DNA of 64,000 nucleotides from Labilithrix sp. (GTDB taxonomy: Bacteria; Myxococcota_A; Polyangia; Polyangiales; Polyangiaceae). The stretch is taken from NCBI GenBank assembly GCA_019637225.1, contig JAHBWC010000011.1:72501-136500 (forward strand), written 5' to 3'. Below, piece after piece: positions 1 to 64,000 of the stretch (its first letter is position 1; each line of letters starts with the position of its first letter). Under the pieces are notes generated by a model. That model made no database searches and was not told the DNA's origin. It worked only from the letters and a program-made list of their open reading frames with translations. The translations under genes and the position numbers were made by a program.

Positions 1-648
1 CGTGAGCTCGCTGCCGTCGGCCGTCCGCACGCGAAAACCGCGCTCGCGCACGGAGAGGCCCATCACGGCGCCGAGCACTTCTACGGCGATCTTCGCCCCT
101 CCCACGCGCGAGGGCCGGCCGCGTCCATCGGTCTCGACCGCGACCTCGAACCACGAGCGCTGCTTCACGCCGTCGCGCTTCGCGAGATCGGTCCAGCCGG
201 CCTCTTCGGCGAGCGCACGCGTGCAGACCTTGAGGGCGCGCGTCGAGATCGCGAACGCCGCGCGCGGACGCAAGAGCAGCATGAGCACGTAGCCGTCGGG
301 CAGCACGCTCGCGGCGACGCTCTTGCGCTCGCCGCGGATGACGACCCAGCGCGGCTCCCCGAGCGCGGCGAAGCGGTCGATTCCGGCGAGGATGATCTGC
401 ACGTGCGCCGCGGCGACGCGGAGATCGAACGGCTCGCCGCGCCCGGCGTAGTCGACCGTCTCGCCCTGCGAGTCCACGAGCGCCGCGGCTTCCGCGCCGG
501 GCACCCGCTGGATGAGCGCGTCGAGGATCGTCGCGAACGGCGTCGCGTCCGTGTCGCGCGTCGCGATCGGGACGAGCGCGCGCGACGACGGCGGCGCTTC
601 GCGCCCTCGGTCGAGCCCGAGAGCGGGACCTTCGGGGCTCGCCTTCAC
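1..648 (-). CDS. Roadblock/LC7-domain protein (partial, runs off left edge)
   Basis: The frame opens with GTG at 648 and stays open to base 1, so 216 codons are visible and the C-terminus is missing. After a 30-residue disordered start, residues ~36-90 read as a Roadblock/LC7 fold (ATILDALIQRVPGAEAAALVD, then a Gly turn and a hydrophobic helix). In bacteria this family usually partners small Ras-like GTPases such as MglA; no GTPase is seen here. The rest of the visible part alternates strands and helices and is not recognised. The GTG overlaps the TGA of the upstream peptidyl-prolyl isomerase gene by four bases (GTGA), so the two are translationally coupled. The domain call is good; the biological role is inferred from the family only. 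Confidence 0.72.
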   Translation of the reverse strand, partial: MKASPEGPALGLDRGREAPPSSRALVPIATRDTDATPFATILDALIQRVPGAEAAALVDSQGETVDYAGRGEPFDLRVAAAHVQIILAGIDRFAALGEPRWVVIRGERKSVAASVLPDGYVLMLLLRPRAAFAISTRALKVCTRALAEEAGWTDLAKRDGVKQRSWFEVAVETDGRGRPSRVGGAKIAVEVLGAVMGLSVRERGFRVRTADGSELT

Positions 649-1583
649 GGCGCGCCGGCCGAGTCTTGCGAGAGCTGGATGGTCCGCATCAGCTCCTCGG
701 CCGCGGGGGCGACGGCGATCCGGTGGGCGGCGCGGAGATCGGTGAGCCGGGCGTTCATGAGGTCGCGCGCGCGGAGCGAGTACACCTCCGCCGCGAACGC
801 AAGTCGCCGCGTCTCCATGGGCATGCGCTTCTCGGGGTGGCGTGCGAGGAGCCGGATCACGTGGAATCCGAAGCCGGTCTCGACCACGGCGGACGTCGCG
901 CCGACCGCCGGCAACGCGAAGGCGGCCTTCGCGAACGTCGCGTCCATGGCGCCGCCCCCCTCGGTCACCCATCCCTCCTCGGTGAACGGGGGGAGCTTCT
1001 CGATCCGCACCGAGAGCTTCGGATCGTGCGGGACGGCCTTCGCCTTCGCCTCGAAGTCGTCGGAGCTCGCCGAGGACGCCGCCGCGCGGAGCTCGTCCGC
1101 CAGCGCGCGCGCGCTCGCGACGAGCGCGGGATCCTTCGGGAGGATCGCGATGGCGTGGATGACGCTGACGGAGGGCGGGCGATCGACCTCCGCCCAGTGC
1201 CGCTCCGAGAGGGCGAGGACCTCGTCGTCGGTCGGCGGCCCGCGCCGCTTCGCCTCCTCGAGGAAGCGGTCGGCGGCGAAGCGCGCGCGCGTGGAGACGA
1301 GCCGCCACGAGGCAGGGACGCGCTGATCGAGCCCCCGTCCGCGCGCCGCCGACGCGGCGATCTCGTCGTCGACGACCTTGCGCGCGGCCTCCGCCGGCGT
1401 GAGGTGCTGCGCCTGGGCGACGCTCGCGACGACGCTGAGAGGGATCGTCTGCGCGCCGACCCGCGCGGCCACCTCGCCGCCGAGCGCGGCGTTTTCGTCC
1501 TCGGATCGCGCCGCGCTCGGCGCGTCGCGACCGCACGACAGCCCGAGGAGACCGCTCGCCAGGACCACCCAGCGCGCCTTCAT
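645..1583 (-). CDS. Parvulin-type peptidyl-prolyl cis-trans isomerase lipoprotein
   Basis: The 312-residue product starts with a short signal sequence ending at a Cys near residue 17 (GLSC), so it is probably a lipoprotein. The central part is a SurA-N-like helical region. Residues ~215-265 carry the parvulin pattern: FAKAAFALPAVG, then an ETGFGFHVIRLL motif like the family's TxFGxH core. Such proteins catalyse proline isomerisation and chaperone outer-membrane or secreted proteins in the periplasm. The start ATG overlaps the stop of the 58-residue membrane protein upstream, and its own stop overlaps the LC7 gene downstream. The N-terminal substrate-binding part is short compared with SurA. 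Confidence 0.8.
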   Translation of the reverse strand: MKARWVVLASGLLGLSCGRDAPSAARSEDENAALGGEVAARVGAQTIPLSVVASVAQAQHLTPAEAARKVVDDEIAASAARGRGLDQRVPASWRLVSTRARFAADRFLEEAKRRGPPTDDEVLALSERHWAEVDRPPSVSVIHAIAILPKDPALVASARALADELRAAASSASSDDFEAKAKAVPHDPKLSVRIEKLPPFTEEGWVTEGGGAMDATFAKAAFALPAVGATSAVVETGFGFHVIRLLARHPEKRMPMETRRLAFAAEVYSLRARDLMNARLTDLRAAHRIAVAPAAEELMRTIQLSQDSAGAP

Positions 1584-1756
1584 GCGCCGGCCCCCGGCCG
1601 CACGAGCGCGACGCCGGCGCGGAGCGCGACGATGCCGATCACGAGGGCGTAGATCGCCTCGACGTCACTCGCGCGCGCGAGCGACATGGCGCCGAACGTG
1701 AACGCAGCGGCGGCTCCGACGACGAGCAGGGCCGCGAGGACGTCGAGGAGCTGCAT
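1580..1756 (-). CDS. Small two-helix membrane protein, 58 aa
   Basis: A 59-codon frame fills the gap between two co-directional genes. Its TGA overlaps the ATG of the parvulin gene (ATGA). The product is almost all hydrophobic, with helix 1 at residues ~3-23 and helix 2 at ~35-53, joined by a short polar turn (LARASDVEA). No known family is recognised. The overlap with the next gene, the 27-base gap to the upstream membrane-protein gene and codon use like its neighbours support a real gene. It probably sits in the inner membrane and is co-expressed with the isomerase lipoprotein. Confidence 0.65.
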   Translation of the reverse strand: MQLLDVLAALLVVGAAAAFTFGAMSLARASDVEAIYALVIGIVALRAGVALVRPGAGA

Positions 1757-1783
1757 CGGCGTCCAAGATAGCGCCGCCGGACG

Positions 1784-2671
1784 TCAGCGCGCCATCCCGA
1801 CCACCACGCCGGAGACCGTGACGAGCGCGAGCACCACGAGCCAGGGCAGCGCTCGTCGGAGCCGGACCCGGCGCGACGCGGGGATCCGCTTCGTGTGGCG
1901 CGCGAGCGCGATGCTCGTCGTCCCGCCGAGCACGGCGACGCCGCAGACGACGGTGACGAGGCGGACGAGCACCGCGCGCTCCGGCGTGGCTACGCCCCAG
2001 CCCACCGCCTGCATGGCGAGCGCGAGGACGACCCCAACCCCGACGTAGACGCCGTCGCCGCGCGGGAGCGCGCTCCGCGGCTTGAGCGACGTGCTCGCCA
2101 AGATGCGCCCCGCGAGGCTCGGATCCGATCGCAGCGCCGGGCCCGCAGAGGCGAACGCGAAGAGCGCCCAGCCCACCATCCCGAGCGCGCCGCGCACGCC
2201 GTCGAGGCGCGCGGCCGAGAGCGCCGAGGGCACGAGCGCCCAGACCATCGCGCTCGACAGCACGAAGCCCCAGACCGACCAGGCGCGCGCCCAGGTCGGA
2301 CCGGTCCAGCCGCGCACCGTCTCGCGGAGGCGGGGGCGTCGCGCGCTCGCCCCCTCGGCGGGCGGCTGCCCGGCGCCGTTCGCGTCGGGCGAAACGGCAG
2401 GGCCTGCGCCCTCGACGAGCGGAGCCGTGACGAGCGCGAGCACGCCGACGAGCGCGGCGACCTTCGCGACGAGCGGCGCGCCGCGCGACCACGCCGCCGG
2501 CGCCACGGTGATCGCCCAGGCGTAGAGGCCGGGGATGGCGGCCTGCGCGGACGCGCCGATGCTGGCGATGCGCTCGAGCATCTTGCGCCGCCGCGGCGGC
2601 ATCGGACGACCGGAGACCGGAGCGGAGGACGGGCCGGACGAGTCGGGCGGCGCGTCGATCCCGTCGCTCAT
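1784..2671 (-). CDS. Multi-pass inner-membrane protein of unknown function
   Basis: The 295-residue protein has about seven hydrophobic segments: near residues 45-60, 65-87, 128-150, 160-180, 208-232, 235-258 and 272-292. A Pro/Ser-rich cytoplasmic N-terminus comes first, and a charged loop (~90-118) separates segments 2 and 3. No catalytic or transport motif is visible, and I do not recognise the family. It starts three bases after the ttcA stop and is followed by the 58-residue membrane protein, so it belongs to the pepA-ttcA transcription unit. No function is assigned. Confidence 0.75.
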   Translation of the reverse strand: MSDGIDAPPDSSGPSSAPVSGRPMPPRRRKMLERIASIGASAQAAIPGLYAWAITVAPAAWSRGAPLVAKVAALVGVLALVTAPLVEGAGPAVSPDANGAGQPPAEGASARRPRLRETVRGWTGPTWARAWSVWGFVLSSAMVWALVPSALSAARLDGVRGALGMVGWALFAFASAGPALRSDPSLAGRILASTSLKPRSALPRGDGVYVGVGVVLALAMQAVGWGVATPERAVLVRLVTVVCGVAVLGGTTSIALARHTKRIPASRRVRLRRALPWLVVLALVTVSGVVVGMAR

Positions 2672-2674
2672 CGA

Positions 2675-3544
2675 TCAGCCGTGCGCGTCCGGAGCCGCGA
2701 CCGCGCGCACGAGCCGCGCGGCGCTCACGAGGCCGGGCTCGTCCTCCGTGCCCCGCGCCGCCTCGAGCCCGAGCCTCCGCCAGAGGTCCTTGTCGAGCAG
2801 GTGGCTCGGCCGGACGTTCTGGAGCGAGGCGAACATCACGTTTTTGATCCCCGGGTGCGTTCGCTCGAGATCGTCGAGCATTCCACCGACGATCTTGCGC
2901 TGGAGGTTGTCCTGCGAGCCGCACAGATCGCACGGCAGGATCGGAAACCCCTGCGCGCTGGCGTAGGCCGCGACGTCTTCCTCGGCGCAATAGGCGAGCG
3001 GACGGATCACCACCTGCCCCTCGTCCGACACCAGCTTCGGCGGCATCGCCGCGAGCTGACCGGCGAAGAACATGTTCAGCAGCAGCGTCTGCAGGATGTC
3101 GTCGCGGTGGTGGCCGAGCGCGATCTTCGTGCAGCCGAGCTCGCGCGCGACGCGGTAGAGGATGCCGCGCCGGAGGCGCGAGCACAGCGAGCAGAACGTC
3201 TTTCCCTCGGGGATCTTCTCGGTGACGATCGAGTAGGTGTCCTCCTCGACCATCTGGAAGTCGTAGCTCTCCTCGCGCATGTACCGCCGGAGGCGGTCGG
3301 CGGGATAGCCGGGGTGGCCCTGGTCGATGTTGACGACCTTGAGCTCGAAGCGAACGGGCGCGCGGCGCGACAGGTCGCGGAGGAGGTGCAGCATCGTGTA
3401 GCTGTCCTTGCCTCCGCTGACGCAGACCATCACGCGATCGCCGTCGGCGATCATGCCGAAGTCCGTGATCGCCCGCGCGAGCGCGCGCGTGAGCCGACGC
3501 TCGACCTGATGGGGGGCCGTGCCGGGCGCGTTGGACGAGTCCAT
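2675..3544 (-). CDS. ttcA: tRNA 2-thiocytidine(32) synthetase TtcA
   Basis: TtcA thiolates cytidine 32 of certain tRNAs in an ATP- and [4Fe-4S]-dependent reaction in the cytoplasm. The product (289 aa from ATG at 3544, near the usual size) has the PP-loop SGGKDSY near residue 44. It has a central CSLC pair (~118) and a later CDLC pair (~208), the pattern of cysteines used by TtcA to hold the cluster. LGHHRDD and PKLVSDEG blocks are also typical. A GTG directly before the ATG is an alternative start. It lies 46 bases after pepA and 3 bases before a membrane-protein gene, so it is likely in the pepA operon. Confidence 0.93.
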
Positions 3545-3590
3545 CACCGGAGACGGCTAGCAGCTCGCTCCAGGCCCGGCAAGGCGCCGA

Positions 3591-5384
3591 TCAGCGACGC
3601 TTGCGGCCGGCGGCCTTCGCGCGACCTTGCGGCTGGCGCGCGCCGTCGTCCGTGGCCCCGCCGCCCGCCTTCGCGGTGCGCGGTCCCTCGGCGGTCGACT
3701 TCTTCGTCCCGCCCTTGGTGCCCGCGGGCTGGGCGGCCTTGGGCGCAGGCGCCTTCTTGCCGACCTTCTTCGCAGGCTTCGCGGCGGCGGGGGCCTTGGC
3801 GGCCGGAGGCGCGGCCTTGGCGGCCGGAGGCGCAGCCTTGACGACGGACGGCGCGGCGGCGGCGGGAGGCGCAGCAGCGGCCGCGGCGCGGCTCACGCGG
3901 TCGACGAGCGCGAGGAACGTGAGCACACCGTGCCCGGTGCCGCCCTTCGGGTCCCAGCCGCGGACGCGATCGCCCATCGCCGGACCGGCGATGTCGCAAT
4001 GCACCCAGTTCGGGATGTTGCCGATGAACTCGCGGAGGAAGAGCGCGGCGCTGATCGAGCCGCCCCAGCGATCGCCGGTGTGCTTGAGATCGGCCGAGTC
4101 GCTCTTCAGCTGGTCCTTGAGGTCCTCGAGCAGGGGCAGGCGCCACATCTGCTCGCCCGACGCCTTGGCGGCGGCGGCGAAGTCCTCGGCCGTGGCCTCG
4201 TTGTTCGCGTACCAGCCCGAGCACGAGTTGCCGAGCGCGACGACGCAGGCGCCCGTGAGCGTGGCGTTGTCGACGAGGAGATCCGGCTCGAGCGCGCGCG
4301 CGTAGGCGATCGCGTCGGCGAGGATGAGGCGGCCCTCGGCGTCGGTGTTGATGATCTCGACGCTCTTGCCGTCGAGCGAGCCCCAGACGTCGCCGGGGCG
4401 GTACGAGTTGCCGTCGGGCATGTTCTCGGCGGCCGCGAGGATGCCGTGCACCTCGACGTCCGGCTTGAGCTTGCCGATGATGTTCATGAAGCCGACGACG
4501 TTCGCCGCGCCGCTCATGTCGTGCTTCATCTCGCCCATGCCGGCCGCCGGCTTGATCGAGAGGCCGCCCGAGTCGAACGTGATGCCCTTGCCGACGAACG
4601 CGATGCGGCGCCGCGGGTTCGCGGGGACGTACGAGAAGTGCACCATCGCGGGCTTGTGCTCGCTGCCCTGACCGACGGCCTGGAGCAGCTTCATGCCGCG
4701 CTTCTGGATCTCCTTGTAGTCGAAGACCTGGACCTTGATGTTCGCGTCCTTCGCGGCCACCTTCGAGGCCTCGGCGAGCGTGTCGGGGTAGAGGACGTTC
4801 GGCGGCTCGTTCGACAGGTCGCGCGCGAGGTTGACGCCCGCGCCGACGATCTGGCCGAGCTCGACCTGCTCCTTCGCGTCCTTCGGCAGGTTGCCGACGA
4901 TGCAGATCGCGACCTGTCCGAGCTCCGCCTTCGGCTTGCGGTCGCCCGTCATGTACTTGGTGAAGCGGTAGGCGCCGAGCTCGAGGCCTTCGACGATCTC
5001 GCGGAGGCGCCCGCCGAGCTCCTCGGGGATGCCGAGGACGAGGCGCTTCGCCTTGTCGGCGTTCGCCGCGCGGGCGGCCTTCGCCGCGAAGGTGCGGACG
5101 TCGGCGGGGCCGAGCTTGGCGACCTCGCCGAGGCCGACGACGATCAGGCGGTCGGCCTTCACGCGACCGAGCGTCGAGAGCGACAGCTGCTGATCCTTCT
5201 TCCCCTTGAAGGCGTCCTTCTTGATGAGCCGACCGAGGGCGCCCCCGAGCGCGCGGTCGAAGCCGTCGAGGGTCGTGCGCTGATTCTTCTTGGCGCGACC
5301 ACCGAGGAGAGGAGTGCCGACGACGATGACGTCGCCAGCCTCACGCGACGGCAGCACGGAGCGAACGCTGATCTTCAGGGGCAT
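3591..5384 (-). CDS. pepA: Leucyl aminopeptidase (M17) with histone-H1-like C-terminal tail
   Basis: PepA removes N-terminal residues from peptides with a two-metal centre. The 597-residue product has the M17 N-terminal domain (1-~165), then the catalytic domain. That domain has the metal/catalytic block VGKGITFDSGG (~265), the metal-binding region around MKHDMSGAA (~287) and the signature NTDAEGRL (~343). The peptidase ends near residue 495. About 95 further residues are Ala/Lys/Pro-rich with AAPPAAK repeats and a basic end (KAAGRKRR), unlike the usual ~500-residue enzyme. E. coli PepA also binds DNA, so a DNA-binding role for the tail is conceivable but only inferred. It heads the unit that continues with ttcA. 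Confidence 0.93.
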   Translation of the reverse strand: MPLKISVRSVLPSREAGDVIVVGTPLLGGRAKKNQRTTLDGFDRALGGALGRLIKKDAFKGKKDQQLSLSTLGRVKADRLIVVGLGEVAKLGPADVRTFAAKAARAANADKAKRLVLGIPEELGGRLREIVEGLELGAYRFTKYMTGDRKPKAELGQVAICIVGNLPKDAKEQVELGQIVGAGVNLARDLSNEPPNVLYPDTLAEASKVAAKDANIKVQVFDYKEIQKRGMKLLQAVGQGSEHKPAMVHFSYVPANPRRRIAFVGKGITFDSGGLSIKPAAGMGEMKHDMSGAANVVGFMNIIGKLKPDVEVHGILAAAENMPDGNSYRPGDVWGSLDGKSVEIINTDAEGRLILADAIAYARALEPDLLVDNATLTGACVVALGNSCSGWYANNEATAEDFAAAAKASGEQMWRLPLLEDLKDQLKSDSADLKHTGDRWGGSISAALFLREFIGNIPNWVHCDIAGPAMGDRVRGWDPKGGTGHGVLTFLALVDRVSRAAAAAAPPAAAAPSVVKAAPPAAKAAPPAAKAPAAAKPAKKVGKKAPAPKAAQPAGTKGGTKKSTAEGPRTAKAGGGATDDGARQPQGRAKAAGRKRR

Positions 5385-5610
5385 CTAACCGTCCCGTTGG
5401 GTTGAGACCGTGTGGTTTTGGGGACCCTGGTGCCGGGTCTCCCCAAATTGGGCATCGGTTATACGCCGAGGAAGCGCGTGTGGGATACAAGAAAACTCGG
5501 CGCGCCGCGTCACGGCTCGCGCGCGTCGCTCGTCGTGCGAGCGTCACACGCGAGCGTCATGCGTCACGCGTCGCGCGGACGCCGGCGCCGCTCGCCTCGG
5601 CGGCGCGAGG

Positions 5611-6096
5611 TCACCCGACGAGGCGCGCGTGCTTGCCGAGCGTCAGCGGCATCGAGAGCTTCGGCTCCGGAACGCCGACGAACACGCTTCGCGTCGGGAT
5701 GCCGTCGACGCTGAGCGCGACGATCGTCGGAGCGCCGCGGTACACCCAGAGCACGTTGCACGGCAGGACGTACTCGACGCCGGTGACGGCGTCCGCCGCG
5801 CGGAGGATCACCTGCGCGCCCGCGGGCACGACGCCCGCGCAGCTCACGATCACGGCGCCCGCTGCCACGCTACGGATCTCGACGGGGAGAATCGTCCCGT
5901 CGCCGATCATCTGCGCCGGGAGCGCGTGCCTCGGTCGCTCGCACGGGCCGATCGCGGGGACGTCGAGGTCGCCCGTGACGAGCTGCATCAGGGAGAGGAG
6001 CTCGATCTGCTCGCGGGCGGCCAGCGGCTCGCCGAGCGACGCATTTCGGGCCTTCAGCTCCCAGAAGCGAACCAGAAAGTCGAGCTTGTCGATCAA
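5611..6096 (-). CDS. PilZ-like small protein
   Basis: I start the gene at TTG 6096 because AGAAGG lies eight bases upstream and a longer frame adds only atypical sequence. The 161-residue product begins with a helical region (residues 1-40, LIDKLDFLVRFWELKA...LSLMQL). It continues with a beta-rich half containing evenly spaced Val/Leu strands, which resembles myxobacterial PilZ-type proteins that bind cyclic-di-GMP. The usual RxxxR and DxSxxG motifs are not clearly present, so nucleotide binding is doubtful. The gene stands alone upstream of pepA in the same direction, with 226 bases between them. Confidence 0.6.
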   Translation of the reverse strand: MIDKLDFLVRFWELKARNASLGEPLAAREQIELLSLMQLVTGDLDVPAIGPCERPRHALPAQMIGDGTILPVEIRSVAAGAVIVSCAGVVPAGAQVILRAADAVTGVEYVLPCNVLWVYRGAPTIVALSVDGIPTRSVFVGVPEPKLSMPLTLGKHARLVG

Positions 6097-6535
6097 GGCG
6101 CACCTTCTACGGCGAGGTGTCACGGCGCTTCGTGCGGGCAGGCCATGACTTGGATGGTGAAGAGCGTGCGAAGCACATGCCACGAGGTCGGCACTCCGTT
6201 GGACGGTCCTCGCTGCGGAAAGTTTCGCGGCGATCGCTTCGGCGCAGGCTTGGCGGCCTCACCCCACACGACGCCAACGGCGTTGCGCGGGTCCGCAGGA
6301 AGTCCGCCGTCGCGCGGCGCTCGGACGAACGCGAGCACAGACACGCCGGGCGATCCGGCCTTGGAGCGCGGTCGACGGCCGGCACCCTGTCTCGGCCGTC
6401 ATGCCTCGCGCGCTTCGCAGCGCCGCATTCGTGCGCTGCGACTGGACGTTCGCAGGCTCCGGCGACCTACGCGGCGCCCACGCCGCGACGCGGCGAGAGC
6501 TTGCGGTGGCGAGGCCGCTTGGGCGAGAGTGTGGC
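6097..6535 (+). other. Intergenic stretch between divergent genes, no gene seen
   Basis: This 439-base stretch separates the minus-strand PilZ-like gene from the plus-strand lipoprotein gene. Open frames are present on both strands, but their products are Arg/Pro/Ala-rich and look like random GC-rich translation. No RNA gene or strong hairpin was recognised. It must hold the promoters of both flanking genes. Confidence 0.55.
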
Positions 6536-7258
6536 ATGCCTCGTCGCCTCGGATGCTTGGCGCTCCTCCTGCTCGCCGCCGGCGCGATCGCCGCGTGCTC
6601 GGAGCCGAAGGTGTCGCTGAACAAGGGCGCGCGCGAGTACACGGACAGCGACTACGCGCAGGTGCTCGAGCGCTGGACGCGGACGAAGAGCCTCGTGGCG
6701 ATCAGCGAGCTCGACAACCTGCTCACCGTCACGTCGACGTTCGAGTCGTGGGACTTCCGCTGGGCGTACGTCGTGAAGTACGCGAACGACTACCGCCTCA
6801 CGGTCGAGCAGCGGCGAACGCTCCTCGAGAAGACCCTGGCGGAGACGCAGGACAGCCACCGCTTCTACGTCACGCTCTACGGGACCAAGGTGCGCTGGAC
6901 CGATCTCACGAAGCCGCAGACGGCGTGGATCGTCCGCCTGATCGACGACGAGGGCAACGAGACCGCGCCGACGGCGATCGAGCTCGTCACGCGGCCGGGT
7001 CCGCTCGAGATCCGCTACTTCCCGTACACGACCGTGTGGCGTCACGTCTTCCGCATCCGCTTCCCCACGACGACGCCGGACGGGCGCCCGACGATCAGCG
7101 GTGAAGCGCGCTGGTTCGGCCTTCGCTTCGCGGGCGCCGAGGGCAACGAAGAGCTCCGCTGGGAGATCGGCGAGGACGGCTCGAAGAAGCGCGCGTCGAT
7201 CGCGCCTCCGCGCTCGATGGCCGAGGCGGCCGCGCTACATCCCGGCGAAGACCTCTAG
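6536..7258 (+). CDS. Lipoprotein of unknown function
   Basis: The 240-residue product starts at ATG 6536, which gives a clean lipoprotein signal peptide (LGCLALLLLAAGAIAACSE, Cys near residue 21). An open extension upstream of this ATG has no signal character. The mature part is rich in aromatic and charged residues (WDFRWAYVVKYANDYR) and looks like a mixed alpha/beta domain. No family is recognised. Its last 24 bases overlap the 3' end of the convergent cyclic-nucleotide-binding-like gene. It is probably anchored in the outer membrane by default sorting, which is inference. Confidence 0.75.
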   Translation: MPRRLGCLALLLLAAGAIAACSEPKVSLNKGAREYTDSDYAQVLERWTRTKSLVAISELDNLLTVTSTFESWDFRWAYVVKYANDYRLTVEQRRTLLEKTLAETQDSHRFYVTLYGTKVRWTDLTKPQTAWIVRLIDDEGNETAPTAIELVTRPGPLEIRYFPYTTVWRHVFRIRFPTTTPDGRPTISGEARWFGLRFAGAEGNEELRWEIGEDGSKKRASIAPPRSMAEAAALHPGEDL

Positions 7259-9142
7259 GAGCGGCGGGCACGTCACGAGCAGCTCCTGCGCGATCCGTCG
7301 ATCGCCGAACATCACGAGCGCTCCGCCCGCGCCCGCGCGCGCCGTCGAGGGTGCCGAGCCGGCGCCGAGCACCTCGGTCGGGAAGAGGAAGTCGCCCGAG
7401 CTGACCGCTCCGACGACCTTGTCGTCCTTCACGAGCTCGAGCTCGCCGATGCCGACGAGGAGGAGCCCTGGGACGGGCTCGCCCTCCTTCACGACGAGCT
7501 CGCCGGCGATGAGCGGACGCATCGTGAGGCGACCGACGATCTCCTCGCGGATCGAGACGTCGAGACGCTCGCCGAGCGGCCCGATCGTGATGCCGACGAG
7601 CGTCTGCACGCGATCGGCGGCGGCGCGGAGGTCGTCCTCGACCCAAGGGATCGAGCGGAACGCCTCGTCCACCGCGGCGTCCGACCAGGTCGCGAGGACG
7701 CCGCTCTCCTTCGCGCAGATGAAGCGGATCGGGACGTTCTCGTCCGTCGTACCGCGCGCCCGGAGCACCGCGCCGTCCACGAGCCGCACCGCGGGTGCGT
7801 CGACGACCGTCGCGGCGACGTCGAACGATCCGGAGATGACGTACGCGAGCGCGAAGGTGCCGATCTCCTCGCCCTCCGCGAGCGAATGGATCGTCGCCGC
7901 GGCCGCGAACGCGGTGCGCGCGTCGTCGGGGAGATCGGCGAAGGCCTCGACGTCGTCGAGATCGAGCGCTCCGTCCGTCGGTTCGCGCTGGGCCTCCGCG
8001 GCGGGCGCCGCTTCGGCCGGCGGCTCCTCGGCAGGCGCCGGCGGCTCCTCGGCAGGCGCCGGCGGCTCCTCGGCGGGCGCCGCTTCGGCGGGCAGCGGCT
8101 CCGCTTCGGCGGGCGCCGCTTCGGCGGGCGGCGGCTCTTCGGCGGGCGCAGGCGGTACGGCGCTCGCGAGCGCCTCCGGCGGAGGCTCGTACGGGGCGAT
8201 GTCGGGGACGGCGACCTCGACGTCCACCGCGATGTCCTCGGCCGGAGGCTCCGCGGCGATCACGGGCGTCGACGGCTTCGGGACCGGCGGACGCGCGCGT
8301 GGCGGGAGCGGCGGCGGCGCCTTCGGCTTCGCGCCGGCGCTCGGCCGCGACGGCTTCGGCGGAGGCACGACCGCGACGGCCGGGATCGGCGACGGCGACG
8401 AGACGAGCGGCACGTCGGAGCTCGGCCGCGCGAGCGCGGCGGGGCGCACGCTGGTGACGACCTCTTCGTCCGGCTCCTCGGCCGACACGCGCGGCGCCGG
8501 CGCCACGACGTTGCCCGGCGCGAGCTGCGACGACTGATCCGCCCACGGATCGAACATCCCCGCGTGGACCTTCTCGGCCGGAGGCACCGACGTGGCGCTC
8601 GAGCGGCCTTCGTCCTCGTCGAGCGCGCCGGGCGCCACCGTCGCCACGCCGTCCGAGAAGGCCGGCGCCGCGTCCTGCATCGTGGGCTGCGACGGCGGAC
8701 GCGGCGGGGGCGGACGCGGCGGCTCCGCCGTCGGCGCGGCGGTCGCCCACGGCGGCGGCGGCGCGTCGACGTCGACCTCGACCTGCGTCTCGACCTCGAC
8801 CTGCGTCTCGACCTCGAGCGGGCCGGAGGCCTCGCTCCCCTCCCCCGCGGCGGCGCCGATCGGCTCGGAGGAGAGGGGCTCCTCCGCGCTCGCCATCCAC
8901 TCCGTCAGCTCCGCGGCGTGGCGCGCGAGCTCGAGCGCGCGATCGTCGTCGTTCGCGTCTCCCGCAGCCTGCGCCGCGCGGCGGAGCCACACGAGCGCGT
9001 CGATCCGCTCGCCGCGCTTCCAAAGCGTCTCGGCGGTCTGGAGGCCCCAGACCACGTCTTCCGCATCCGTGTCTTTTGCAGGCGGGATCTCGAGCATTTC
9101 ACGCGCACACGAGCGGTCGAGGACGTCGGACGTCTGGCCCAC
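7235..9142 (-). CDS. Cyclic-nucleotide-binding-like protein with long Pro/Ala/Glu linker
   Basis: The N-terminal ~80 residues form a helical, TPR-like segment (WGLQTAETLWKRGERIDALVWLRRAAQAAG). A very long low-complexity linker (~90-395) is rich in Pro, Ala and Glu and includes 21-bp tandem repeats. The last ~235 residues hold two cNMP-binding-like jelly rolls (LAEGEEIGTFALAYVISG... and LVVKEGEPVPGLLLVGIGELELV). The phosphate-binding cassette is not well kept, so ligand binding is uncertain. GTG at 9142 lies six bases after the propeller gene's stop, which favours coupling; ATG at 9097 is the main alternative start. The protein is probably a cytoplasmic scaffold or sensor. Confidence 0.75.
   Translation of the reverse strand: MGQTSDVLDRSCAREMLEIPPAKDTDAEDVVWGLQTAETLWKRGERIDALVWLRRAAQAAGDANDDDRALELARHAAELTEWMASAEEPLSSEPIGAAAGEGSEASGPLEVETQVEVETQVEVDVDAPPPPWATAAPTAEPPRPPPPRPPSQPTMQDAAPAFSDGVATVAPGALDEDEGRSSATSVPPAEKVHAGMFDPWADQSSQLAPGNVVAPAPRVSAEEPDEEVVTSVRPAALARPSSDVPLVSSPSPIPAVAVVPPPKPSRPSAGAKPKAPPPLPPRARPPVPKPSTPVIAAEPPAEDIAVDVEVAVPDIAPYEPPPEALASAVPPAPAEEPPPAEAAPAEAEPLPAEAAPAEEPPAPAEEPPAPAEEPPAEAAPAAEAQREPTDGALDLDDVEAFADLPDDARTAFAAAATIHSLAEGEEIGTFALAYVISGSFDVAATVVDAPAVRLVDGAVLRARGTTDENVPIRFICAKESGVLATWSDAAVDEAFRSIPWVEDDLRAAADRVQTLVGITIGPLGERLDVSIREEIVGRLTMRPLIAGELVVKEGEPVPGLLLVGIGELELVKDDKVVGAVSSGDFLFPTEVLGAGSAPSTARAGAGGALVMFGDRRIAQELLVTCPPLLEVFAGM
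8018..8080 (-). repeat. 21-bp in-frame tandem repeat (3 copies) in the cNMP-like gene
   Basis: Three near-identical 21-base units (8018-8038, 8039-8059, 8060-8080) encode APAEEPP-type heptapeptides in the linker. Related Pro/Ala/Glu codon runs extend to about 8150. Confidence 0.85.
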
Positions 9143-9148
9143 GGTAGA

Positions 9149-10441
9149 TCACGGCAAAAGCAATGTCACGGTACCGTCCTCCGACGGCACGATCAGGCTC
9201 CCGTCCGAGAGCAGCGTGAGGGGGGCGTCGATGTCCCCGCCGGTCTCGAAGCGCCACCGCAAGGCCCCGTCCGGGCCCACCGCGTAGACCGCGTCGTCCT
9301 GGGCGCCGAAAAAGAGGACGCCGTCGGCGTCCTCGAGCGGAGCGCCGTGGATCCCGAACTCGCGCGCGCCCGTCCCCGGGACGGCGAACGCGCCGAGCAC
9401 GGCGCCGGCCGGGCTCAGCCGCACGACGCGTGGAACGGGGCCGTAGGTCCCGGCGAGGACGTCTCCGTTCCGCGCGACCGAGAGCGACCCTCGGACGAAG
9501 CCGCGCACGGCCGTCCGCCAGGCGATGTGGCCCGAAGCGTCGAGCTTGACCACGTCGCCGGCGTCCGTCCCGACGTAGATCGAGCCGTCGTCGGCGATCG
9601 CCGGGCCTCCGTCGACGTCGGCGCCGAGATCGACCGTCCACGCGGGCGCGCCGCCAGGGCCGAGCCCGTGGACGTGGTGGTCCTGCGAGCCGACCACGAC
9701 GAGACCGTCGCCGGCGACGGCAGGCGCGGTGAACACCTTGCCCTTGGCCGCGAAGCGCCACGCGAGGTCGCCGCCCCGACGTGCAGAGTACACATATTTG
9801 CCGGCAGCGAAGACGATCGCGCCGTCCTTGCCGAACGTCGGCCCCGTGTCCGCCTCGCCCTCGGTCTCCAGACGGAAGACGATCGCGCCCTTCGGCGAGA
9901 TCGCGACGAGCCTCTTCGCGTCCGTCCCGACGTAGATCGTCCCGTCTTCGTGGACGAGCGGCGTCGCGTACGCGCGGTCGCCGAGCGTGACGGACCAGAG
10001 CCGCGCTCCGTCCGCGCGCGACAGCGCGACGAGGCTCCCGCCGAGCGTCGCCGCGTAGAGCGTCGCTTCGTCGGGCGACGCGGTGACCTGCGCGGCGACC
10101 GGTCCGTCGACGCGAGCGCGCCAGCCGACGCTGGGCGCGCGCGGTCCGCGCGCCGCGGCCCGGTGCGTGCGGCGCGGATCGCCGTGGAGCATGCGGGCGG
10201 CCCCCGCGGCGACCTCCGCGGACGGCGGCGGCGCGGGGCCCCGCAAGGGCGCGTCGAACCCCGTCTCGCCGCCCTTCGACGACGGACCCGGCCGAGGCGC
10301 GGTCGCCTCGGTCGTCGTCACGACGGCGTGCGGCGCGCGACGCGCGACGACGGCGGCCACCGTCACGGCCGCGAGCACCGCGAGCGGAACGACGCGGAGC
10401 AGCGATCGCGTGCGCGAGGGACGACGGGGACGCGCTCCCAT
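9149..10441 (-). CDS. PQQ-type beta-propeller repeat protein, membrane-anchored
   Basis: The 430-residue protein begins with basic residues and one membrane helix (~16-34), so it is anchored facing the periplasm. After a Pro-rich spacer, residues ~105-430 contain about seven propeller blades. Each has the PQQ/BamB-like pattern, with phrases such as LYAATLGGSLVALSRADG, IYVGTDAKRLVAI and IYVGTDAGDVVKLDASG. No enzymatic dehydrogenase residues are seen. It lies in one direction between the 120-residue orphan and the cNMP-like gene, with gaps of 30 and 6 bases, so the three likely form an operon. A binding or assembly role is plausible but not shown. Confidence 0.82.
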   Translation of the reverse strand: MGARPRRPSRTRSLLRVVPLAVLAAVTVAAVVARRAPHAVVTTTEATAPRPGPSSKGGETGFDAPLRGPAPPPSAEVAAGAARMLHGDPRRTHRAAARGPRAPSVGWRARVDGPVAAQVTASPDEATLYAATLGGSLVALSRADGARLWSVTLGDRAYATPLVHEDGTIYVGTDAKRLVAISPKGAIVFRLETEGEADTGPTFGKDGAIVFAAGKYVYSARRGGDLAWRFAAKGKVFTAPAVAGDGLVVVGSQDHHVHGLGPGGAPAWTVDLGADVDGGPAIADDGSIYVGTDAGDVVKLDASGHIAWRTAVRGFVRGSLSVARNGDVLAGTYGPVPRVVRLSPAGAVLGAFAVPGTGAREFGIHGAPLEDADGVLFFGAQDDAVYAVGPDGALRWRFETGGDIDAPLTLLSDGSLIVPSEDGTVTLLLP

Positions 10442-10471
10442 CGCTCGCCTCCTTGCCGCGCTCGCGCGCCC

Positions 10472-10834
10472 TCAGCGCTTTCGCTGCTGCGCGGAGCGGA
10501 GTCGCTGCTCGGACTGGCGTGCTTCGGCGACGCCGATCGCGTGCGGCGCCTCACCCGGCATGCGGCGCGCGAGCCATCCGATCAACGTGAGGCCGGCGGT
10601 GCGCGTCGTCTCGGGCATCTGCGGCTCGCGAATGAGGCGCGTGATGTCGCTGATGAGGCGCGCGCGCTCTCCCTCGTCCGGCACGTTGGGATCCGTACAG
10701 AAGGATCCTTCGCGCGTGGTTCGCGTGGCGTAGATGGCTTCGATGGTCAGCTCAGAAGCTTTGCGCGAAGAAGGCACGAGAGAACGTGAGTGTACCCCTT
10801 TCTCGTTGCCCGTCGAGTTTGCCGTAGGCCTCAA
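10472..10834 (-). CDS. Orphan 120-aa protein with TTG start
   Basis: I place the start at TTG 10834 because a strong AGGAGGAC ribosome-binding site (10840-10847) sits five bases upstream. A longer frame would translate through that site. The product has a polar N-terminus, a central acidic/aromatic part (FCTDPNVPDEGERARLISDITRLI), an apolar helix (TAGLTLIGWLARRM) and a basic Gln/Arg-rich tail (SEQRLRSAQQRKR). No family is recognised. The gene is 30 bases upstream of the propeller gene and probably leads that operon. Confidence 0.6.
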   Translation of the reverse strand: MRPTANSTGNEKGVHSRSLVPSSRKASELTIEAIYATRTTREGSFCTDPNVPDEGERARLISDITRLIREPQMPETTRTAGLTLIGWLARRMPGEAPHAIGVAEARQSEQRLRSAQQRKR

Positions 10835-11138
10835 TGCGCGTCCTCCTCTCCTCGTCACCGCCACTGCCTCTCCGCACTACTCACCACCACACGAGACCGT
10901 CCCGCATGCTGACGTCGGAGGGGTCGTTACCCCGCGATCCCACGACGCAAGCAGGGGGGACGCCGGAATAGCGCAACCGTCCAGGCACGCAAGGGCGATC
11001 TGATCGTTTCCGCTTGACGGCGGGCGTTTCGTTGGTCTGGTTCCTGCACCCACGCGAATTTTCGCTCGGGCCCGACGTCCGCTCCGAGGAGCGCGCGTCC
11101 CAGGGATGAGATACGCCCGTCCGCGTCGGACGTTCAGG
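10835..11138. other. Intergenic stretch of 304 bases
   Basis: The stretch separates two minus-strand genes, so it should contain a terminator and a promoter. The only structure I can name is a weak 5-bp hairpin with a CGTT loop at 10920-10933 (GGGGT/ACCCC). No T-run follows it, and no convincing open frame or RNA gene is present. Confidence 0.5.
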
Positions 11139-11588
11139 TCAGCGGGCGTCGAGCGTGCGGCAGCTCTTGCCGATCTCGACGCGCTTCATCCCGCGCGTGA
11201 CCTCGACCTTGAGGAGAGGCTCCTCGTTCGTGTCGAGCAGCCAGACGGTCTGGTTGCCGTCGGCGTTGCGGACGCCTTCGATCGCCGAGCTCGGCGCGAG
11301 GGTGCGCTTGCCGGCGCCCGGCGCCTTCGGATCGGCGGCGAACGCGATCGTCACCACGTCGGCGCACGAGTTGTAGACCTCGAAGGGCTTGCGCTTGCGC
11401 GGCTCGGCGGCCGGCTCGGCCGACGCGGGCTCGTCGGGCGGCGTCGAGGCGGGCGCCTCGGTCGTCGCCGGCAGCGCGGCCGGCGTCGCGGGTTCCTTGT
11501 CGGCGCACGCGATCGCGGCGGCGCCGACGGCGAGCAAGCCGATGACCAGACGTCCGAGCTCGGCGAGCGAAGAAGACGAGCGCTTCAT
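11139..11588 (-). CDS. Small lipoprotein of unknown function
   Basis: The start at ATG 11588 gives a 149-residue product with a lipoprotein signal (VIGLLAVGAAAIACADKE). A 35-residue Pro/Ala/Glu spacer follows, then a compact domain of about 85 residues with two cysteines (YNSCADVV and GKSCRTLD) that could form a disulphide. The domain is beta-rich (TVWLLDTNEEPLLKVEVTRGMKRVEIGKSC). I do not recognise the family. It lies 65 bases downstream of the first amylase gene and could be read with it. Confidence 0.7.
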   Translation of the reverse strand: MKRSSSSLAELGRLVIGLLAVGAAAIACADKEPATPAALPATTEAPASTPPDEPASAEPAAEPRKRKPFEVYNSCADVVTIAFAADPKAPGAGKRTLAPSSAIEGVRNADGNQTVWLLDTNEEPLLKVEVTRGMKRVEIGKSCRTLDAR

Positions 11589-11653
11589 GGCGCGAGAGCG
11601 TACCACGCTCGGCGTCTCGCCCTCACGGCGCGCCGCCGCTCGCGAGGAGGATC

Positions 11654-13744
11654 TCACTTCACGACGAAGATGCGCGTCTGCCGCGCGGGGACGGTGACGG
11701 TCGGTCCGTTGGCCGTCTGCGCGCCGATGAGGTCATCGAGCGGGCCGGCGGGCAGCCCGCTCACCTGCCGCGGCGAGTCGCTCCGGTTCACCGCGACGTA
11801 GACCGTGTCGCCCGTCGTCGACCGCACGTAGGTCCAGGTGTCGTTGTCGGAGCCCAAGGTCTGCCGCGTGCCGCGACGGAGGGCCGGGTGCTTGCTCCGG
11901 ATGTCGGCGAGCTTCTTGATGCGATCGCGCAAGAACGTCTGGTTGGAGTTGAGGCCCGTCCACTGCATGAAGCGGCGGTTGTCCGGATCGCCCGCCCCCG
12001 GCAAGCCGATCTCGTCGCCGTAGTAGACGAGCGGCGCGCCGCGGTTGGTGAACAGGATCGCGAAGCCGTTGGCGATCCGCTCGAAGGCCTCGAGCTCGCC
12101 GACCGCGCCGGGCTGGTTCTGCCAAGCGCGGTCCTTGCCGTCCGCCGCCTGGTTGTCGCCCCAGATGCGGTTGTTCGCGGCGAGGTGGATCACGCGCGGC
12201 AGGTCGTGGTTGCCGATGAACGTGCTCATCACGGCGCTCGCGCCGTAGAAGTAGTCGTTCGAGTCCATGAACGACGCGAGGTCGTTCATGCTCCGCGTGC
12301 GCATGACCGTCGACTCGACGATGTAGCTGCGCAGCGGGAAGTCGAACTGCCCGTCGAGCTTGGTCGCCGGATCGATGTACTGCTTGAGGAGATCGCGGTT
12401 CCCGAAGTCGTACGTCTCGCCGACCATGTAGAAGCGCTGCTGCGGCGTCTGCTTGGCCGTCACGTCGGTCTTGATCTTGGCGCGGAGCTCGGTGAGCCAC
12501 GAGATGTCGACGTGCTTGATCGCGTCGGCGCGGAAGCCGTCGACGCCCACGCCCGAGGCGTCTTCGGTCTTCGTGATCCACGCGACGGCGTTCGTCACCG
12601 CCCACGAGCGCGCGGCGGCGTTCGTGTAGTTCCAGTGCGGGAGGTAGTCGGTGAACCAGCAGCGCTCCGGATCCGTCTCCCACTTGCAGTACTGACCGCC
12701 GCAGATGCAGTCGGGCGAGCCGTTCTTGCTGTTGGGCCAGAACCAGTCGTTGTGCTGCTGGTAGACCGTCGACGACGAGTGCACGTGCACCATCGCGTAG
12801 TCGAAGAGCACCTTGAGGCCCTTCGCGTGCGCGGACGACACGAGCGTCCGGAGGTCGTTGAACGAGCCGAAGCACGACTCGTGCGAGAGCGACGTCGGAT
12901 CGTTCGGCGTGTCGAGCTTCGGCCAGTAGCCGTGGTAGCCGGAGTAGAGCTTGTCGTCGCCGCCGACGCCGCGGCCGAGGACGGCCGGGTTGTCGAACGG
13001 CACCGTGATCCAGAGCGTGTTGACGCCGAGGTCGTTGAAGTAGCCGTCGTTGATCTTCTGCGTGACGCCCGGCCAGTCGCCGCCCTGGTAGTCGGCGATG
13101 GCGCCGCTCACTCCGGAGACGCGGCACCCGGCGTCGAGCGCCGTGTTGCCGTTGAAGAAGCGGTCGACGAAGACGAAGTAGATGACCGAGTCGCGCCAGT
13201 CGAAGACGCCGGGCGGGAGCTGACCTTCTTCTTCGCAGAGCGCGGGCTCGCACGTCTTGCCGGCGAAGGTGTTGTTCGTGTTGTTGTTGGCGTCGGTGAT
13301 CGTCGGCTGCGCCGGGTCGGTCTTCCACTCGCCGTCGACGACGAACTTGTACTGGATGGGCGTGGAGAGCGGGATCTGGAGGTCGACGCTCCAGACGCCG
13401 CCCTTCTTCGTCATCGGCTTGCCGACCTCCCACGTGCTCGGGCCGCCGAAGTCGCCGCGCAGCTCGACCGCGCTCTCGACGCCGGCCGGATAGGTGATCG
13501 TGTGCCCGCAGCGCTTCAGCTCGGCGGGGCACTCGACCTTGCCGGGGCCCTGGCCGTAGCCGTAGCCGTCGCTGCCGCCGCTGCCGGGGTTGAACGTCGA
13601 CGGATCGGGCGGCTGGCCGTAGTCGCGGTTGTCGACGTCGGACGTCCCGCACGCGGCGACGGCGGCGGACAGGGTTCCGGCGAGCACAGAGGCGAAGGCG
13701 AGGCCGCGCGCACCCGTCGCGGAAAAGCTTGAAAGGAGCGGCAT
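11654..13744 (-). CDS. GH13 alpha-amylase lipoprotein with N-terminal starch-binding-like domain
   Basis: The enzyme is predicted to cut alpha-1,4-glucans outside the inner membrane. The 696-residue product has a lipobox (AAVAACGT, Cys ~32), a Gly/Tyr-rich spacer, and a CBM48/E-set-like domain (~75-165; RGDFGGPSTWEVGKPM, YKFVVDGEWKTDP). The GH13 barrel with a C-terminal beta domain follows. The catalytic triad is visible: GFRADAIKH (nucleophile Asp), VGETYD (acid/base Glu) and FIGNHDLPR (transition-state Asp). A Cys-rich insertion (CICGGQYCKW...CWF) resembles one in the second amylase at 15406-17664. Start ATG 13744 follows a GGGAACGAAGAG purine run. Confidence 0.92.
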   Translation of the reverse strand: MPLLSSFSATGARGLAFASVLAGTLSAAVAACGTSDVDNRDYGQPPDPSTFNPGSGGSDGYGYGQGPGKVECPAELKRCGHTITYPAGVESAVELRGDFGGPSTWEVGKPMTKKGGVWSVDLQIPLSTPIQYKFVVDGEWKTDPAQPTITDANNNTNNTFAGKTCEPALCEEEGQLPPGVFDWRDSVIYFVFVDRFFNGNTALDAGCRVSGVSGAIADYQGGDWPGVTQKINDGYFNDLGVNTLWITVPFDNPAVLGRGVGGDDKLYSGYHGYWPKLDTPNDPTSLSHESCFGSFNDLRTLVSSAHAKGLKVLFDYAMVHVHSSSTVYQQHNDWFWPNSKNGSPDCICGGQYCKWETDPERCWFTDYLPHWNYTNAAARSWAVTNAVAWITKTEDASGVGVDGFRADAIKHVDISWLTELRAKIKTDVTAKQTPQQRFYMVGETYDFGNRDLLKQYIDPATKLDGQFDFPLRSYIVESTVMRTRSMNDLASFMDSNDYFYGASAVMSTFIGNHDLPRVIHLAANNRIWGDNQAADGKDRAWQNQPGAVGELEAFERIANGFAILFTNRGAPLVYYGDEIGLPGAGDPDNRRFMQWTGLNSNQTFLRDRIKKLADIRSKHPALRRGTRQTLGSDNDTWTYVRSTTGDTVYVAVNRSDSPRQVSGLPAGPLDDLIGAQTANGPTVTVPARQTRIFVVK

Positions 13745-13834
13745 GGAGTCTCTTCGTTCCCCTCCGGAGCGCGCGCTCGGGCGCGGGCAGGGTCCGTAAG
13801 GGTGGCCCAGGATGGCGGAAGGTCCAGAATTGTC

Positions 13835-13850
13835 AACTCATGCCTGAGTT
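13835..13850. promoter_or_regulatory. Inverted repeat with overlapping TTGACA upstream of amylase gene
   Basis: A perfect 6-bp inverted repeat with a TGCC spacer (AACTCA/TGAGTT) lies 28 bases after the stop of the Gly-rich lipoprotein gene and about 90 bases before the amylase start. A minus-strand TTGACA (13831-13836) overlaps one arm. It could be an operator at a -35 box or a weak terminator stem; the sequence does not decide. Confidence 0.4.
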
Positions 13851-13878
13851 ACGTATGCGTCTCGCCGACGGCGCGCGC

Positions 13879-15219
13879 TCAGTTGCTCGGGCAGGCTCCC
13901 GGCGGAGGCGGCGCGCTGCACGCGGCGGGGACACCGCCCTCGGTGCAGGAGCCACATCCGCAGCCGCCGGCGATCTGCTTGTCCTTGCAGTACGCCATGT
14001 ACCCGCCGCCCTGCCCGAAGCACCACCAGCCGTCGGTCTTGTCGCCGCAGTCGCTCGGACCGAGCTTGCCGGGCGGGCCGCCGTCGGCGCTGCCGCCGCC
14101 GTTCGTCCCCTGCCCGTCGCCGCCACCGTTGCCGCCGCCGGGGCGCAGACTCGGGAGCGCCTCGCAGGCGTCGCCGACGATGCCGAGGTCCGGGGGCGGC
14201 ACGGCCGCCACCTCTCTCGGACATGCCTGCTCGATCGTGAGGCCCGTCTCCTTCAGGGCCGCGAGGCCGAGGATCTGCGTCGCGACCGCGACGTTCTGCG
14301 GAGGCGGGACGTTCCAGAGCATCGCGATCGCCATGTCGACCGCGCCCGCGTACTGGACGTACTGGTCGCCCGCGCGGTTCGTGACGATGTCGCTCCGGTA
14401 GCCCCAGCCGTTGTTGCCGAGCGCCTGCGTCGCGCCGTTCCACGCGCCCGAGTCGGACACGCCGACGTTCACGTCGACCGGGACCTCGAAGAAGCCCGCC
14501 GAGGCGCTCACGCCGACGGCCGCGCCGACGAGGTTTCCGTCGGGGGTCGAGAAGACCTGGCCCGTGACGCTCACGCCGGCGATGGCCTTGATGCCGAGCC
14601 CGCCGGAGACGGAGCACGTGCGTCCGCTGCCGGCGGCGATGACGTTCGGCTGGTTGCCGAACGCGTAGCCCATGTACGCGCCGACCTCGACGCCGCTCGT
14701 CGTCCCCGCGCTGTAGCCGACCGAGTTGAAGACCGCGGCCTGCTGGTTGTAGAGGTCGAAGTAGACCGACGCGCCGCCGGTCCCGGCGGCGCCAACGCCC
14801 GCCGAGCCGCTGACGCCGTAGAAGAAGTACGGGCGCTGGAGCCGGGCGAACGGCGCGACCGTCTCGCACATCTTGCCCTTCGCGTCGCGGAGGAGCTGGC
14901 GAACCATGCTCCCGACCTCGCGCGCCCTCTGGAGCTGCTCGCGCCAGCCGGTCGTGCGCGGGCCCGTGAGGATGATGCGGACCGACCTCCCCGAGATCGA
15001 GTCCGACACCACACAGCTGCCCGTCGCCTCGAGCTCGTCGAGGCACGCGAAGTAGCGCGCGGTCGTGGAGTCGACGTAGGCGTCATACTGATCGAACGTC
15101 GCCACGCGGGCGGCGGCCACCCGTTCGCTCTCACGCTCCGTTTCGGTGGTCGAGGAGCAAGCCGGGATCGCGACGGCGATGCCGAGGGCCAGAGGAAGCG
15201 TGGCGAAGACGGGACGCAT
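13879..15219 (-). CDS. Gly-rich secreted lipoprotein with Cys-rich C-terminus
   Basis: Starting at ATG 15219, the 446-residue product has a signal peptide ending in a lipobox (AVAIPACSS, Cys ~21). A helical part (~30-125) is followed by a long Gly/Ser/Val-rich beta region (~135-290; SGSAGVGAAGTGGASVYF and similar). A conserved-looking helical part (~300-365) leads to a Gly-rich linker and a Cys-rich end (CGDKTDGWWCFG...CGCGSC). The middle looks like alternating beta strands. No family is recognised. It sits between two GH13 amylase genes in the same direction, so a role in binding polysaccharide or holding the enzymes at the surface is possible but only inferred. Confidence 0.7.
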   Translation of the reverse strand: MRPVFATLPLALGIAVAIPACSSTTETERESERVAAARVATFDQYDAYVDSTTARYFACLDELEATGSCVVSDSISGRSVRIILTGPRTTGWREQLQRAREVGSMVRQLLRDAKGKMCETVAPFARLQRPYFFYGVSGSAGVGAAGTGGASVYFDLYNQQAAVFNSVGYSAGTTSGVEVGAYMGYAFGNQPNVIAAGSGRTCSVSGGLGIKAIAGVSVTGQVFSTPDGNLVGAAVGVSASAGFFEVPVDVNVGVSDSGAWNGATQALGNNGWGYRSDIVTNRAGDQYVQYAGAVDMAIAMLWNVPPPQNVAVATQILGLAALKETGLTIEQACPREVAAVPPPDLGIVGDACEALPSLRPGGGNGGGDGQGTNGGGSADGGPPGKLGPSDCGDKTDGWWCFGQGGGYMAYCKDKQIAGGCGCGSCTEGGVPAACSAPPPPGACPSN

Positions 15220-15405
15220 GGCCCCGCGGATCCGTGCACGTTGCACACCCAGCAACACGCGTGCTCCCGATCGCGAAAATTCCAGTGTCTGCGTGGCTCA
15301 CGATGGATCGCGCTTTATCCAGCTCGACTGGTATCGCGCGATTCAGCGGCATCGTGGGCAAGTGAGAGGAAGGGTCGGAGCGCGGGCCACCTCTCGCCGT
15401 CTCGC

Positions 15406-17664
15406 TCAGCGCGCGCACGCCGACGTCGCGGGGACGTAGACGTGGACGCCAAACGGCTCGGCGTCGACGCGAAGGACGTTCGAGGAGGCGTCGACCTTCG
15501 TGCGCGTGACGACGTCGAACAGCTCGGCCGGCGTCCCGGCGGGGAGCGGGACCTCGAGGGGCCGCGTCGGCCGCCGAACGAGCACGACGATCGCCGCGTC
15601 ACGATCCCTCGGCGCGGGGGCCGCGGCGCCCGGCGCGGACGCGCTCGGCGGAGGATCCGCGTCGAACGTCCGCGCGAAGACGAAGCGCTCGGCGTCGGCG
15701 ACCAGCGTCGTCAGGCCTCCGCGACGGAGCGCGCGCGAGCACGCGCGGGCGCGTCCGATCCTCCGCGCCATCTCGCGTGTATCGAGCTGCGCTTCGATCA
15801 ACGTGTCCTCGGCGGGCATCACGCGACGGCAGTCGGGATCGCTCCTGCCCGCGAGGCCGACCTCGTCGCCGTAGTACAGGACAGGCGCGCCCGGCAGCGT
15901 CAGCACCGAGGCGAGCGCGACGCGCTGCTTCGCGTAGACCGTCGGATCGAGCGGCTGAGCCGGTGCCGACCAGGTGTCGCCGCCGTCGTTGCCGGCGCTC
16001 GCGGACGCGAAGCGCGACACGTCGTGGTTGCCGATCATCAACCCCATGACCGCGCCCGCGCCGTCCCACGCCGCTTCGCCGGCGCGGAAGCTCGCGTCGA
16101 TCGACGACAGCGGCGCCGTCTCGAGCGCGATCGCCTCGCGGAGGGTCCACATCAGCGGAAAGTGGAAGCTGCCGTCGAGCCCGTACGGACCGAGGTCGTA
16201 GCGGAGGCTCTGGTAGTTGCCGGGGCCGGTGAAGTTCTCGCCGAGGATGTAGAGCGCGTGGCCGGGGTGCGCGTAGCGCCGGCGCGCGGCCGTCGCGATG
16301 CGCCGGGTCGCTGCCCGCGGCATCATCGGGACGGCGTCGATCCGGATGCCGTCGGCGTCCCAGCGATCGAGCCACCACATGACGTCGTCGGTCGCCGCGC
16401 GGCCCGCGTCGATGTTCGTCCAGTCGAGGTCCGGGAGGTACGGCGCGAACCAGCACGTCTTGATGTGCTTGCCCCAGTCGCACGAGCCTTGCCCGCACAG
16501 ACAGTCCTCGATGAACCACTCGGGGTGCTCGCTCACCCACGGGTGCTCGCGATGGACGTGGTTCGGGACGACGTCGAAGAGCACGCGGATCCCGCGCGCG
16601 TGCGCCGCCGAGACGAACGCCTCGAGCTCGGCCTCGCTCGCGAACCGCGAGTCGATCGCGCGCGGCGCGATCGGCCAGTAGCCGTGGTAGCTCGTGTACG
16701 GACGCCCGTCGTTGCCGAGGAAATCGCCCGTCGGGTTCGCGTAGAGCGGCGAGAGCCAGATCGCGGTCGCGCCGAGCGCCTCGATCTCGCCGCTCTCGAG
16801 CGCCTGGCGGACGCCGGCGAGCGTCCCGCCGGCGCGCGCCGACGGCGACGACGGCGGCGCGAGCGGCCCGTCGCTGCCGCGGAAGCGATCGAGCACGACC
16901 TGGTAGACGATGGCGTCGCGCGGGTCCCACGGCTCGGCGCTGCCGGACGTCGCGTCGATCCACACCGTCGCCCGTGCGTCCTCGGCGACGACGCCCGCCG
17001 CGTCGCGCGCCTCGAGCGTATACGTGTACTTTCCACGCGCGAGCCCGGACGCCTCGAGCACGACCGCGCCGCTCGCCGGATCGACCGTCGTGACCGTGAG
17101 GGTCGAGCCGTCGCGACCGCGCGCGAGGACGCTGGCGGGGTCGAGCCGCGCGCCGCTCCGCGCGGTCCGGAACGTCGCGCGCACGGTCGCCGCTCCCTCG
17201 GCGGTGGTCTCGACGCCGTCGACGCCGAGCGCCGGCCTCGAGCAGTCCGCCGCCGTCGCGACGGTGACCTCCTTGCCGTCGTGCGCGCCGGTCATCGGCT
17301 CGTTCTTGTCCGTGAGCCAGACGCCGTCCTCGACGATCGCGTAGGCGTGCTCGCCGGGCGGCGCGTCGACGTCGAGGACCCGCCAGCCGTCGTCACGAGC
17401 TCGCGGCGCGAGACCGGGACGCTTCCAGCCGTCCCAGTCGCCGACCACCTCGACGTGAGCGGCGGCGCTCGCCGGCTTGTGCCAGATCGTGAGGCCGCAC
17501 GCGCGCGTCGGGGCGCTCTCGGCCGCGTCGCCCTGCGACGAGCACGCGCCGCCGGCGCCGAGCGACGCGGCGAGGGCGAGCGCGAGCCCGAGCGGACGCG
17601 CGGGCCCGCCGAGGCTCGGCGGGCACCGAGCCGGAGTCGACGGCGCTCTGGTGGCTCTGGCCAC
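15406..17664 (-). CDS. GH13 alpha-amylase-family lipoprotein (second copy)
   Basis: The 752-residue product starts with GTG 17664 and has a lipoprotein signal (LASLGAGGACSSQ, Cys ~41). Two N-terminal beta domains follow: a short carbohydrate-binding-like one (VEVVGDWDGWKRPGL) and an Ig-like one (~150-235). The GH13 barrel begins near residue 245. Its catalytic residues are in GIRIDAVPMMPRA (Asp), ILGENF (Glu) and MIGNHDVSR (Asp). It shares the Cys-rich insertion (CLCGQGSCDW...CWFAPYLPDLDW) and the GYWP block with the amylase at 11654-13744, so the two are paralogues, although their N-terminal parts differ. It is the promoter-proximal gene of this minus-strand cluster. Confidence 0.9.
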   Translation of the reverse strand: MARATRAPSTPARCPPSLGGPARPLGLALALAASLGAGGACSSQGDAAESAPTRACGLTIWHKPASAAAHVEVVGDWDGWKRPGLAPRARDDGWRVLDVDAPPGEHAYAIVEDGVWLTDKNEPMTGAHDGKEVTVATAADCSRPALGVDGVETTAEGAATVRATFRTARSGARLDPASVLARGRDGSTLTVTTVDPASGAVVLEASGLARGKYTYTLEARDAAGVVAEDARATVWIDATSGSAEPWDPRDAIVYQVVLDRFRGSDGPLAPPSSPSARAGGTLAGVRQALESGEIEALGATAIWLSPLYANPTGDFLGNDGRPYTSYHGYWPIAPRAIDSRFASEAELEAFVSAAHARGIRVLFDVVPNHVHREHPWVSEHPEWFIEDCLCGQGSCDWGKHIKTCWFAPYLPDLDWTNIDAGRAATDDVMWWLDRWDADGIRIDAVPMMPRAATRRIATAARRRYAHPGHALYILGENFTGPGNYQSLRYDLGPYGLDGSFHFPLMWTLREAIALETAPLSSIDASFRAGEAAWDGAGAVMGLMIGNHDVSRFASASAGNDGGDTWSAPAQPLDPTVYAKQRVALASVLTLPGAPVLYYGDEVGLAGRSDPDCRRVMPAEDTLIEAQLDTREMARRIGRARACSRALRRGGLTTLVADAERFVFARTFDADPPPSASAPGAAAPAPRDRDAAIVVLVRRPTRPLEVPLPAGTPAELFDVVTRTKVDASSNVLRVDAEPFGVHVYVPATSACAR

Positions 17665-17716
17665 GGGGTCGTACTAGCTGGCCGACCCCGAGCACGCAAA
17701 CGCGCGCGGCGGCGCC

Positions 17717-17745
17717 GAGAGCGTGTCCCGCATCGGGACGCTCTC
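17717..17745 (-). terminator. Hairpin after the tspO-family gene
   Basis: A 12-bp stem (GAGAGCG + TCCCG pairing with CGGGA + CGCTCTC), with a two-base bulge and a CAT loop, lies 11 bases beyond the stop of the gene ending at 17756. No clear T-run follows on the minus strand, so it may need Rho or act as an mRNA 3' stabiliser. Confidence 0.6.
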
Positions 17746-17755
17746 CTTCTCGGGC

Positions 17756-18457
17756 TCAGACGTTGTGACGAACGACGCTCGCGTTGATCGTGCCGGCGAA
17801 CGTCACCCAGGCGACGTAGGGCAGCATCATCAGCCCCGCGAGCGCGTCGACCTTGCGCGCGGCGACCGCGTAGCCCGCCGCGGAGCCGAGGTTCGCGGAC
17901 AGATCGGCGAACGCCGCTCCGGGCTTGCGCTTGCCGAAGAAGATCGGCGACCACGCCGCGTTCGTCGCCATCTGCGCCGCCCACATCCCGAGCGCGGCCG
18001 AGCGGTGCTTCGACGGCGGGGAGCGCCAGACGCGCCACGCCGAGACCGCGCTGAGCGTGTAGAGCAGCGGCCAGACGAGCCCGAACACCTTGTCCGGCGG
18101 CGTCCAAGGCGGCTTCGCGAGCGAGCGGTACCAGCGCTTCGGGCCGCGCTTCATCGCGACGCGCCCGAGGAGGAGCGCCGTGAGCGTGGCGCCGCCGATC
18201 AGCGCCATCCCGAGCAGCGATCGAGGATGCACGCGGAGCGGCCGACGACGGACGGCGGGCCCGGCCACGTCCTCGACAGCCTCGCGCGCGATTGGCGTCG
18301 CGCCGGTGATCGGCGTCGCGCCGGTGATCGGCGTCGCGCCGGTGATCGGCGTCGCGCCGGCGATCGGTTGCGGCGGCTCGGGCGGGAGCGGCGCGGGCGG
18401 CTCGGCGACGCTCACGGGCCTCGTCGTGTTGTCCCCGTCGGGCTTGTCGATCGGCAT
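17756..18457 (-). CDS. TspO/MBR-family membrane protein with repeat-bearing N-terminus
   Basis: TspO proteins are five-helix membrane proteins that bind tetrapyrroles and are linked to stress and porphyrin handling. The start at ATG 18457 gives 233 residues. Residues ~1-65 are a Pro-rich cytoplasmic extension with four ITGATP-type hexapeptide repeats. The five-helix domain then follows, with family blocks WYRSLAKPPWTPPDKVFGLVWPLLY and NAAWSPIFFGKRKP. The extension is absent from the usual ~160-residue family members. The small membrane-protein gene upstream ends four bases before this start, so the two are co-transcribed. An outer-membrane versus inner-membrane location cannot be read from the sequence. 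Confidence 0.88.
   Translation of the reverse strand: MPIDKPDGDNTTRPVSVAEPPAPLPPEPPQPIAGATPITGATPITGATPITGATPIAREAVEDVAGPAVRRRPLRVHPRSLLGMALIGGATLTALLLGRVAMKRGPKRWYRSLAKPPWTPPDKVFGLVWPLLYTLSAVSAWRVWRSPPSKHRSAALGMWAAQMATNAAWSPIFFGKRKPGAAFADLSANLGSAAGYAVAARKVDALAGLMMLPYVAWVTFAGTINASVVRHNV
18291..18368 (-). repeat. 18-bp in-frame tandem repeat in the tspO-family gene
   Basis: Four 18-base units (18291-18308, 18309-18326, 18327-18344, 18345-18362) plus a partial one encode the hexapeptide ITGATP or close variants. The middle units are identical, which points to recent slippage or unequal exchange. Confidence 0.9.
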
Positions 18458-18461
18458 GACG

Positions 18462-18776
18462 CTACCTCGCCAACCCGAGGCCGTGGAGCAGCCGCGAGAG
18501 GCGCGACGGGCGCCGGCGGTCGCTGAAGAGCATCGCGGCGAGCGCGAGCCCTCCGAGCGCGAAGAGCCCGGCGAGGACGGACCTCGAGCGGAGCGGACGG
18601 ACGGCGCGGGCAAGGCGACTCCGCCTCTTCGCCCGCCGCGACTCTGCGCGGGCGATCGCGGACGGCTCTCCGTACTCCTCGATGAAGAGATCTTCGACGA
18701 GCACCTCGAGCGGCTCGTCGTCCCCGAGCTCTCGTCCCTCGGTCGAAGAGGGCTCCCGCGGTTCGTCGATGTTCAT
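18462..18776 (-). CDS. Small single-helix membrane protein
   Basis: The 104-residue product has an acidic N-terminal half (EPREPSSTEGRELGDDEPLEVLVEDLF), a basic stretch (RRAKRRSRLARAVRPLRSRS) and one hydrophobic helix near residues 68-83. A short basic tail ends the protein. The positive residues before the helix suggest that the N-terminus stays in the cytoplasm. No family is recognised. It ends four bases before the TspO-family start, so it is probably its operon partner. A purine-rich GGAGGAGCGCGCG site precedes the ATG. Confidence 0.65.
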   Translation of the reverse strand: MNIDEPREPSSTEGRELGDDEPLEVLVEDLFIEEYGEPSAIARAESRRAKRRSRLARAVRPLRSRSVLAGLFALGGLALAAMLFSDRRRPSRLSRLLHGLGLAR

Positions 18777-18937
18777 CGCGCGCTCCTCCGTTCAGGCATG
18801 TCTCGCTCGGGCTCGCGAGCCGAACGCGGCGCGGGTCGCGGCTGCGGCAGAGGCTCCGCTCGTCCCGAGGTGTCGCTCCGACTCATGGCAGCCGTGCACG
18901 CATCGGGCGTGCCCGCGTGCGGCCACGGCGAGCTCAG

Positions 18938-20845
18938 CTACTTCTTGTCCCGCTCCCACGTGACGAGGCGCAGGCTTCGAGGCAGCACCCGCCCCGCGTC
19001 GATGCCGCGGTCGTCGGACGTCCAGAGGCGCACGCGCGTGGCGAGGAGCCCCGCTTGCACGATGGCGCGGCGCTGGACGACAGCCTTGCCGTCGGTCGTC
19101 GTGTCGCGCGGCAGCGGCGCGAGAGCGGCCTTCGCCAGCACCCCCGCGTCGTGGCCGATCGCGGTCCAGTAGCTCGGCCGCACGCCGAAGCGTTCCATGA
19201 AGCCGCGCACGTCGTCGTCGCGCGCCTCCGCCGGCGTCGCCGCGAGCACCGGCACGATGCCGGCCGATGCGCTGAGCACGGTGACGCCGCGCGGAGCCTC
19301 GCCGAAGGGAATGCCGGACTCGAGCGTGAGCGCGACCGCGGGCGGTGGAGAGGATCGCAGAGGTCCGACCGCGGCGCCGAGATCGCGCAGGAGGTCGCGC
19401 GCGCACGAAGGCGGACCGGAGACGAGCCAGCCGCGGGCGCCGCCCTTCCACCAGGCGTCGATCGGGAAGCGCGTCCTGCCGGCCTGCGCGAGCGGGACGT
19501 CGCATCGCACCGGCGGCAGGAGCGTGAGCGCCTGGCCTCGGCCGTCGAGTGAGCCCGCCGCGGCCTCGTCGTCGGCCGCGTCCGCGATGAGCGCCGCCGT
19601 CTTCACGCCGTGACGAAGCAGCGCCTCGGCGAGCATCACGATCTCGCGCTCGGTGCGCTCGCCGAGCACCACCGCGGCCTTGCGTGGCATCTTCGACGGG
19701 CTCGGCGCCGCGAGGAGGATCACGGCGACGCCGCCCTCCTCGCTCCACGTCACGGCGCGGTCCGCGCTCGCGCGATCGAAGCCGGCGACGATGACGCCCG
19801 CGCCCTCGCCCGCGAGCTCCTCCATCGCCGCGCGCGTCCCGGCGGCGTCGACGCCGTCGTCGCGCGTGACGAGGCGCGCGCCTTCCTCGCGCCCGGCGGA
19901 CCGCGGGAGATCGAGCGCCCACGACAGGCCGCGCACGGCGTCGGCGGCCTCGTCGCGGAGGTCCCGATCGCGCGTGGGGAGCAGGAGGCCGACGGTGCGG
20001 CCTGCGACGGTCGCCAGACCGCGGCGGCTGGCGGCGAGCTCGCCGAGCTCGAGCCCCGCGTCGCCGCCGGTCTGCGCGGCGCTGACGCCGCTCTGCTCGA
20101 CGAGCCACCGCGCGAGCGCCGCGTCGTTCGTCTCGACCGCGATGCGCGCGAGCCGCTCGGCGACGAGCTTCTGCGTGTCGGCTCCGTAGCCCGAGGCGGC
20201 GCCGCGCGCGCGCATCGTCTGGTACGTCTGCTCGAGGACCGGGCGCGGCAGCGTCTCGAGGATCTGGCCGATCTTCCCCCGCACGCGCTCCTTGTCGTCC
20301 TCGCCGACGCCGCGGAGCCACGCGTCGAGGTAGGCGAGCGCCTCGTAGTCGGTGTGCGCGGCGATCGCGCTGAGCGCGAGCTCTTCGAGGAACACCTCGC
20401 GATCGGCCTCGTCGACGACCTTGCCGACGAGCGGGCGGAGGCCGTCGAGCGCCGCCTCGGGCGCGCCGTGGAGCCGGAGGCTCCGCGCGCGCGCGACGGT
20501 CGCCAGATCGCGCGTGGTCCCCGGCGGCATGTCGGCGAGGGACGCGAGCACGCCGTCGGCGTCCGCGAGCTGCCCGGCGCCCATCATCACGAAGGCGAGG
20601 TACACCTTCGCCAGCGGGACCGCGCCGTCCTTGGGATGCCGCGCGATGAAGTCTTCGGCCGCTCCGCGCTCGACCTTCCGGCCGTCCCACGCCTCGCGGA
20701 GGACCGCGAACTCGGCGGCGGCGCGCGGGGTCGTGGAGAGCGAGGCGACGGGCTCGGCTCGCTTCGCCGAGCGCGAGCACGCGACGGCCGCGCCGAGGGC
20801 CAGCGCGCCCGAGAGCACGACCCCCGCTATGCTCCGTGACCTCAC
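18938..20845 (-). CDS. LppC-like (penicillin-binding-protein-activator type) lipoprotein
   Basis: The 635-residue product begins at GTG 20845 with a lipoprotein signal (LALGAAVACSR, Cys ~23). Residues ~40-290 are helical and resemble TPR repeats. Residues ~300-620 look like a periplasmic-binding-protein type 1 fold (TVGLLLPTRDRD..., GAGVIVAGFDRASADRAV, VKTAALIADAADDE). This two-part plan is that of LppC/LpoA, which activates peptidoglycan synthases from the outer membrane, or of related Leu/Ile/Val-binding-like proteins. No transporter genes are adjacent. A -10-like TATGCT lies eight bases before the start. Confidence 0.72.
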   Translation of the reverse strand: MRSRSIAGVVLSGALALGAAVACSRSAKRAEPVASLSTTPRAAAEFAVLREAWDGRKVERGAAEDFIARHPKDGAVPLAKVYLAFVMMGAGQLADADGVLASLADMPPGTTRDLATVARARSLRLHGAPEAALDGLRPLVGKVVDEADREVFLEELALSAIAAHTDYEALAYLDAWLRGVGEDDKERVRGKIGQILETLPRPVLEQTYQTMRARGAASGYGADTQKLVAERLARIAVETNDAALARWLVEQSGVSAAQTGGDAGLELGELAASRRGLATVAGRTVGLLLPTRDRDLRDEAADAVRGLSWALDLPRSAGREEGARLVTRDDGVDAAGTRAAMEELAGEGAGVIVAGFDRASADRAVTWSEEGGVAVILLAAPSPSKMPRKAAVVLGERTEREIVMLAEALLRHGVKTAALIADAADDEAAAGSLDGRGQALTLLPPVRCDVPLAQAGRTRFPIDAWWKGGARGWLVSGPPSCARDLLRDLGAAVGPLRSSPPPAVALTLESGIPFGEAPRGVTVLSASAGIVPVLAATPAEARDDDVRGFMERFGVRPSYWTAIGHDAGVLAKAALAPLPRDTTTDGKAVVQRRAIVQAGLLATRVRLWTSDDRGIDAGRVLPRSLRLVTWERDKK

Positions 20846-20853
20846 GGGCGCGG

Positions 20854-20859
20854 AGCATA
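20854..20859 (-). promoter_or_regulatory. -10-like TATGCT of the LppC-like gene
   Basis: On the minus strand TATGCT ends eight bases before the GTG at 20845, so transcription would begin at or next to the start codon. No good -35 box is seen 16-18 bases upstream. Confidence 0.4.
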
Positions 20860-20946
20860 GCGGCTGCGCGCGCCGCGCGCCCCGAAGTCGTGGCGCGACG
20901 CCGGGCGCGTCGGGAGCTCAAACTGAGCCGACGCTGCGAAGGTGCG

Positions 20947-20975
20947 CTGACGCCTCTCCGAAGGGCACGTATACT
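20947..20975 (+). promoter_or_regulatory. sdhC promoter, apparently leaderless
   Basis: CTGACG (20947-20952) and TATACT (20970-20975) are spaced by exactly 17 bases, and TATACT matches the sigma-70 consensus at five of six positions. The predicted start site, 6-8 bases on, falls at 20982-20984, where the ATG lies. No Shine-Dalgarno site is possible in such an mRNA. Confidence 0.65.
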
Positions 20976-20983
20976 CCGCGCGA

Positions 20984-21937
20984 ATGGCGAACGAGGAGAG
21001 CCCGGCGTCGAAGGCGGCGGAGGACGCCGAGGGCGAGCCGAGCGCGGACGCCGACGAAGACGCCGCCAGCACGAGCGGCACACGCGACGACGACGCGGCG
21101 GGGAAGGCCGACGACGACGCCGACGAGAAGGCCGATGCCGACGACGAGGCGCCCGGCGACACCGCCGAAAAGACGGACGACGCGGCGCCCCGCGCGCCCG
21201 CAGGCGCGCGCGAGCGCTATCGCCGGCTCCACACACTCTCGGGGGCGCTCGCGCTCGGCGTGTTCCTCGTCGAGCACATCGCGACGAACGCGTCGGCGCT
21301 CGGCGGCGGTGCGTCGTACGACTCGGTCGTCGGTGCGATCGAGCGCTCGCGCGTCCTGCCGTTCGTCGAGGTGGTGTTCATCCTCCTCCCGCTCGCCTTC
21401 CACGCGGGCTACGGCCTCTACCTCCTCCGCTCGAAGGCGGCCCCGGACGCCGTGATCGCCCGCTACGGCGAGCGTCGCCTGTGGCTCCTCCAGCGCGCGA
21501 GCGCTATCGGCGTCCTCGTCTTCGTGCTGGCGCACCTCTGGGAGCTCCGCGTGCAGCGGCTCGTCTTCGGCCTCTCCGCGGACGCGCTCCACACGACGTT
21601 GACGGCCCACCTCTCGTGGACGTGGGCCGGCGTCCCGTTCATCGCGCTCTTCTACGTGCTCGGCCTCCTCGCCGTGTCCGTCCACCTCTCGAACGGTCTC
21701 TTCGCGGCGACCGCGGCCTGGAACATCGGCGTTTCGGCGACCGGAAGGCGGAGGGCGCGCGTGACGACGATCGCGCTCGGAGGCGGCCTGTTCCTGCTCG
21801 GCGCAGCGACGACGGTCGGGCTCGCGACCGGAACGCGCTTGCTCCCGGAAGCGGATGGCGATAGCGCTGCGGTCGTGGTGCCGTGCGGCTCTGCCGCGCC
21901 GCCACCCTTCCGGGTCGCGCCGACCCCTTCCCGCTGA
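20984..21937 (+). CDS. sdhC: Succinate dehydrogenase cytochrome b subunit
   Basis: SdhC anchors succinate dehydrogenase in the membrane and passes electrons through haem b to quinone. The 317-residue product has five hydrophobic helices between residues ~85 and ~290, as in the single-subunit B-type anchor. Histidines that could bind haem lie in LVEHIATNA, LAFHAGYGLYLL, LAHLWELR, LTAHLSWTW and SVHLSNGL. The first ~75 residues are an Ala/Asp/Glu-rich acidic extension (DADEDAASTSGTRDDDAAG) not found in typical ~220-residue members. The short C-terminal tail is Pro-rich. It is followed by sdhA after 49 bases. Confidence 0.88.
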   Translation: MANEESPASKAAEDAEGEPSADADEDAASTSGTRDDDAAGKADDDADEKADADDEAPGDTAEKTDDAAPRAPAGARERYRRLHTLSGALALGVFLVEHIATNASALGGGASYDSVVGAIERSRVLPFVEVVFILLPLAFHAGYGLYLLRSKAAPDAVIARYGERRLWLLQRASAIGVLVFVLAHLWELRVQRLVFGLSADALHTTLTAHLSWTWAGVPFIALFYVLGLLAVSVHLSNGLFAATAAWNIGVSATGRRRARVTTIALGGGLFLLGAATTVGLATGTRLLPEADGDSAAVVVPCGSAAPPPFRVAPTPSR

Positions 21938-21986
21938 ACGTGCGTGGCCCTACCTGGGCTCGCACCCCCAACCCACCCCCCAAGGC

Positions 21987-24029
21987 ATGGCCAAGACCAG
22001 CATCGTCACGGAGTCCGGCAAGGTCCGTCGAGTCATCGTAGTCGGCGGAGGCCTCGCCGGGCTCAGCGCCGTCATCAAGCTCTGCGAGGCGGGCATTCCC
22101 GTCGACCTCTTCTCGCTCGTCCCGGTGAAGCGCTCGCACTCGGTCTGCGCGCAGGGGGGAATCAACGCGAGCGTCAACACGAAGGGTGAAGGCGACTCGC
22201 CCGAGGTTCACCTCGAAGAGACCGCGTACGGCGGCGATTTTCTCGCGAACCAGCCGCCGGTCAAGGGGATGACCTACGCGGCGCCCGGCATCGTCTACAT
22301 GCTCGACCGCATGGGCGTGCCGTTCAACCGCACGCCCGAGGGCCTGCTCGACTTCCGCCGCTTCGGCGGCACGCTCTTCCACCGCACCGCCTTCGCGGGC
22401 GCGACGACGGGCCAGCAGCTGCTCTACGCGCTCGACGAGCAGGTGCGCCGCTACGAGACCGTCGACGTCGAGGACGACCGCGGCGTCGTCATCCGCGGCG
22501 AGAAGATGGTCCGCAAGTGGGAGCTCTGGGACTTCCTCGGCATCGTGCAGGACGACGAGAACCGCGCACGCGGCATCGTCGCTCAGGACCTGAAGTCGAT
22601 GGCGATCGAGAGCTTCCGCGGCGACGCGGTCCTCCTCGCGACCGGCGGCCCCGGCATCATCTTCGGCAAGTCGACCAACAGCGTCATCAATACCGGCACC
22701 GCGGCGAGCGCCGTCTACCAGCAGGGCGCCTGCTACGCGAACGGCGAGTTCATCCAGGTCCACCCGACGGCGATCCCCGGCGCGGACAAGCTCCGCCTCA
22801 TCTCGGAGAGCGTCCGCGGCGAGGGCGGCCGCGTCTGGGTGCCGAAGGATCCGAAGGAGAAGCGGCGCGGCCGCGACGTGCCCGAGAAGGAGCGCGACTA
22901 CTTCCTCGAGGGCAAGTACCCGGGCTACGGCAACCTCGTCCCGCGCGACATCGCGAGCCGCGAGCTCTTCCTCAAGGGCTTCCACGAGGGCAAGGGCGTC
23001 TTCAACCCGAAGAGCGGCAAGAACGAGCTCGAGGTGTACCTCGACGTCACGCACCTGCCGAAGGACGTGCTCCGGAAGAAGCTCGAGGGCGTGCTCGAGA
23101 TCTACGAGAAGTTCGTCGGCGAGGATCCGTACGAGAACCCGATGCGCATCTTCCCCGCCGTCCACTACTCGATGGGCGGGCTGTGGGTCGACTTCGAGAA
23201 GAGCGCCGACGGCAAGCTCGTTCCCGGTTCGCCGCGCAACCAGGCGACGAACATCCAGGGCCTCTACGCGGCCGGCGAGGTCGACTACCAGTACCACGGG
23301 GCCAACCGCCTCGGCGCCAACTCGCTGCTCTCGTGCATCTACGGCGGCATGGTCGCCGGCCCGGCCATCGCGTCGTACGTGAAGGGCCTGCCGAACAGCT
23401 CGTTCGACCTGAAGGCCTCGTTCTTCGACAAGGCCGAGAAGCGCGAGCGCGAGCGCTACGACGCCGTGCTCGCGATGGACGGCAAGGAGAACCCGTACCT
23501 GATCCACGGCGAGCTCGCGCAAGTGATGCTCCGCGACTGCACGATCGAGCGCCACAACGGCGTCCTCGAGAAGGTCATCGCGAAGATCGACGAGCTCGAG
23601 GAGCGCTGGCACGACGTCGGCGTGCCGGACAAGAGCACGCGCGCCAACCAGGGCGCGCAGTTCGTGCGGCACCTCCGCAACATGCTGATCTTCGCGCGCG
23701 TCATCGCCCAGGGCGCGAAGAACCGCGACGAGTCGCGCGGCGCCCACTACAAGCCGGACTTCAAGCAGCGCGACGACGCCAACTGGCTCCGCTCGACGAT
23801 GGCGCTCTACAAGTCCGACGGCAAGCGGAGCTCCGTCGACTACGTCCGCTCGCTCGAGTACCCGCTCCACGGCAAGACCGTCCACGTGACCGACGAGGTC
23901 GACATCAGCCTCGTGAAGCCGCGTCCCCGTCGCTACGAGACCGCCGGCGCCGCCAGCGCCGCGGCCAAGAGCGAAGGCGAGCCCCGGACGGAGAAGTCGA
24001 AGAGCGCCTCACCGAGCGCGGCGGAGTAG
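21987..24029 (+). CDS. sdhA: Succinate dehydrogenase flavoprotein subunit
   Basis: SdhA oxidises succinate to fumarate with covalently bound FAD. From ATG 21987 the 680-residue product opens with the FAD dinucleotide site VVGGGLAGL (~13-21). The region RSHSVCAQGGINA (~50) supplies the His that normally binds FAD covalently. Catalytic-site blocks HPTAIPG and the capping-domain region follow, then HYSMGGLWVD, LYAAGEVDYQYHGANRLGANSLL. The length and the RRY...SLEYPLHGK region fit B-type enzymes. A ~30-residue Ala/Ser/Lys-rich tail is extra. An open extension upstream overlaps sdhC and lacks family similarity, which favours this start. Confidence 0.95.
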   Translation: MAKTSIVTESGKVRRVIVVGGGLAGLSAVIKLCEAGIPVDLFSLVPVKRSHSVCAQGGINASVNTKGEGDSPEVHLEETAYGGDFLANQPPVKGMTYAAPGIVYMLDRMGVPFNRTPEGLLDFRRFGGTLFHRTAFAGATTGQQLLYALDEQVRRYETVDVEDDRGVVIRGEKMVRKWELWDFLGIVQDDENRARGIVAQDLKSMAIESFRGDAVLLATGGPGIIFGKSTNSVINTGTAASAVYQQGACYANGEFIQVHPTAIPGADKLRLISESVRGEGGRVWVPKDPKEKRRGRDVPEKERDYFLEGKYPGYGNLVPRDIASRELFLKGFHEGKGVFNPKSGKNELEVYLDVTHLPKDVLRKKLEGVLEIYEKFVGEDPYENPMRIFPAVHYSMGGLWVDFEKSADGKLVPGSPRNQATNIQGLYAAGEVDYQYHGANRLGANSLLSCIYGGMVAGPAIASYVKGLPNSSFDLKASFFDKAEKRERERYDAVLAMDGKENPYLIHGELAQVMLRDCTIERHNGVLEKVIAKIDELEERWHDVGVPDKSTRANQGAQFVRHLRNMLIFARVIAQGAKNRDESRGAHYKPDFKQRDDANWLRSTMALYKSDGKRSSVDYVRSLEYPLHGKTVHVTDEVDISLVKPRPRRYETAGAASAAAKSEGEPRTEKSKSASPSAAE

Positions 24030-24048
24030 ATCCGACAGAGCGGCGGGC

Positions 24049-24795
24049 TCACGGCGGGCTGGAGACGGACCACGCCAGTGCGCCCCCGTGCGTCGTCGCC
24101 GCCTTGACGTCTTCGGTCGCGGCGCTGACGCGCGCGGACATCTCCGGGATGAGGCACTGCGGGAGCTCGACGCCCACGGTGCCGAGGGTGGCGATCCGCG
24201 CGGCGCTCTCCGTGAGGAGCTCGAGGCGCGCTTTCACGCTGAGCACGCGCCCGAAACTGCTCGCGACGGCCACGGCGGCGGCGCGCTCGTCGGCACTCGC
24301 CGCCTCGGCGGGTGCCAGCGTCACCACGTGCGCCTCGCACTTCACCCGCGGCGCGGCGGAGGCGAGGCAGGCTGGCGTCGCGAGGCGGCTGCACGAGCCA
24401 GGCCGGCTCTCGACCGTCCAGCTCGTCTTGCGACGTGCCTTGATCGAGGCCGCCGCCAGGTCGCAATGGCTCTGCTCCGGAGTCGTGGTCGGCGGAGGCG
24501 CGGGGGCTTCGATCCCGAGCTTGGTGAGGATCTCGCGACACGCGTCTGCGACCTCGGCGCGCAGCTCCTGCGCTTCGCCCGCGAACGACGTGACGGCGTC
24601 GAGGTACGCCTGCTGCTCGGCGCGCTTGTCCGCCGCGACGTCGCTCCAGTCGCGCGCGCAGATGTCCTCGCCGGGCTCGAGCGAGCAGCCGAGCTTGCTC
24701 TGCGTGGAGTCCGTCTCGATGTAGACGTCGTCACCGTGCGAGCACGCGACGGCCGCGACGGAAAGGAACGTTGCGAAGCAAGCAAGCAGTCTCAT
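24049..24795 (-). CDS. Cys-containing lipoprotein of unknown function
   Basis: The 248-residue product has a lipoprotein signal (CFATFLSVAAVACSHG, Cys ~18) and ten or so further cysteines spread through the mature part (CSLEPGEDICARD, ADACREIL, SHCDLAAA, GSCSRLATPACLA). This suggests several disulphides. The remainder is mostly helical and Ala-rich. No family is recognised. It ends 19 bases from the end of sdhA on the other strand and lies inside the stretch that separates sdhA from sdhB. A GTCCTC/GAGGAC purine site precedes the ATG. Confidence 0.72.
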   Translation of the reverse strand: MRLLACFATFLSVAAVACSHGDDVYIETDSTQSKLGCSLEPGEDICARDWSDVAADKRAEQQAYLDAVTSFAGEAQELRAEVADACREILTKLGIEAPAPPPTTTPEQSHCDLAAASIKARRKTSWTVESRPGSCSRLATPACLASAAPRVKCEAHVVTLAPAEAASADERAAAVAVASSFGRVLSVKARLELLTESAARIATLGTVGVELPQCLIPEMSARVSAATEDVKAATTHGGALAWSVSSPP

Positions 24796-24971
24796 GTGTC
24801 CTCCTCACTGCTCTCTTGGCGCGCGCGTGGAGGATCGATCACGAAAAGCGCGCGTTCGCCACGTCGCGTCGGAGTGGGCGTCGAAGACGCGCGCGGCCCG
24901 GTCCGCGTCGTTGGCCGCGCTCCCACCCGTGCTGGAGGTGGCGTGAAGCGTCTGGGGCATGGCGAACGCGA

Positions 24972-25994
24972 TCATCGAACCTCGAGGCCGAACGCGATCG
25001 TCGCGGTCCAGAGCAGCGGAGAGGCCGTGACGGGCTCGTCGAACATGGGAAAGTGGAAGCGGTCGCGCACCAGAGGTCTCAACAGCCCGGCGCCGGCCTC
25101 GACCACGAAGCCGAGCTGACTGCCCGCTGCGCGCGTGCTCGTCACGAGGTAGCGAGCCCGTGCGCCTGCCCCTGTCGCCGTCCAGAGGCGAGCCCCGCTG
25201 CTCGTCGCGCGAGCCGCGGACGCGGTGAGCGATCCGATCTCCGTCCGCGAGCAAGCACCGAGGGTGAAGCGCGTGGTGTCCCACGGCGAGCCGACGCACA
25301 GGTCGATCGCGCCGCCGAGGATGTCGAGCGAGCGCGCCGGGCGGCTTGGCTCCGCCCAGCCGAGCGCGCTCGCGTTGAGGACGGACGCACGACCGAACAG
25401 GCGCACGCGACCGAGGCCTGCGAAGCCAGACGGCGACCCGACCTCGATTCCGGGATTTACCCCGATGAGCAGCTTGTCACCGGCGAACGATGTCGTCCTC
25501 ATCTCCACCGTGGCGTCGAAGGTGACCCCGGCGCCCTCCGCGGAAGCAGGGCTCGCTGCGGGGGTGTCTCTCGAGGGGGCGGGCGGATCGGGCTCTCGAG
25601 CGGGTTCCTTGGCGCGTTCCGACTCGGCGCTCGGTGAAGGTGTGGGCTCGTCGTCTCTCGAGGCGGCGGCCTCCGGCTCGTCGCGATCGAGGGCAACGAC
25701 GAGCGCGAGCGCCTGGACGACCGCGGCGCAGGTCCGCGCCTCGATCGTGCGCACGACCTCGTGCTCGCCTTCGCCGACCGTGACCTCGCCGCGATAGCCG
25801 GTCTTCCACGGATGGATGTCGATGCGCGCGCTGCGTCCGTTCGGCGCGTCCGACGCGAGCTTCGCGATCACGTCCGCGCGCGAGGGGCAGCCTTGCGCCG
25901 CGCTGTACTCGATCTCGCGTGCATGCGCGGCGGCCGGGAGGACCGGCCCCAGCGAGGCGACGAGGAGAGCGAGAAGCGCGGAAACGCGAGGCAT
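24972..25994 (-). CDS. Secreted protein with probable beta-barrel C-terminus
   Basis: The 340-residue product has a cleavable signal (LLALLVASLGPVLPAAAHA). A small N-terminal domain (~26-105) holds cysteines in AQGCPSR and ARTCAAVV, then a Pro/Glu-rich linker (~110-150). The C-terminal half (~155-340) has amphipathic strands ending in LWTATIAFGLEVR, as expected for an outer-membrane beta-barrel. The layout is common among myxobacterial proteins of unknown function. The gene is divergent from the propeller lipoprotein gene at 26184. Confidence 0.7.
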   Translation of the reverse strand: MPRVSALLALLVASLGPVLPAAAHAREIEYSAAQGCPSRADVIAKLASDAPNGRSARIDIHPWKTGYRGEVTVGEGEHEVVRTIEARTCAAVVQALALVVALDRDEPEAAASRDDEPTPSPSAESERAKEPAREPDPPAPSRDTPAASPASAEGAGVTFDATVEMRTTSFAGDKLLIGVNPGIEVGSPSGFAGLGRVRLFGRASVLNASALGWAEPSRPARSLDILGGAIDLCVGSPWDTTRFTLGACSRTEIGSLTASAARATSSGARLWTATGAGARARYLVTSTRAAGSQLGFVVEAGAGLLRPLVRDRFHFPMFDEPVTASPLLWTATIAFGLEVR

Positions 25995-26183
25995 CTACCG
26001 TCCCTTGGCAGGCCGGAGGCGGACCGATCACGAAATCGCCGCGGCTTAGCACGCGAAGAAGGTCGAGCCAGCATCCCCCGGAATCGCTGCGAAAACGGGG
26101 ACCTACGCGCGCGGGACGCGAGGCCGACGGCTCGGGCGAGCCGGCGCCGGTAGTTTGGCCACGCGGCGGCAGTTTCTCTAAAG

Positions 26184-27518
26184 GTGCTCCTCGTGCGTCA
26201 ACCGCGGGGCGTGGCCGGTGTCCTGTCTCTCCTCTCTGCCGCCGCGCTCTTCGCGTGCGGCGAGGCGCGCGTGCCGGGCCCGGCCGCTTCGCCGCGCGCG
26301 GCCCTCCGGAGGCCCGAGCCCGTCCGCACGCGCGCCGCGCGGATGACGCCGGTGGTGACGGCACCGCCGCCGAAGGCGACGACGACGGCACCGCGCGCGG
26401 TCGAAGCCGACGAGCACTGGTACTTCGAGGCGCTCTCTTCCGACGGCCGTCGGGCGTTGCTTCGACAGCTCGATCCGCAGAGCCGCGCGACGTTCCACAT
26501 CCGCGTCGTCGACGTCGACAGCGGCCGGACGCTCGAGGAGACCGTGCTCCCCGAGCTCGCGAAGATCCCGGCGTCGACCATCGGCGGCAAGCCGACGGAG
26601 CTCGCGGAGCTCGAGTGGATGCTCGCGTCGCCCGCGTTCGGCCGCGACATCATCAAGGGCTCGCACCTCGCGGGGAGCTTCCCGTTCGGCGCGTGCGGCA
26701 GGCTCGCGGCCGCGCACGGCGGCAGCGCGATCTCGTTCGACGCCGGCGACTGGCTCTACATGGCCGACGACACCGGGCGCGTCCGTCGCCGCCTCGTCGA
26801 GGAAGCGGCCTACGATCCGCGCTTCACGCCCGATGGAAAGCACCTCTTCTTCCGCCGATCCACCGGCACGGCCGACGTCCTCGCCAAGTACGAGCTCTAC
26901 GTCGTCCCGTCCGATCTGTCGGCGCCGCCGCGCGCGATCGCCGGATCGGCCGGCATGCGCGATCGCTTCGTCGCCCATCCCGACGGCCAGACCGCGTTCG
27001 CCGTGGCCTCGCAGTCGCGCGGGCCGGCGCCCCTGCCGCGCGCGCGCGGCGACGAAGCGCGACGCGCGGCAGACACCTGCGTCGTCTCGCTCGGGCTCCG
27101 CCCGCCGTTCGCGACGAAGAGGCTCGCCTGCCTCGACGGCGCCGAGCAGCTCGTCGAGTCGGTCATCTCGCCGAAGGGCAAGTGGGCCGCGCTGTCGACG
27201 AAGAAGAAGACCGAGACGGCCGGTGAGCGCCGCGTGGAGTGGCGGCTCCGCGTCGTGTCGCTCACGAGCGGCAAGGTCGTGCGTGACGAGCCCGAGCCGC
27301 CGGGGCTCGCCGTCCGAGCGATCAGCGACGCGGGCGTCCTCGTGCAGAGCGGCGCAGGCGGGATCGTCGTCACCGACGTGCCCCAAAAGACGTCGCGCGC
27401 GATCGACCGCCCGATCGACCTCGGCTACCGCGGCTTCTTCCGCAACGACGCCGACCTCGTCTACGTTCGCGGCGGAGCGGTCAGCGTCCTCGACGTGTCG
27501 AAGGACGCGAGCGAGTAG
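26184..27518 (+). CDS. Lipoprotein with PD40/WD40-like propeller
   Basis: The 444-residue product starts at GTG 26184 and has a lipoprotein signal (VLSLLSAAALFACGEA, Cys ~25). After a Pro/Ala-rich spacer, the mature part from residue ~75 has repeated strands typical of a propeller: YFEALSSDGRRALLRQLD, YDPRFTPDGKHLFFRR, FVAHPDGQTAFAVAS, SVISPKGKWAALSTK. These look like PD40 (TolB-type) blades. It may bind protein or polysaccharide at the envelope; no catalytic site is seen. It is followed after 35 bases by a transporter gene. Confidence 0.75.
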   Translation: MLLVRQPRGVAGVLSLLSAAALFACGEARVPGPAASPRAALRRPEPVRTRAARMTPVVTAPPPKATTTAPRAVEADEHWYFEALSSDGRRALLRQLDPQSRATFHIRVVDVDSGRTLEETVLPELAKIPASTIGGKPTELAELEWMLASPAFGRDIIKGSHLAGSFPFGACGRLAAAHGGSAISFDAGDWLYMADDTGRVRRRLVEEAAYDPRFTPDGKHLFFRRSTGTADVLAKYELYVVPSDLSAPPRAIAGSAGMRDRFVAHPDGQTAFAVASQSRGPAPLPRARGDEARRAADTCVVSLGLRPPFATKRLACLDGAEQLVESVISPKGKWAALSTKKKTETAGERRVEWRLRVVSLTSGKVVRDEPEPPGLAVRAISDAGVLVQSGAGGIVVTDVPQKTSRAIDRPIDLGYRGFFRNDADLVYVRGGAVSVLDVSKDASE

Positions 27519-27540
27519 CGCGCGGCCCCGGCTTCGGGTC

Positions 27541-27546
27541 TATGCT
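27541..27546 (+). promoter_or_regulatory. -10-like TATGCT before the OPA-type transporter gene
   Basis: TATGCT ends seven bases before the ATG at 27554, the same spacing as in sdhC. A -35 box is not evident. It supports 27554 rather than 27542 as the start codon, because the earlier ATG lies inside the hexamer. Confidence 0.4.
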
Positions 27547-27553
27547 CGCCGCG

Positions 27554-29050
27554 ATGCCCGGCGAGGCGACGGCGACGGTCCCGCCGAGACGCGTCCTGCC
27601 CCTCCTGCTCGTCGGCTACGCGGCGTTCTACCTCTGCCGCGCGAACGTCGAGCCGGCGCTGAACCTGCTCGCGATCGACCACGGCTACGACAACGAACAG
27701 CTCGGGGTCGTCATGGCGATCGCGCTCGGCGCGTACGCCGTGGGCAAGCTCGTGCTCGGACCGCTCGCCGACCTCTGGGGCGGAAAGCGCATCCTCGTGC
27801 TCTCGCTCGTCGGGACCGCCTTCATCTCGCTCGCGATCGGGGCGTCGGATGCGCCGCGGCGCTTCGGTCCGGCCGCGGGCCTCGTGCTCGTCGGCGCGCT
27901 CGTCGTCGCGAACCGCTTCGTCCAGGCCGGCGGCTGGGGCGGCCTCGTCCACGTCGTCGGCGCGACCTACGACGCCTCGCGCCGCGGCACCATCATGGGG
28001 ATCTTGTCGACGAGCTACGACGTCGGCAACGTCCTCGCGCTCGTTCTGTCCGCCGCGATCGTCGAGGCCGGCGCAGGTTGGCGCGCGCTCTTCGTCGTCA
28101 ATCCGCTCATCGTCCTCGCGGTCGCGATCGTCGTGCGTCTCGCGCTGCCCGCGCCGCGACCGGAGAGCTCCCCACCGGCAGGCGCGCAGGCGACGGCGGA
28201 GGCGCGAAGCGCGGCGGACGACGCCGACGATGCGGACCGTGGCGCGATCGACGCCGACGTCCAAGCCGACGCTCACGCCAGCGCAGGGCCGGGAGGCCCG
28301 ATCGACCTTGGGCGACCCGTCGACCGCGAGCGAGACGTCGACCGCGAGCGAGACGTCGACCGCGAGCGAGACGTCGATCGCGGGCGCCTCGCCGCCATCG
28401 CCCTCCGGCTCGCGCGGCAGCCGGCGTTCTGGTTCGCGACCGCCCTCTCCTTCCTCCTCACGTTCGTCCGCGCGGGCTTCATGACGTGGACGCCGCGCTT
28501 CCTCTACGAGGTGAGCGTCGCGGCGAACGTGCCCTCCGCGACGTCGAGCTCGATCGCGAAGAGCGCCTTCTTCGGGATCGCCGGGATCATCGGCTCCGTC
28601 GTGACGGGCCGCATCTCCGATCGCCTCGGCCCCGGCCGCCGCGCGCCCGTGATGACGACGTCGCTCGCGCTGCTCGTCGCCTGCACGCTCGCGCTCGCGC
28701 ACGCTGGCGTGAGCTCGCCGCTCGTCGCAACGGCGGGCGTCGCCTCGTGCGGCCTCTTCCTGCTCGGGCCGTACTCGCTGCTCGCAGGCGCGGTGTCGCT
28801 CGACGTCGCGACCCCGTCGGGCACGGACGGAAAGGGCGGCGCCGCGACGGCCGCGGGCTTCATCGACGCCGTCGGCTACGTCGGCGCGAGCCTCGCCGCG
28901 CTCGTCCTCGGGAGCGTCTCGAAGCGCGCCGGCTGGACGGCCGCCTTCGACGTCGTCGCCGGCGTCACGTTCCTGGCCTTGCTCCTCGCATGGACCTGGA
29001 GCGCGCGGGAGCGCTCGGCCTCCAAGCGTGAGCCCGCGGCATCGACATAG
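27554..29050 (+). CDS. MFS transporter of the organophosphate:phosphate antiporter type
   Basis: The 498-residue product has 12 predicted membrane helices in two sets of six. Helix 1 carries FYLCRANVEPALN, resembling the FYxxRxN motif of GlpT/UhpT-type organophosphate antiporters. The loop after helix 2 has the MFS signature LGPLADLWGGKR, and the second half repeats it (TGRISDRLGPGRR). The substrate is probably a phosphorylated organic compound, by family analogy. The cytoplasmic loop between helices 6 and 7 (~195-285) is unusually long and charged, with three RDVDRE repeats. The upstream gene is a lipoprotein and the downstream gene is sdhB; no functional link is seen. Confidence 0.82.
   Translation: MPGEATATVPPRRVLPLLLVGYAAFYLCRANVEPALNLLAIDHGYDNEQLGVVMAIALGAYAVGKLVLGPLADLWGGKRILVLSLVGTAFISLAIGASDAPRRFGPAAGLVLVGALVVANRFVQAGGWGGLVHVVGATYDASRRGTIMGILSTSYDVGNVLALVLSAAIVEAGAGWRALFVVNPLIVLAVAIVVRLALPAPRPESSPPAGAQATAEARSAADDADDADRGAIDADVQADAHASAGPGGPIDLGRPVDRERDVDRERDVDRERDVDRGRLAAIALRLARQPAFWFATALSFLLTFVRAGFMTWTPRFLYEVSVAANVPSATSSSIAKSAFFGIAGIIGSVVTGRISDRLGPGRRAPVMTTSLALLVACTLALAHAGVSSPLVATAGVASCGLFLLGPYSLLAGAVSLDVATPSGTDGKGGAATAAGFIDAVGYVGASLAALVLGSVSKRAGWTAAFDVVAGVTFLALLLAWTWSARERSASKREPAAST
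28319..28384 (+). repeat. 18-bp in-frame tandem repeat in the transporter loop
   Basis: Three identical 18-base units (28319-28336, 28337-28354, 28355-28372) and a diverged partial copy encode VDRERD hexapeptides in the central cytoplasmic loop. Confidence 0.9.
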
Positions 29051-29069
29051 CACGAAGCGCCTTGGGAGC

Positions 29070-29098
29070 TTGTCGAAGTGTGCGGCTTTCACCACAAT
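29070..29098 (+). promoter_or_regulatory. Candidate sdhB promoter
   Basis: TTGTCG (29070-29075) and CACAAT (29093-29098) are 17 bases apart, each matching the sigma-70 consensus at four positions. Transcription would start near 29105, giving a leader of about six bases before the ATG at 29111. This would let sdhB be read apart from sdhCA. Confidence 0.42.
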
Positions 29099-29110
29099 GT
29101 TGGCCAGCCA

Positions 29111-29878
29111 ATGCCCGACCCGCGCACCGTAAAGCTCAAGATCCTGCGCCAGGACGGCCCGACCGACACCAGCTCGCGCCGCTGGGAAGAGTTCGACGTG
29201 CCGTGGCACCCGCAGATGAACGTCATCAGCGCGCTCATGGAGATCCAGAAGGCTCCCGTGACCGCCGGGGGCAAAACGGTCGCGCCCGTGGTCTGGGACT
29301 CCTGCTGCCTCGAAGAGGTGTGCGGCGCCTGCACGATGATCGTGAACGGCAAGGTCCGGCAGGCGTGCTCGGCCCTCGTCGACAAGGTCAGCCCGGACGG
29401 CGAGCCGATCACGATCGCGCCGATGACGAAGTTCCCGCTCATCCGGGACCTCATCGTCGATCGCTCGCGGATGTTCGAGGACCTCAAGAAGGTGAAGGCC
29501 TGGGTCCACCTCGACGGCTCGCACGAGCTCGGGCCCGGCCCGCGCCAGGCGCCGGCGAACCAGGAAGAGGCCTATCCCCTGTCGCGCTGCATGACGTGCG
29601 GCTGCTGCATGGAGGCGTGCCCCCAGGTCGGCGCGAGCTCGGACTTCATCGGGCCCGCGGCCATCAGCCAGGTGCGCCTCTTCAACCTCCACCCGAGCGG
29701 GAAGATGCACAAGAACGAGCGCCTCGAAGCGCTCATGGCGCCGGGCGGCATCGACGGGTGTGGAAAGGCGCAGAACTGCGTCGAGGTGTGCCCGAAGGAA
29801 ATCCCGCTCGTCGACTCGATCGCGGACGTCTCGCGGCAGACGACGAAGCACATGCTGTTCGGCTGGCTCCTCAAGTAG
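29111..29878 (+). CDS. sdhB: Succinate dehydrogenase iron-sulfur subunit
   Basis: SdhB carries electrons from FAD to the membrane anchor through three Fe-S clusters. The 255-residue product has the [2Fe-2S] block CCLEEVCGACTM...QAC (~60-85). The later blocks CMTCGCCMEACP (~162) and CGKAQNCVEVCPKEIP (~218) hold the [4Fe-4S] and [3Fe-4S] clusters. I use ATG 29111; GTG 29078 would add 11 residues but overlaps the promoter candidate. Unusually, the gene lies 5.1 kb from sdhCA, with two opposite-strand genes and two same-strand genes between. Confidence 0.93.
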   Translation: MPDPRTVKLKILRQDGPTDTSSRRWEEFDVPWHPQMNVISALMEIQKAPVTAGGKTVAPVVWDSCCLEEVCGACTMIVNGKVRQACSALVDKVSPDGEPITIAPMTKFPLIRDLIVDRSRMFEDLKKVKAWVHLDGSHELGPGPRQAPANQEEAYPLSRCMTCGCCMEACPQVGASSDFIGPAAISQVRLFNLHPSGKMHKNERLEALMAPGGIDGCGKAQNCVEVCPKEIPLVDSIADVSRQTTKHMLFGWLLK

Positions 29879-29889
29879 CGCCGTCCTGA

Positions 29890-29895
29890 TAAGCT
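29890..29895 (+). promoter_or_regulatory. -10-like TAAGCT before the SCP-domain gene
   Basis: TAAGCT ends six bases before the GTG at 29902 and only 12 bases after the sdhB stop. If real, the mRNA would be leaderless; otherwise the gene is read through from sdhB. Confidence 0.33.
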
Positions 29896-29901
29896 CGAGG
29901 G

Positions 29902-30450
29902 GTGCGGGGCGTCCGGCATCTCGGCGGGTGGACGGCGGCGCTCGCATTCGCCCTCGCGTCGTGCGGGGACGATCCGGACGCGCTGAACGGAAACGGCACG
30001 TCGCGGCGGCGGAGCGGCGCGAGCTCGTCCGGCGCGTCCTCGGGAGCGTCCGGTACACCGGAGAGCGGCGACGTCGTGACCGGCACCGGCGAGAGCGCCA
30101 ACGAGCTCTGCTGGAGCACGATCAACGAGTACAGGAAGCGCGCGGGGCTGCCGCTCTACGAGCGATGGACCGAGGCCGAGGCGTGCTCCGACGGCGAGGC
30201 CAAGAGCGACGCGGAGACGAACCGCCCGCACGGGGCCTTCCCGCGCTGCGGGGAGCTCGCGCAGAACGAGTGCCCCGGAACGCCAGGGCCGCCGGAGGAG
30301 GGCATCCCCGGTTGCCTCGCGATGATGTGGGCCGAGGGCCCCGGCGGCGGCCACCACGACAACATGGCGAGCACGCAGTACACGAAGGCGGCGTGCGGCG
30401 TGTTCGTGACCTCGCGCGGCGCGATCTGGAGCGTGCAGAACTTCCGCTGA
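29902..30450 (+). CDS. CAP/SCP-domain lipoprotein
   Basis: The 182-residue product has a lipoprotein signal (GWTAALAFALASCGDD, Cys ~21), a Ser/Gly-rich spacer and a CAP (PR-1/SCP-like) domain from ~68. The domain starts with NELCWSTINEYRKRAGLPLYERW. It keeps an equivalent of the family's central His (RPHGAF) and ends with GGHHDNMAS and TKAACGVFVTSRG...SVQNFR. Cysteines pair well with the disulphides of this fold. Bacterial members are secreted and of mostly unknown function. Its GTG lies 23 bases after the sdhB stop. Confidence 0.82.
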   Translation: MRGVRHLGGWTAALAFALASCGDDPDALNGNGTSRRRSGASSSGASSGASGTPESGDVVTGTGESANELCWSTINEYRKRAGLPLYERWTEAEACSDGEAKSDAETNRPHGAFPRCGELAQNECPGTPGPPEEGIPGCLAMMWAEGPGGGHHDNMASTQYTKAACGVFVTSRGAIWSVQNFR

Positions 30451-30453
30451 TGG

Positions 30454-30459
30454 TATCGT
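30454..30459 (+). promoter_or_regulatory. -10-like TATCGT before the OM beta-barrel gene
   Basis: TATCGT ends seven bases before the ATG at 30467. It matches the leaderless pattern of sdhC but has no evident -35 box. Confidence 0.33.
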
Positions 30460-30466
30460 CGGCTCG

Positions 30467-31207
30467 ATGAGGAGAGCGGGCCGGAGACCAGCGCGTCGCT
30501 CGGCGCGCCACGCCGCTCTGACCACGGGCGCCGCGCTGCTCTTCTCGACGTCGCTCGCGACGGCCGACGAGGCGGCTCCGCCGGCCGGCGAGGCGCCGGT
30601 GACCGCCCAGGTCGACCTCACGAGGGACACGAAGCCCGCGGCGGCCGAGGAGCTCGCCCCGACCGAAGCGCCGCCCGCTGCGCCCTACAAGAAGACGCTC
30701 GTCCTCGACGCCACCGTCGGCGCGATCGGCTTCCTCGGCGAGTTCCGCAAGATCTCGCCCCCCGGCCCGTGGATGCACCTCCAGCTCGGCTACGAGCTGC
30801 TCAAGTGGCTCATGGTGTTCGGCGAGGGCGAGCTCGCCTTCACCGATACGTCGAACAGCCAGGCCCCGCCGAGGACGCGCGCGTTCCCGATGTTCGGCTT
30901 CGGCGGCGGCGCGCGCTTCACGCTGCGCTTCACCGATCGCTTCGGGGCCTACGCGCAGGGCAGCGTCGGGATGATGAAGGCCGACATCGCCACGAATGCG
31001 CTCGGGCTCCTCGGCTTCCGCGAGGCGGAGTCGCTCGGCGTCTACCTCGGCGGTCGACTCGGCGTGGAGTGGTACCAGGTCAATCGGCACTTCGCGCTCG
31101 GGCTGAATGCGGGGATCCGCACCGCGCAGGGCTTCGCGAAGCTCGGCGCCGGGACGGACTCGCCTCTGGCGCTCGATGGCGGCGCGGCGCTGCGGTACGC
31201 GTTCTGA
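30467..31207 (+). CDS. Outer-membrane beta-barrel protein
   Basis: The 246-residue product has a signal peptide with an Arg-rich start (to ~34, TSLATADEA) and a Pro/Ala/Glu spacer to ~75. About eight amphipathic strands then end in a C-terminal Phe (GGAALRYAF), typical of outer-membrane barrels inserted by BamA. Strands are visible as HLQLGYELLKWLMVFGEGELAF, FGFGGGARFTLRF, FGAYAQGSVGMM and SLGVYLGGRLGVEWY. It resembles OmpA-like eight-stranded barrels in size. No specific substrate is suggested. It lies 16 bases after the SCP-domain gene. Confidence 0.78.
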   Translation: MRRAGRRPARRSARHAALTTGAALLFSTSLATADEAAPPAGEAPVTAQVDLTRDTKPAAAEELAPTEAPPAAPYKKTLVLDATVGAIGFLGEFRKISPPGPWMHLQLGYELLKWLMVFGEGELAFTDTSNSQAPPRTRAFPMFGFGGGARFTLRFTDRFGAYAQGSVGMMKADIATNALGLLGFREAESLGVYLGGRLGVEWYQVNRHFALGLNAGIRTAQGFAKLGAGTDSPLALDGGAALRYAF

Positions 31208-31353
31208 CCGGTCCCCTGGACGGTCCGCTGACCACGCGAGGAAAGCTGGCCTCTCGCGAGCTGTGAGCGCACAATCAGGGTCGAAGCATACGCGTGGCGC
31301 GCGCGTGTGACTCGGCTGGGGATACCGAGCACGAAGCGCTCCGGAGGACGATC

Positions 31354-32022
31354 ATGCGACGTATCGCGTTGCTCGTGGTGGCAAGTGGTCTCGTGGGATG
31401 GGGTCTCGCTGGAGCGCTCGGAGGATGTGGCGGTGACGACGGCGCCGTCCCCGAAGCGACCGACGGCGCGACGACCGACGACGGGTCGAGCGGGTCGAGC
31501 GGCTCGAGTGGCTCGAGCGGGTCGAGCGGCTCGAGCGGGTCGAGCGGCTCGGACAGCGGCGAGCCGACCGACGCCGGCGACGGAGGCTCGAGCAGCGGAT
31601 CGGTCTCCTCGAACCCGAACAAGATCACCTGCGGCGCCGTCGAGTGCGACGCGGGCGGCTTCGGGCTGAACAACGCGAACCGCTGCTGCGTGCGCGACGG
31701 CGGCGCGACCGCGGCCTGCTCCACTGCCCAGGCGTGCTCCAACACCGACCTCGAGCTCGCCTGCGACGAGCCCTCCGACTGCCCGAGCTTCGGTCCGGGC
31801 GGAGGCTTCACGCAGCGGTGCTGCTTGCGCCTCGGCAACAACGGTCCGGGCAACGGCCCGAGGTCCGAGTGCAACAACCAGTGCGGGCAGAACGGCGGCA
31901 CGCAGCTCTGCAAGACGAACGCGGACTGCGGCGACGGCGGCATGAACCAGCCGACGTGCAGCGCGAAGAAGTGCGGCGACTACAACGTCCGCGTCTGCGG
32001 CACCCCAGCGGGCTGCCAGTAG
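31354..32022 (+). CDS. Cys-rich lipoprotein with Gly/Ser repeat spacer
   Basis: ATG 31354 is preceded by GGAGGA eight bases upstream, so I prefer it over an upstream GTG. The 222-residue product has a signal peptide (LVVASGLVGWGLAGALGGCGG), then a GSS-repeat spacer (~45-68). From ~90 on it has about 16 cysteines in spaced pairs (ITCGAVECDAGG, NRCCVRDGG, QRCCLRLG, CKTNADCGDGG). The arrangement suggests a disulphide-knotted extracellular domain on a flexible surface tether. No family is recognised, although similar lipoproteins are common in myxobacteria. Confidence 0.75.
   Translation: MRRIALLVVASGLVGWGLAGALGGCGGDDGAVPEATDGATTDDGSSGSSGSSGSSGSSGSSGSSGSDSGEPTDAGDGGSSSGSVSSNPNKITCGAVECDAGGFGLNNANRCCVRDGGATAACSTAQACSNTDLELACDEPSDCPSFGPGGGFTQRCCLRLGNNGPGNGPRSECNNQCGQNGGTQLCKTNADCGDGGMNQPTCSAKKCGDYNVRVCGTPAGCQ
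31485..31550 (+). repeat. 9-bp in-frame repeat coding for SGS/GSS
   Basis: About seven 9-base units of the type TCGAGCGGG/TCGAGCGGC code for a Ser/Gly spacer. Third-position exchanges alternate in a regular way, which suggests an older doubled unit. Confidence 0.85.
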
Positions 32023-32037
32023 CCCACGAGCGTGACA

Positions 32038-32063
32038 GGGCCGCGTGAGCGATCACGCGGCCC
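32038..32063 (+). terminator. Perfect 11-bp hairpin after the Cys-rich lipoprotein gene
   Basis: GGGCCGCGTGA and TCACGCGGCCC pair perfectly around a GCGA tetraloop, 15 bases after the stop at 32022. No U-tract follows, but in GC-rich genomes such stems often end transcription or protect the 3' end. The convergent beta-galactosidase gene ends at 32210. Confidence 0.7.
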
Positions 32064-32140
32064 GCGCGCTCCGTTGGTCTCGAGCGACCGCAGGCATCGC
32101 GCATCGCGCGCGCCGCCTCTCGTCTCGTCTCGTCTCCCAC

Positions 32141-32170
32141 GTGCCCGTGCCCGTGCCCGTGCCCGTGCCC
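32141..32170. repeat. Hexanucleotide (GTGCCC)5 in intergenic DNA
   Basis: Five exact GTGCCC units follow a short (CGTCT)3 run (32121-32135) between two convergent genes. It is a simple-sequence tract with no coding role seen. Confidence 0.85.
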
Positions 32171-32209
32171 GAATCTTCTCTTCACAGGCGTACGCGACGC
32201 CCCCGAGGT

Positions 32210-34450
32210 CTAGACTTCGACGGCAAAAATCCGCGCCGTGCGCGCGGGCACCTCAACGACGAACCCGCCCGCCGAAGCCTCGATGCGCCCCGGCTCCCGC
32301 GTATGCGGCAGCAGGTCCACGAGCGCGCGCACCCGAGGTCCGAGCCCGACGGTCGCGAGCACCGCCTCCGGCTCCGGGTTCATCACGAACGCCACGCGGG
32401 GCGTCCCCTCGTCGTCGTCGTGGATCGTGACGTAGACCGTCGGCGGATCGCACGGGAACGTCGGGAGATCGAGCTTCTCGACGAGACGCGCGACGAGTGC
32501 GTCGGCGCGCGCGGGATCCTCGAGCGGCTCGACCTCGAGGCCGCGCACGTCGTGCGGCCGCTCGAGGGCTCGCATCGAGCCGTCGCGCCGCGGAACGCTC
32601 GGGCCGATCGTGACGGCGACGCCGCGCGCCTGGGCGTCACGGAGCGTGTCGAGGACGTCGCGCTTCAGGCCGCCCGCGGTCGTGCAGACGATCCACGACG
32701 CGCCTTCGATCGACTCCGCGAGCGCCTCGCCGCCGGCGTACGCGAACGGCACGCCGCGCGCGAGGAGGGCCCGCTCGAAGGCCCGAACGAACGACTCGCC
32801 CGCGATCGGCGCCGCCGGAGCAAACGGCCTCGCGCCTTGCCCGTCGCCGTCGCTCGCGCCCTCGCCCGCGCTCTCGCCCTCGCCCTCGCCCTCGCCCGCA
32901 CCCGCGCCCGCGCCCGCACCCGCGCCCGCACCCGCGTCCTCGCTCTCGCCGCCGAGCCCGAGGTCATCCTCGAGGCAGCTCTCGAGCGGCCCCGCGCCGG
33001 TCACATTGAAAAGCGCCGGCGTCACCGGACCAAACGCGTGCGTCGCGCGTGAGAGGCGCCGGAGCGCGCGCGGGACGACAAGGCGAACCGGCGCGCGACG
33101 GTGGAGCGTGTTGAGCTTCACGCGGTCGAGCGCCTCGATCAGCGCGTGGTACGCGTCGGCGAGGCGACGCGGCAGCCCGTGCTCGTCGATCGGCGCGCCG
33201 ACCCAGCGATCCCGATCGACCGCCATGTAGAGGTTGAACCCGCGCAGGCCGTACGCGAGCGCCGCGATCAACGTGTAGAGCGAGTCCTGGTCGTCGAGCG
33301 GCGCGAAGAACGGCGGGAACCCGGCGCCCACCTCGGCGCCGTACGCCGGGACGCGGACGCCCTCGCAGCGCACGGCGAGCTCGCCGGTGCGCCGGAGGAT
33401 GGCCATGTGATGCTTCGGGTTCGCGGGGTGGTAGTAGTCGAGGCCGACGAGGTCGACGACGCGCGCGATGCGTCCGGGGTTCAGCGCCGTCGCGGCCTCG
33501 CCGAGCGGGAGGTTGTGCATCGTCGGCACCGACGCGCAGCCCGCGTTCTCGAGCGCCTTGGCGAAGCGCGCCATCGCCTCGACGAGCAGGTGCTCGTGGA
33601 ACTCCATCCAGTCCATGTGGCGCGGGAGCTCGTCGGCGGTCCTCGCGTCGAAGCGCTGCGGCGGCGCCGCGACGGCGAACGTGAGGTTCGCCTCGTTCCA
33701 CGCGTCGCGGAGCGCCTTCGCGCTCGAGTACTTCTCACGCAAGAACGAGCGGAAGAGCCGGACGGCGTCGGGGTGGTAGTCCTGATCGTACGGGCCGTCG
33801 CGGAAGTAGAGCGCGCCCTCGTTGTCGATCTGCCACATGACGATCGGCCCGTTCGGGTACTGGAGCGGCGCGAGCACGCGGCCGACCGCCTCGAACCACA
33901 GCGCGGCCTCGTCGTGGAACGCGTCGCTCGCGTAGCTCGGGACCGGGAACGCCGTCGGGACGATCGGCAGGATGACCGGATTGTCGCGCGGCGTCCGCGC
34001 CTGGCACTCGCGGTCCCAGACGACGCGCTCGGGGAGCCCGAAGTACGTGAGCTCCGCGTTGATGTGCGGTCCGGGCCGCGCGACGACGTAGAGGCCTCGC
34101 TCGTCGCACAGGCGGAGGAAGCGCGCGACGTCGAGCCGGGCGAAGCTCTCGCCGAAGTCGAACGTCCCCTGCGCGACCTCGTGGACGCCCCACGGGATGT
34201 ACGTGTCGACGACACGGAGGCCCATCGCCTTCATCGCGTCGAGGCACGGTCCCCAGTGCTCGGGCGCGTGCCGCCAGTAGTGCATCGCGCCCGCCCAGAG
34301 CGGCAGGACCTCGCCCTCCGCTCCGCCCTCGCGACCGAGCAGCATCAGCCCGTGCGGATGGACCTCGACGGTGCGCGGCGGCGGCGCGTCCGATCCACGC
34401 GGACGGCGGTGCGCGTGCTCGCTCGGCGGCTGGCGAGACGCGCTCGTCAT
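32210..34450 (-). CDS. Glycoside hydrolase family 35 beta-galactosidase
   Basis: GH35 enzymes release terminal beta-galactose. The 746-residue product starts at ATG 34450. Its barrel has the family block VDTYIPWGVHEVAQGTFDFG (~90-110), the acid/base region WQIDNEGALYF (Glu ~203) and the nucleophile region YGAEVGAGFPPFF (Glu ~360). No signal peptide is seen, so the enzyme is probably cytoplasmic. A Gly/Ala/Glu low-complexity linker (~500-540) separates the barrel from C-terminal domains. Start and stop overlap with the upstream kinase (TGATG), so the pair is translationally coupled. An open frame continues upstream to 36505, but it runs antisense through rsmG and the next gene. Confidence 0.88.
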   Translation of the reverse strand: MTSASRQPPSEHAHRRPRGSDAPPPRTVEVHPHGLMLLGREGGAEGEVLPLWAGAMHYWRHAPEHWGPCLDAMKAMGLRVVDTYIPWGVHEVAQGTFDFGESFARLDVARFLRLCDERGLYVVARPGPHINAELTYFGLPERVVWDRECQARTPRDNPVILPIVPTAFPVPSYASDAFHDEAALWFEAVGRVLAPLQYPNGPIVMWQIDNEGALYFRDGPYDQDYHPDAVRLFRSFLREKYSSAKALRDAWNEANLTFAVAAPPQRFDARTADELPRHMDWMEFHEHLLVEAMARFAKALENAGCASVPTMHNLPLGEAATALNPGRIARVVDLVGLDYYHPANPKHHMAILRRTGELAVRCEGVRVPAYGAEVGAGFPPFFAPLDDQDSLYTLIAALAYGLRGFNLYMAVDRDRWVGAPIDEHGLPRRLADAYHALIEALDRVKLNTLHRRAPVRLVVPRALRRLSRATHAFGPVTPALFNVTGAGPLESCLEDDLGLGGESEDAGAGAGAGAGAGAGEGEGEGESAGEGASDGDGQGARPFAPAAPIAGESFVRAFERALLARGVPFAYAGGEALAESIEGASWIVCTTAGGLKRDVLDTLRDAQARGVAVTIGPSVPRRDGSMRALERPHDVRGLEVEPLEDPARADALVARLVEKLDLPTFPCDPPTVYVTIHDDDEGTPRVAFVMNPEPEAVLATVGLGPRVRALVDLLPHTREPGRIEASAGGFVVEVPARTARIFAVEV
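32848..32950 (-). repeat. Low-complexity Gly/Ala/Glu-coding tract in the GH35 gene
   Basis: Hexamers of the type GCGGGC/GAGGGC are repeated about 15 times and encode AGAG and GEGE runs within the GH35 linker. Confidence 0.8.
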
Positions 34451-35541
34451 CAGCCGATCTCGTCGGGCAGCGTGCGCTTCAGGATCGCGCGGAGCTCCGC
34501 CATGTCGGGATCGTCCGGAGCGAGTCGCTCGAGCGCGCCGGCGACCTTGGCGATCGTCGGGGTGACGAACTTCAAGAACGACGGGTTGCCCTTCTGGCGA
34601 TCGATGAACACGAAGCGCCCCGCGTCCTTCAGCTTGCGCTGGACGGTCACGAGATCGAACTCGCTCTGGAGGCGCCCGCGGCTCTCCTTGCTGAAGCCGC
34701 GCGAGAGCGCCGCGGCGTCCGCGTACTCGGCGAGGCGCGCCTCGACGAACGCGCGATCGAACGACTGGTAGCTGTCGTTCAGGAGGGCGACGAGGTCGTA
34801 GACGCGCGGACCGAGGAGCGCGTCCTGAAAGTCGATCCACACGAGGCGCGGGCCGTCGGCGGCGGGGACGACCATGATGTTGCGGGACTGGTAGTCGCGG
34901 TGGACGAAGCCGCTCGGGAGGTCCGCGACGCGACGCGCGAGGCGATCGGCGATGCGGTTCCAGGCGTCGACGTCGCCCGGCGCGAGCGGCTTGTCGCGCG
35001 CGTCGAGGCCCCACTCCTTGAAGTGCTCGATCTCCCAGCGGAGGAGGTCGAAGTCGAACGTGCGGCTCGAGACGACGCATCCCTCCGGGAGCGACGCGAG
35101 CTCGTTCTGCGCGCGCGCGAGGTCGCACACCGCCTTGCGGTAGAGGGCCTCGCGATCGCCGGGTCGCTTGAGGAGCCAGTTGGCGAGCGTCTCGTCGCCG
35201 AGGTCCTCGAGGACGAGCCAGCCGTGCGCGGTGTCCTCGGCGAGCACGTTCGGGACGTCCACGCCGTGCTCGGCGAGGAGGTCGCGCACCTCGAGGAACG
35301 GCCAGCGCGCGCCGTCGTGCGCCTTCTGCACCTCCTCGGGGCGCCCGCCCTCGGGGACGAACATCGCCACGGCGGTTTTGCCCTCGCCCAAGGTCAGGCG
35401 GAAGTAGCGACGCGTCGACGCGCCGCCGGGCATGGCCGCGAGGGAGAGGTCGGCGCCGAACGAGCGTCGAACGAGGTCGGCGAGCTTGTCCTCGGAGGCC
35501 TCGGCGGACGGCTGATGGAGGGAGGGTGAAACGACGGACAC
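34450..35541 (-). CDS. AmgK-like sugar kinase (APH-fold phosphotransferase)
   Basis: The 363-residue product is an aminoglycoside-phosphotransferase-fold kinase. Residues ~45-60 form the nucleotide loop (GGASTRRYFRLT), HRDYQSRNIM (~223) is the catalytic loop and IDFQDALLGP (~243) holds the metal-binding Asp. YDLVALLND and the RWPFLEVRDLL region match AmgK, which phosphorylates the anomeric position of N-acetylmuramate/N-acetylglucosamine in cell-wall recycling. No murU-type nucleotidyltransferase follows here; instead a GH35 gene overlaps its stop. The substrate may therefore be a different hexose, so the AmgK assignment is by resemblance only. The start is GTG 35541. Confidence 0.8.
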   Translation of the reverse strand: MSVVSPSLHQPSAEASEDKLADLVRRSFGADLSLAAMPGGASTRRYFRLTLGEGKTAVAMFVPEGGRPEEVQKAHDGARWPFLEVRDLLAEHGVDVPNVLAEDTAHGWLVLEDLGDETLANWLLKRPGDREALYRKAVCDLARAQNELASLPEGCVVSSRTFDFDLLRWEIEHFKEWGLDARDKPLAPGDVDAWNRIADRLARRVADLPSGFVHRDYQSRNIMVVPAADGPRLVWIDFQDALLGPRVYDLVALLNDSYQSFDRAFVEARLAEYADAAALSRGFSKESRGRLQSEFDLVTVQRKLKDAGRFVFIDRQKGNPSFLKFVTPTIAKVAGALERLAPDDPDMAELRAILKRTLPDEIG

Positions 35542-35590
35542 GGCCGTTTCCCATTATCCTTTCTGAGCGAACGACGCCACACTTGCCGGG

Positions 35591-36199
35591 ATGACGTCGC
35601 AGGGTCTTTCCGCCCTCGGAGTGCCCGAGTCGGCGCTCGAGCCCATCGAGGGCTGGCTCGATCTTCTCCGCCAATGGAACCGGCGGATCGACCTCACCGC
35701 CGCGCGGTCGGACGACGAGCTCGTCGATTTGATGCTCGCCGACGCGCTCGTGCTCGCCCGGCGTGAGCCCGCGCTGCTCATCCCCGAGGGGGCGTCGGTG
35801 GTCGACGTCGGCACCGGCGCCGGCGCACCCGGCCTCGCGCTCGCGCTCCTCCGCCCGGACCTCCGCGTCACGCTCGTGGAGCCGCTCGCGAAGCGGATCT
35901 CGTTCCTCCGGACGGTCATCGGGACGCTCGGGCGGACGGACATCGTGCTCCGGCGCGAGCGGGTCCTCGACGTCGTGAAGAGCAGCCCCGGCGCCTGGGA
36001 CGTCGCGATGTCGCGCGCGACGCTGGCGCCGGCCGAGTGGACGCCGCTCGCGCTGAAGCTCGCCCCCTCGGCGTGGACGCTGCTGGCGCGCGAGGAGCCG
36101 CCGGCGATCCCCGGCGCGAAGCTGGCGGACGACGTCGCCTACACGTGGCCGCTGACCGGTGCGGCGCGCCGGGCGGTCCGCTACGAGGCCGGCGCCTGA
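35591..36199 (+). CDS. rsmG: 16S rRNA m7G527 methyltransferase RsmG (GidB)
   Basis: RsmG methylates G527 of 16S rRNA using S-adenosylmethionine. The 202-residue product has the N-terminal WLDLLRQWNRRIDLTAARSDDEL block (~20-45), then the SAM-binding motif VVDVGTGAGAPGLALALL (~72-90). RVTLVEPLAKRISFLRTV and the late VAMSRATLAPAEW (~140) are also present. The size is normal. It is divergent from the kinase gene with only 49 bases between. No parAB or mnmG, common neighbours of this gene, are nearby. Confidence 0.88.
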   Translation: MTSQGLSALGVPESALEPIEGWLDLLRQWNRRIDLTAARSDDELVDLMLADALVLARREPALLIPEGASVVDVGTGAGAPGLALALLRPDLRVTLVEPLAKRISFLRTVIGTLGRTDIVLRRERVLDVVKSSPGAWDVAMSRATLAPAEWTPLALKLAPSAWTLLAREEPPAIPGAKLADDVAYTWPLTGAARRAVRYEAGA

Positions 36200-36227
36200 A
36201 CCCGTTTGCAGGTCTCGAGCGCCGTGC

Positions 36228-36233
36228 GATGCT
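36228..36233 (+). promoter_or_regulatory. -10-like GATGCT before the orphan gene
   Basis: GATGCT ends six bases before the ATG at 36240. It fits the leaderless spacing seen elsewhere but is a poor -10 at its first base. Confidence 0.28.
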
Positions 36234-36239
36234 GGCGCC

Positions 36240-37307
36240 ATGTTCGACCCCAGCGCGGCACGAGCGCGGATCGAGCGCCTCTGGAACCTCGAGGCGCAGT
36301 TCGGCATGGAGCGGGGAAGCAACCGCGTCTTCCTCGACGAGATCGTCAGCGATCGGATGCAGCTCACCGGGGGCCTCCAGGTGCTCCGCGACGAGCTCCA
36401 GCTCGCGATCCCGCCGGCCTCGCAGGACCGCGAGGCCTGCTTCGCCGACTTCACGCAGCCGAGCGTGCTGACGACGCTCGCGTACACCAACTGCGGCGAC
36501 CGCATTCATCACGGCGAGACCGAGCACTACCAGCGCGTCGTCGCCTCGCGCTTCGCCACGGTCTCCGAGATCGGGACGCTCAAGCCGGAGGCGTTCCACC
36601 CGACGGGCGGCGGCACCGACGACGGCGCGACCCTCGCGCACGTCACGTGGGCGCACGCGCTCGACGAGCCGCTGATGAAGCGGATCTACGAGGGCAACGC
36701 GCAGAGCTTCGTCATGTGCGCCTTCGACCTGAAGACGCACGTCGGCCGCGACCACGAGGCCGACGTCTACGGAAAGACGCGCGAGTCGAAGTGGCGCGAG
36801 CCGCGCACCGCGTGCGGCGCCGTCGTCGGTACGCTCGCGCACTACAACGAAGAGAACGACGTCCACCGGCGCATCCGGAACAACCTCGGGGATGCGAACT
36901 TCGCGCTCCTCTCGCAGAAGGGCGTCAAGACGAGCGACGGCATCGACGTCACCGCGGTCGTGGCGGCGGCCATCGTCGCGATCGACGGAATGATGGAGAC
37001 CGCCCGCGCTCTCCGCACCGAGATGGACGAGCGCGGCGTCGCGCACCTCACCGCGTCGCTCACGGTGAACCGACCGGGGATGGCGGACACGATCGTCTAC
37101 CTCGCGCGAGCGACCGTCTTCGGCGGCGAGCTCCGGACGCAGGGCTTCGGCGTCGACGCGACGAAGTACGGCGGCGCGATGGTCGACCATCGCGCCGAGC
37201 GCCGCCTCCGCCTGACGTATGACGGCGTCGGCGGAGCCGACTTTCCGATCCGGAAAGAGGCGTACGACGTCCGCAAGGTGTCCATCCCGACCGACCCCTA
37301 CGCGTGA
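36240..37307 (+). CDS. Orphan 355-aa soluble protein
   Basis: ATG 36240 lies 41 bases after the rsmG stop. The protein has no signal or membrane segment. It contains several polar conserved-looking blocks: NRVFLDEIVSDRMQLTGG, YTNCGDRIHHGETEHYQRV, HPTGGGTDDGATLAHVTWAHALDEPL and VGRDHEADVYGKTRESKW. His and Asp/Glu residues clustered there could form a metal or catalytic site, but no known motif is matched. Codon use equals that of its neighbours, so it is unlikely to be recent foreign DNA. I cannot assign a function. Confidence 0.7.
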   Translation: MFDPSAARARIERLWNLEAQFGMERGSNRVFLDEIVSDRMQLTGGLQVLRDELQLAIPPASQDREACFADFTQPSVLTTLAYTNCGDRIHHGETEHYQRVVASRFATVSEIGTLKPEAFHPTGGGTDDGATLAHVTWAHALDEPLMKRIYEGNAQSFVMCAFDLKTHVGRDHEADVYGKTRESKWREPRTACGAVVGTLAHYNEENDVHRRIRNNLGDANFALLSQKGVKTSDGIDVTAVVAAAIVAIDGMMETARALRTEMDERGVAHLTASLTVNRPGMADTIVYLARATVFGGELRTQGFGVDATKYGGAMVDHRAERRLRLTYDGVGGADFPIRKEAYDVRKVSIPTDPYA

Positions 37308-37309
37308 CG

Positions 37310-37338
37310 CGAGCGCTCGCCGATCGCGCGCGCGCTCG
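37310..37338. terminator. Possible bidirectional terminator between convergent genes
   Basis: CGAGCGC (37310-37316) pairs with GCGCTCG (37332-37338) across a 15-base loop that can fold further. It lies between the stops at 37307 (plus) and 37344 (minus). No T-run is present. Confidence 0.4.
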
Positions 37339-37343
37339 GTGAT

Positions 37344-38291
37344 TCAGGTGATGACGCCGCGCTCGGGCGCCACGGGAGGAGGGATCTTCTCGCCGAGGCG
37401 CTCGCGGAGGTTACGCTCGATCGTCCGCGAGATGCCCTTGAGCGGGAGGTCGTTGATGTCCATCCCGAACGGCTGCTCGAGCTCGTCGCCGATCGCGTCG
37501 AGACCGAAGAAGCAGTACGAGATCGCGAGCACCACGAACGGCGTCGCCCAACGGACCGTGTCCATCAGGCCGAACGGCAGGAGCGTGCAGTAGACGGCGA
37601 CGATGCGGTGCATCAAGACCGTGTACGAGTACGGGATCGGCGTGCTCTTGATGCGCTCGCACGCGCCCTGGATGTCGGTGAGCGACGTGAGCGACCCCTC
37701 GAGGACGGGGACGTGAAAAGCATGGATCCAGCGCTTGCGGCGCGCCTGGACCAGGAGCTCGCCCATCCGCTGGAGCATCGCGTAAGGGACGTTCTCCTGA
37801 CCGCGTAGGCGCGCCGTCTCGTCCTCGCCGACGATGTGGCCGAGCACCTCGAAGGGCGACGTGTCGCGCAGGTGATGGCGAAGCGCGTGGGCGTACGCGA
37901 TGACGAGGTGGACGAAATTCGTCTCGAACGCCTGGATGTCGGCGGCGCGGTCCGGAGAGTCCGCCGCGTCAGGCTGCGGCTCGATCAGCGTCAGGACCTG
38001 GCGCGTGAGGCTGCGCGTCGTGTTGACGAGCGCCCCCCAGAGCTTGCGGCCCTCCCAGAAACGGTCGTAGGCCGTGTTGTTCCGGAAGCCGAGGAAGATG
38101 CCGAGCGGCAGACCGACCAGCGTGAAGGGCGCCGGCGTGAGGGAGTAGTGCAGCTGCGGCACCTCCTCGTAGAGCACCGTCACGACGATGCTGATCGCGG
38201 TGACGATGATCGTGCGCAGCCAGATGTGCGGGAGCGCGAAGCCGCCGAGGATGACGGTCCCGATCCACGTGTGCTTACGCTCCACCCACAT
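37344..38291 (-). CDS. Bestrophin-family ion channel
   Basis: Bacterial bestrophins are pentameric ion channels of the inner membrane. The 315-residue product has the family block FLGFRNNTAYDRFWEGRKLWGALVNTTRSL (~70-100), with helices near 18-60 and 225-270. The late region YCFFGLDAIGDELEQPFG (~270) matches the conserved acidic end of the domain. The length is close to the usual ~300. No partner gene is adjacent. The product begins MWVERKHTWIGT at ATG 38291. Confidence 0.88.
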   Translation of the reverse strand: MWVERKHTWIGTVILGGFALPHIWLRTIIVTAISIVVTVLYEEVPQLHYSLTPAPFTLVGLPLGIFLGFRNNTAYDRFWEGRKLWGALVNTTRSLTRQVLTLIEPQPDAADSPDRAADIQAFETNFVHLVIAYAHALRHHLRDTSPFEVLGHIVGEDETARLRGQENVPYAMLQRMGELLVQARRKRWIHAFHVPVLEGSLTSLTDIQGACERIKSTPIPYSYTVLMHRIVAVYCTLLPFGLMDTVRWATPFVVLAISYCFFGLDAIGDELEQPFGMDINDLPLKGISRTIERNLRERLGEKIPPPVAPERGVIT

Positions 38292-38407
38292 CGCGCGAGC
38301 GAGACTCTACACGAAAGGCGACCCCGTCACGCATCGTCGACGGCTCGCGCCGTACGTCGAACGTGAGCGGGGTCGTCGATGCGGCCTCGCGTGATCCGGG
38401 CGCCGCG

Positions 38408-39241
38408 TCAGTCGACGCAGGTGCCGCCGCAGACGGCGAGCATGCCGACGGGGTTGCAGACGCCGTCTTCCGTCGAGCAGTGCTTGCCCGCGGGGCACGA
38501 GGCGGACGACATGCAGACGGTGTCCTGCTGCGGAGCCTTCTTGCAGCCCTTGTAGGCCATGTCCGCCGTGCAGATGCGCCCGTCCGGAGTGCACGCGCTC
38601 GGCCCGAAGACCGGCTGGCAGGCGGCGTTTCCGGTGCACGCGTCGAGCGCGAGGCCGACGCACGGATCGGGCGGCGGGAACGAGCCGCACTTCCAGCCGC
38701 ACGTGTTCGCCGCGGAGCAAGTGAACGCGCCGAGGCACATCGGGTGGATGATGTTCTGCGCGTAGCAGTCCGAGGCCTCGGCGCAGTACGAGTTGACCTT
38801 CTCGAGCGACTGGGCGAAGCCCTTGCGCGAGAGCGAGAGCTTGTCGCCCTGGACCAGGTAGTTGAAGCGCCCGAGCAGGTGCTGCACGTGGGCCGAGGCG
38901 GTGGGGGCCTTGAAGTTGATCGTCTTGGGGCCCGCGGTGAACGTGCCCGTGATGCGCTCGCTCGAGGGGCACGGCGTCGTGATGCAGACGATGCCGGTGC
39001 TGACGTCGGCGAAGAACTCGTTCGCCTGCCCGACCTTCTTGCCCGTCAGGACGAGGCCGCGGAACGAGCCCGAGTCGTCCGTGTACGAGCCGATCAGGGC
39101 CTTGCCCGCGGCCGAGAGCTCGGCCTCGGTTCCTTCGACGATCTCGTCGTCTTCTCCGACGAGGTCGGCGGAGCAGCCGGCCGTCGAGGCGAGGCTGGCG
39201 AGGGAGAGAGCGGCGAGGACGAAGAGCTTCTTGGTGAACAT
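38408..39241 (-). CDS. Cys-rich lipoprotein with EGF-like end
   Basis: ATG 39241 is preceded by GGAGG seven bases upstream; a longer reading frame exists but lacks a signal peptide. The 277-residue product has a lipoprotein signal (AALSLASLASTAGCSAD, Cys ~22). A beta-rich domain (~45-135; GSYTDDSGSFRGLVLTGKKVG) follows. The C-terminal half has about 20 cysteines in short loops (CAEASDCYAQ, CSAANTCGWKCG, CPAGKHCSTEDGVCN). Such disulphide-rich repeats are typical of surface proteins. The function is unknown. Confidence 0.77.
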   Translation of the reverse strand: MFTKKLFVLAALSLASLASTAGCSADLVGEDDEIVEGTEAELSAAGKALIGSYTDDSGSFRGLVLTGKKVGQANEFFADVSTGIVCITTPCPSSERITGTFTAGPKTINFKAPTASAHVQHLLGRFNYLVQGDKLSLSRKGFAQSLEKVNSYCAEASDCYAQNIIHPMCLGAFTCSAANTCGWKCGSFPPPDPCVGLALDACTGNAACQPVFGPSACTPDGRICTADMAYKGCKKAPQQDTVCMSSASCPAGKHCSTEDGVCNPVGMLAVCGGTCVD

Positions 39242-39431
39242 GGAAAGGCCTCCAAAGGTGCCCTGCGCGGCGGCGCGGGCGATGTTGTCGAGGCCGGGTA
39301 TGACATGTATTCCCACGTGCGCAAGAGCGCTCGGAAGCGCTCGCGCTCATTTCGAGATACCGACGTGAAATCGGCATCTTGGTGCTGATGGCAAGGCGCC
39401 TCGACCCTTCGGTCGACCGCCCGCCGGAGCG

Positions 39432-42400
39432 CTATTCGGCGGGCTCGGGCGCGCGCATCGAGTGGGGCGGGAGCCCGCGCAGCTTGCGGATGCGCGCCTT
39501 GGCGTTCTCGACGCCGAGGTAGAACGCCGGGACGACGACGAGCGACAGGAGCGTCGAGGCGATGACTCCGCCGATGACGGCGACCGCCATCGGCGCGCGG
39601 AACTCACTGCCGTCGCCCTTGCCGAGCGCGGTCGGCAGCATGCCGAGCACCATCGCGGCGCTCGTCATGAGGATCGGTCGGAGGCGCTCGGGGCCGGCCT
39701 CGAGGATGGCCTGGAGCGGCGTCTCGCCGTGCTCGCGCACGCGCACGATCGCCCGGTCGACGACGAGGATCGCGTTCTTCGTCACGAGGCCGAGGAGGAA
39801 GATGATGCCGATGATCGAGCCCATCGCCAGCGTCGAGCCCCAGAGGAAGACGCCGATGATCGCTCCGACGGCCGCGAGCGGCAGCGTCGTGAGCATGATC
39901 GTGATGGGGTGGATGAAGCTCTCGAACTGCGCGGCGAGCACGATGTAGATGAAGACGAGCGCGAGGCCGAACGCGACGCCCATCGCGCTGTTCGACTCCT
40001 GCATCTGCCGGATCTGCCCGTCGAGGTGGAAGCTGCCGCCCGGAGGCATCTTGATCTTGGCGAACGCGGCGTTCATCTCGGGGACGAGGTCGCCGAGCGA
40101 GCGGCCGTCGGGAGCGGCGGCGATCACGATCTGCCGCTCGCGATCCTCGCGCTCGATCGTGCTCGGACCCTCGCCGTGCTCGACGGTGGCGAGGTCGCCC
40201 AGCGCGAGCGGGCCCGACGGCGTCCAGATCGTCATCCGGAGGACGTCCTCCATCGTCGCGCGATCGCCCTTGCCGAGGCGGACGCGGATCGGGACGTCGT
40301 CCTTGCCCTGCCGGAGCTTGCCGGCCTCGTCGCCCTCGATGGCCGCGCGGAGCGCCATCGCGACGGTCGCGACCGGGACGCCGGCGCGCGCCGCCTTGTC
40401 GCGATCGACCGCGACGCGGAGCTCGGGCTGGCCGGGCGTGTACTTCATGTCGACGTCGGTGACGCCGGGCAGCCCCTTCAGGGCGTCCTCGAACTCCTTC
40501 GCCAGCGGCGCCAGCGTCTCGTAGTCGGGCGCGCGGACGAGCACCATGATCGGCGCCTCGGTCGCGCCGCCCTCGACGAAGGGCGGGTCGGTCACGATGA
40601 TGCGGGCGCCCGGCACCTTCTCCTTGATCGCGGCGCGCGCGACGTCCTTCAGCGTGTCGAGGCCGACCTTGCGGGAGTTCTTCGGCACCGTCACGATGCG
40701 CCACTTGGCCTTGCTGACCTCGCCGTTCGGGCCGATCGTCGAGAGCACCGTGACGAAGTGCGGGTCCTGCATGAGGACGTCTTCGGCGGGACCGACGAGC
40801 GCGGCGGTCTCGGCGAGCTTCGTCCCGGCGGGGAGCTCGATGTCGACGACGAACTGACTGCGATCCTCGGCGTTGACGAAGTCGAAGCCGGTGAGCCCGG
40901 CGATCGGGAACATGCCGATGAAGGCGACGAACGCGAGGACGCCGACGACCAGCTTCCGCCTCACCGTCCAGCGGAGGACGGCGCGGTAGGTCTCCTCGAG
41001 ACCGGCGAAGAAGGCGTGAAACGGTCGCTTCAGGCGCGCGAAGCTCTCGGGCGCACCGGGGACGTGCGGCTTCGAGAATCGACTCGAGAGCATCGGGTCG
41101 AGCGTGAAGGCGACGAACATCGACATCCCGACGGCGGCCACGATCGTGAGGCCGAACTGCCGGAAGAACTGACCGACGATGCCGGTCATGAACGCGACCG
41201 GCACGAACACGGCGGCCACCGTGAGCGTCGTCGCGAGGACGGCGAGCGCGATCTCCTTCGTGCCCTTGAGCGCCGCGGTGCGCGGGTCTTCGCCGCGCTC
41301 GAGGTGCTTCGCGATGTTCTCGCGTACGACGACGGCGTCGTCGATGAGGAGGCCGATGCTGAGCGACAGCGCCAGCAGCGTCATCATGTTGAGCGAGAAG
41401 TTCAGCAGGTACATGACGAAGAACGTCGAGATGACGCTCGTCGGCAAGGCCACGGAGCTGATGAGCATCGACCGGAGGTCGAGCATGAACACGAGGATGA
41501 CGATGATCGCCATCGCGCCGCCGAAGACGATCGCGATCTCGACCTCGTGCGTGTTCTCGCGAATGAAGACCGCCTGCTCGATGATGATGTCGGCCTGGAT
41601 GCCGGCCGGGAACGTCTTCTCGAGCGCGGCGAGCTTCTCCTTCACCGCGTCGTTCACGGCGATGGTGTTGGTGCCGGACTGCTTGACGACGTCGAAGGCG
41701 ACCGCGGGCTCGCCGTTCACGCGGATGCGCGTCCGGAGCTCCTGGTGGGCGTCTTCGACCATCGCCACGTCCGAGAGGCGCACGCTCGAGCCGTCCGCGG
41801 CGGTCGCGACGATCGTGCTGCGGATCTCCTCGACGTTCTTGAACTCGCCGACGGTGCGCACGCTGATCTCGCGCGCGCCCTCGTCGTAGTGGCCGGCCGG
41901 GACGTTGAGGTTCTGCGCCTTCAGCTGCTGGAGGATGGCGAGGGTCGACAGGCGGAGCGCGTCGATCTTCGCGCGATCGAGCTCGACGTGGACCTCGCGC
42001 TCGGCGCCGCCCTTGACGTCGACCGACGCGACGCCGTCGACCTGCTCGAGCGCGGGCTTGATCACGTCGCGCGCGAACTGCGCGGTCTCGGGGAGCGAGC
42101 GGCCCCCGCCGCTCAACGCGTAGGTGAGGACCGGCGCGGCGCCGACGTCGAAGCGCGCGACGGACGGCTCCTTGACCTCGTTCGGGAGCTTGTAGCGCGT
42201 CTGCGCGACGCGCTCGCGGACCTGCGTCGCGGCGTCCTGGAGATCGACGCCGAGCTTGAACAGGATGACCGTCTGCGACATGCCCTCGCGCGAGGTCGTC
42301 TTCAGGCGATCGATGCCGTTCAGCGAGACGACCGCGTCCTCGAGCGGCTTCGTGACGAGCTGCTCGACCTCGCGCGGCGAGGCGCCGGGGTACGGGACGT

Positions 42401-42542
42401 TGACGACGACGACCGGGAAGGCGACGTCGGGGAACAGATCGGTGCCGAGCCGCGAGAGGCCCATCGCGCCGAGCACCATGAGCGCGACGGTCACCATGAC
42501 GGTGAACACCGGCCGCTTGATCGCAATCGCGGAGAGGTTCAT
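39432..42542 (-). CDS. RND efflux transporter (AcrB/HAE-1-like)
   Basis: The inner-membrane pump subunit expels compounds using the proton gradient. The 1036-residue product starts MNLSAIAIKRPVFT at ATG 42542 and has the RND layout: one N-terminal helix, a large porter loop, helices 2-7, a second loop and helices 8-12. The proton-relay pair is in LSIGLLIDDAVVVREN (~405). The loop block YPGASPREVEQLVTKPLEDAV is typical. Six bases separate it from the adaptor gene. No TolC-like outer-membrane gene is in the window, so the pump must use one coded elsewhere. An open frame extends upstream through the adaptor gene, but it is antisense-like noise there. Confidence 0.93.
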   Translation of the reverse strand: MNLSAIAIKRPVFTVMVTVALMVLGAMGLSRLGTDLFPDVAFPVVVVNVPYPGASPREVEQLVTKPLEDAVVSLNGIDRLKTTSREGMSQTVILFKLGVDLQDAATQVRERVAQTRYKLPNEVKEPSVARFDVGAAPVLTYALSGGGRSLPETAQFARDVIKPALEQVDGVASVDVKGGAEREVHVELDRAKIDALRLSTLAILQQLKAQNLNVPAGHYDEGAREISVRTVGEFKNVEEIRSTIVATAADGSSVRLSDVAMVEDAHQELRTRIRVNGEPAVAFDVVKQSGTNTIAVNDAVKEKLAALEKTFPAGIQADIIIEQAVFIRENTHEVEIAIVFGGAMAIIVILVFMLDLRSMLISSVALPTSVISTFFVMYLLNFSLNMMTLLALSLSIGLLIDDAVVVRENIAKHLERGEDPRTAALKGTKEIALAVLATTLTVAAVFVPVAFMTGIVGQFFRQFGLTIVAAVGMSMFVAFTLDPMLSSRFSKPHVPGAPESFARLKRPFHAFFAGLEETYRAVLRWTVRRKLVVGVLAFVAFIGMFPIAGLTGFDFVNAEDRSQFVVDIELPAGTKLAETAALVGPAEDVLMQDPHFVTVLSTIGPNGEVSKAKWRIVTVPKNSRKVGLDTLKDVARAAIKEKVPGARIIVTDPPFVEGGATEAPIMVLVRAPDYETLAPLAKEFEDALKGLPGVTDVDMKYTPGQPELRVAVDRDKAARAGVPVATVAMALRAAIEGDEAGKLRQGKDDVPIRVRLGKGDRATMEDVLRMTIWTPSGPLALGDLATVEHGEGPSTIEREDRERQIVIAAAPDGRSLGDLVPEMNAAFAKIKMPPGGSFHLDGQIRQMQESNSAMGVAFGLALVFIYIVLAAQFESFIHPITIMLTTLPLAAVGAIIGVFLWGSTLAMGSIIGIIFLLGLVTKNAILVVDRAIVRVREHGETPLQAILEAGPERLRPILMTSAAMVLGMLPTALGKGDGSEFRAPMAVAVIGGVIASTLLSLVVVPAFYLGVENAKARIRKLRGLPPHSMRAPEPAE

Positions 42543-42547
42543 CTGTT

Positions 42548-43795
42548 CTACTGGGCCACGTCGACCGGGTCGCCGTTCTTCAGCTCGACGCTCGGCGAGA
42601 GGAGGACCACGTCTTCGACGCCGACGCGCGGCGCGCCGCCCGGCGGGGTCGCGAAGACGAGCGTGCCGTCCTCGTCGACCGCGAACGGCGCCTTGACGAT
42701 CTTCGCCACCTTCTTGCCGTCCTTCGTCTCGACCTTCACGATCTCGTCCTGCGAGCCGGGGCGCCGCGCGAGCGCCGGGAGGCGAACGGCGGGGACCTCG
42801 CCGGCGCCGAGGATGCGCGCGCGCACGAACCCCCAGCCGAGGAGGCGGCCGTCGTTCGGCACCTCGATCTCGACCGGAGCCCGGCGGGTCGACTGGTCGA
42901 GCGACGGGACGACCGCGATGACCTTGCCGTCGACGACGTGCTCTCGGTAGACGACCTTCACGACCGCGCCGTGAGCGACGAGCGCGACCTCGTCCTCGCC
43001 GACCGTCGCGCTCAGGCGGAACCGCGACGTGTCCTCGATGTGGATGAGCGGCGCGCCGGGGTTGACGATCGAGCCGATGCCCGTGGGCGCCCGCGTCACG
43101 ATGCCGGCGAACGGCGCGACCGCCGTCGCGAGGCCTGCGCCGGTCTTCGCGAGCTTCGTCGACGCGTGCGCGCCTTCGAGCTGCGCCTTCATCAGCGCGA
43201 CCTGCTGGCGAGCCTGCTCGGCCTGCGCCTCGGGGATCGCCTTCTGCGCGGCGAGCGCCTCGGTACGCTTGAGGTTGTCCTGTGCGAGCGCGAGGTTCGC
43301 CTCGGCCGCCTTTACGCCCGACTCGGCCTGACCGACCTGCGCGACGGCGCGCGAGTTGTCGAGGAACGCGAGCACCTGACCCTCGGTCACCTTGTCGCCG
43401 ACGTTGACGCCGATCTTCACGAGGCGGCCCTGGGTCTCGAACCCGACGTCGGCGTCGCGCCACGGCTTGAGCGTCCCGGTGAGGTCGACGCGCGGGACCC
43501 ACGGCGTCGGCGCGGGGCGCGCGGTCTTCTGCGGCTCCCTCTGCTTTTGCTTCTCCTCGGCGGCGACGCGCGCGTCGACGAGGGTCTCCTTCTTCGCCAC
43601 GGCTTGCTTCACGCGCACGCCGAGCAGCCCGAGGAAGCCGACGCCGACGCTGAGGGCGAGCGCGACCCCGATGCGCGTGCCGCGCTTTCCGCCTCCTGCG
43701 GCCCGAGCCGCGCGGTTGTCCGGTGCCTGTGTCGGTGCTGGCATCGCGCTTCTCGACTCCGTTCCGTAGGGAGCACTGCCGTCCATCTCGGTCAT
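42548..43795 (-). CDS. RND efflux periplasmic adaptor (membrane fusion protein)
   Basis: The 415-residue product links the pump to an outer-membrane channel. It has an N-terminal membrane helix (~42-60), a charged spacer and the lipoyl half-motif VGFETQGRLVKIGVNVGDKVTEGQVLAFLD (~118-147). A helical hairpin follows (~150-205, Ala/Gln-rich), then VAPFAGIVTRAPTGIGSIVNPG, which closes the lipoyl domain. The beta-barrel and membrane-proximal domains come last. It has no lipobox. Its ATG overlaps the tetR stop by four bases (ATGA). Confidence 0.92.
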   Translation of the reverse strand: MTEMDGSAPYGTESRSAMPAPTQAPDNRAARAAGGGKRGTRIGVALALSVGVGFLGLLGVRVKQAVAKKETLVDARVAAEEKQKQREPQKTARPAPTPWVPRVDLTGTLKPWRDADVGFETQGRLVKIGVNVGDKVTEGQVLAFLDNSRAVAQVGQAESGVKAAEANLALAQDNLKRTEALAAQKAIPEAQAEQARQQVALMKAQLEGAHASTKLAKTGAGLATAVAPFAGIVTRAPTGIGSIVNPGAPLIHIEDTSRFRLSATVGEDEVALVAHGAVVKVVYREHVVDGKVIAVVPSLDQSTRRAPVEIEVPNDGRLLGWGFVRARILGAGEVPAVRLPALARRPGSQDEIVKVETKDGKKVAKIVKAPFAVDEDGTLVFATPPGGAPRVGVEDVVLLSPSVELKNGDPVDVAQ

Positions 43796-44532
43796 CCTCT
43801 GTCTCTCGTCCCGACCCTCGCTACCGAGGATCCGCCCGTCGCGTCGCGCGCGCCGCCCGCACCAGGGGAGCGTCGTCGCAGCTCATGGATGCCCGTCGTC
43901 GTGCGCCGGTTGCGACGCTCGAGCGCCGCAATCAGCTCGGGCGTCCCGAACGCGCGCATGAACGTCTCCTGCGCGAACTCGAGCCACCGCTCGATCGGCG
44001 GCCGGCGTTCCGATTTGACCATCGCGAGCGACAGCTCCTCGTACGCGCCGCTCATCAGGACCGCGGCGAGCTCCACGTCGAGCTCGGCGCGCACCAGGCC
44101 CTCTTGGCGCCACTGCGCGAGCCACGCGCGGTTGCGCCGCTGGATCTCCGCGCGGAACGCGTCGACCAAGTAATCGTACTCGCCCTGACAGTGGTGGAGG
44201 ATCCGCATCGTGACGCGGCTCTCCCAGAGGAACTCGTAGAGGAGGACGTCGCGCTCGATGCAGAAGTCGAGGAGCGCGTCGGCGTCGACGAGCGTGTCGG
44301 GATACTCGGCGGGAGGCGCGAAGAGCGACGTGCACCGCGAAAGCCAGCTCTCGACGATCTCCTTCACCGCGGCTTCTTTGCTTTCGAAGTGGAGGTAGAA
44401 GGCCCCCTTCGAGAGGCCTGCGCCGCGTGCGATGTCCTCGACCTTCGCTCCCGCGACGCCGCGATCGGCGAACACTTCCTCGGCCGCGCGAAGGAGCAGA
44501 GCCTTCGCCTTCGGGTCAGCGGTGCGTGACAC
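43792..44532 (-). CDS. TetR-family repressor of the RND operon
   Basis: I start at GTG 44532 because GAGGGAGGG lies seven bases upstream. The longer frame from 44586 would begin inside an inverted repeat. The 246-residue product has the TetR helix-turn-helix (VEDIARGAGLSKGAFYLHFESKEA, ~28-51) and a large ligand-binding domain with several aromatic and Arg residues. It is the first gene of an operon with adaptor and pump, so it most likely represses them and itself by binding the palindrome at 44603-44616, with a pump substrate as inducer. That regulatory link is inferred. Confidence 0.88.
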   Translation of the reverse strand: MSRTADPKAKALLLRAAEEVFADRGVAGAKVEDIARGAGLSKGAFYLHFESKEAAVKEIVESWLSRCTSLFAPPAEYPDTLVDADALLDFCIERDVLLYEFLWESRVTMRILHHCQGEYDYLVDAFRAEIQRRNRAWLAQWRQEGLVRAELDVELAAVLMSGAYEELSLAMVKSERRPPIERWLEFAQETFMRAFGTPELIAALERRNRRTTTGIHELRRRSPGAGGARDATGGSSVARVGTRDRG

Positions 44533-44580
44533 TCGTCCCTCCCTCGCTCTTCCTGGTCGTGGGCCGTTTTCGGACTTCCC

Positions 44581-44592
44581 TACCACACGGTA
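44581..44592. promoter_or_regulatory. Secondary inverted repeat upstream of tetR-family gene
   Basis: TACC-ACAC-GGTA is a perfect 4+4 inverted repeat, 11 bases from the main palindrome and about 50 bases before the chosen start. It could be part of the -10 region or a second half-operator. Confidence 0.35.
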
Positions 44593-44602
44593 GAGCCCAT
44601 TC

Positions 44603-44616
44603 TGACCGGCGGGTCA
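44603..44616. promoter_or_regulatory. Palindromic operator for the TetR regulator
   Basis: TGACC-GGCG-GGTCA is a perfect inverted repeat of the kind bound by TetR repressors of efflux pumps. On the minus strand one arm with the next base reads TTGACC, five of six matches to a -35 box, so bound repressor would block RNA polymerase. It lies about 70 bases before the repressor's GTG. Confidence 0.65.
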
Positions 44617-44736
44617 ATCATAGGCACGCGTTCCGACGAGACAAGCCCTCGAGCTCCGCCTCCTCCGCCTCGGCATTTCCGTCGTCAGACCACGGGGTTC
44701 GAGCTCAGCGCTTTGTTTGGCCCACGGGGGGCCGAC

Positions 44737-47388
44737 ATGCGATGCCCGGAAGTCATGGGGCCTTCAGCCAGAAGGGGGAGCCTTCAGCAAGGAGCGCTCG
44801 CGAGCCGCGATCCGGACCTCGGGGAGCTCCGGCGCCTCGCCGAAGAGACCGCACGCGAGCGCGGGCAGAAGCCGACGACCACGCACCTGCTCGCCGCGAT
44901 CGCGAGCGGCGCGGACGACGCGGCTCAGCTGCTGCTCGAGCGCCGCCTCGATCCCGACGTCATCCTGCGCGCCGCGCGCGTGACGACGGACGACGCGGCC
45001 GACGGCGTCTCGCGCGCCATCCAGAAGGCGCGTGAGGTGGCCGGGCGCGCAGGCGCGAATCGCGCCGAAGCGCGCTCGATCCACGTGCTCTTCGCGCTCT
45101 GCCAGGACCCTGGCACCGCGGCGCACCGGGCGCTCGTGCAGTGCGGGACCGACGTGACCCGCCTCCGCGTCGCCTCGATGCAGCTCGCGATGGGCCTCCT
45201 CCCGCCGCGCCGGTCGGTCTCGGTGTCGTCGGTGACGAGCCAGCCGGCGAAGGCGCGCTCGAGCGCGGCGCCCCTCACCCCGCCGGGGACGCCGCCGCCC
45301 GCGAGCGCACGGCCGAGCGGGATCGTCCCGGTCGCGCCGGTCCGTCCTCCGATGGAGTCGCGACCCGCGTTGCCGCCCGCGCTCCCGAAGCCGCCTTCGA
45401 TGCCCCCGACGACGAAGGTCGCCGCGCCCGCGAAGGATGCGCCGAAGGCGAAGCGGCCGTCCAAGGAGGCCGCGAAGCATGACCCCACGAGCGGACGCGG
45501 GCGCTTCGGCCTCGATCCGAAGCAGTTCCCGCTCCTGTCGCAGGTCGGAAAGAACCTCACCGAGCTGGCGGCCCGCGGCGAGCTCGATCCGGTCGTCGGC
45601 CGCGAGGCCGAGATCGAGCGCGTCCTCGACGTCCTCGCGAAGCGCGAGCGGAGCAACGCCTGCCTGCTCGGCGGCCCCGGCGTGGGCAAGACGAGCGTCG
45701 CGCGCGGGCTCGCGCAGCGCATCGCCGATCGCGACGACGTCGCGTGCTTCGAGGAGAGCATCGTGATCGGCATCGAGCCGGCGGCGATGCTCGCAGGGAC
45801 CGGCATCCGCGGCTCGCTCGCGGAGCGCATCACGCAGCTCAAGAGCGAGCTCGCCAAGGCGAAGGACCCGCGCACGGGCCGCGGCCGCGTCATCGTCTTC
45901 TTCGACGAGATCCACGTGCTCTTCGGCCCCGAGGCGGGCGACGAGGGCACGACCGAGCTGAAGCTCGCGCTCGCGCGCGGCGAGATCGCGTGCATCGGCG
46001 CGACGACGGAGCACGAGTACCGTCGCTCGATCGACGCCGATCCCGGCCTGAGCCGGTGCTTCACGCCGATCGAGGTCACCGAGCTCGGTCCCGAGGAGGC
46101 GATGCTCGCGACGCTCGGCGTCGCGCCGCTCTTCGAGAAGCACCACGACTGCACCTTCCACGAGGAGGCGATCGCGAAGGCGATCACCTGGAGCGTGCGG
46201 TACCTGCCGAACAAGGCGCTGCCCGACAAGGCCGTGCAGATCCTCGATCTCGCCGGAGCGCGGACGCGGCGACGCGGCGAGCATCGCGTCGGCGTCGAAG
46301 AGGTCGCGGAGGTCGTGAGTGAGCTCGCGGGCGTCCCCGAGGAGCGTCTGCTCGAGACCGACGCCGAGCGGCTCCTCCGGATCGAAGAGCTCCTCGGCGA
46401 GCGCATCGTCGGCCACCGCGAGGCGCTCGAGAAGATCGCGACGGTGCTCCGCCGGAACGCGTCGGGCTTCCGCTCGCGCCGGCCGATCGGCACGTTCCTC
46501 TTGCTCGGTCCGACGGGCGTCGGCAAGACCGAGACGGCCAAGGCGATCGCGGGCTGCCTCTTCCACTCGAGCGACGCGATGACGCGGCTCGATCTCTCGG
46601 AGTACGCGGAGTCGCACGCCATCTCGCGCCTCGTCGGCGCGCCTCCCGGCTACGTCGGCCACGACTCGGGCGGACAGCTCACCGAGGCCGTCCGCCGGCG
46701 GCCCTATCAGGTCGTGCTCCTCGACGAGATCGAGAAGGCGCACCGCGACGTCCTCGAGGGCTTCCTGCAGGTCTTCGACGAGGGCCGCATGACCGACGGC
46801 CGCGGGCGCACCGTCGACTTCACGAACACGGTGATCCTCCTCACGTCGAACATCGGCGCCGACCTCTCGCCGAAGGCGAGCTCTCGGGGGCGGATCGGCT
46901 TCGGCGCCGATCCTTCGAGGTCGCGCGTGGCGTCGTCGGAGCGTGAGCGTGAGATGTCGCGCTATCAGGAGGCCGTGCGTGACGCGGCCCGGCGCGCGCT
47001 GCCGCCGGAGCTGTTCAACCGGCTCGACGAGGTCCTCGCCTTCGCCCCGCTCACGCGCGAGGACGTCGGCGAGGTCGCCCGGAGGATCCTCCGCGCGCTC
47101 GCGAAGGACCTCGAGGCCGCGCGAGGGGTCAAGCTCGACGCGAGCCCCGCCGCGATCGAGGCGCTGCTCGACGCGGGCGGGTTCGATCCCGAGATGGGCG
47201 CGCGTCCGATGCGCCGCGCCATCGGCCGGCTCGTCGAGGCGCCGATCGCGGAGCTGCTGCTCAAGGGCGAGCTCCGCCGAGGCGACGTCGCGCTCGTCGA
47301 GGTCGAGGACGGCACAATCGTCGTGGACGCCGTGACGCCGCCGCCGGACGCCGGAGTCGGGGCGACGGCGCCGGATGGGATAGACTGA
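44737..47388 (+). CDS. Clp-type (ClpA/ClpC-like) double AAA+ unfoldase
   Basis: The product unfolds proteins with ATP. From ATG 44737 it has 883 residues; TTG 44713 and ATG 44755 are other possible starts. It has a Clp N-domain (~25-155), a Pro/Ala-rich linker (~160-265) and two AAA+ modules. D1 has GGPGVGKT, VIVFFDEIH and sensor GATT. D2 has GPTGVGKT, VVLLDEIEK and the pore loop GYVG. After the D2 sensor it carries IGF (GRIGFGAD), similar to the ClpP-docking tripeptide of ClpA/ClpC. The ClpB/ClpC coiled-coil middle domain is missing. The D1 pore loop reads GIRG instead of the usual aromatic-containing YRG. No clpP or clpS is adjacent. Confidence 0.88.
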   Translation: MRCPEVMGPSARRGSLQQGALASRDPDLGELRRLAEETARERGQKPTTTHLLAAIASGADDAAQLLLERRLDPDVILRAARVTTDDAADGVSRAIQKAREVAGRAGANRAEARSIHVLFALCQDPGTAAHRALVQCGTDVTRLRVASMQLAMGLLPPRRSVSVSSVTSQPAKARSSAAPLTPPGTPPPASARPSGIVPVAPVRPPMESRPALPPALPKPPSMPPTTKVAAPAKDAPKAKRPSKEAAKHDPTSGRGRFGLDPKQFPLLSQVGKNLTELAARGELDPVVGREAEIERVLDVLAKRERSNACLLGGPGVGKTSVARGLAQRIADRDDVACFEESIVIGIEPAAMLAGTGIRGSLAERITQLKSELAKAKDPRTGRGRVIVFFDEIHVLFGPEAGDEGTTELKLALARGEIACIGATTEHEYRRSIDADPGLSRCFTPIEVTELGPEEAMLATLGVAPLFEKHHDCTFHEEAIAKAITWSVRYLPNKALPDKAVQILDLAGARTRRRGEHRVGVEEVAEVVSELAGVPEERLLETDAERLLRIEELLGERIVGHREALEKIATVLRRNASGFRSRRPIGTFLLLGPTGVGKTETAKAIAGCLFHSSDAMTRLDLSEYAESHAISRLVGAPPGYVGHDSGGQLTEAVRRRPYQVVLLDEIEKAHRDVLEGFLQVFDEGRMTDGRGRTVDFTNTVILLTSNIGADLSPKASSRGRIGFGADPSRSRVASSEREREMSRYQEAVRDAARRALPPELFNRLDEVLAFAPLTREDVGEVARRILRALAKDLEAARGVKLDASPAAIEALLDAGGFDPEMGARPMRRAIGRLVEAPIAELLLKGELRRGDVALVEVEDGTIVVDAVTPPPDAGVGATAPDGID

Positions 47389-47418
47389 GTCATTCGCCCG
47401 CTCCTCGCGCTCGTCTCG

Positions 47419-48408
47419 GTGGCATGGCTCGGCGTGACCGCCTGTGGCGGCGCGGAGAGCGCCGGTCCGCCCGCGGCGCGACCGGCGGCGAAGGGCGGCA
47501 AGGCGCGCCTCGCGACGGCGACGCCGGGTGAGAACGGCAAGGGGCTGACGCGCAGGGCGCCGCTCCGCTACGAGATCCGCGGCCGGCCCTTCCCGCTGCC
47601 GGTCGTGTCGGGGACGATCGCCGGGCAGCCGGTCCTCATGCTCGTCGACTCGGGGGCGAACTCGCACGTCCTCGCGGGGTGGCTCGCGCGCAAGCTGTCG
47701 CTCCCGATGAAGAAGCTCGGCGACATCGGCACCGACCACGTCGGGCAATCGATCTCCACCTACCGCGTCGACAAGCTCGCGATGACGATCGACGACTGGG
47801 GACCGCTCTCGGCGACCACGGCACTCGCCACGGAGGTTCCGGAGGTCATCGAGAAGCTCGGCATCGGCGCGTTCATCTCGCCGCAGCGCCTCGACGAGGA
47901 GGGCGACGCCGTCGTCCTCGATCTCGCGAAGGGCGAGATGCGCTCGGCGTGGTGGGACGACGCGTACTACGAGCTCTCGGCCGAGGGCGCGGCGCTCGTG
48001 AAGCCCGAAGAGGCGCGCGTGTGCGCGGAGAGCGACGGACCGGTGAAGGGCCTCGCGTTCGTGGTCCCGGCGACGATCGACTCGCAGAAGGTCGAGCTCC
48101 TGGTCGACACTGGCGCTCAGCACTCCGACGTCTTCACGACGTCGGCTGCAGGCAAGAAGCTCGCGAGTCAGAGCGCGCCGAACAAGGAGGCGATGTACAC
48201 GGCTTCCGGGAAGATCTCCGCGCGCAAGCTGAAGGGCATGCGGCTCGCGGCCGGCGCGTTCGCGGTGACCGCCGACGTGGATCTGATCCAGGGCGCCGCG
48301 GACAGCTCGTGCCCGCGCGACGGCGTGCTCGCGATGGACATGCTTCGGTCCTGCGCGCTCCTCCTCGGGCGCTCCCGGATCCACGGCCGCTGCCTGCCTC
48401 CGAAGTAG
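47419..48408 (+). CDS. Bilobal retropepsin-like aspartic protease lipoprotein
   Basis: Two copies of the aspartic-protease motif are visible: LVDSGANSHV (~75) and LVDTGAQHSDV (~229), each followed by a beta-rich half. One chain could therefore supply both catalytic Asp residues, like a pepsin, though with retropepsin-type halves. From the first canonical start, GTG 47419, the protein begins VAWLGVTACGG. The ten codons before it read VIRPLLALVS, which completes a lipoprotein signal peptide (Cys lipobox VTAC). A non-canonical ATT at 47392 may therefore be the true start. It follows the Clp gene by 3-30 bases. It is probably lipid-anchored outside the inner membrane. Confidence 0.8.
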   Translation: MAWLGVTACGGAESAGPPAARPAAKGGKARLATATPGENGKGLTRRAPLRYEIRGRPFPLPVVSGTIAGQPVLMLVDSGANSHVLAGWLARKLSLPMKKLGDIGTDHVGQSISTYRVDKLAMTIDDWGPLSATTALATEVPEVIEKLGIGAFISPQRLDEEGDAVVLDLAKGEMRSAWWDDAYYELSAEGAALVKPEEARVCAESDGPVKGLAFVVPATIDSQKVELLVDTGAQHSDVFTTSAAGKKLASQSAPNKEAMYTASGKISARKLKGMRLAAGAFAVTADVDLIQGAADSSCPRDGVLAMDMLRSCALLLGRSRIHGRCLPPK

Positions 48409-48421
48409 CGGCGCGGCCCGG

Positions 48422-48922
48422 TCAGCGATCCGAGCGCCCGAGCTCCTCTGCGAGGGCCGCGAGCACGGTGCGCGCCGCGTCGATCGTCTCGGGCGGCATC
48501 CGCGCGAGCGCGCGACGGACGGCGGCCTCGACGGTGCCTGCCTGCGTCGCGTCGATCGTCTCGCCCGGCGGCAGGAGGAGGAACTTCGAGCGCCGCGCGT
48601 CCTCCGCGTCGCGATCTCGCTGGACGAACCCGCGATCGACGAGCCGGCGGAGGACGCCGGTGAGCGTGCTCGGGTGCACGTGCACGAGCTCGGCGAGGCG
48701 ACCGGCGGCGATCTCGGGATAGCGGCCGATGAGGCGGATCACGATGCGCTGCATGCCCGTGACGCCGAGCTCGACCTCCATCCGCTTCGAGCGTCGCTGC
48801 AGCCCGTGATCGACGGCCCAGAGGAGACGCAGGAAGTCGAGCGCGACGCCGAGCGCGCTTTGCTCGCGCGACGCCCCGGCCGGGCCGCCGCGCTGCCGCG
48901 TGCCCTTCTCCCCGGCGCTCAC
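48422..48922 (-). CDS. MarR-family transcriptional regulator
   Basis: GTG 48922 overlaps the stop of the radical SAM gene by four bases (GTGA), so I use it rather than an upstream frame that runs inside that gene. The 166-residue product has the MarR winged-helix layout. Residues ~55-80 form the recognition region (IAAGRLAELVHVHPSTLTGVLRRLVDRGFVQRDRDAEDARRSKFLLL spans helix and wing), flanked by dimerisation helices. MarR proteins bind DNA as dimers and respond to small ligands. Coupling to the radical SAM gene suggests that it controls that operon or its product's pathway. Confidence 0.85.
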   Translation of the reverse strand: MSAGEKGTRQRGGPAGASREQSALGVALDFLRLLWAVDHGLQRRSKRMEVELGVTGMQRIVIRLIGRYPEIAAGRLAELVHVHPSTLTGVLRRLVDRGFVQRDRDAEDARRSKFLLLPPGETIDATQAGTVEAAVRRALARMPPETIDAARTVLAALAEELGRSDR

Positions 48923-50763
48923 CGCTCCACCATGACGGGCAGGCGGACGCGCTTGGCGGGGAGCGTCACCGTCCCGAGCTCCGGAGACAGCGGCAGCGTC
49001 TGGTTCTTCGCGTAGACGGGATGACGGCCGCGCGTGCGGTTCCACTCGGCGACGGTGGCCGTGGCCTTCATCTTCTCGATGACCTGACGCCAGCCGATAC
49101 CCGTGTTGTACGCGCAGAAGCTGATCTCACCCATCTGCGTACCGTAGGGGATGATGCACATCTCGGTGCGCCGGAAGTCGTAGTTGTAGAGGTCCTGGAA
49201 CCACATCCCGGCGACGAAGAGGACGCGCCACTCGAACTCGCCGGCGTCGCTCTCGTGCTCGCCGACGCGCGCGCCACGCGCGCCGGTCTGGCTGAGGAAC
49301 TGCTCGAGGAGCACACGGAACGACACGGGTGAGGCGTCCGCGTCGAAGTTCTTGAGGAGCGCGAGCGCGAGCTCGACGAGCGTGAGCGTCCGGCCCTGCG
49401 CGGCATCGGTGATGTCCTGGAGATCCGACAGGAGGGTCTCCAGATCGAGGAACTCGGTGAGCGGGACCGCTCGCTTCGTCTTCTTGTTCACGAAGAGGAC
49501 CGTGCCGACGCCGCAGTTCGGATGGCAGCCGCACTTCATCGAGCCCCAGTCGGCGCGCTCGCCGAGGAGGTGGTCGGTCAGATCGCTGAACGGGCCCATC
49601 GCCGACAGCGGGAACCAGTCCCGGAGCGGCTCGGTGATGCCGGTCTGCGCCTTGATGTCGTGCGCGAGGTGGCTCAGCGTGTAGCGCTGGCGGGCGCGCA
49701 GGGCGTCGGAGATGTCCTCGTCGCGTCCGGTGAAGCTGACGGGCTGGAAGCTCACGACGGTGACCTTGTCGGCGTTCTCGATCGCGAAGTCGACGATGCG
49801 GCCGACCTCGTGATCGTTGACGCCGTTGACGACCGTGACGACGAGAATGACGTCGACGCCTGCGGCGTGGAGATTCTCGATCGCGCGCACCTTCACGTCG
49901 AACAGGTTCGCGATCTTGCGGTGCGCGTTGACCTCGTTGCCGACGCCGTCGAACTGGAGGTACGCCATGCGGAGACCGGCGGCCTTCGCCTCGCGCGCGA
50001 AGGCTAGGTCCTCTGCGAAGCGAATGCCGTTCGTCGCGCACTGCACCGCGAAGAAGCCCTTCTCGCGCGCGTAGCGGATCGCCCGGAGGAAATGCGGGCT
50101 GAGCGTGGGCTCACCACCGGAGAACTGGATGCTCATCTGGCGCCGCGGCTGCACCGTGAGCGCGTCGTCGAGGATCTTCGCGATGTCGTCCCACTCGAGC
50201 TCGTGGACGTAGCCGACCTGGTTGGCGTCCATGAAGCACGGGTCGCACATCATGTTGCAGCGGTTCGTGAGGTCGACGGTCAGCACGCTGCCGCGCCCGT
50301 ACTTGATGCTCGAGCTGCCGTGGTCCCGGAGCTTCGTCAGAGGCGCGAGGTAGTCGCGACCGGGGTAGAGCCGCTCGATCCGCCGGAGGAAGTCGGCGTC
50401 GATCGCCATGACGTCCTCGAAGGCGCCGTGGGTGGGGCACTCCTTCTTCATGAGGATCGTCCGGCGGCCGTCGCGGAGCTCCTCGACGATGCTCGCGCGG
50501 ATCTCGCCGGGGCGGCCGTCGACCAGCGACCGGAGGTCCGTCTTCCCGGAGAGGACGTCGGTGCGCACCTCCTTCACGCAGCGCGGGCAGAGCGAGTCGG
50601 TCTCCCGCGGGAAGCCGAGCTCGGGGAAGGTCCGCTCGCGACGCTTCGGGAGCGGCGCCGGCGCCCACGCAGGCCGGGGAGCGGGTCGTTCGATCGCGCG
50701 GTTCAACCGCTGGATGAGGGGCCATAGTCGACGAGCCGTCGTCGAGAGCGCGCGCTGGAGCAC
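48919..50763 (-). CDS. Radical SAM enzyme of the Tes-like (membrane-spanning lipid synthase) group
   Basis: The 614-residue product begins at GTG 50763. It has an N-terminal Zn/Fe-type pair (LCPRCVKEV ~60 and KKECPTHGAFED ~108). The radical SAM cluster motif CNMMCDPC (~172-179) and the SAM-binding FSGGEPTLSPHFL follow. A second Cys cluster, CGCHPNCG (~413), and a C-terminal domain with FRRTEMCIIPYGTQMGEISFCAYNTG (~550) complete it. These extra cysteines suggest more Fe-S clusters. In layout it resembles the tetraether lipid synthase Tes and its bacterial relatives, which join lipid tails by C-C bonds; this identification is from memory of the family, not a search. The MarR gene overlaps its stop. 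Confidence 0.75.
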   Translation of the reverse strand: MLQRALSTTARRLWPLIQRLNRAIERPAPRPAWAPAPLPKRRERTFPELGFPRETDSLCPRCVKEVRTDVLSGKTDLRSLVDGRPGEIRASIVEELRDGRRTILMKKECPTHGAFEDVMAIDADFLRRIERLYPGRDYLAPLTKLRDHGSSSIKYGRGSVLTVDLTNRCNMMCDPCFMDANQVGYVHELEWDDIAKILDDALTVQPRRQMSIQFSGGEPTLSPHFLRAIRYAREKGFFAVQCATNGIRFAEDLAFAREAKAAGLRMAYLQFDGVGNEVNAHRKIANLFDVKVRAIENLHAAGVDVILVVTVVNGVNDHEVGRIVDFAIENADKVTVVSFQPVSFTGRDEDISDALRARQRYTLSHLAHDIKAQTGITEPLRDWFPLSAMGPFSDLTDHLLGERADWGSMKCGCHPNCGVGTVLFVNKKTKRAVPLTEFLDLETLLSDLQDITDAAQGRTLTLVELALALLKNFDADASPVSFRVLLEQFLSQTGARGARVGEHESDAGEFEWRVLFVAGMWFQDLYNYDFRRTEMCIIPYGTQMGEISFCAYNTGIGWRQVIEKMKATATVAEWNRTRGRHPVYAKNQTLPLSPELGTVTLPAKRVRLPVMVER

Positions 50764-50818
50764 GCTCGGGACGTTAGCCAAACGCCGTGGTTCCGACCAG
50801 CACAGCTCGCTGGGTGCG

Positions 50819-50840
50819 CCGGCGCGGCCAAGGGCGCCGG
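50819..50840 (-). terminator. Hairpin after the phosphate transporter operon
   Basis: CCGGCGC (50834-50840 complement) and GCGCCGG form a 7-bp stem with an 8-base loop, 11 bases after the stop at 50852 on the minus strand. No T-run is seen. Confidence 0.4.
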
Positions 50841-50851
50841 GCCCCGCGCCC

Positions 50852-51855
<1,004 letters not shown>

Positions 51856-51859
<4 letters not shown>

Positions 51860-52545
51860 GCGTACTCGAGGACCACGCCTTCGACGACGTTGGCGACGTC
51901 CTCGCAGCGATCCATCGCCGACTCGAGGCTCTCGAAGATGTCGCGCCACTTCATGACCGTCAGCGGCTCGTTCCCCCTCGCGAAGAGCTCGGCGGTCGCC
52001 TTGCGATGCACGGTATCGGCGGCGTTCTCGAGCCGGTTCACCTCGACGCACAGCTCGAGGATCACCGGCGCTTGCTTCATGTCGTCGAGGAGGCCGACCG
52101 CCTTCGCGACCGCCTCACACGAGCGGACGAGGAGCTCCGCGAGATCGTGCGCCTCGGCCGGCGCCGAGCGCACCTCGAAGAGGGCGACGCGATCGGCCGC
52201 CTCCTCGATGAAGTCGAGGACGTCGTCCAGGCTCGTGATGAGGTCGTGGATGTCGGTGCGGTCGAGAGGCGTGATCCAGTTCTCTCGCAGGCGCTTGATG
52301 GTGTCGTGGGTGATGCGATCGCCTTCGCTCTCGAGCTCCTTGATCCGCGACGCGAGCGCGGCCGTCTCTTCGCGGGCGCCCGCATCGGCGGCGTCCTCCG
52401 CGCGCTGGTAGGGGCTCGACGCGCCGGGCGCCGCCGAGAGGCGCTTCATCGACGCGACGAGCAGCTTCGCCGCCTCGACGCTCCGGTCCGCGTGACGCGC
52501 GAAGGCGCTGAAGAACGCCGCATCCTTGCGGCTGGCACCGAACAT
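51856..52545 (-). CDS. DUF47 (PhoU-like) Pit accessory protein
   Basis: The 229-residue product starts MFGASRKDAAFFSAF at ATG 52545, with GGGAGGAGC nine bases upstream. It is all helical. The two PhoU-type metal-binding stretches are ESEGDRITHDTIKRL (~70) and RLENAADTVHRKA (~175), and the block DRTDIHDLITSLDDVLDFIEEAADR is typical of DUF47. It regulates or supports the PiT transporter whose start it overlaps. A longer open frame upstream lies antisense to the AgmX-like gene and is rejected. Confidence 0.93.
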
Positions 52546-52701
52546 CGGACGCTCCTCCCACCGTCGAGACGTGGACTCTGCGCGCGACGCGCGCCCGCGC
52601 GGACGCCGTCGATGCAAGACCTGGACGAGTCGGCGTGACGGCGGAGCGCGATTCGTCGCGACCGTCGCGCCGTGCCCTGGACGCTTCCACCGCAGAGCTG
52701 C

Positions 52702-52707
52702 GATAGT
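52702..52707 (+). promoter_or_regulatory. -10-like GATAGT before the AgmX-like gene
   Basis: GATAGT ends six bases before the GTG at 52714, in the 168-base region shared with the divergent DUF47 gene. It fits the leaderless pattern; no -35 box is clear. Confidence 0.33.
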
Positions 52708-52713
52708 GGCGCC

Positions 52714-53379
52714 GTGAAGGGGCGGAACCTCGTCATCGTTCTCCTCGGGGCGCTCTTCCTCGCGGTCGCGCTCGTGTTCTGGCTCGGCGCGACCAGCGGC
52801 GGGCGCGCGTCCGAGGACGGCCTCGCGCAGTCGGCCGCTGGCCGCGGAGGGCCGGCCACGGGCGGCGGCTCCGCAGCGACCGCGAGCGCCCGCGGCGACG
52901 ACGGCGGCCCGATCGCCGAGACCGTGGCGGACCGGCGCGTGCGCGACGAGCTCAGGCGTCGCATCCTCGCCGCGTGGGCGAGCGGCGAAGGCGACACCGC
53001 CACCGCGGCGCGTGAGGGCCGCCTGCCGCCGATGCCCGAGGGCCCCGACGGCCACATCGATCCGAAGTACATCCAGAGCGTCATCCGGGAGGACATGTTC
53101 CCGATGGCGTCCAAGTGCTACGAGGAGCTCCTCACTCGCAAGCCCGACGCGGGAGGCCGCATCGAGATGGTCTTCAAGATCGTCGGCGACGATCAGCTCG
53201 GCGGGATCATCGAGGAGGCCGAGCTCGACGGCGGCGTCGCCGGTGCGTTCGGCGACCCGACGATGGAGACCTGCATCCGCGAGTCGCTGCTGAGCCTCGC
53301 GTTCCGGCCGCCTCCCAAGGACGGCTGGGTCACGGTCGTCTACCCGATCGAGCTCGCGCCGGGCGACGGCGACGACTGA
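52714..53379 (+). CDS. AgmX/PglI C-terminal-domain protein, membrane-anchored
   Basis: GTG 52714 gives a 221-residue protein with a membrane helix right after the start ([21 protein letters not shown], ~5-25) and a Gly/Ala-rich periplasmic spacer. The C-terminal domain (~120-215) matches the AgmX/PglI module, a TonB-C-like fold: [37 protein letters not shown], then [21 protein letters not shown]...VYPIEL. Two cysteines (KCYE, TCIRE) are the conserved disulphide pair. AgmX proteins are linked to gliding and envelope complexes in myxobacteria; this small version has no other domains. It is divergent from the phosphate operon. Confidence 0.82.
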
Positions 53380-53486
53380 GATGGCTCGAGCACCGACTGT
53401 CGCAGCCGAGCGCCGTCGCACCTGCTTCTCACATCGCGGGCGCGCGCCTCGAGTGTCACCATGATGTGCCCGAGGACGAACCGAGC

Positions 53487-53900
53487 ATGAAGAGCCACAC
53501 CGAGTACTTCACCTTCAACACCAAGAAGAAGCGCGAGCTCGTCCACCTCACGCCCAAGCTCGAAGAGGTGCTCGAGCGCGCGAAGGTGGCCGAGGGTTTC
53601 ATGCTCGTCAGCGCGATGCACATCACGGCCGGCGTCTTCGTGAACGACGACGAGCCCGGACTCCACGACGACATCTGGAAGTGGCTCGAGGGGATCGCCC
53701 CGTTCAAGGAAGGCTACGCGCACCATCGCACCGGCGAGGACAACGGCGACGCCCACCTGAAGTCGCTGCTCATCCATCACGAGGTGATCGTGCCGATCAC
53801 GAAGGGGCGCCTCGATCTCGGGACCTGGCAGCGCGTCTTTTACGCCGAGTTCGACGGCCAGCGGAGCAAGCGGCTCATCGTCAAGGTCCTCGGGGAGTGA
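53487..53900 (+). CDS. yjbQ: YjbQ/UPF0047-family protein
   Basis: The 137-residue product covers the whole family fold. It has the block [26 protein letters not shown] (~43-68), the signature [38 protein letters not shown] (~83-120), and ends [17 protein letters not shown]. YjbQ proteins show weak thiamine-phosphate synthase activity in E. coli, but their native role is unsettled. The buried His and Glu/Asp residues are kept. It starts six bases before the next gene's ATG region and is probably co-transcribed with it. Confidence 0.9.
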
Positions 53901-53906
53901 CCGCCG

Positions 53907-55271
53907 ATGCGCCGCGCGCCTCTCCCGCTGCTCCTCCTCGGCTCGAGCCTCGTGACCGCGTGCGGCCCCGGCGGCGGCCGGCCCGAACGACCACCGTCGA
54001 CGACCGCGATAGACGCAGCGGCGTTCGACGCCCGCGAGGAGGAGATCCTGCGCGACCTCGGAGCGGTCGACCGGCGAATCGCGCAGCGTACGCGGGTCGC
54101 CCCATCGGAGGACGACCTCCGCCGCGTCACCATGGCCGCGGTCCTGCGCGAGGATCCCACCGTCGCGGTCGTCGACGGCGCGATCGATCCGTTCTCGTTC
54201 GACGCGCGCGCGCGCGGCCTCGCGATCGCCAAGCAGAAGATCGCGTCGCTCCCGGCCACGGCCCCGCCGGAGCGCGCAAGCGAGCGCGATCTGCTCGCGC
54301 GGCTCGTCGACGAGGAGGCGGCGCGCCTCGAGGAAGAGCGCGCCTTGCCGCGGTCGGCGAGCTCGCTCGTCCGCGCGATCGTGGCGACCTGGCAGGCGCC
54401 GAGGAGCGTCGCCGAGGCCGCCGACGCCGACCGCTGGCTGGCGCGGCGGCTCGCGGACCTGCGCGAGACGATGACGGAGCCCGCCCCCGCGAGCGCCCTC
54501 GACGTCGTCCGCGCGCGCGAGCTCGACGACGCGCTCGACGCGCTCGAGCGCATCGCGCCGGCGCCGGTGTTCATGCGGGCGACGCAGGAGCTCGTCCGCG
54601 TCCGCGAGGCGCTCGAGTCCGCGGCGTCGAAGCCGGCCGCCAAGGCGCAGTCGGAGTGGTCGATGATCGCTCCGCGCGCGCGTGCGCACCTCGGCACCGC
54701 GCAGTCTCCCGACGATCTCGCGCGCGAGCTCACGGCGGCCGCGGCCGATCTGCGCGCGCTCGCCGAAGAGGCCGTCGCGGCGGCGGGCCTCCGGCCCGAG
54801 TCGCTCGAGGCTACCCTCGAGAAGCAGGTCTTCGTGTCCGGCCCGTGCCTCGACGCCGTGCCCGGATCACGCGTCCGCTCGATGGCGGCTCCCCAGGAGC
54901 GCGAGCCGGCGTGCCATCTTCGCCACCTCGTGTCGCGCGCGGACGACGACGCCGCGCGCGCGATCGCCTTCGCGGCGATGCACGATCACGTCGCGGTCGC
55001 GTCGTGGGCGCTCGAGGTCGCGCGCGGCGCGGCGACCATCGCGGAGGCGGAGGGCCGGCATCGCCTCTTCGTCCCGGTCTCACCCGATACGCGCTCCCGC
55101 TACGAGCGGATCGCCCTGGCGCGTCCCGTGGCGGCGCTCGGCGCGGGCGAGGCGGTGCGCGTCCTGGTCGCCGGTGACCCTCGCACGCGCGCGCGCGCGT
55201 GGTCGTCGCTCGGCGACGTCCCGCTCGACGTCGCGCGACGCGAGCTCGGCGTCACGGCCCCGAAGCGCTGA
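53907..55271 (+). CDS. Helical lipoprotein of unknown function
   Basis: The 454-residue product starts seven bases after the yjbQ stop. It has a lipoprotein signal (PLPLLLLGSSLVTACGPG, Cys ~19). The remainder is Ala/Arg/Leu-rich and mostly helical, without clear repeats. A pair of cysteines lies in GPCLDAV and PACHLRHL (~315-345). No family is recognised. Close spacing to yjbQ suggests a shared mRNA that ends at the strong hairpin at 55276-55320. Confidence 0.72.
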   Translation: MRRAPLPLLLLGSSLVTACGPGGGRPERPPSTTAIDAAAFDAREEEILRDLGAVDRRIAQRTRVAPSEDDLRRVTMAAVLREDPTVAVVDGAIDPFSFDARARGLAIAKQKIASLPATAPPERASERDLLARLVDEEAARLEEERALPRSASSLVRAIVATWQAPRSVAEAADADRWLARRLADLRETMTEPAPASALDVVRARELDDALDALERIAPAPVFMRATQELVRVREALESAASKPAAKAQSEWSMIAPRARAHLGTAQSPDDLARELTAAAADLRALAEEAVAAAGLRPESLEATLEKQVFVSGPCLDAVPGSRVRSMAAPQEREPACHLRHLVSRADDDAARAIAFAAMHDHVAVASWALEVARGAATIAEAEGRHRLFVPVSPDTRSRYERIALARPVAALGAGEAVRVLVAGDPRTRARAWSSLGDVPLDVARRELGVTAPKR

Positions 55272-55275
55272 GCCG

Positions 55276-55320
55276 TCCTCGCGGAGACGCGGGCGCGACG
55301 CCGTCGCGTGACCGCGAGGA
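55276..55320. terminator. Bidirectional terminator hairpin between convergent genes
   Basis: TCCTCGCGG and CCGCGAGGA form a 9-bp outer stem. Inside it, ACGCG and CGCGT form an inner 5-bp stem after a two-base mismatch on each side. It starts five bases after the stop at 55271 and ends 14 bases before the stop at 55335 of the minus-strand gene. Confidence 0.62.
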
Positions 55321-55334
55321 TGCACGCCCGCCGA

Positions 55335-56408
55335 TCAGCCGCGGGGGCCGGCCGGGATCCCGCTCTTCGAGACCTTCGCGAGCTTCTCTTCGACGAGCAT
55401 GTCCGCGATGCGGTAGGTCGGCGTGCCGGTCTTGGCGCTCCGATCGGCGATCTCGAAGATCGTGTCGAAGATCTTCATCGTGTTCTCGCGCGACTTGGCC
55501 GCGTCGTAACCGACGACCTCCTGCGCGACGTTGACGAGGCCGCCGGCGTTGATCGCGTAGTCGGGCGCGTAGAGGATGCCGCGCGCGTGGAGGTCGTCGC
55601 CGTGACGCGGCTGCGCGAGCTGGTTGTTCGCCGCGCCCGCCACGATGCGCGCCTTGATGCGCGGGATGCTGGTGTCGTTGAGCGCCGAGCCGAGGGCGCA
55701 CGGGGCGATGACGTCGCACGGGATCTCGAAGATCTCGGCGAGGGGAACGATGACCGCGCCGAACTCGCGCTGGGCGCGCTCGGCCTTCAGCGGATCGACG
55801 TCGGCGACGGAGATCTTCGCGCCCTGGGCGTGGAGCTCCTTGCAGAGGTGGTAGCCGACGTGGCCGACGCCCTGGACGGCGACGTGGACGCCGTCGAGCG
55901 AATCGCGCTTCATGTCGAACTTCACGCACGCCTCGATGCCGCGACGAACGCCGAGGGCCGTGAAGGGCGACGGATCGCCCGAACCGCCGTGCGAGGGGCC
56001 GACGCCGGTGACGTGCTTCGTCACCGTGCGAATGACCTCCATGTCCTCGAGGCCGGTGCCGCTGTCTTCTGCGGTGATGTAGTGACCGCCGAGGTCATCG
56101 ATGAACTTGCCGAAGGCGCGGAACATCGCGACGCGGTCGAAGTGCTGCTTCGGCCGGATGAGCACGCTCTTGCCGCCGCCGTGGGCGAGGCCGGCGAGCG
56201 CCGCCTTGTAGGTCATGCCCCGCGCGAGGCGGAGCGCGTCGACGACGGCGTCCTCGTCGGTGTCGTAGGGGAGGAAGCGACAGCCGCCGAGGGCGGGGCC
56301 AAGGCGCGAGTCGTGGATCGCCACGATCGCCTTCAGCCCGCTCGCCTTGTCGTGCTTGAAATGAACCTCGCCGTAGTCGTACGCCCGAAGATGTCCGAAT
56401 AGATCCAT
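55335..56408 (-). CDS. Leucine (branched-chain amino acid) dehydrogenase
   Basis: The enzyme deaminates leucine or related amino acids with NAD to 2-oxo acids. From ATG 56408 (ACGAGGA upstream) it has 357 residues, normal for leucine dehydrogenase. The substrate domain has GPALGGCRFLPYDTDEDAVVDALRLARGMTYKAALAGLAHGGGKSV, with the catalytic Lys in MTYKAA (~69-80) and the GGGKSV loop. The NAD domain has the Rossmann motif VQGVGHVGYHL (~180). The family choice between Leu, Phe and Val dehydrogenase rests on length and overall resemblance. A longer reading frame upstream adds no family sequence. Confidence 0.9.
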   Translation of the reverse strand: MDLFGHLRAYDYGEVHFKHDKASGLKAIVAIHDSRLGPALGGCRFLPYDTDEDAVVDALRLARGMTYKAALAGLAHGGGKSVLIRPKQHFDRVAMFRAFGKFIDDLGGHYITAEDSGTGLEDMEVIRTVTKHVTGVGPSHGGSGDPSPFTALGVRRGIEACVKFDMKRDSLDGVHVAVQGVGHVGYHLCKELHAQGAKISVADVDPLKAERAQREFGAVIVPLAEIFEIPCDVIAPCALGSALNDTSIPRIKARIVAGAANNQLAQPRHGDDLHARGILYAPDYAINAGGLVNVAQEVVGYDAAKSRENTMKIFDTIFEIADRSAKTGTPTYRIADMLVEEKLAKVSKSGIPAGPRG

Positions 56409-56538
56409 CGCGCGATCCTCGTAGCACAGACGAGGCGCGGCCTGGCAAGCGCCGGTTTCGTGATGCAGCGCGCCGTAACGCACCGACCGGCGAGCGCCGC
56501 GTCACGAGCCGGCGCGCGCGTCCTGCGCGGCGGCGGCC

Positions 56539-56556
56539 CGATCGATCGATCGATCG
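56539..56556. repeat. Tetranucleotide CGAT repeat in divergent promoter region
   Basis: Four CGAT units plus CG lie in the 288-base region between the leucine dehydrogenase and subtilase genes. The tract is self-complementary. Confidence 0.85.
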
Positions 56557-56696
56557 CTCCGCGACCCCGTCGTCCGCGGCTCACCTGCTGTCGAGCTCAC
56601 GCGCGCGAGACCTCGACGTCTGCGCCTGCCGGCACGTCGACTGCTTCGCCGGACCGCCATGATCGCCGGCTCGACTCGACCGCACCGCGAGGCTCG

Positions 56697-57941
56697 ATGA
56701 CTCGCCACTCCCTCGCCTCCGCGCTCGCGTCCGCGAGCCTCACGGTCCTCGTCGCTTGCGACGACTCGCCGCCCGAGCCGGGCGCCGAGCCACGCCGGAA
56801 CGCGGACGACGACGGCACGGCCGCCTCCGATCCGTCCTTGCCCGGCCAGGACGCACCGGGTCACGGTGCGACACCGCCCGAGGGAAGTCGGGCGTGCGCG
56901 TCGGACGTCTCGATGCCGCTCGGCAACTCGTACGCGGCGCTCTCGTGCCTCCCACAGCTCGACGAGATCGGCTACTGGCGATCGGCGCGCGAGTGGTCGA
57001 CCTACGACGACGTCCCGGTCTCGGTCGCGGTGCTCGACCTGTCGTTCCTCGCCGACCACCCCGACATCCGCGGCGCCGTCGACATGACGTGGAACTTCAT
57101 GCAAGACGGCTGCACGTCGTTCGAGCAGGGAAAGGGCGACTGCACGAGGGTCGCGCCGATCGTCCCGCGCCCTCCCGCTCCACCGGCGGTCGGCGAGCGG
57201 CAGATCATGCTGATCCACGGCACGATGATCGCCGGCGTCATCGCCGGTCGCGGCGCGCCCGGTACGGGCGTCGTCGGCGTAAATCCGTCCGCGAGGCTCG
57301 AGCTGCTCGTCCGCGACGCGAACACGAACAACCTCTCGGCGCTGCGCTTCGCGGTCGAGCGGCACGTCGACGTCATCTCGATGAGCTGGCCGCTCGGAGC
57401 GCAGGCCGGCGACAAGGACGTGCCCGAGTTCAAGGAGCTGCTCGAGACCGCGACCGGGCAAGGGACCGTCATCGTGATGGCGGCCGGCAACTCGAAGCTC
57501 GACGTCGATCGGCGCGCGGTCTACCCCACGCGTTACTCGGCGATCCCCGGCGTCATCGCCGTCGGGTCGATCGACCTGAACGGCGACTTCTTCGCGCAGT
57601 TCTCGAACTACGGGCCGTCGTACGTCGACCTCGGCGCGCCGGGCACGGCCGCGTCCGCCGGCGGTGACTTCGAGCGAGGGCGCTACAGCGTGCAGATCGG
57701 GACGTCGTACTCCGGCCCGATGGTCGCTGGCGCCGCGTCACGCGTCATCCAGTACCTCAAGCGGCACAGCACGAGCTACACGGCCGCCGACGTCGAGCGG
57801 CTCGTCGTCGAAGGATCGCGGAAGAGCCCGAACCTCGTCCCTTACTTCAGGGAAGGGCGACGCCTCGACATGACGTCGCTCCTCGCCCACCTGAAGTCGG
57901 CGCAGCTCCGAGCCGCCGCTCTCGGCGGCGCCACGCCGTAA
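56697..57941 (+). CDS. Subtilisin-like (S8) protease lipoprotein
   Basis: ATG 56697 gives a 414-residue product with a lipoprotein signal (ALASASLTVLVACDDS, Cys ~21); the open frame upstream of it has no signal. After an Asp/Pro-rich spacer the S8 domain starts near residue 85. The catalytic Asp is in VAVLDLSFLADHPDI (~115), where the usual DTG or DSG reads DLS. The His is in LIHGTMIAGVIAG (~178) and the Ser in GTSYSGPMVAG (~345). The oxyanion Asn is in VIVMAAGNSK (~270). There is no clear propeptide domain. It ends three bases from the convergent DUF4340 gene. Confidence 0.88.
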   Translation: MTRHSLASALASASLTVLVACDDSPPEPGAEPRRNADDDGTAASDPSLPGQDAPGHGATPPEGSRACASDVSMPLGNSYAALSCLPQLDEIGYWRSAREWSTYDDVPVSVAVLDLSFLADHPDIRGAVDMTWNFMQDGCTSFEQGKGDCTRVAPIVPRPPAPPAVGERQIMLIHGTMIAGVIAGRGAPGTGVVGVNPSARLELLVRDANTNNLSALRFAVERHVDVISMSWPLGAQAGDKDVPEFKELLETATGQGTVIVMAAGNSKLDVDRRAVYPTRYSAIPGVIAVGSIDLNGDFFAQFSNYGPSYVDLGAPGTAASAGGDFERGRYSVQIGTSYSGPMVAGAASRVIQYLKRHSTSYTAADVERLVVEGSRKSPNLVPYFREGRRLDMTSLLAHLKSAQLRAAALGGATP

Positions 57942-57944
57942 GGC

Positions 57945-59003
57945 TCAGTGACCGTGGCCGTCGTCGTCGCCGTGGCCCATGCCCGGCGGCATGCCGTGGG
58001 GCATTCCGGGGATGCTCGGCATGTCGAGCTTCTTCGGCCCGTCGCCGGCGCCCGCGTCGGGCGACTTCTGGAACTTCGCGACCTCGGCCGTGGCCCAGTC
58101 CGCCGAGTACGACGCGATGCTGTAGATCGTGTCCGAGCCCTCTTTGACCGCCCAGCGGTTGGTGCCGGTCGACACGCCGCCGACCTTCACCACGAACTTG
58201 CCGGCGTTGTCCTTGAGCTGGATGGTGACCGTCGACTCCGGCGCGTCGAGGCCGGTGTCCGCGGTCGTCTTGCCGTCGCCGAAGTCGTCGGCCGTGAGCG
58301 CCTTGAACGCGCGGACCGCGTCCTTGACCTTCTCCTCGTCGAAGCGCTCGATGGGCCGGCCCTTCCAGGTGCCCGACCACTTGTCGCCTTCCTTCGTGAA
58401 GGACAGCTGACCGTCCTTCTTCTCGATGACGAGGCCGTTGGCGTTCTGGTCGTCGAACTTGAGGATCTCGGTCTCGCGGAAGCCCTTCGGCTCGCGCGTG
58501 TAGAGGTAGCTCGAGTACCCCGTGACGGCGTAGATACCCGGCTTGCCGTCGACCATCGCCATCTGGCCGCGCTGGCCCGAGCTGCCGAAGGTGAGGTCGA
58601 CCTTCTTCTCGCCGCCCTTCTCCGCGACGACGTGGACGCCCTTCTCGGCGACGAAGTCGTAGTCCTTCTTCGAGTCCTCGGAGGCCGTGGAGACGATGAC
58701 CTCCTTGGCCTTGAGGTCCTTCAGGTTCTTCACGAGCTGGTCGACGTTGCCCTGGTTGGCCGGAGCCTCCACGGGCTTGGTCATCGCCCACTTGTCGCCC
58801 TTCTTCTCGAGGACGATCTCGCCCTTGTCGCCGTTCTTGATCGTGACCTTGTCGATCTCGTCCGGCGCCTTGATCTCGGGCAGCTCCGCGCTCGTCGTCG
58901 ACGAGGTCCCGATCTTCGCGTCCTTGTCCTTCGCGTAGTAGATGGCGCCGCCGAGCGCGGCGAGGACGAGGACACCTGCGTACAGCTTCGTGCTCTGGCT
59001 CAT
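57945..59003 (-). CDS. DUF4340 protein of the GldG-type ABC operon
   Basis: The 352-residue product has one N-terminal membrane helix (~7-24) and a periplasmic part made of repeated beta/alpha units. Examples are IDKVTIKNGDKGEIVLEKKGDKWAMTKPVEAPANQGNVDQLVKNL and the similar later unit NANGLVIEKKDGQLSFTKEGDKWSG, the pattern of DUF4340. The C-terminus is a Met/Pro/Gly/His-rich tail (MPHGMPPGMGHGDDDGHGH) that could bind metal ions. It is the last of four genes in the operon and lies 35 bases after the GldG-like gene. The family's function is not established. Confidence 0.85.
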   Translation of the reverse strand: MSQSTKLYAGVLVLAALGGAIYYAKDKDAKIGTSSTTSAELPEIKAPDEIDKVTIKNGDKGEIVLEKKGDKWAMTKPVEAPANQGNVDQLVKNLKDLKAKEVIVSTASEDSKKDYDFVAEKGVHVVAEKGGEKKVDLTFGSSGQRGQMAMVDGKPGIYAVTGYSSYLYTREPKGFRETEILKFDDQNANGLVIEKKDGQLSFTKEGDKWSGTWKGRPIERFDEEKVKDAVRAFKALTADDFGDGKTTADTGLDAPESTVTIQLKDNAGKFVVKVGGVSTGTNRWAVKEGSDTIYSIASYSADWATAEVAKFQKSPDAGAGDGPKKLDMPSIPGMPHGMPPGMGHGDDDGHGH

Positions 59004-59038
59004 GGTTTGGCTAGGCTATCTCGGGGTCGGGGACAGGG

Positions 59039-60892
59039 TCAGGCAGCGAGGAGGTCGACGTTCTGGCGGCGCGCCTCGCGGATGCGCCAGAGGACGAGGC
59101 CGAGGCCGACGAACAGGACCGGGATGCCGAGGGTCATCGTGCCCTCGATCCAGTACTGGCGCGTCTTGCGCTCCTTCTTGATGCGGTCCTCTTCCTTCTT
59201 GAGCTGCTCCTCCGTCATCTCTTCGCCCGCCTTGGGCTTGACGACGTCGCCGTAGGCGAGGTTCGGCTCCATGAGGATCTTGGCGCTCGCGGCGAGGAGG
59301 TCGACGTCGCCCGTCATCCAGTCGAGGAGGTTCTTCGTCTGGAGGATGAACGTCGTGCCGATCAGCTGGACGTACGGTCCGGCGATCGCGTTGAGGAACT
59401 CGTCGCCGCCGCCGCCGGGCATCATCATGCCCATCTGGCCCATGTCGGGGCCCGCGCCGGAGCGGACGAACGGGTTCGCGAAGAACTGCGCCGACGAGAT
59501 GACGAGCACGCGCGCGTTGTTCGTCGACTCGGCGGGCGTCTCGACGCCCATCTTGTCGCCCTCGGGGAACGCGGTCTTGAGCTTGCCCTCCGCGGCCGCG
59601 GCGATGGCGTGCTGCTGGAAGTTGCCCTTCGGGCGCCACTGGCGCGCCGGCTTGAGGTCGACGGTGTCGCCGGTCTCGGTGATCGCCGCGGGCGTCGAGT
59701 GCGCGATGACGCGCAGCTTGTCGCCGAGCTGGGGCTGCTTGTCCTTCTTCAGCGTGAGCGACGAGGCGAACGGGAACGACGCCTGCGGGATGCGGAAGAA
59801 CGCGGCGAAGCTCGTGTCGAGCAGGACTTCCTCGCCGGTGAAGCGGCTGTCCTCGCGGACGTCGAGCACCTGCGGGAAGATCATCGTGCGCGGTCCGGTG
59901 AGCGTGTCGACGCGGACGCGGAACGGGCGGCCGAACTCGAGGACGACGTCCTTGTTCATGCCGATGCCGTAGCCCTCGAGGAGCTTCTCGAGGCCGTGCG
60001 TGTTCAGCGAGGCGTTCATCGTCGGGTCGCCGGCCTTCACGTTGACCGCGCTGGCGAGCACCGCGAGGCTCTTGCCGCGCATGACGAACTGGTCGATGCG
60101 GCGGAGCTCCTTCTCGGTGAGCTCCTTGCCCGGCTGCGTGATGAGCAGACCGTCGAGGTCCTCTTCGACCTCGGCGTCGCCGTTCTTCAGGTCGACTTCC
60201 TTGATTTCGTAGAACGGAAAGTACTGGCCGATGATCCCCTGGATCGTCGGGCCGCCCTGCCGGCCGCCGCCGGGGACGAGGTTCGCGTCCGAGAGCTTCA
60301 GCTCGTCGTGGCCCGTGAGGACGCCGAGCTTGTGCTTCGTCTTGTCGCCCGCGTCCTTCAGCTCGCGAATCTTGTTCGTGATCCAGAACTCGAGGCCGGT
60401 GTTGTTGTCCGGGGAGAGGACCGGGATCTTCTCGCGCTGCGTCTTGTAGGTGAAGACGAGGCCCATGTAGCCCTGCGCGACCTCGGCCTTGTCCTCGGTC
60501 TCCGAGCCCTCGATGCGCTGCAGCTTCTGGAGCCCGGCCTCCTCGGCCTTCTTGCGCTCCTCTTCCGTCTTCGGCTCGATGATCGTGTAGTCGAACTTGC
60601 CGGCGCCCTTCTCCTTGTACTGCTGGAGCAGATCGCGGAGATCGCGGACGAAGGCGTCGAGCTTGGGCAGGCCGCGCGTGACGTACGCCTCGACCTGGAT
60701 CTTCTCGCCGTCCTTGATCGAGCGGATGAGGCGCCCGCTGCCTTCCGACAGCGTGTACTTCTCCGCCTTCGTCATGTCCGCGCGCCAGTACATGAAGTAG
60801 CTGAGCGTGTTCACGGCGACGACGATCGCAGCGAGGATGAAAAGCAGGGCGCCGCTCTCGGTCGCCGCCTTCTTCTTGCGTTCCATGGCCAT
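59039..60892 (-). CDS. GldG-family ABC transporter component
   Basis: The 617-residue product has a membrane helix near the start (~16-38) and another at the C-terminus (~580-600). A large periplasmic region lies between. That region contains the GldG/ABC-type-uncharacterised domain: YTLSEGSGRLIRSIKDGEKIQVEAYVTRGLPKLD (~46-80), KLGVLTGHDELK (~187) and LDGLLITQPGKELTEKELRRIDQFVMRGKSL (~240). In Bacteroidetes GldG acts with the GldA/GldF ABC proteins in gliding; in other phyla the role is unknown. It sits between the permease and the DUF4340 gene, which supports a four-part complex. Confidence 0.87.
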   Translation of the reverse strand: MAMERKKKAATESGALLFILAAIVVAVNTLSYFMYWRADMTKAEKYTLSEGSGRLIRSIKDGEKIQVEAYVTRGLPKLDAFVRDLRDLLQQYKEKGAGKFDYTIIEPKTEEERKKAEEAGLQKLQRIEGSETEDKAEVAQGYMGLVFTYKTQREKIPVLSPDNNTGLEFWITNKIRELKDAGDKTKHKLGVLTGHDELKLSDANLVPGGGRQGGPTIQGIIGQYFPFYEIKEVDLKNGDAEVEEDLDGLLITQPGKELTEKELRRIDQFVMRGKSLAVLASAVNVKAGDPTMNASLNTHGLEKLLEGYGIGMNKDVVLEFGRPFRVRVDTLTGPRTMIFPQVLDVREDSRFTGEEVLLDTSFAAFFRIPQASFPFASSLTLKKDKQPQLGDKLRVIAHSTPAAITETGDTVDLKPARQWRPKGNFQQHAIAAAAEGKLKTAFPEGDKMGVETPAESTNNARVLVISSAQFFANPFVRSGAGPDMGQMGMMMPGGGGDEFLNAIAGPYVQLIGTTFILQTKNLLDWMTGDVDLLAASAKILMEPNLAYGDVVKPKAGEEMTEEQLKKEEDRIKKERKTRQYWIEGTMTLGIPVLFVGLGLVLWRIREARRQNVDLLAA

Positions 60893-60972
60893 GGTTTCGG
60901 TTTGCCTTGTGGAGCCGAATGAATCTGTTGAGTCGCGAGCGAGTCCGTCGAGTCAGCGCCGAACGGCGCGGC

Positions 60973-61956
60973 TCAGGACCACTTCCGCCGCTCGAGCGCG
61001 TGGAACGCGACGACGAGGCAGAGGACGGCGATCGACACGAAGTAGACGATCGCGCGGCTGTCGAGGAGGCCGCGCGCGAAGGGCTCGAAGCGCGACTGGA
61101 GGCTGATGAAGGAGATCGCGTCGCCGGGCCAGCCCTGGAGCGACTCGACCGCGCTCAGCGTGCCGAGCGCGTAGATGCCCGTCAGCGTGAGCATCGTCGC
61201 GAAGAACGAGAGGATCTGGCTCTCCGTGAAGCTCGAGTACATGAGGCCCACGGCCGTCCCCGTCGCCGACAGGAAGAAGAGGCCGCTCATGCCGACCCAG
61301 AACGCGCCCCAATCGAGCTCGCCGAGGTGCCACGGCCACTTGAACATGGCGATCGGGTAGAGCACGACGAGGCCGAGCTGCACCGTCACGATCGCGAGCG
61401 CGGCGAAGTACTTGCCGAGGATGACCTCGCTGTCCTTCACGGGCATCGTGATGAGCAGCTCGATCGTGCCGACGCGCTTCTCGTCCGAGAGCGCGCGCAT
61501 CGTGAACAGCGGGATCACGAGGAAGCAGAGCGCGAACGGCAGGAAGTCGAACATGCGCTGCATCGTGACGCGGTCGACCTGCCAGAACCCGCCCTTGTAC
61601 ATGTAGAAGAACAGGCCGAGGCCCACCATGCTCGCCGAGATCACGATGTACGTGATGACCGAGTTGAAGTAGGCGGCGAGCTCGCGGCGCGTGATCGTCC
61701 AGGTCATCGCGAGGGAGCTCGGGCGATCGAGGGCGGCCTTCTCCTTCGGCGAAGCGTCGATCATCGACATCGGCTTGGTCGCCGCGTCGCTGCTCGCGCC
61801 GTCGTCGTCGCCGTCGTCGCCGTCGTCCGAGTCGCCGGAGCCAGAGTCGGAGTCGCGCTCCTCCTCTTCCTCCTCGTCCTCGTCACGTTCCTCGGCCTCC
61901 TCGGCGGCGCGGGACTTTTCCTTCGTGGCCTTCTCGATGGTGCTCTCGCTGCTCAT
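60973..61956 (-). CDS. ABC-2-type permease (GldF-like)
   Basis: The 327-residue product begins MSSESTIEKATKEK at ATG 61956, which overlaps the stop of the ATPase gene (ATGA). Residues ~15-60 form a strongly acidic Glu/Asp/Ser tract. Six membrane helices follow from ~105: near 100-120, 135-155, 180-200, 215-240, 245-265 and 300-320. The block TRRELAAYFNSVITYIVIS and MRALSDEKRVGTIELLITMPVKDSEVILGKYFAALAI are typical of ABC-2 permeases. The substrate is unknown. The stop is 80 bases before the GldG-like start. Confidence 0.88.
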   Translation of the reverse strand: MSSESTIEKATKEKSRAAEEAEERDEDEEEEEERDSDSGSGDSDDGDDGDDDGASSDAATKPMSMIDASPKEKAALDRPSSLAMTWTITRRELAAYFNSVITYIVISASMVGLGLFFYMYKGGFWQVDRVTMQRMFDFLPFALCFLVIPLFTMRALSDEKRVGTIELLITMPVKDSEVILGKYFAALAIVTVQLGLVVLYPIAMFKWPWHLGELDWGAFWVGMSGLFFLSATGTAVGLMYSSFTESQILSFFATMLTLTGIYALGTLSAVESLQGWPGDAISFISLQSRFEPFARGLLDSRAIVYFVSIAVLCLVVAFHALERRKWS

Positions 61957-62095
61957 CGCTTGTTCCTCTTCCCGTCGTCGTCCGAATCGGAGTCGTCCGA
62001 ATCCGAGTCCTCGTCGTCGTCCGACTCGTCCTCGTCCTCGTCCTCGTCGTCCTCGTCCTCCTCTTCGTCGCGGGCGCGGCGATCGTCGTCCTTCA
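61791..62095 (-). repeat. Acid-coding low-complexity DNA across the ATPase-permease junction
   Basis: GAG/GAC-rich triplet tracts code for Asp/Glu/Ser runs in the C-terminus of the ATPase (62095-61970) and in the N-terminus of the permease (61917-61791), with the overlapping start/stop between them. Confidence 0.8.
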
Positions 62096-63107
62096 CAGGA
62101 CCGAGCTGGCGGTTGCGCCGCTCGTCGCCGATCGTCAGCTGGCGGAAGACGTCTTCGAGGGTCTGCGTGTCGCGGTGGAGCTCGAGGAGCACCCAGCCCT
62201 TGTCGGCGATCAGGCGGAAGATCTCCGGACGGAGATCGGTCGCGTCCTCGCCGGCGAGCTCGTAGGCGTGCGCGCGCTCGTCCGTCGGGAGCTCGTTCAC
62301 CTTCTTCACGCCGGCGAGCGAGTTGAGCGCGTGCTCGACCTCGGTCTGGCGCGGGGGCGTGCCCTTGCCGCGGTACGGCGTGTCGCCGACCGACTCCTGG
62401 ATCGAGACGACGTAGCGGACGCGACCGCTCTTGGCGCGGATCTCGTCGAGCGGGCCGTCGGCGACGACACGACCGCGGGAGACGATGATCGCGCGCGCGC
62501 AGGCGGCCTCGACCTCTTTGAGGTTGTGCGTCGAGAGGAGGACCGTGCGGTCCTTTCCGATCTGCTTCAGGTAGTTGAGGAACTCGGTGCGCTCGTTCGG
62601 ATCGAGATCGCTCGTCGGCTCGTCGAGGATGAGGATCGGCGGGTCGTGGATGAGCGCCTGCGCGAGGCCGACGCGCTGGCGGTAGCCGTGCGAGAGCTGG
62701 CGGATCTCCTTCGAGAGCGACTGCGCGAGACCGCAGATCTCGACGACCGCGCGCGCGCGCTTCTTGAAGGTGCTCTCGTCGAGGTTGCGAACGCGGGCCG
62801 AGAACCGGAGGTACTCGAACACCGTCATCTCGAGGTAGAGCGGCGCGCGCTGCGGCAGATATCCGAGGCTCGAGCGAACGGCGAGGGTGTCGTCGAAGAC
62901 GTCCTGGCCGCGGACCTTCGCCGTGCCGGACGTCGGCGCGATGAAGCAGGTCAGGATGCGCATCGTCGTCGACTTGCCTGCCCCGTTGGGGCCGAGGAAG
63001 CCGACGATCTCGCCGCGGCGAACCTCGAAGCTCACGTCGTCGAGCGCGCGGAACGAGCCGTAACGCTTCGTGAGCCCGCTCGCGTAAATCATCACGTCGG
63101 TGGACAT
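61953..63107 (-). CDS. ABC transporter ATPase (GldA-like)
   Basis: The 384-residue product starts MSTDVMIYASG at ATG 63107 with GGAGG four bases upstream. Nucleotide-binding motifs are complete: Walker A GPNGAGKST (~40), Q-loop YLPQ, signature LSHGYRQRVGLAQAL (~136), Walker B ILILDEPTSDLDP (~157) and H-loop STH (~185). After the core (~1-220), a regulatory region (~230-330) is followed by a ~50-residue acidic tail (EEEDEDDEDEDE and similar). It drives the membrane subunits coded downstream, together forming a GldA-F-G-like system with DUF4340. Extended tails of this kind are not standard for the family. Confidence 0.92.
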   Translation of the reverse strand: MSTDVMIYASGLTKRYGSFRALDDVSFEVRRGEIVGFLGPNGAGKSTTMRILTCFIAPTSGTAKVRGQDVFDDTLAVRSSLGYLPQRAPLYLEMTVFEYLRFSARVRNLDESTFKKRARAVVEICGLAQSLSKEIRQLSHGYRQRVGLAQALIHDPPILILDEPTSDLDPNERTEFLNYLKQIGKDRTVLLSTHNLKEVEAACARAIIVSRGRVVADGPLDEIRAKSGRVRYVVSIQESVGDTPYRGKGTPPRQTEVEHALNSLAGVKKVNELPTDERAHAYELAGEDATDLRPEIFRLIADKGWVLLELHRDTQTLEDVFRQLTIGDERRNRQLGPVKDDDRRARDEEEDEDDEDEDEDESDDDEDSDSDDSDSDDDGKRNKR

Positions 63108-63151
63108 CCAACCTCCGAAGAAACACTCGAGAAAAGCAGCCAGGTCGAGAC

Positions 63152-63165
63152 CCGTCCGCGGACGG
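63152..63165. promoter_or_regulatory. 14-bp palindrome in the ABC operon leader
   Basis: CCGTCCGCGGACGG is a perfect palindrome about 45 bases before the ATPase ATG. It could be a protein-binding site or an RNA hairpin without a loop; nothing else identifies it. Confidence 0.4.
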
Positions 63166-63268
63166 CGGAACGAGCTACCTACCGGATTTCTTCCCTTGGC
63201 CCAAGCCCTCAGGCGGGCGTGCTCTCGCGCGCCGCACCGACGACCTCGAAAAAGGGGAAAAAACCGTT

Positions 63269-63289
63269 GAAAAAGCGGAGCTTCTCCGC
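63269..63289 (-). terminator. Intrinsic terminator with T-run
   Basis: On the minus strand GCGGAG-AAG-CTCCGC is followed directly by TTTTTC, and a further T6 and T5 follow within 20 bases. It lies about 100 bases after the stop of the beta-helix gene. It also lies just downstream of the promoter candidate at 63299-63326, so it may act as a terminator, an attenuator, or both. Confidence 0.8.
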
Positions 63290-63298
63290 CCGGCGCGG

Positions 63299-63326
63299 AT
63301 CCTAATTCCGAGGCGTCGGCTGTCAA
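63299..63326 (-). promoter_or_regulatory. Sigma-70-like promoter for the ABC operon
   Basis: On the minus strand TTGACA (63326-63321) is a perfect -35 box and TAGGAT (63304-63299) is a fair -10 box, with 16 bases between. Transcription would start near 63292, giving a leader of about 185 bases before the ATPase start. That leader would pass at once through the T-run hairpin. Confidence 0.6.
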
Positions 63327-63387
63327 CTGATTGGGGTCGATTCGGCCGTCAGCTCCTCCGGAGGCGCGGGCGGTTCGCCAGCCCGGA

Positions 63388-64000
63388 TCAGAGCACCGGC
63401 GGCAGCGCGAGCTTCGGCGCGCTGACGCCGAGGGCCTTCGCCGGCATCGTCCGATCGGTCTCGCTGATCTGCACGTCGGCGCCCGTCGAGTTCTGCACGA
63501 CGAACTTCAGGCCCGAGGCGCCCGCCGCGATCTTGCCGCCGACGATGATGATGCCGCGCTCGCTGCCGTCGACGAGGCCGGCGGCGCGCGCGTTGGCCTC
63601 GAGGGCGGTCGACTCGAGCTTGAAGTCGGTCGAGCCAGAGAACAGGCCGATGCCGTCGCCCACCATCTCGGTGCTCGCGAGGTTCGTGACGAGCGGCGCC
63701 GCGACCGTGTCGCCGACGCGACCGCCGACGATGATGATGCCGCGCGACTCGAGCGCGCCGACGCCGACGATGCGGTTCTTCGTGACCTGCGACGCCTCGA
63801 TGCGGAGCGCCGGCGCGTCGATCGTTCCCGCGATGCGCTGGGCCCAGACGCCGCGCTCGGCGTTCTCCGAGATCGTCGCGTTCTTGATCGACGCGCTCGT
63901 CGCGGCGCCGTCGACGAGGACGCCGACGCCCATGTTCTTCTCGACGGTGACGCCGTCGAGATCGAGCTTCGCGCCGTCTTGCCCGATGATGCCGGCCGCC
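63388..64000 (-). CDS. Right-handed beta-helix repeat protein (partial, runs off right edge)
   Basis: The frame is open from base 64000 to the stop at 63388, so the N-terminus is outside the window and ATG 63933 is internal. About 203 residues are visible. They contain short repeated strands in the style of a parallel beta-helix: IKNATISENAERGVWAQRI, IEASQVTKNRIVGVGA, STALEANARAAGLVDG. Two copies of RGIIIVGG-K/R-(V/I) (~63740 and ~63550) repeat the same turn. Such proteins are usually extracellular and bind or cut polysaccharides, or act as passive adhesins. No catalytic motif is seen in the visible part. Confidence 0.72.
   Translation of the reverse strand, partial: AAGIIGQDGAKLDLDGVTVEKNMGVGVLVDGAATSASIKNATISENAERGVWAQRIAGTIDAPALRIEASQVTKNRIVGVGALESRGIIIVGGRVGDTVAAPLVTNLASTEMVGDGIGLFSGSTDFKLESTALEANARAAGLVDGSERGIIIVGGKIAAGASGLKFVVQNSTGADVQISETDRTMPAKALGVSAPKLALPPVL

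Follow-up and report, generated by a model that had tools for sequence, protein, structure and literature searches.

Two retropepsin-like active-site motifs lie in one reading frame of the 64,000-nucleotide stretch of Labilithrix sp. DNA analyzed here (the window), which raises the question of whether two protease halves have been joined into a single chain and, if so, what such a protein would do. The question bears on pepsins, whose origin from a half-size dimeric ancestor has been argued mainly from structure, the lobes being described as sharing almost no sequence (PMC2761423). We present here an analysis of the gene, its predicted fold, its relatives, and the age of the fusion. The reading that we favor, with a probability of about 0.75, is an exported lipoprotein that acts as a monomeric aspartic endopeptidase.

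Both motifs share one open frame on the plus strand (47389 to 48408) and belong to a single gene, the coding sequence of which is placed at 47392 to 48408 (plus strand). The first conventional start codon is GTG at 47419. Translation probably starts instead at ATT 47392, as read from the sequence, because only 8 residues separate the GTG start from a lipoprotein-type cysteine and codons 47392 to 47442 encode a full lipoprotein-type signal, in line with relatives; the non-canonical start was counted against our best explanation. The putative signal peptide (47392 to 47445, plus strand) ends at a lipobox, V-T-A-C, with the Cys codon at 47443 to 47445, and, of the relatives with a match that extends to the signal region, most have a cysteine in the corresponding position. 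A long minus-strand frame (44764 to 48384) covers the same stretch as the protease gene; because conservation tracks the plus-strand frame, we regard the minus-strand one as a mirror frame in high-GC DNA.

A minus-10-like hexamer, TAGACT (47381 to 47386, plus strand), is located 5 bases 5′ of the likely start codon. A TAnnnT hexamer was found 5 to 10 bases 5′ of the likely start, with start positions picked by eye, in all 10 loci compared (window 47381 to 47394, L062, L063, L064, L065, L066, L067, L068, L069, and L071). The hexamer may function as a promoter, with spacing as in leaderless transcripts. The start codon is GTG or ATG in 7 of these 10 loci and ATT (the window and L062) or ATC (L065) in three genomes, all of one genus, which suggests conserved non-canonical starts.

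The first motif, MLVDSGANSHV, has its Asp codon at 47647 to 47649, and the second, LLVDTGAQHSDV, at 48106 to 48108. The two motifs are thus those of the original prediction, but the spacing given there, 155 residues, is not: D87 and D240 are 153 residues apart in the 339-codon reading. The N-terminal retropepsin-like half (47584 to 47949, plus strand; model residues 48 to 169) was delimited by Pfam model PF13650 and AlphaFold2 strands. It contains the DSGA motif (47647 to 47658, plus strand; D87 in the 339-residue reading, D69 in the model) and a flap hairpin defined by AlphaFold2 strands (47725 to 47778, plus strand). The C-terminal half (48049 to 48393, plus strand; model residues 203 to 317) was delimited by the PF13975 stretch (216 to 310) and AlphaFold2 strands. 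It contains the DTGA motif (48106 to 48117, plus strand; D240, D222 in the model), a second flap hairpin with the sequence YTASGK (48193 to 48252, plus strand; AlphaFold2 strands), and conserved cysteine codons at 48310, 48352, and 48391; a further conserved cysteine codon, at 48022, lies just 5′ of this half.

Both active-site aspartates are invariant in an alignment of 23 members (A1) and in one of 24 rows (A2). Other invariant residues in A1 include G89, A90, H93, D116, H117, C212, G242, C308, D311, G312, and C322, and C335 is nearly invariant. The D116-H117 pair (codons 47734 to 47739) is carried by the N-half flap hairpin. In A2, D116 is invariant and H93 and H117 are nearly so (D98, H75, and H99, respectively, in A2 numbering). 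H93, six residues past the active-site Asp (window 47665 to 47667), and the flap Asp-His pair are conserved features of the N-half alone; we know of no role for either.

Two Pfam models scored above their cut-offs, each over two stretches of the protein: PF13650 (Asp_protease_2; 62.1 bits versus a cut-off of 24.3, E value 8.6e-17) and PF13975 (gag-asp_proteas; 54.1 bits versus 28.2). The retropepsin-like motifs are therefore not chance occurrences, and the proposed search for a single- or double-motif family returned a double match with both models. Scores above the Pfam gathering cut-offs, together with a D-[ST]-G-[AS] motif in both domains, point to clan AA. The NCBIfam model for clan AA DTGA proteins, TIGR02281, scored 41.8 bits, under its curated cut-off of 57.95. 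The pepsin family was not among the five Pfam families listed at E values up to 10, a negative result limited by the HMMER filters, which discard most weak matches, and the Pfam scan of the window protein gave no match to the PE_PGRS C-terminal protease model PF20729 (PE-PGRS_C).

Profiles of the N- and C-halves, cut from A2, were compared with hhalign and matched with an E value of 5e-8, a probability of 95%, and 25% identity over 69 columns, so that, by profile comparison, the halves are homologous in sequence. In pepsins, by contrast, homology between the lobes is described as not observable in sequence outside the motifs (PMC2761423). The hydrophobic-hydrophobic-Gly motif of the psi loop was located by eye. 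The C-half has V-L-A/G at this place; in the N-half, Ser or Ala replaces the Gly, giving SPQ or APQ across the family, which counts against an active protease.

The structure was modeled as a single chain using AlphaFold2 with 24 sequences (pLDDT 87.8, pTM 0.84); the five models had mean pLDDT values of 86.6 to 87.8, and the linker, model residues 1 to 8 and 10 to 32, had pLDDT values below 50. The model predicts one compact, two-lobed pseudo-dimer that resembles pepsin or a tethered dimer of HIV protease, in agreement with the original prediction. Strand order is alike in both halves, with a hairpin at the flap position of each (95 to 112 and 251 to 270), so that the beta-rich half said to follow each motif was recovered twice, with matching strands and flap. 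Neither of the outcomes that had been named as arguing against a fused pair, motifs predicted to lie far apart or a half lacking the flap and strands of the protease, was seen, and the two Asp residues would probably meet.

Foldseek searches of the PDB placed tethered HIV-1 protease (1lv1) at the top (3.0e-10) and also matched 9iy9 (4.2e-9), 4ehc (2.9e-8), and pepsin-family enzymes (from 4.5e-7). VIA-align, in which rows less than 1 apart in Z are treated as tied, gave Z scores of 18.4 for 9iy9, a putative endopeptidase of Bacteroides fragilis (244 residues, 3.2 Å), 16.3 for renin (5tmk; 251 residues, 4.0 Å), 16.0 for tethered HIV-1 protease (3fsm; 192 of 203 residues, 2.9 Å), and 15.5 for 4ehc, PE_PGRS16 (229 residues, 3.5 Å). 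A single superposition covers both halves of tethered HIV-1 protease, 9iy9, and renin. Because one superposition spans both halves of the tethered HIV protease, the two motifs would meet as D25 and D25′ do in HIV protease. The model further predicts the clan AA fold with its flap and an active site between two domains, and a two-lobed monomer with one Asp per lobe, as in pepsin family A1 (renin and pepsin Z scores of 15 to 16). A sequence search of the PDB that used just the window protein found only weak matches, to proteases of HIV-2 and SIV and to a single further chain, with a best E value of 0.14; a profile search of PDB sequences matched tethered HIV-1 protease dimers best (2.2e-06).

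These matches set the protein beside several known proteases. The best structural match across both halves, 9iy9, is likewise a natural bacterial single chain; it differs in sharing 14% identity and in having extra N-terminal sequence, its 420-residue chain being matched from residue 156 on. No paper for this PDB code was found in the open literature. The mycobacterial proteins PE_PGRS16 (4ehc) and PecA, a PE_PGRS35 homologue, also carry DTG and DSG motifs in one two-lobed chain at the cell surface, but are reported to have a PE domain and to use ESX-5 secretion (PMC6819658), whereas the window protein has a lipoprotein signal; 4ehc and the window protein share 10% identity. PecA is described as an active protease whose cleavage needs the active-site Asp, while PE_PGRS16 is reported as inactive when tested (PMC6819658), and the latter counts against an active-protease reading. 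Members of pepsin family A1, bacterial ones included, are described as two-lobed monomers with one Asp per lobe (PMC2761423); the window protein differs in that its halves are still alike in sequence and in having Ala after both Asp-[ST]-Gly motifs. The tethered HIV-1 protease dimers, its top Foldseek and best sequence-profile matches, are engineered, viral, and nearly identical in their halves. RloA and RimB share the clan AA fold and the D-[ST]-G-A motif with the window protein, but have one motif per chain; RloA is reported to be exported, with a disulfide, and to form a homodimer (PMC12239564). The general statement that bacterial retropepsins are usually one-motif dimers holds for RloA, but two-motif bacterial proteins are known in PE_PGRS16, PecA, and 9iy9. 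APRc is another single-domain bacterial retropepsin.

Across the 183 genomes of the order, whole-protein searches yielded 42 matches in 38 genomes. Among the named relatives are Labilithrix sp. (81% identity), Sorangium cellulosum (39 to 40%), and metagenome-assembled genomes of Myxococcales and Polyangiaceae; one near-full-length match (G177, L107) lies outside the taxonomic family of the window but within its order. The searches did not find the gene in the other 145 genomes, which counts against our best explanation; these include two genomes of the same genus that are 98 and 100% complete. Both aspartates are kept in 39 of the 42 matches: all of the 30 read first have both motifs, as do 9 of the remaining 12, the exceptions being L108, L112, and L113. 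L112 starts at a contig end and shows just the end of the C-half. L113 keeps the Asp in its second motif (DTGG), with a stop codon 27 codons before the match and no first motif in its frame before the contig end; this copy is partial or broken. L108 (region of G126, same genus) is a distant paralogue with DTGATTH as its first motif and NTGG as its second, and its sequence makes it a possible natural half-dead protease. The Asn variant of L108 and the L113 copy, with no first motif in frame, were counted against an active protease.

A profile search of 282 genomes of the phylum matched 13 genomes at 1e-5; seven of these matches are near full length, all within the window’s own taxonomic family, and the others are partial. 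Tandem pairs occur in three single-contig genomes (L013 and L102, L015 and L103, L014 and L104), in which the second copies are 35 to 36% identical to the window protein and keep both motifs. A plasmid-borne gene was also considered and rejected, since a search of 72,556 plasmid records at an E value of 0.01 found nothing. In searches of the open literature, no paper was recognized as describing this myxobacterial family.

Taken as an enzyme, the protein would be exported and anchored by lipid at the envelope, as its N-terminal sequence reads, and its two retropepsin-like halves would pack face to face within one chain. The catalytic dyad, which would activate a water molecule, would consist of D87 from the first half and D240 from the second, the two flap hairpins would shut over a peptide in the cleft, and the peptide would be cleaved, by putative catalysis, in the periplasm or at the cell surface. 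Disulfides may link the conserved cysteines that lie in the C-half or immediately precede it, as the analogy with RloA suggests. Both D-[ST]-G motifs are followed by Ala, which in HIV retropepsin and renin has been connected to activity at neutral pH (PMC2761423); the window protein may likewise be active at a pH close to neutral.

The protease reading draws its support from the homologous halves, the kept aspartates, the predicted pseudo-dimer fold, and the activity of PecA, which has a like fold. The altered N-half psi loop, the replacement of the second Asp by Asn in one relative, and the PE_PGRS16 result, in which no detectable activity was reported (PMC6819658), would fit a protein that has retained the two-lobed fold for peptide binding or a structural role in the envelope and has lost catalysis. 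Such a non-catalytic role would not demand that both aspartates be kept, as they are in 39 of 42 matches with identities to the window protein down to 25 to 30%, and we regard it as improbable, if the most serious of the competing accounts. Pairing could also take place between chains instead of within one, with two chains dimerizing so that like halves meet, as single-domain bacterial retropepsins such as RloA are reported to be homodimers (PMC12239564). Against this stand the halves themselves, which differ at 75% of aligned positions, and the confident one-chain model, which superposes whole on tethered HIV protease dimers, 9iy9, and pepsins; with modeling that covered a single chain, between-chain pairing is judged very unlikely.

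The neighborhood raises a further account, in which the protein is the dedicated partner of the gene on one of its sides. Upstream lies a gene for a ClpA-type AAA+ chaperone (44713 to 47388, plus strand), which adjoins on the same strand, its stop at 47388 and the protease start at 47392; downstream, on the opposite strand, are a MarR-type regulator and a radical SAM gene. Of 25 related loci, 6 have the ClpA-type gene near the protease gene and 8 have the radical SAM gene near it, counts that are lower bounds because several loci are short. Neither was found at an E value of 1e-8 within 6 kb in the three Sorangium loci whose flanks are complete (L073, L074, and L077). The chaperone is not a required partner. 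Moreover, ClpA would be cytoplasmic and the protease exported, and the protease gene has its own conserved promoter-like hexamer. A dedicated partnership is judged very unlikely, and an operon with clpA was rejected, the pairing not being found beyond near relatives; the neighborhood does not define the function of the protease. The radical SAM protein (window 48919 to 51099) has an HMPTM-type zinc ribbon.

The two-lobed arrangement of this monomeric protease candidate is real and well conserved, and one-chain bacterial proteases of a similar kind are already known. The expectation that a fused pair would be something unusual was accordingly not borne out: besides PE_PGRS16, PecA, and 9iy9, other two-motif loci occur in the class and phylum, and these, with the solved examples, speak against reading the fusion as unusual or unique. 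Of 28 Asp_protease_2 loci of other families in the class (the 30 best-scoring matches in 59 genomes, minus members of the window family), 7 have two motifs in one frame, as do 2 of the 6 outlying loci with partial matches elsewhere in the phylum search (L094 to L099). Six of these nine loci match PDZ models at E values below 0.001, four of them above the Pfam cut-off. The other three (L047, L097, and L098) are a longer type with an SPQ-like N-half signature (SPH in L047), and two of them match PF20729 weakly, below its cut-off.

The SPQ type (A4) aligns with the window family through both halves in register (E value 2.8e-10) and differs in that its three proteins are longer, with an extra C-terminal part. 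The PDZ type (A3) also has two motifs per chain and aligns with the window family in the C-half only (1.1e-8); it differs in carrying a match to a PDZ model (E value below 0.001) in each of its six members. PDB searches with a PDZ-type protein and profile matched mainly PDZ domains and, weakly, Ddi1; a PDB sequence search with an SPQ-type protein gave no match.

A tree of 57 domains (117 columns, long branches), in which 13 of the 24 aligned members were represented by their halves, placed the N-halves of the window family in one clade (support 99/99) and the C-halves in another (100/99), so the fusion predates the window family. A fusion private to this lineage, in which the halves would be sisters, was weakly rejected (p-AU 0.026 on the same 117 columns with long branches). 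Support for a grouping of the N-halves of the window family with those of the SPQ type was too low to establish it (57/54), and a constraint holding all N-halves together was not rejected (p-AU 0.28). The parallel to the origin of pepsins drawn in the original prediction may thus hold but is not peculiar to the window gene.

A bacterial family with like halves, kept active-site residues, and one-motif relatives in the phylum offers material for testing the path proposed for pepsins. It is conceivable, though on balance doubtful, that bacteria have an old and widespread lineage of aspartic proteases in which two retropepsin-like halves make up one two-lobed chain, with the myxobacterial lipoprotein family as one branch. 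Its specialized yet homologous halves (DTGAxxH and the flap Asp-His pair in the N-half, cysteines in the C-half) would then preserve an intermediate of a pepsin-type duplication and fusion, independent of eukaryotic pepsins. More immediately, the window family points to uncharacterised exported proteases in myxobacteria. Among the loci examined, L092 (511 to 1437) and L093 (530 to 1456) each have a frame just upstream, 309 amino acids long in both, that contains a D-S-G-C motif (LAIDSGC) and may be a further gene of the retropepsin-like kind.
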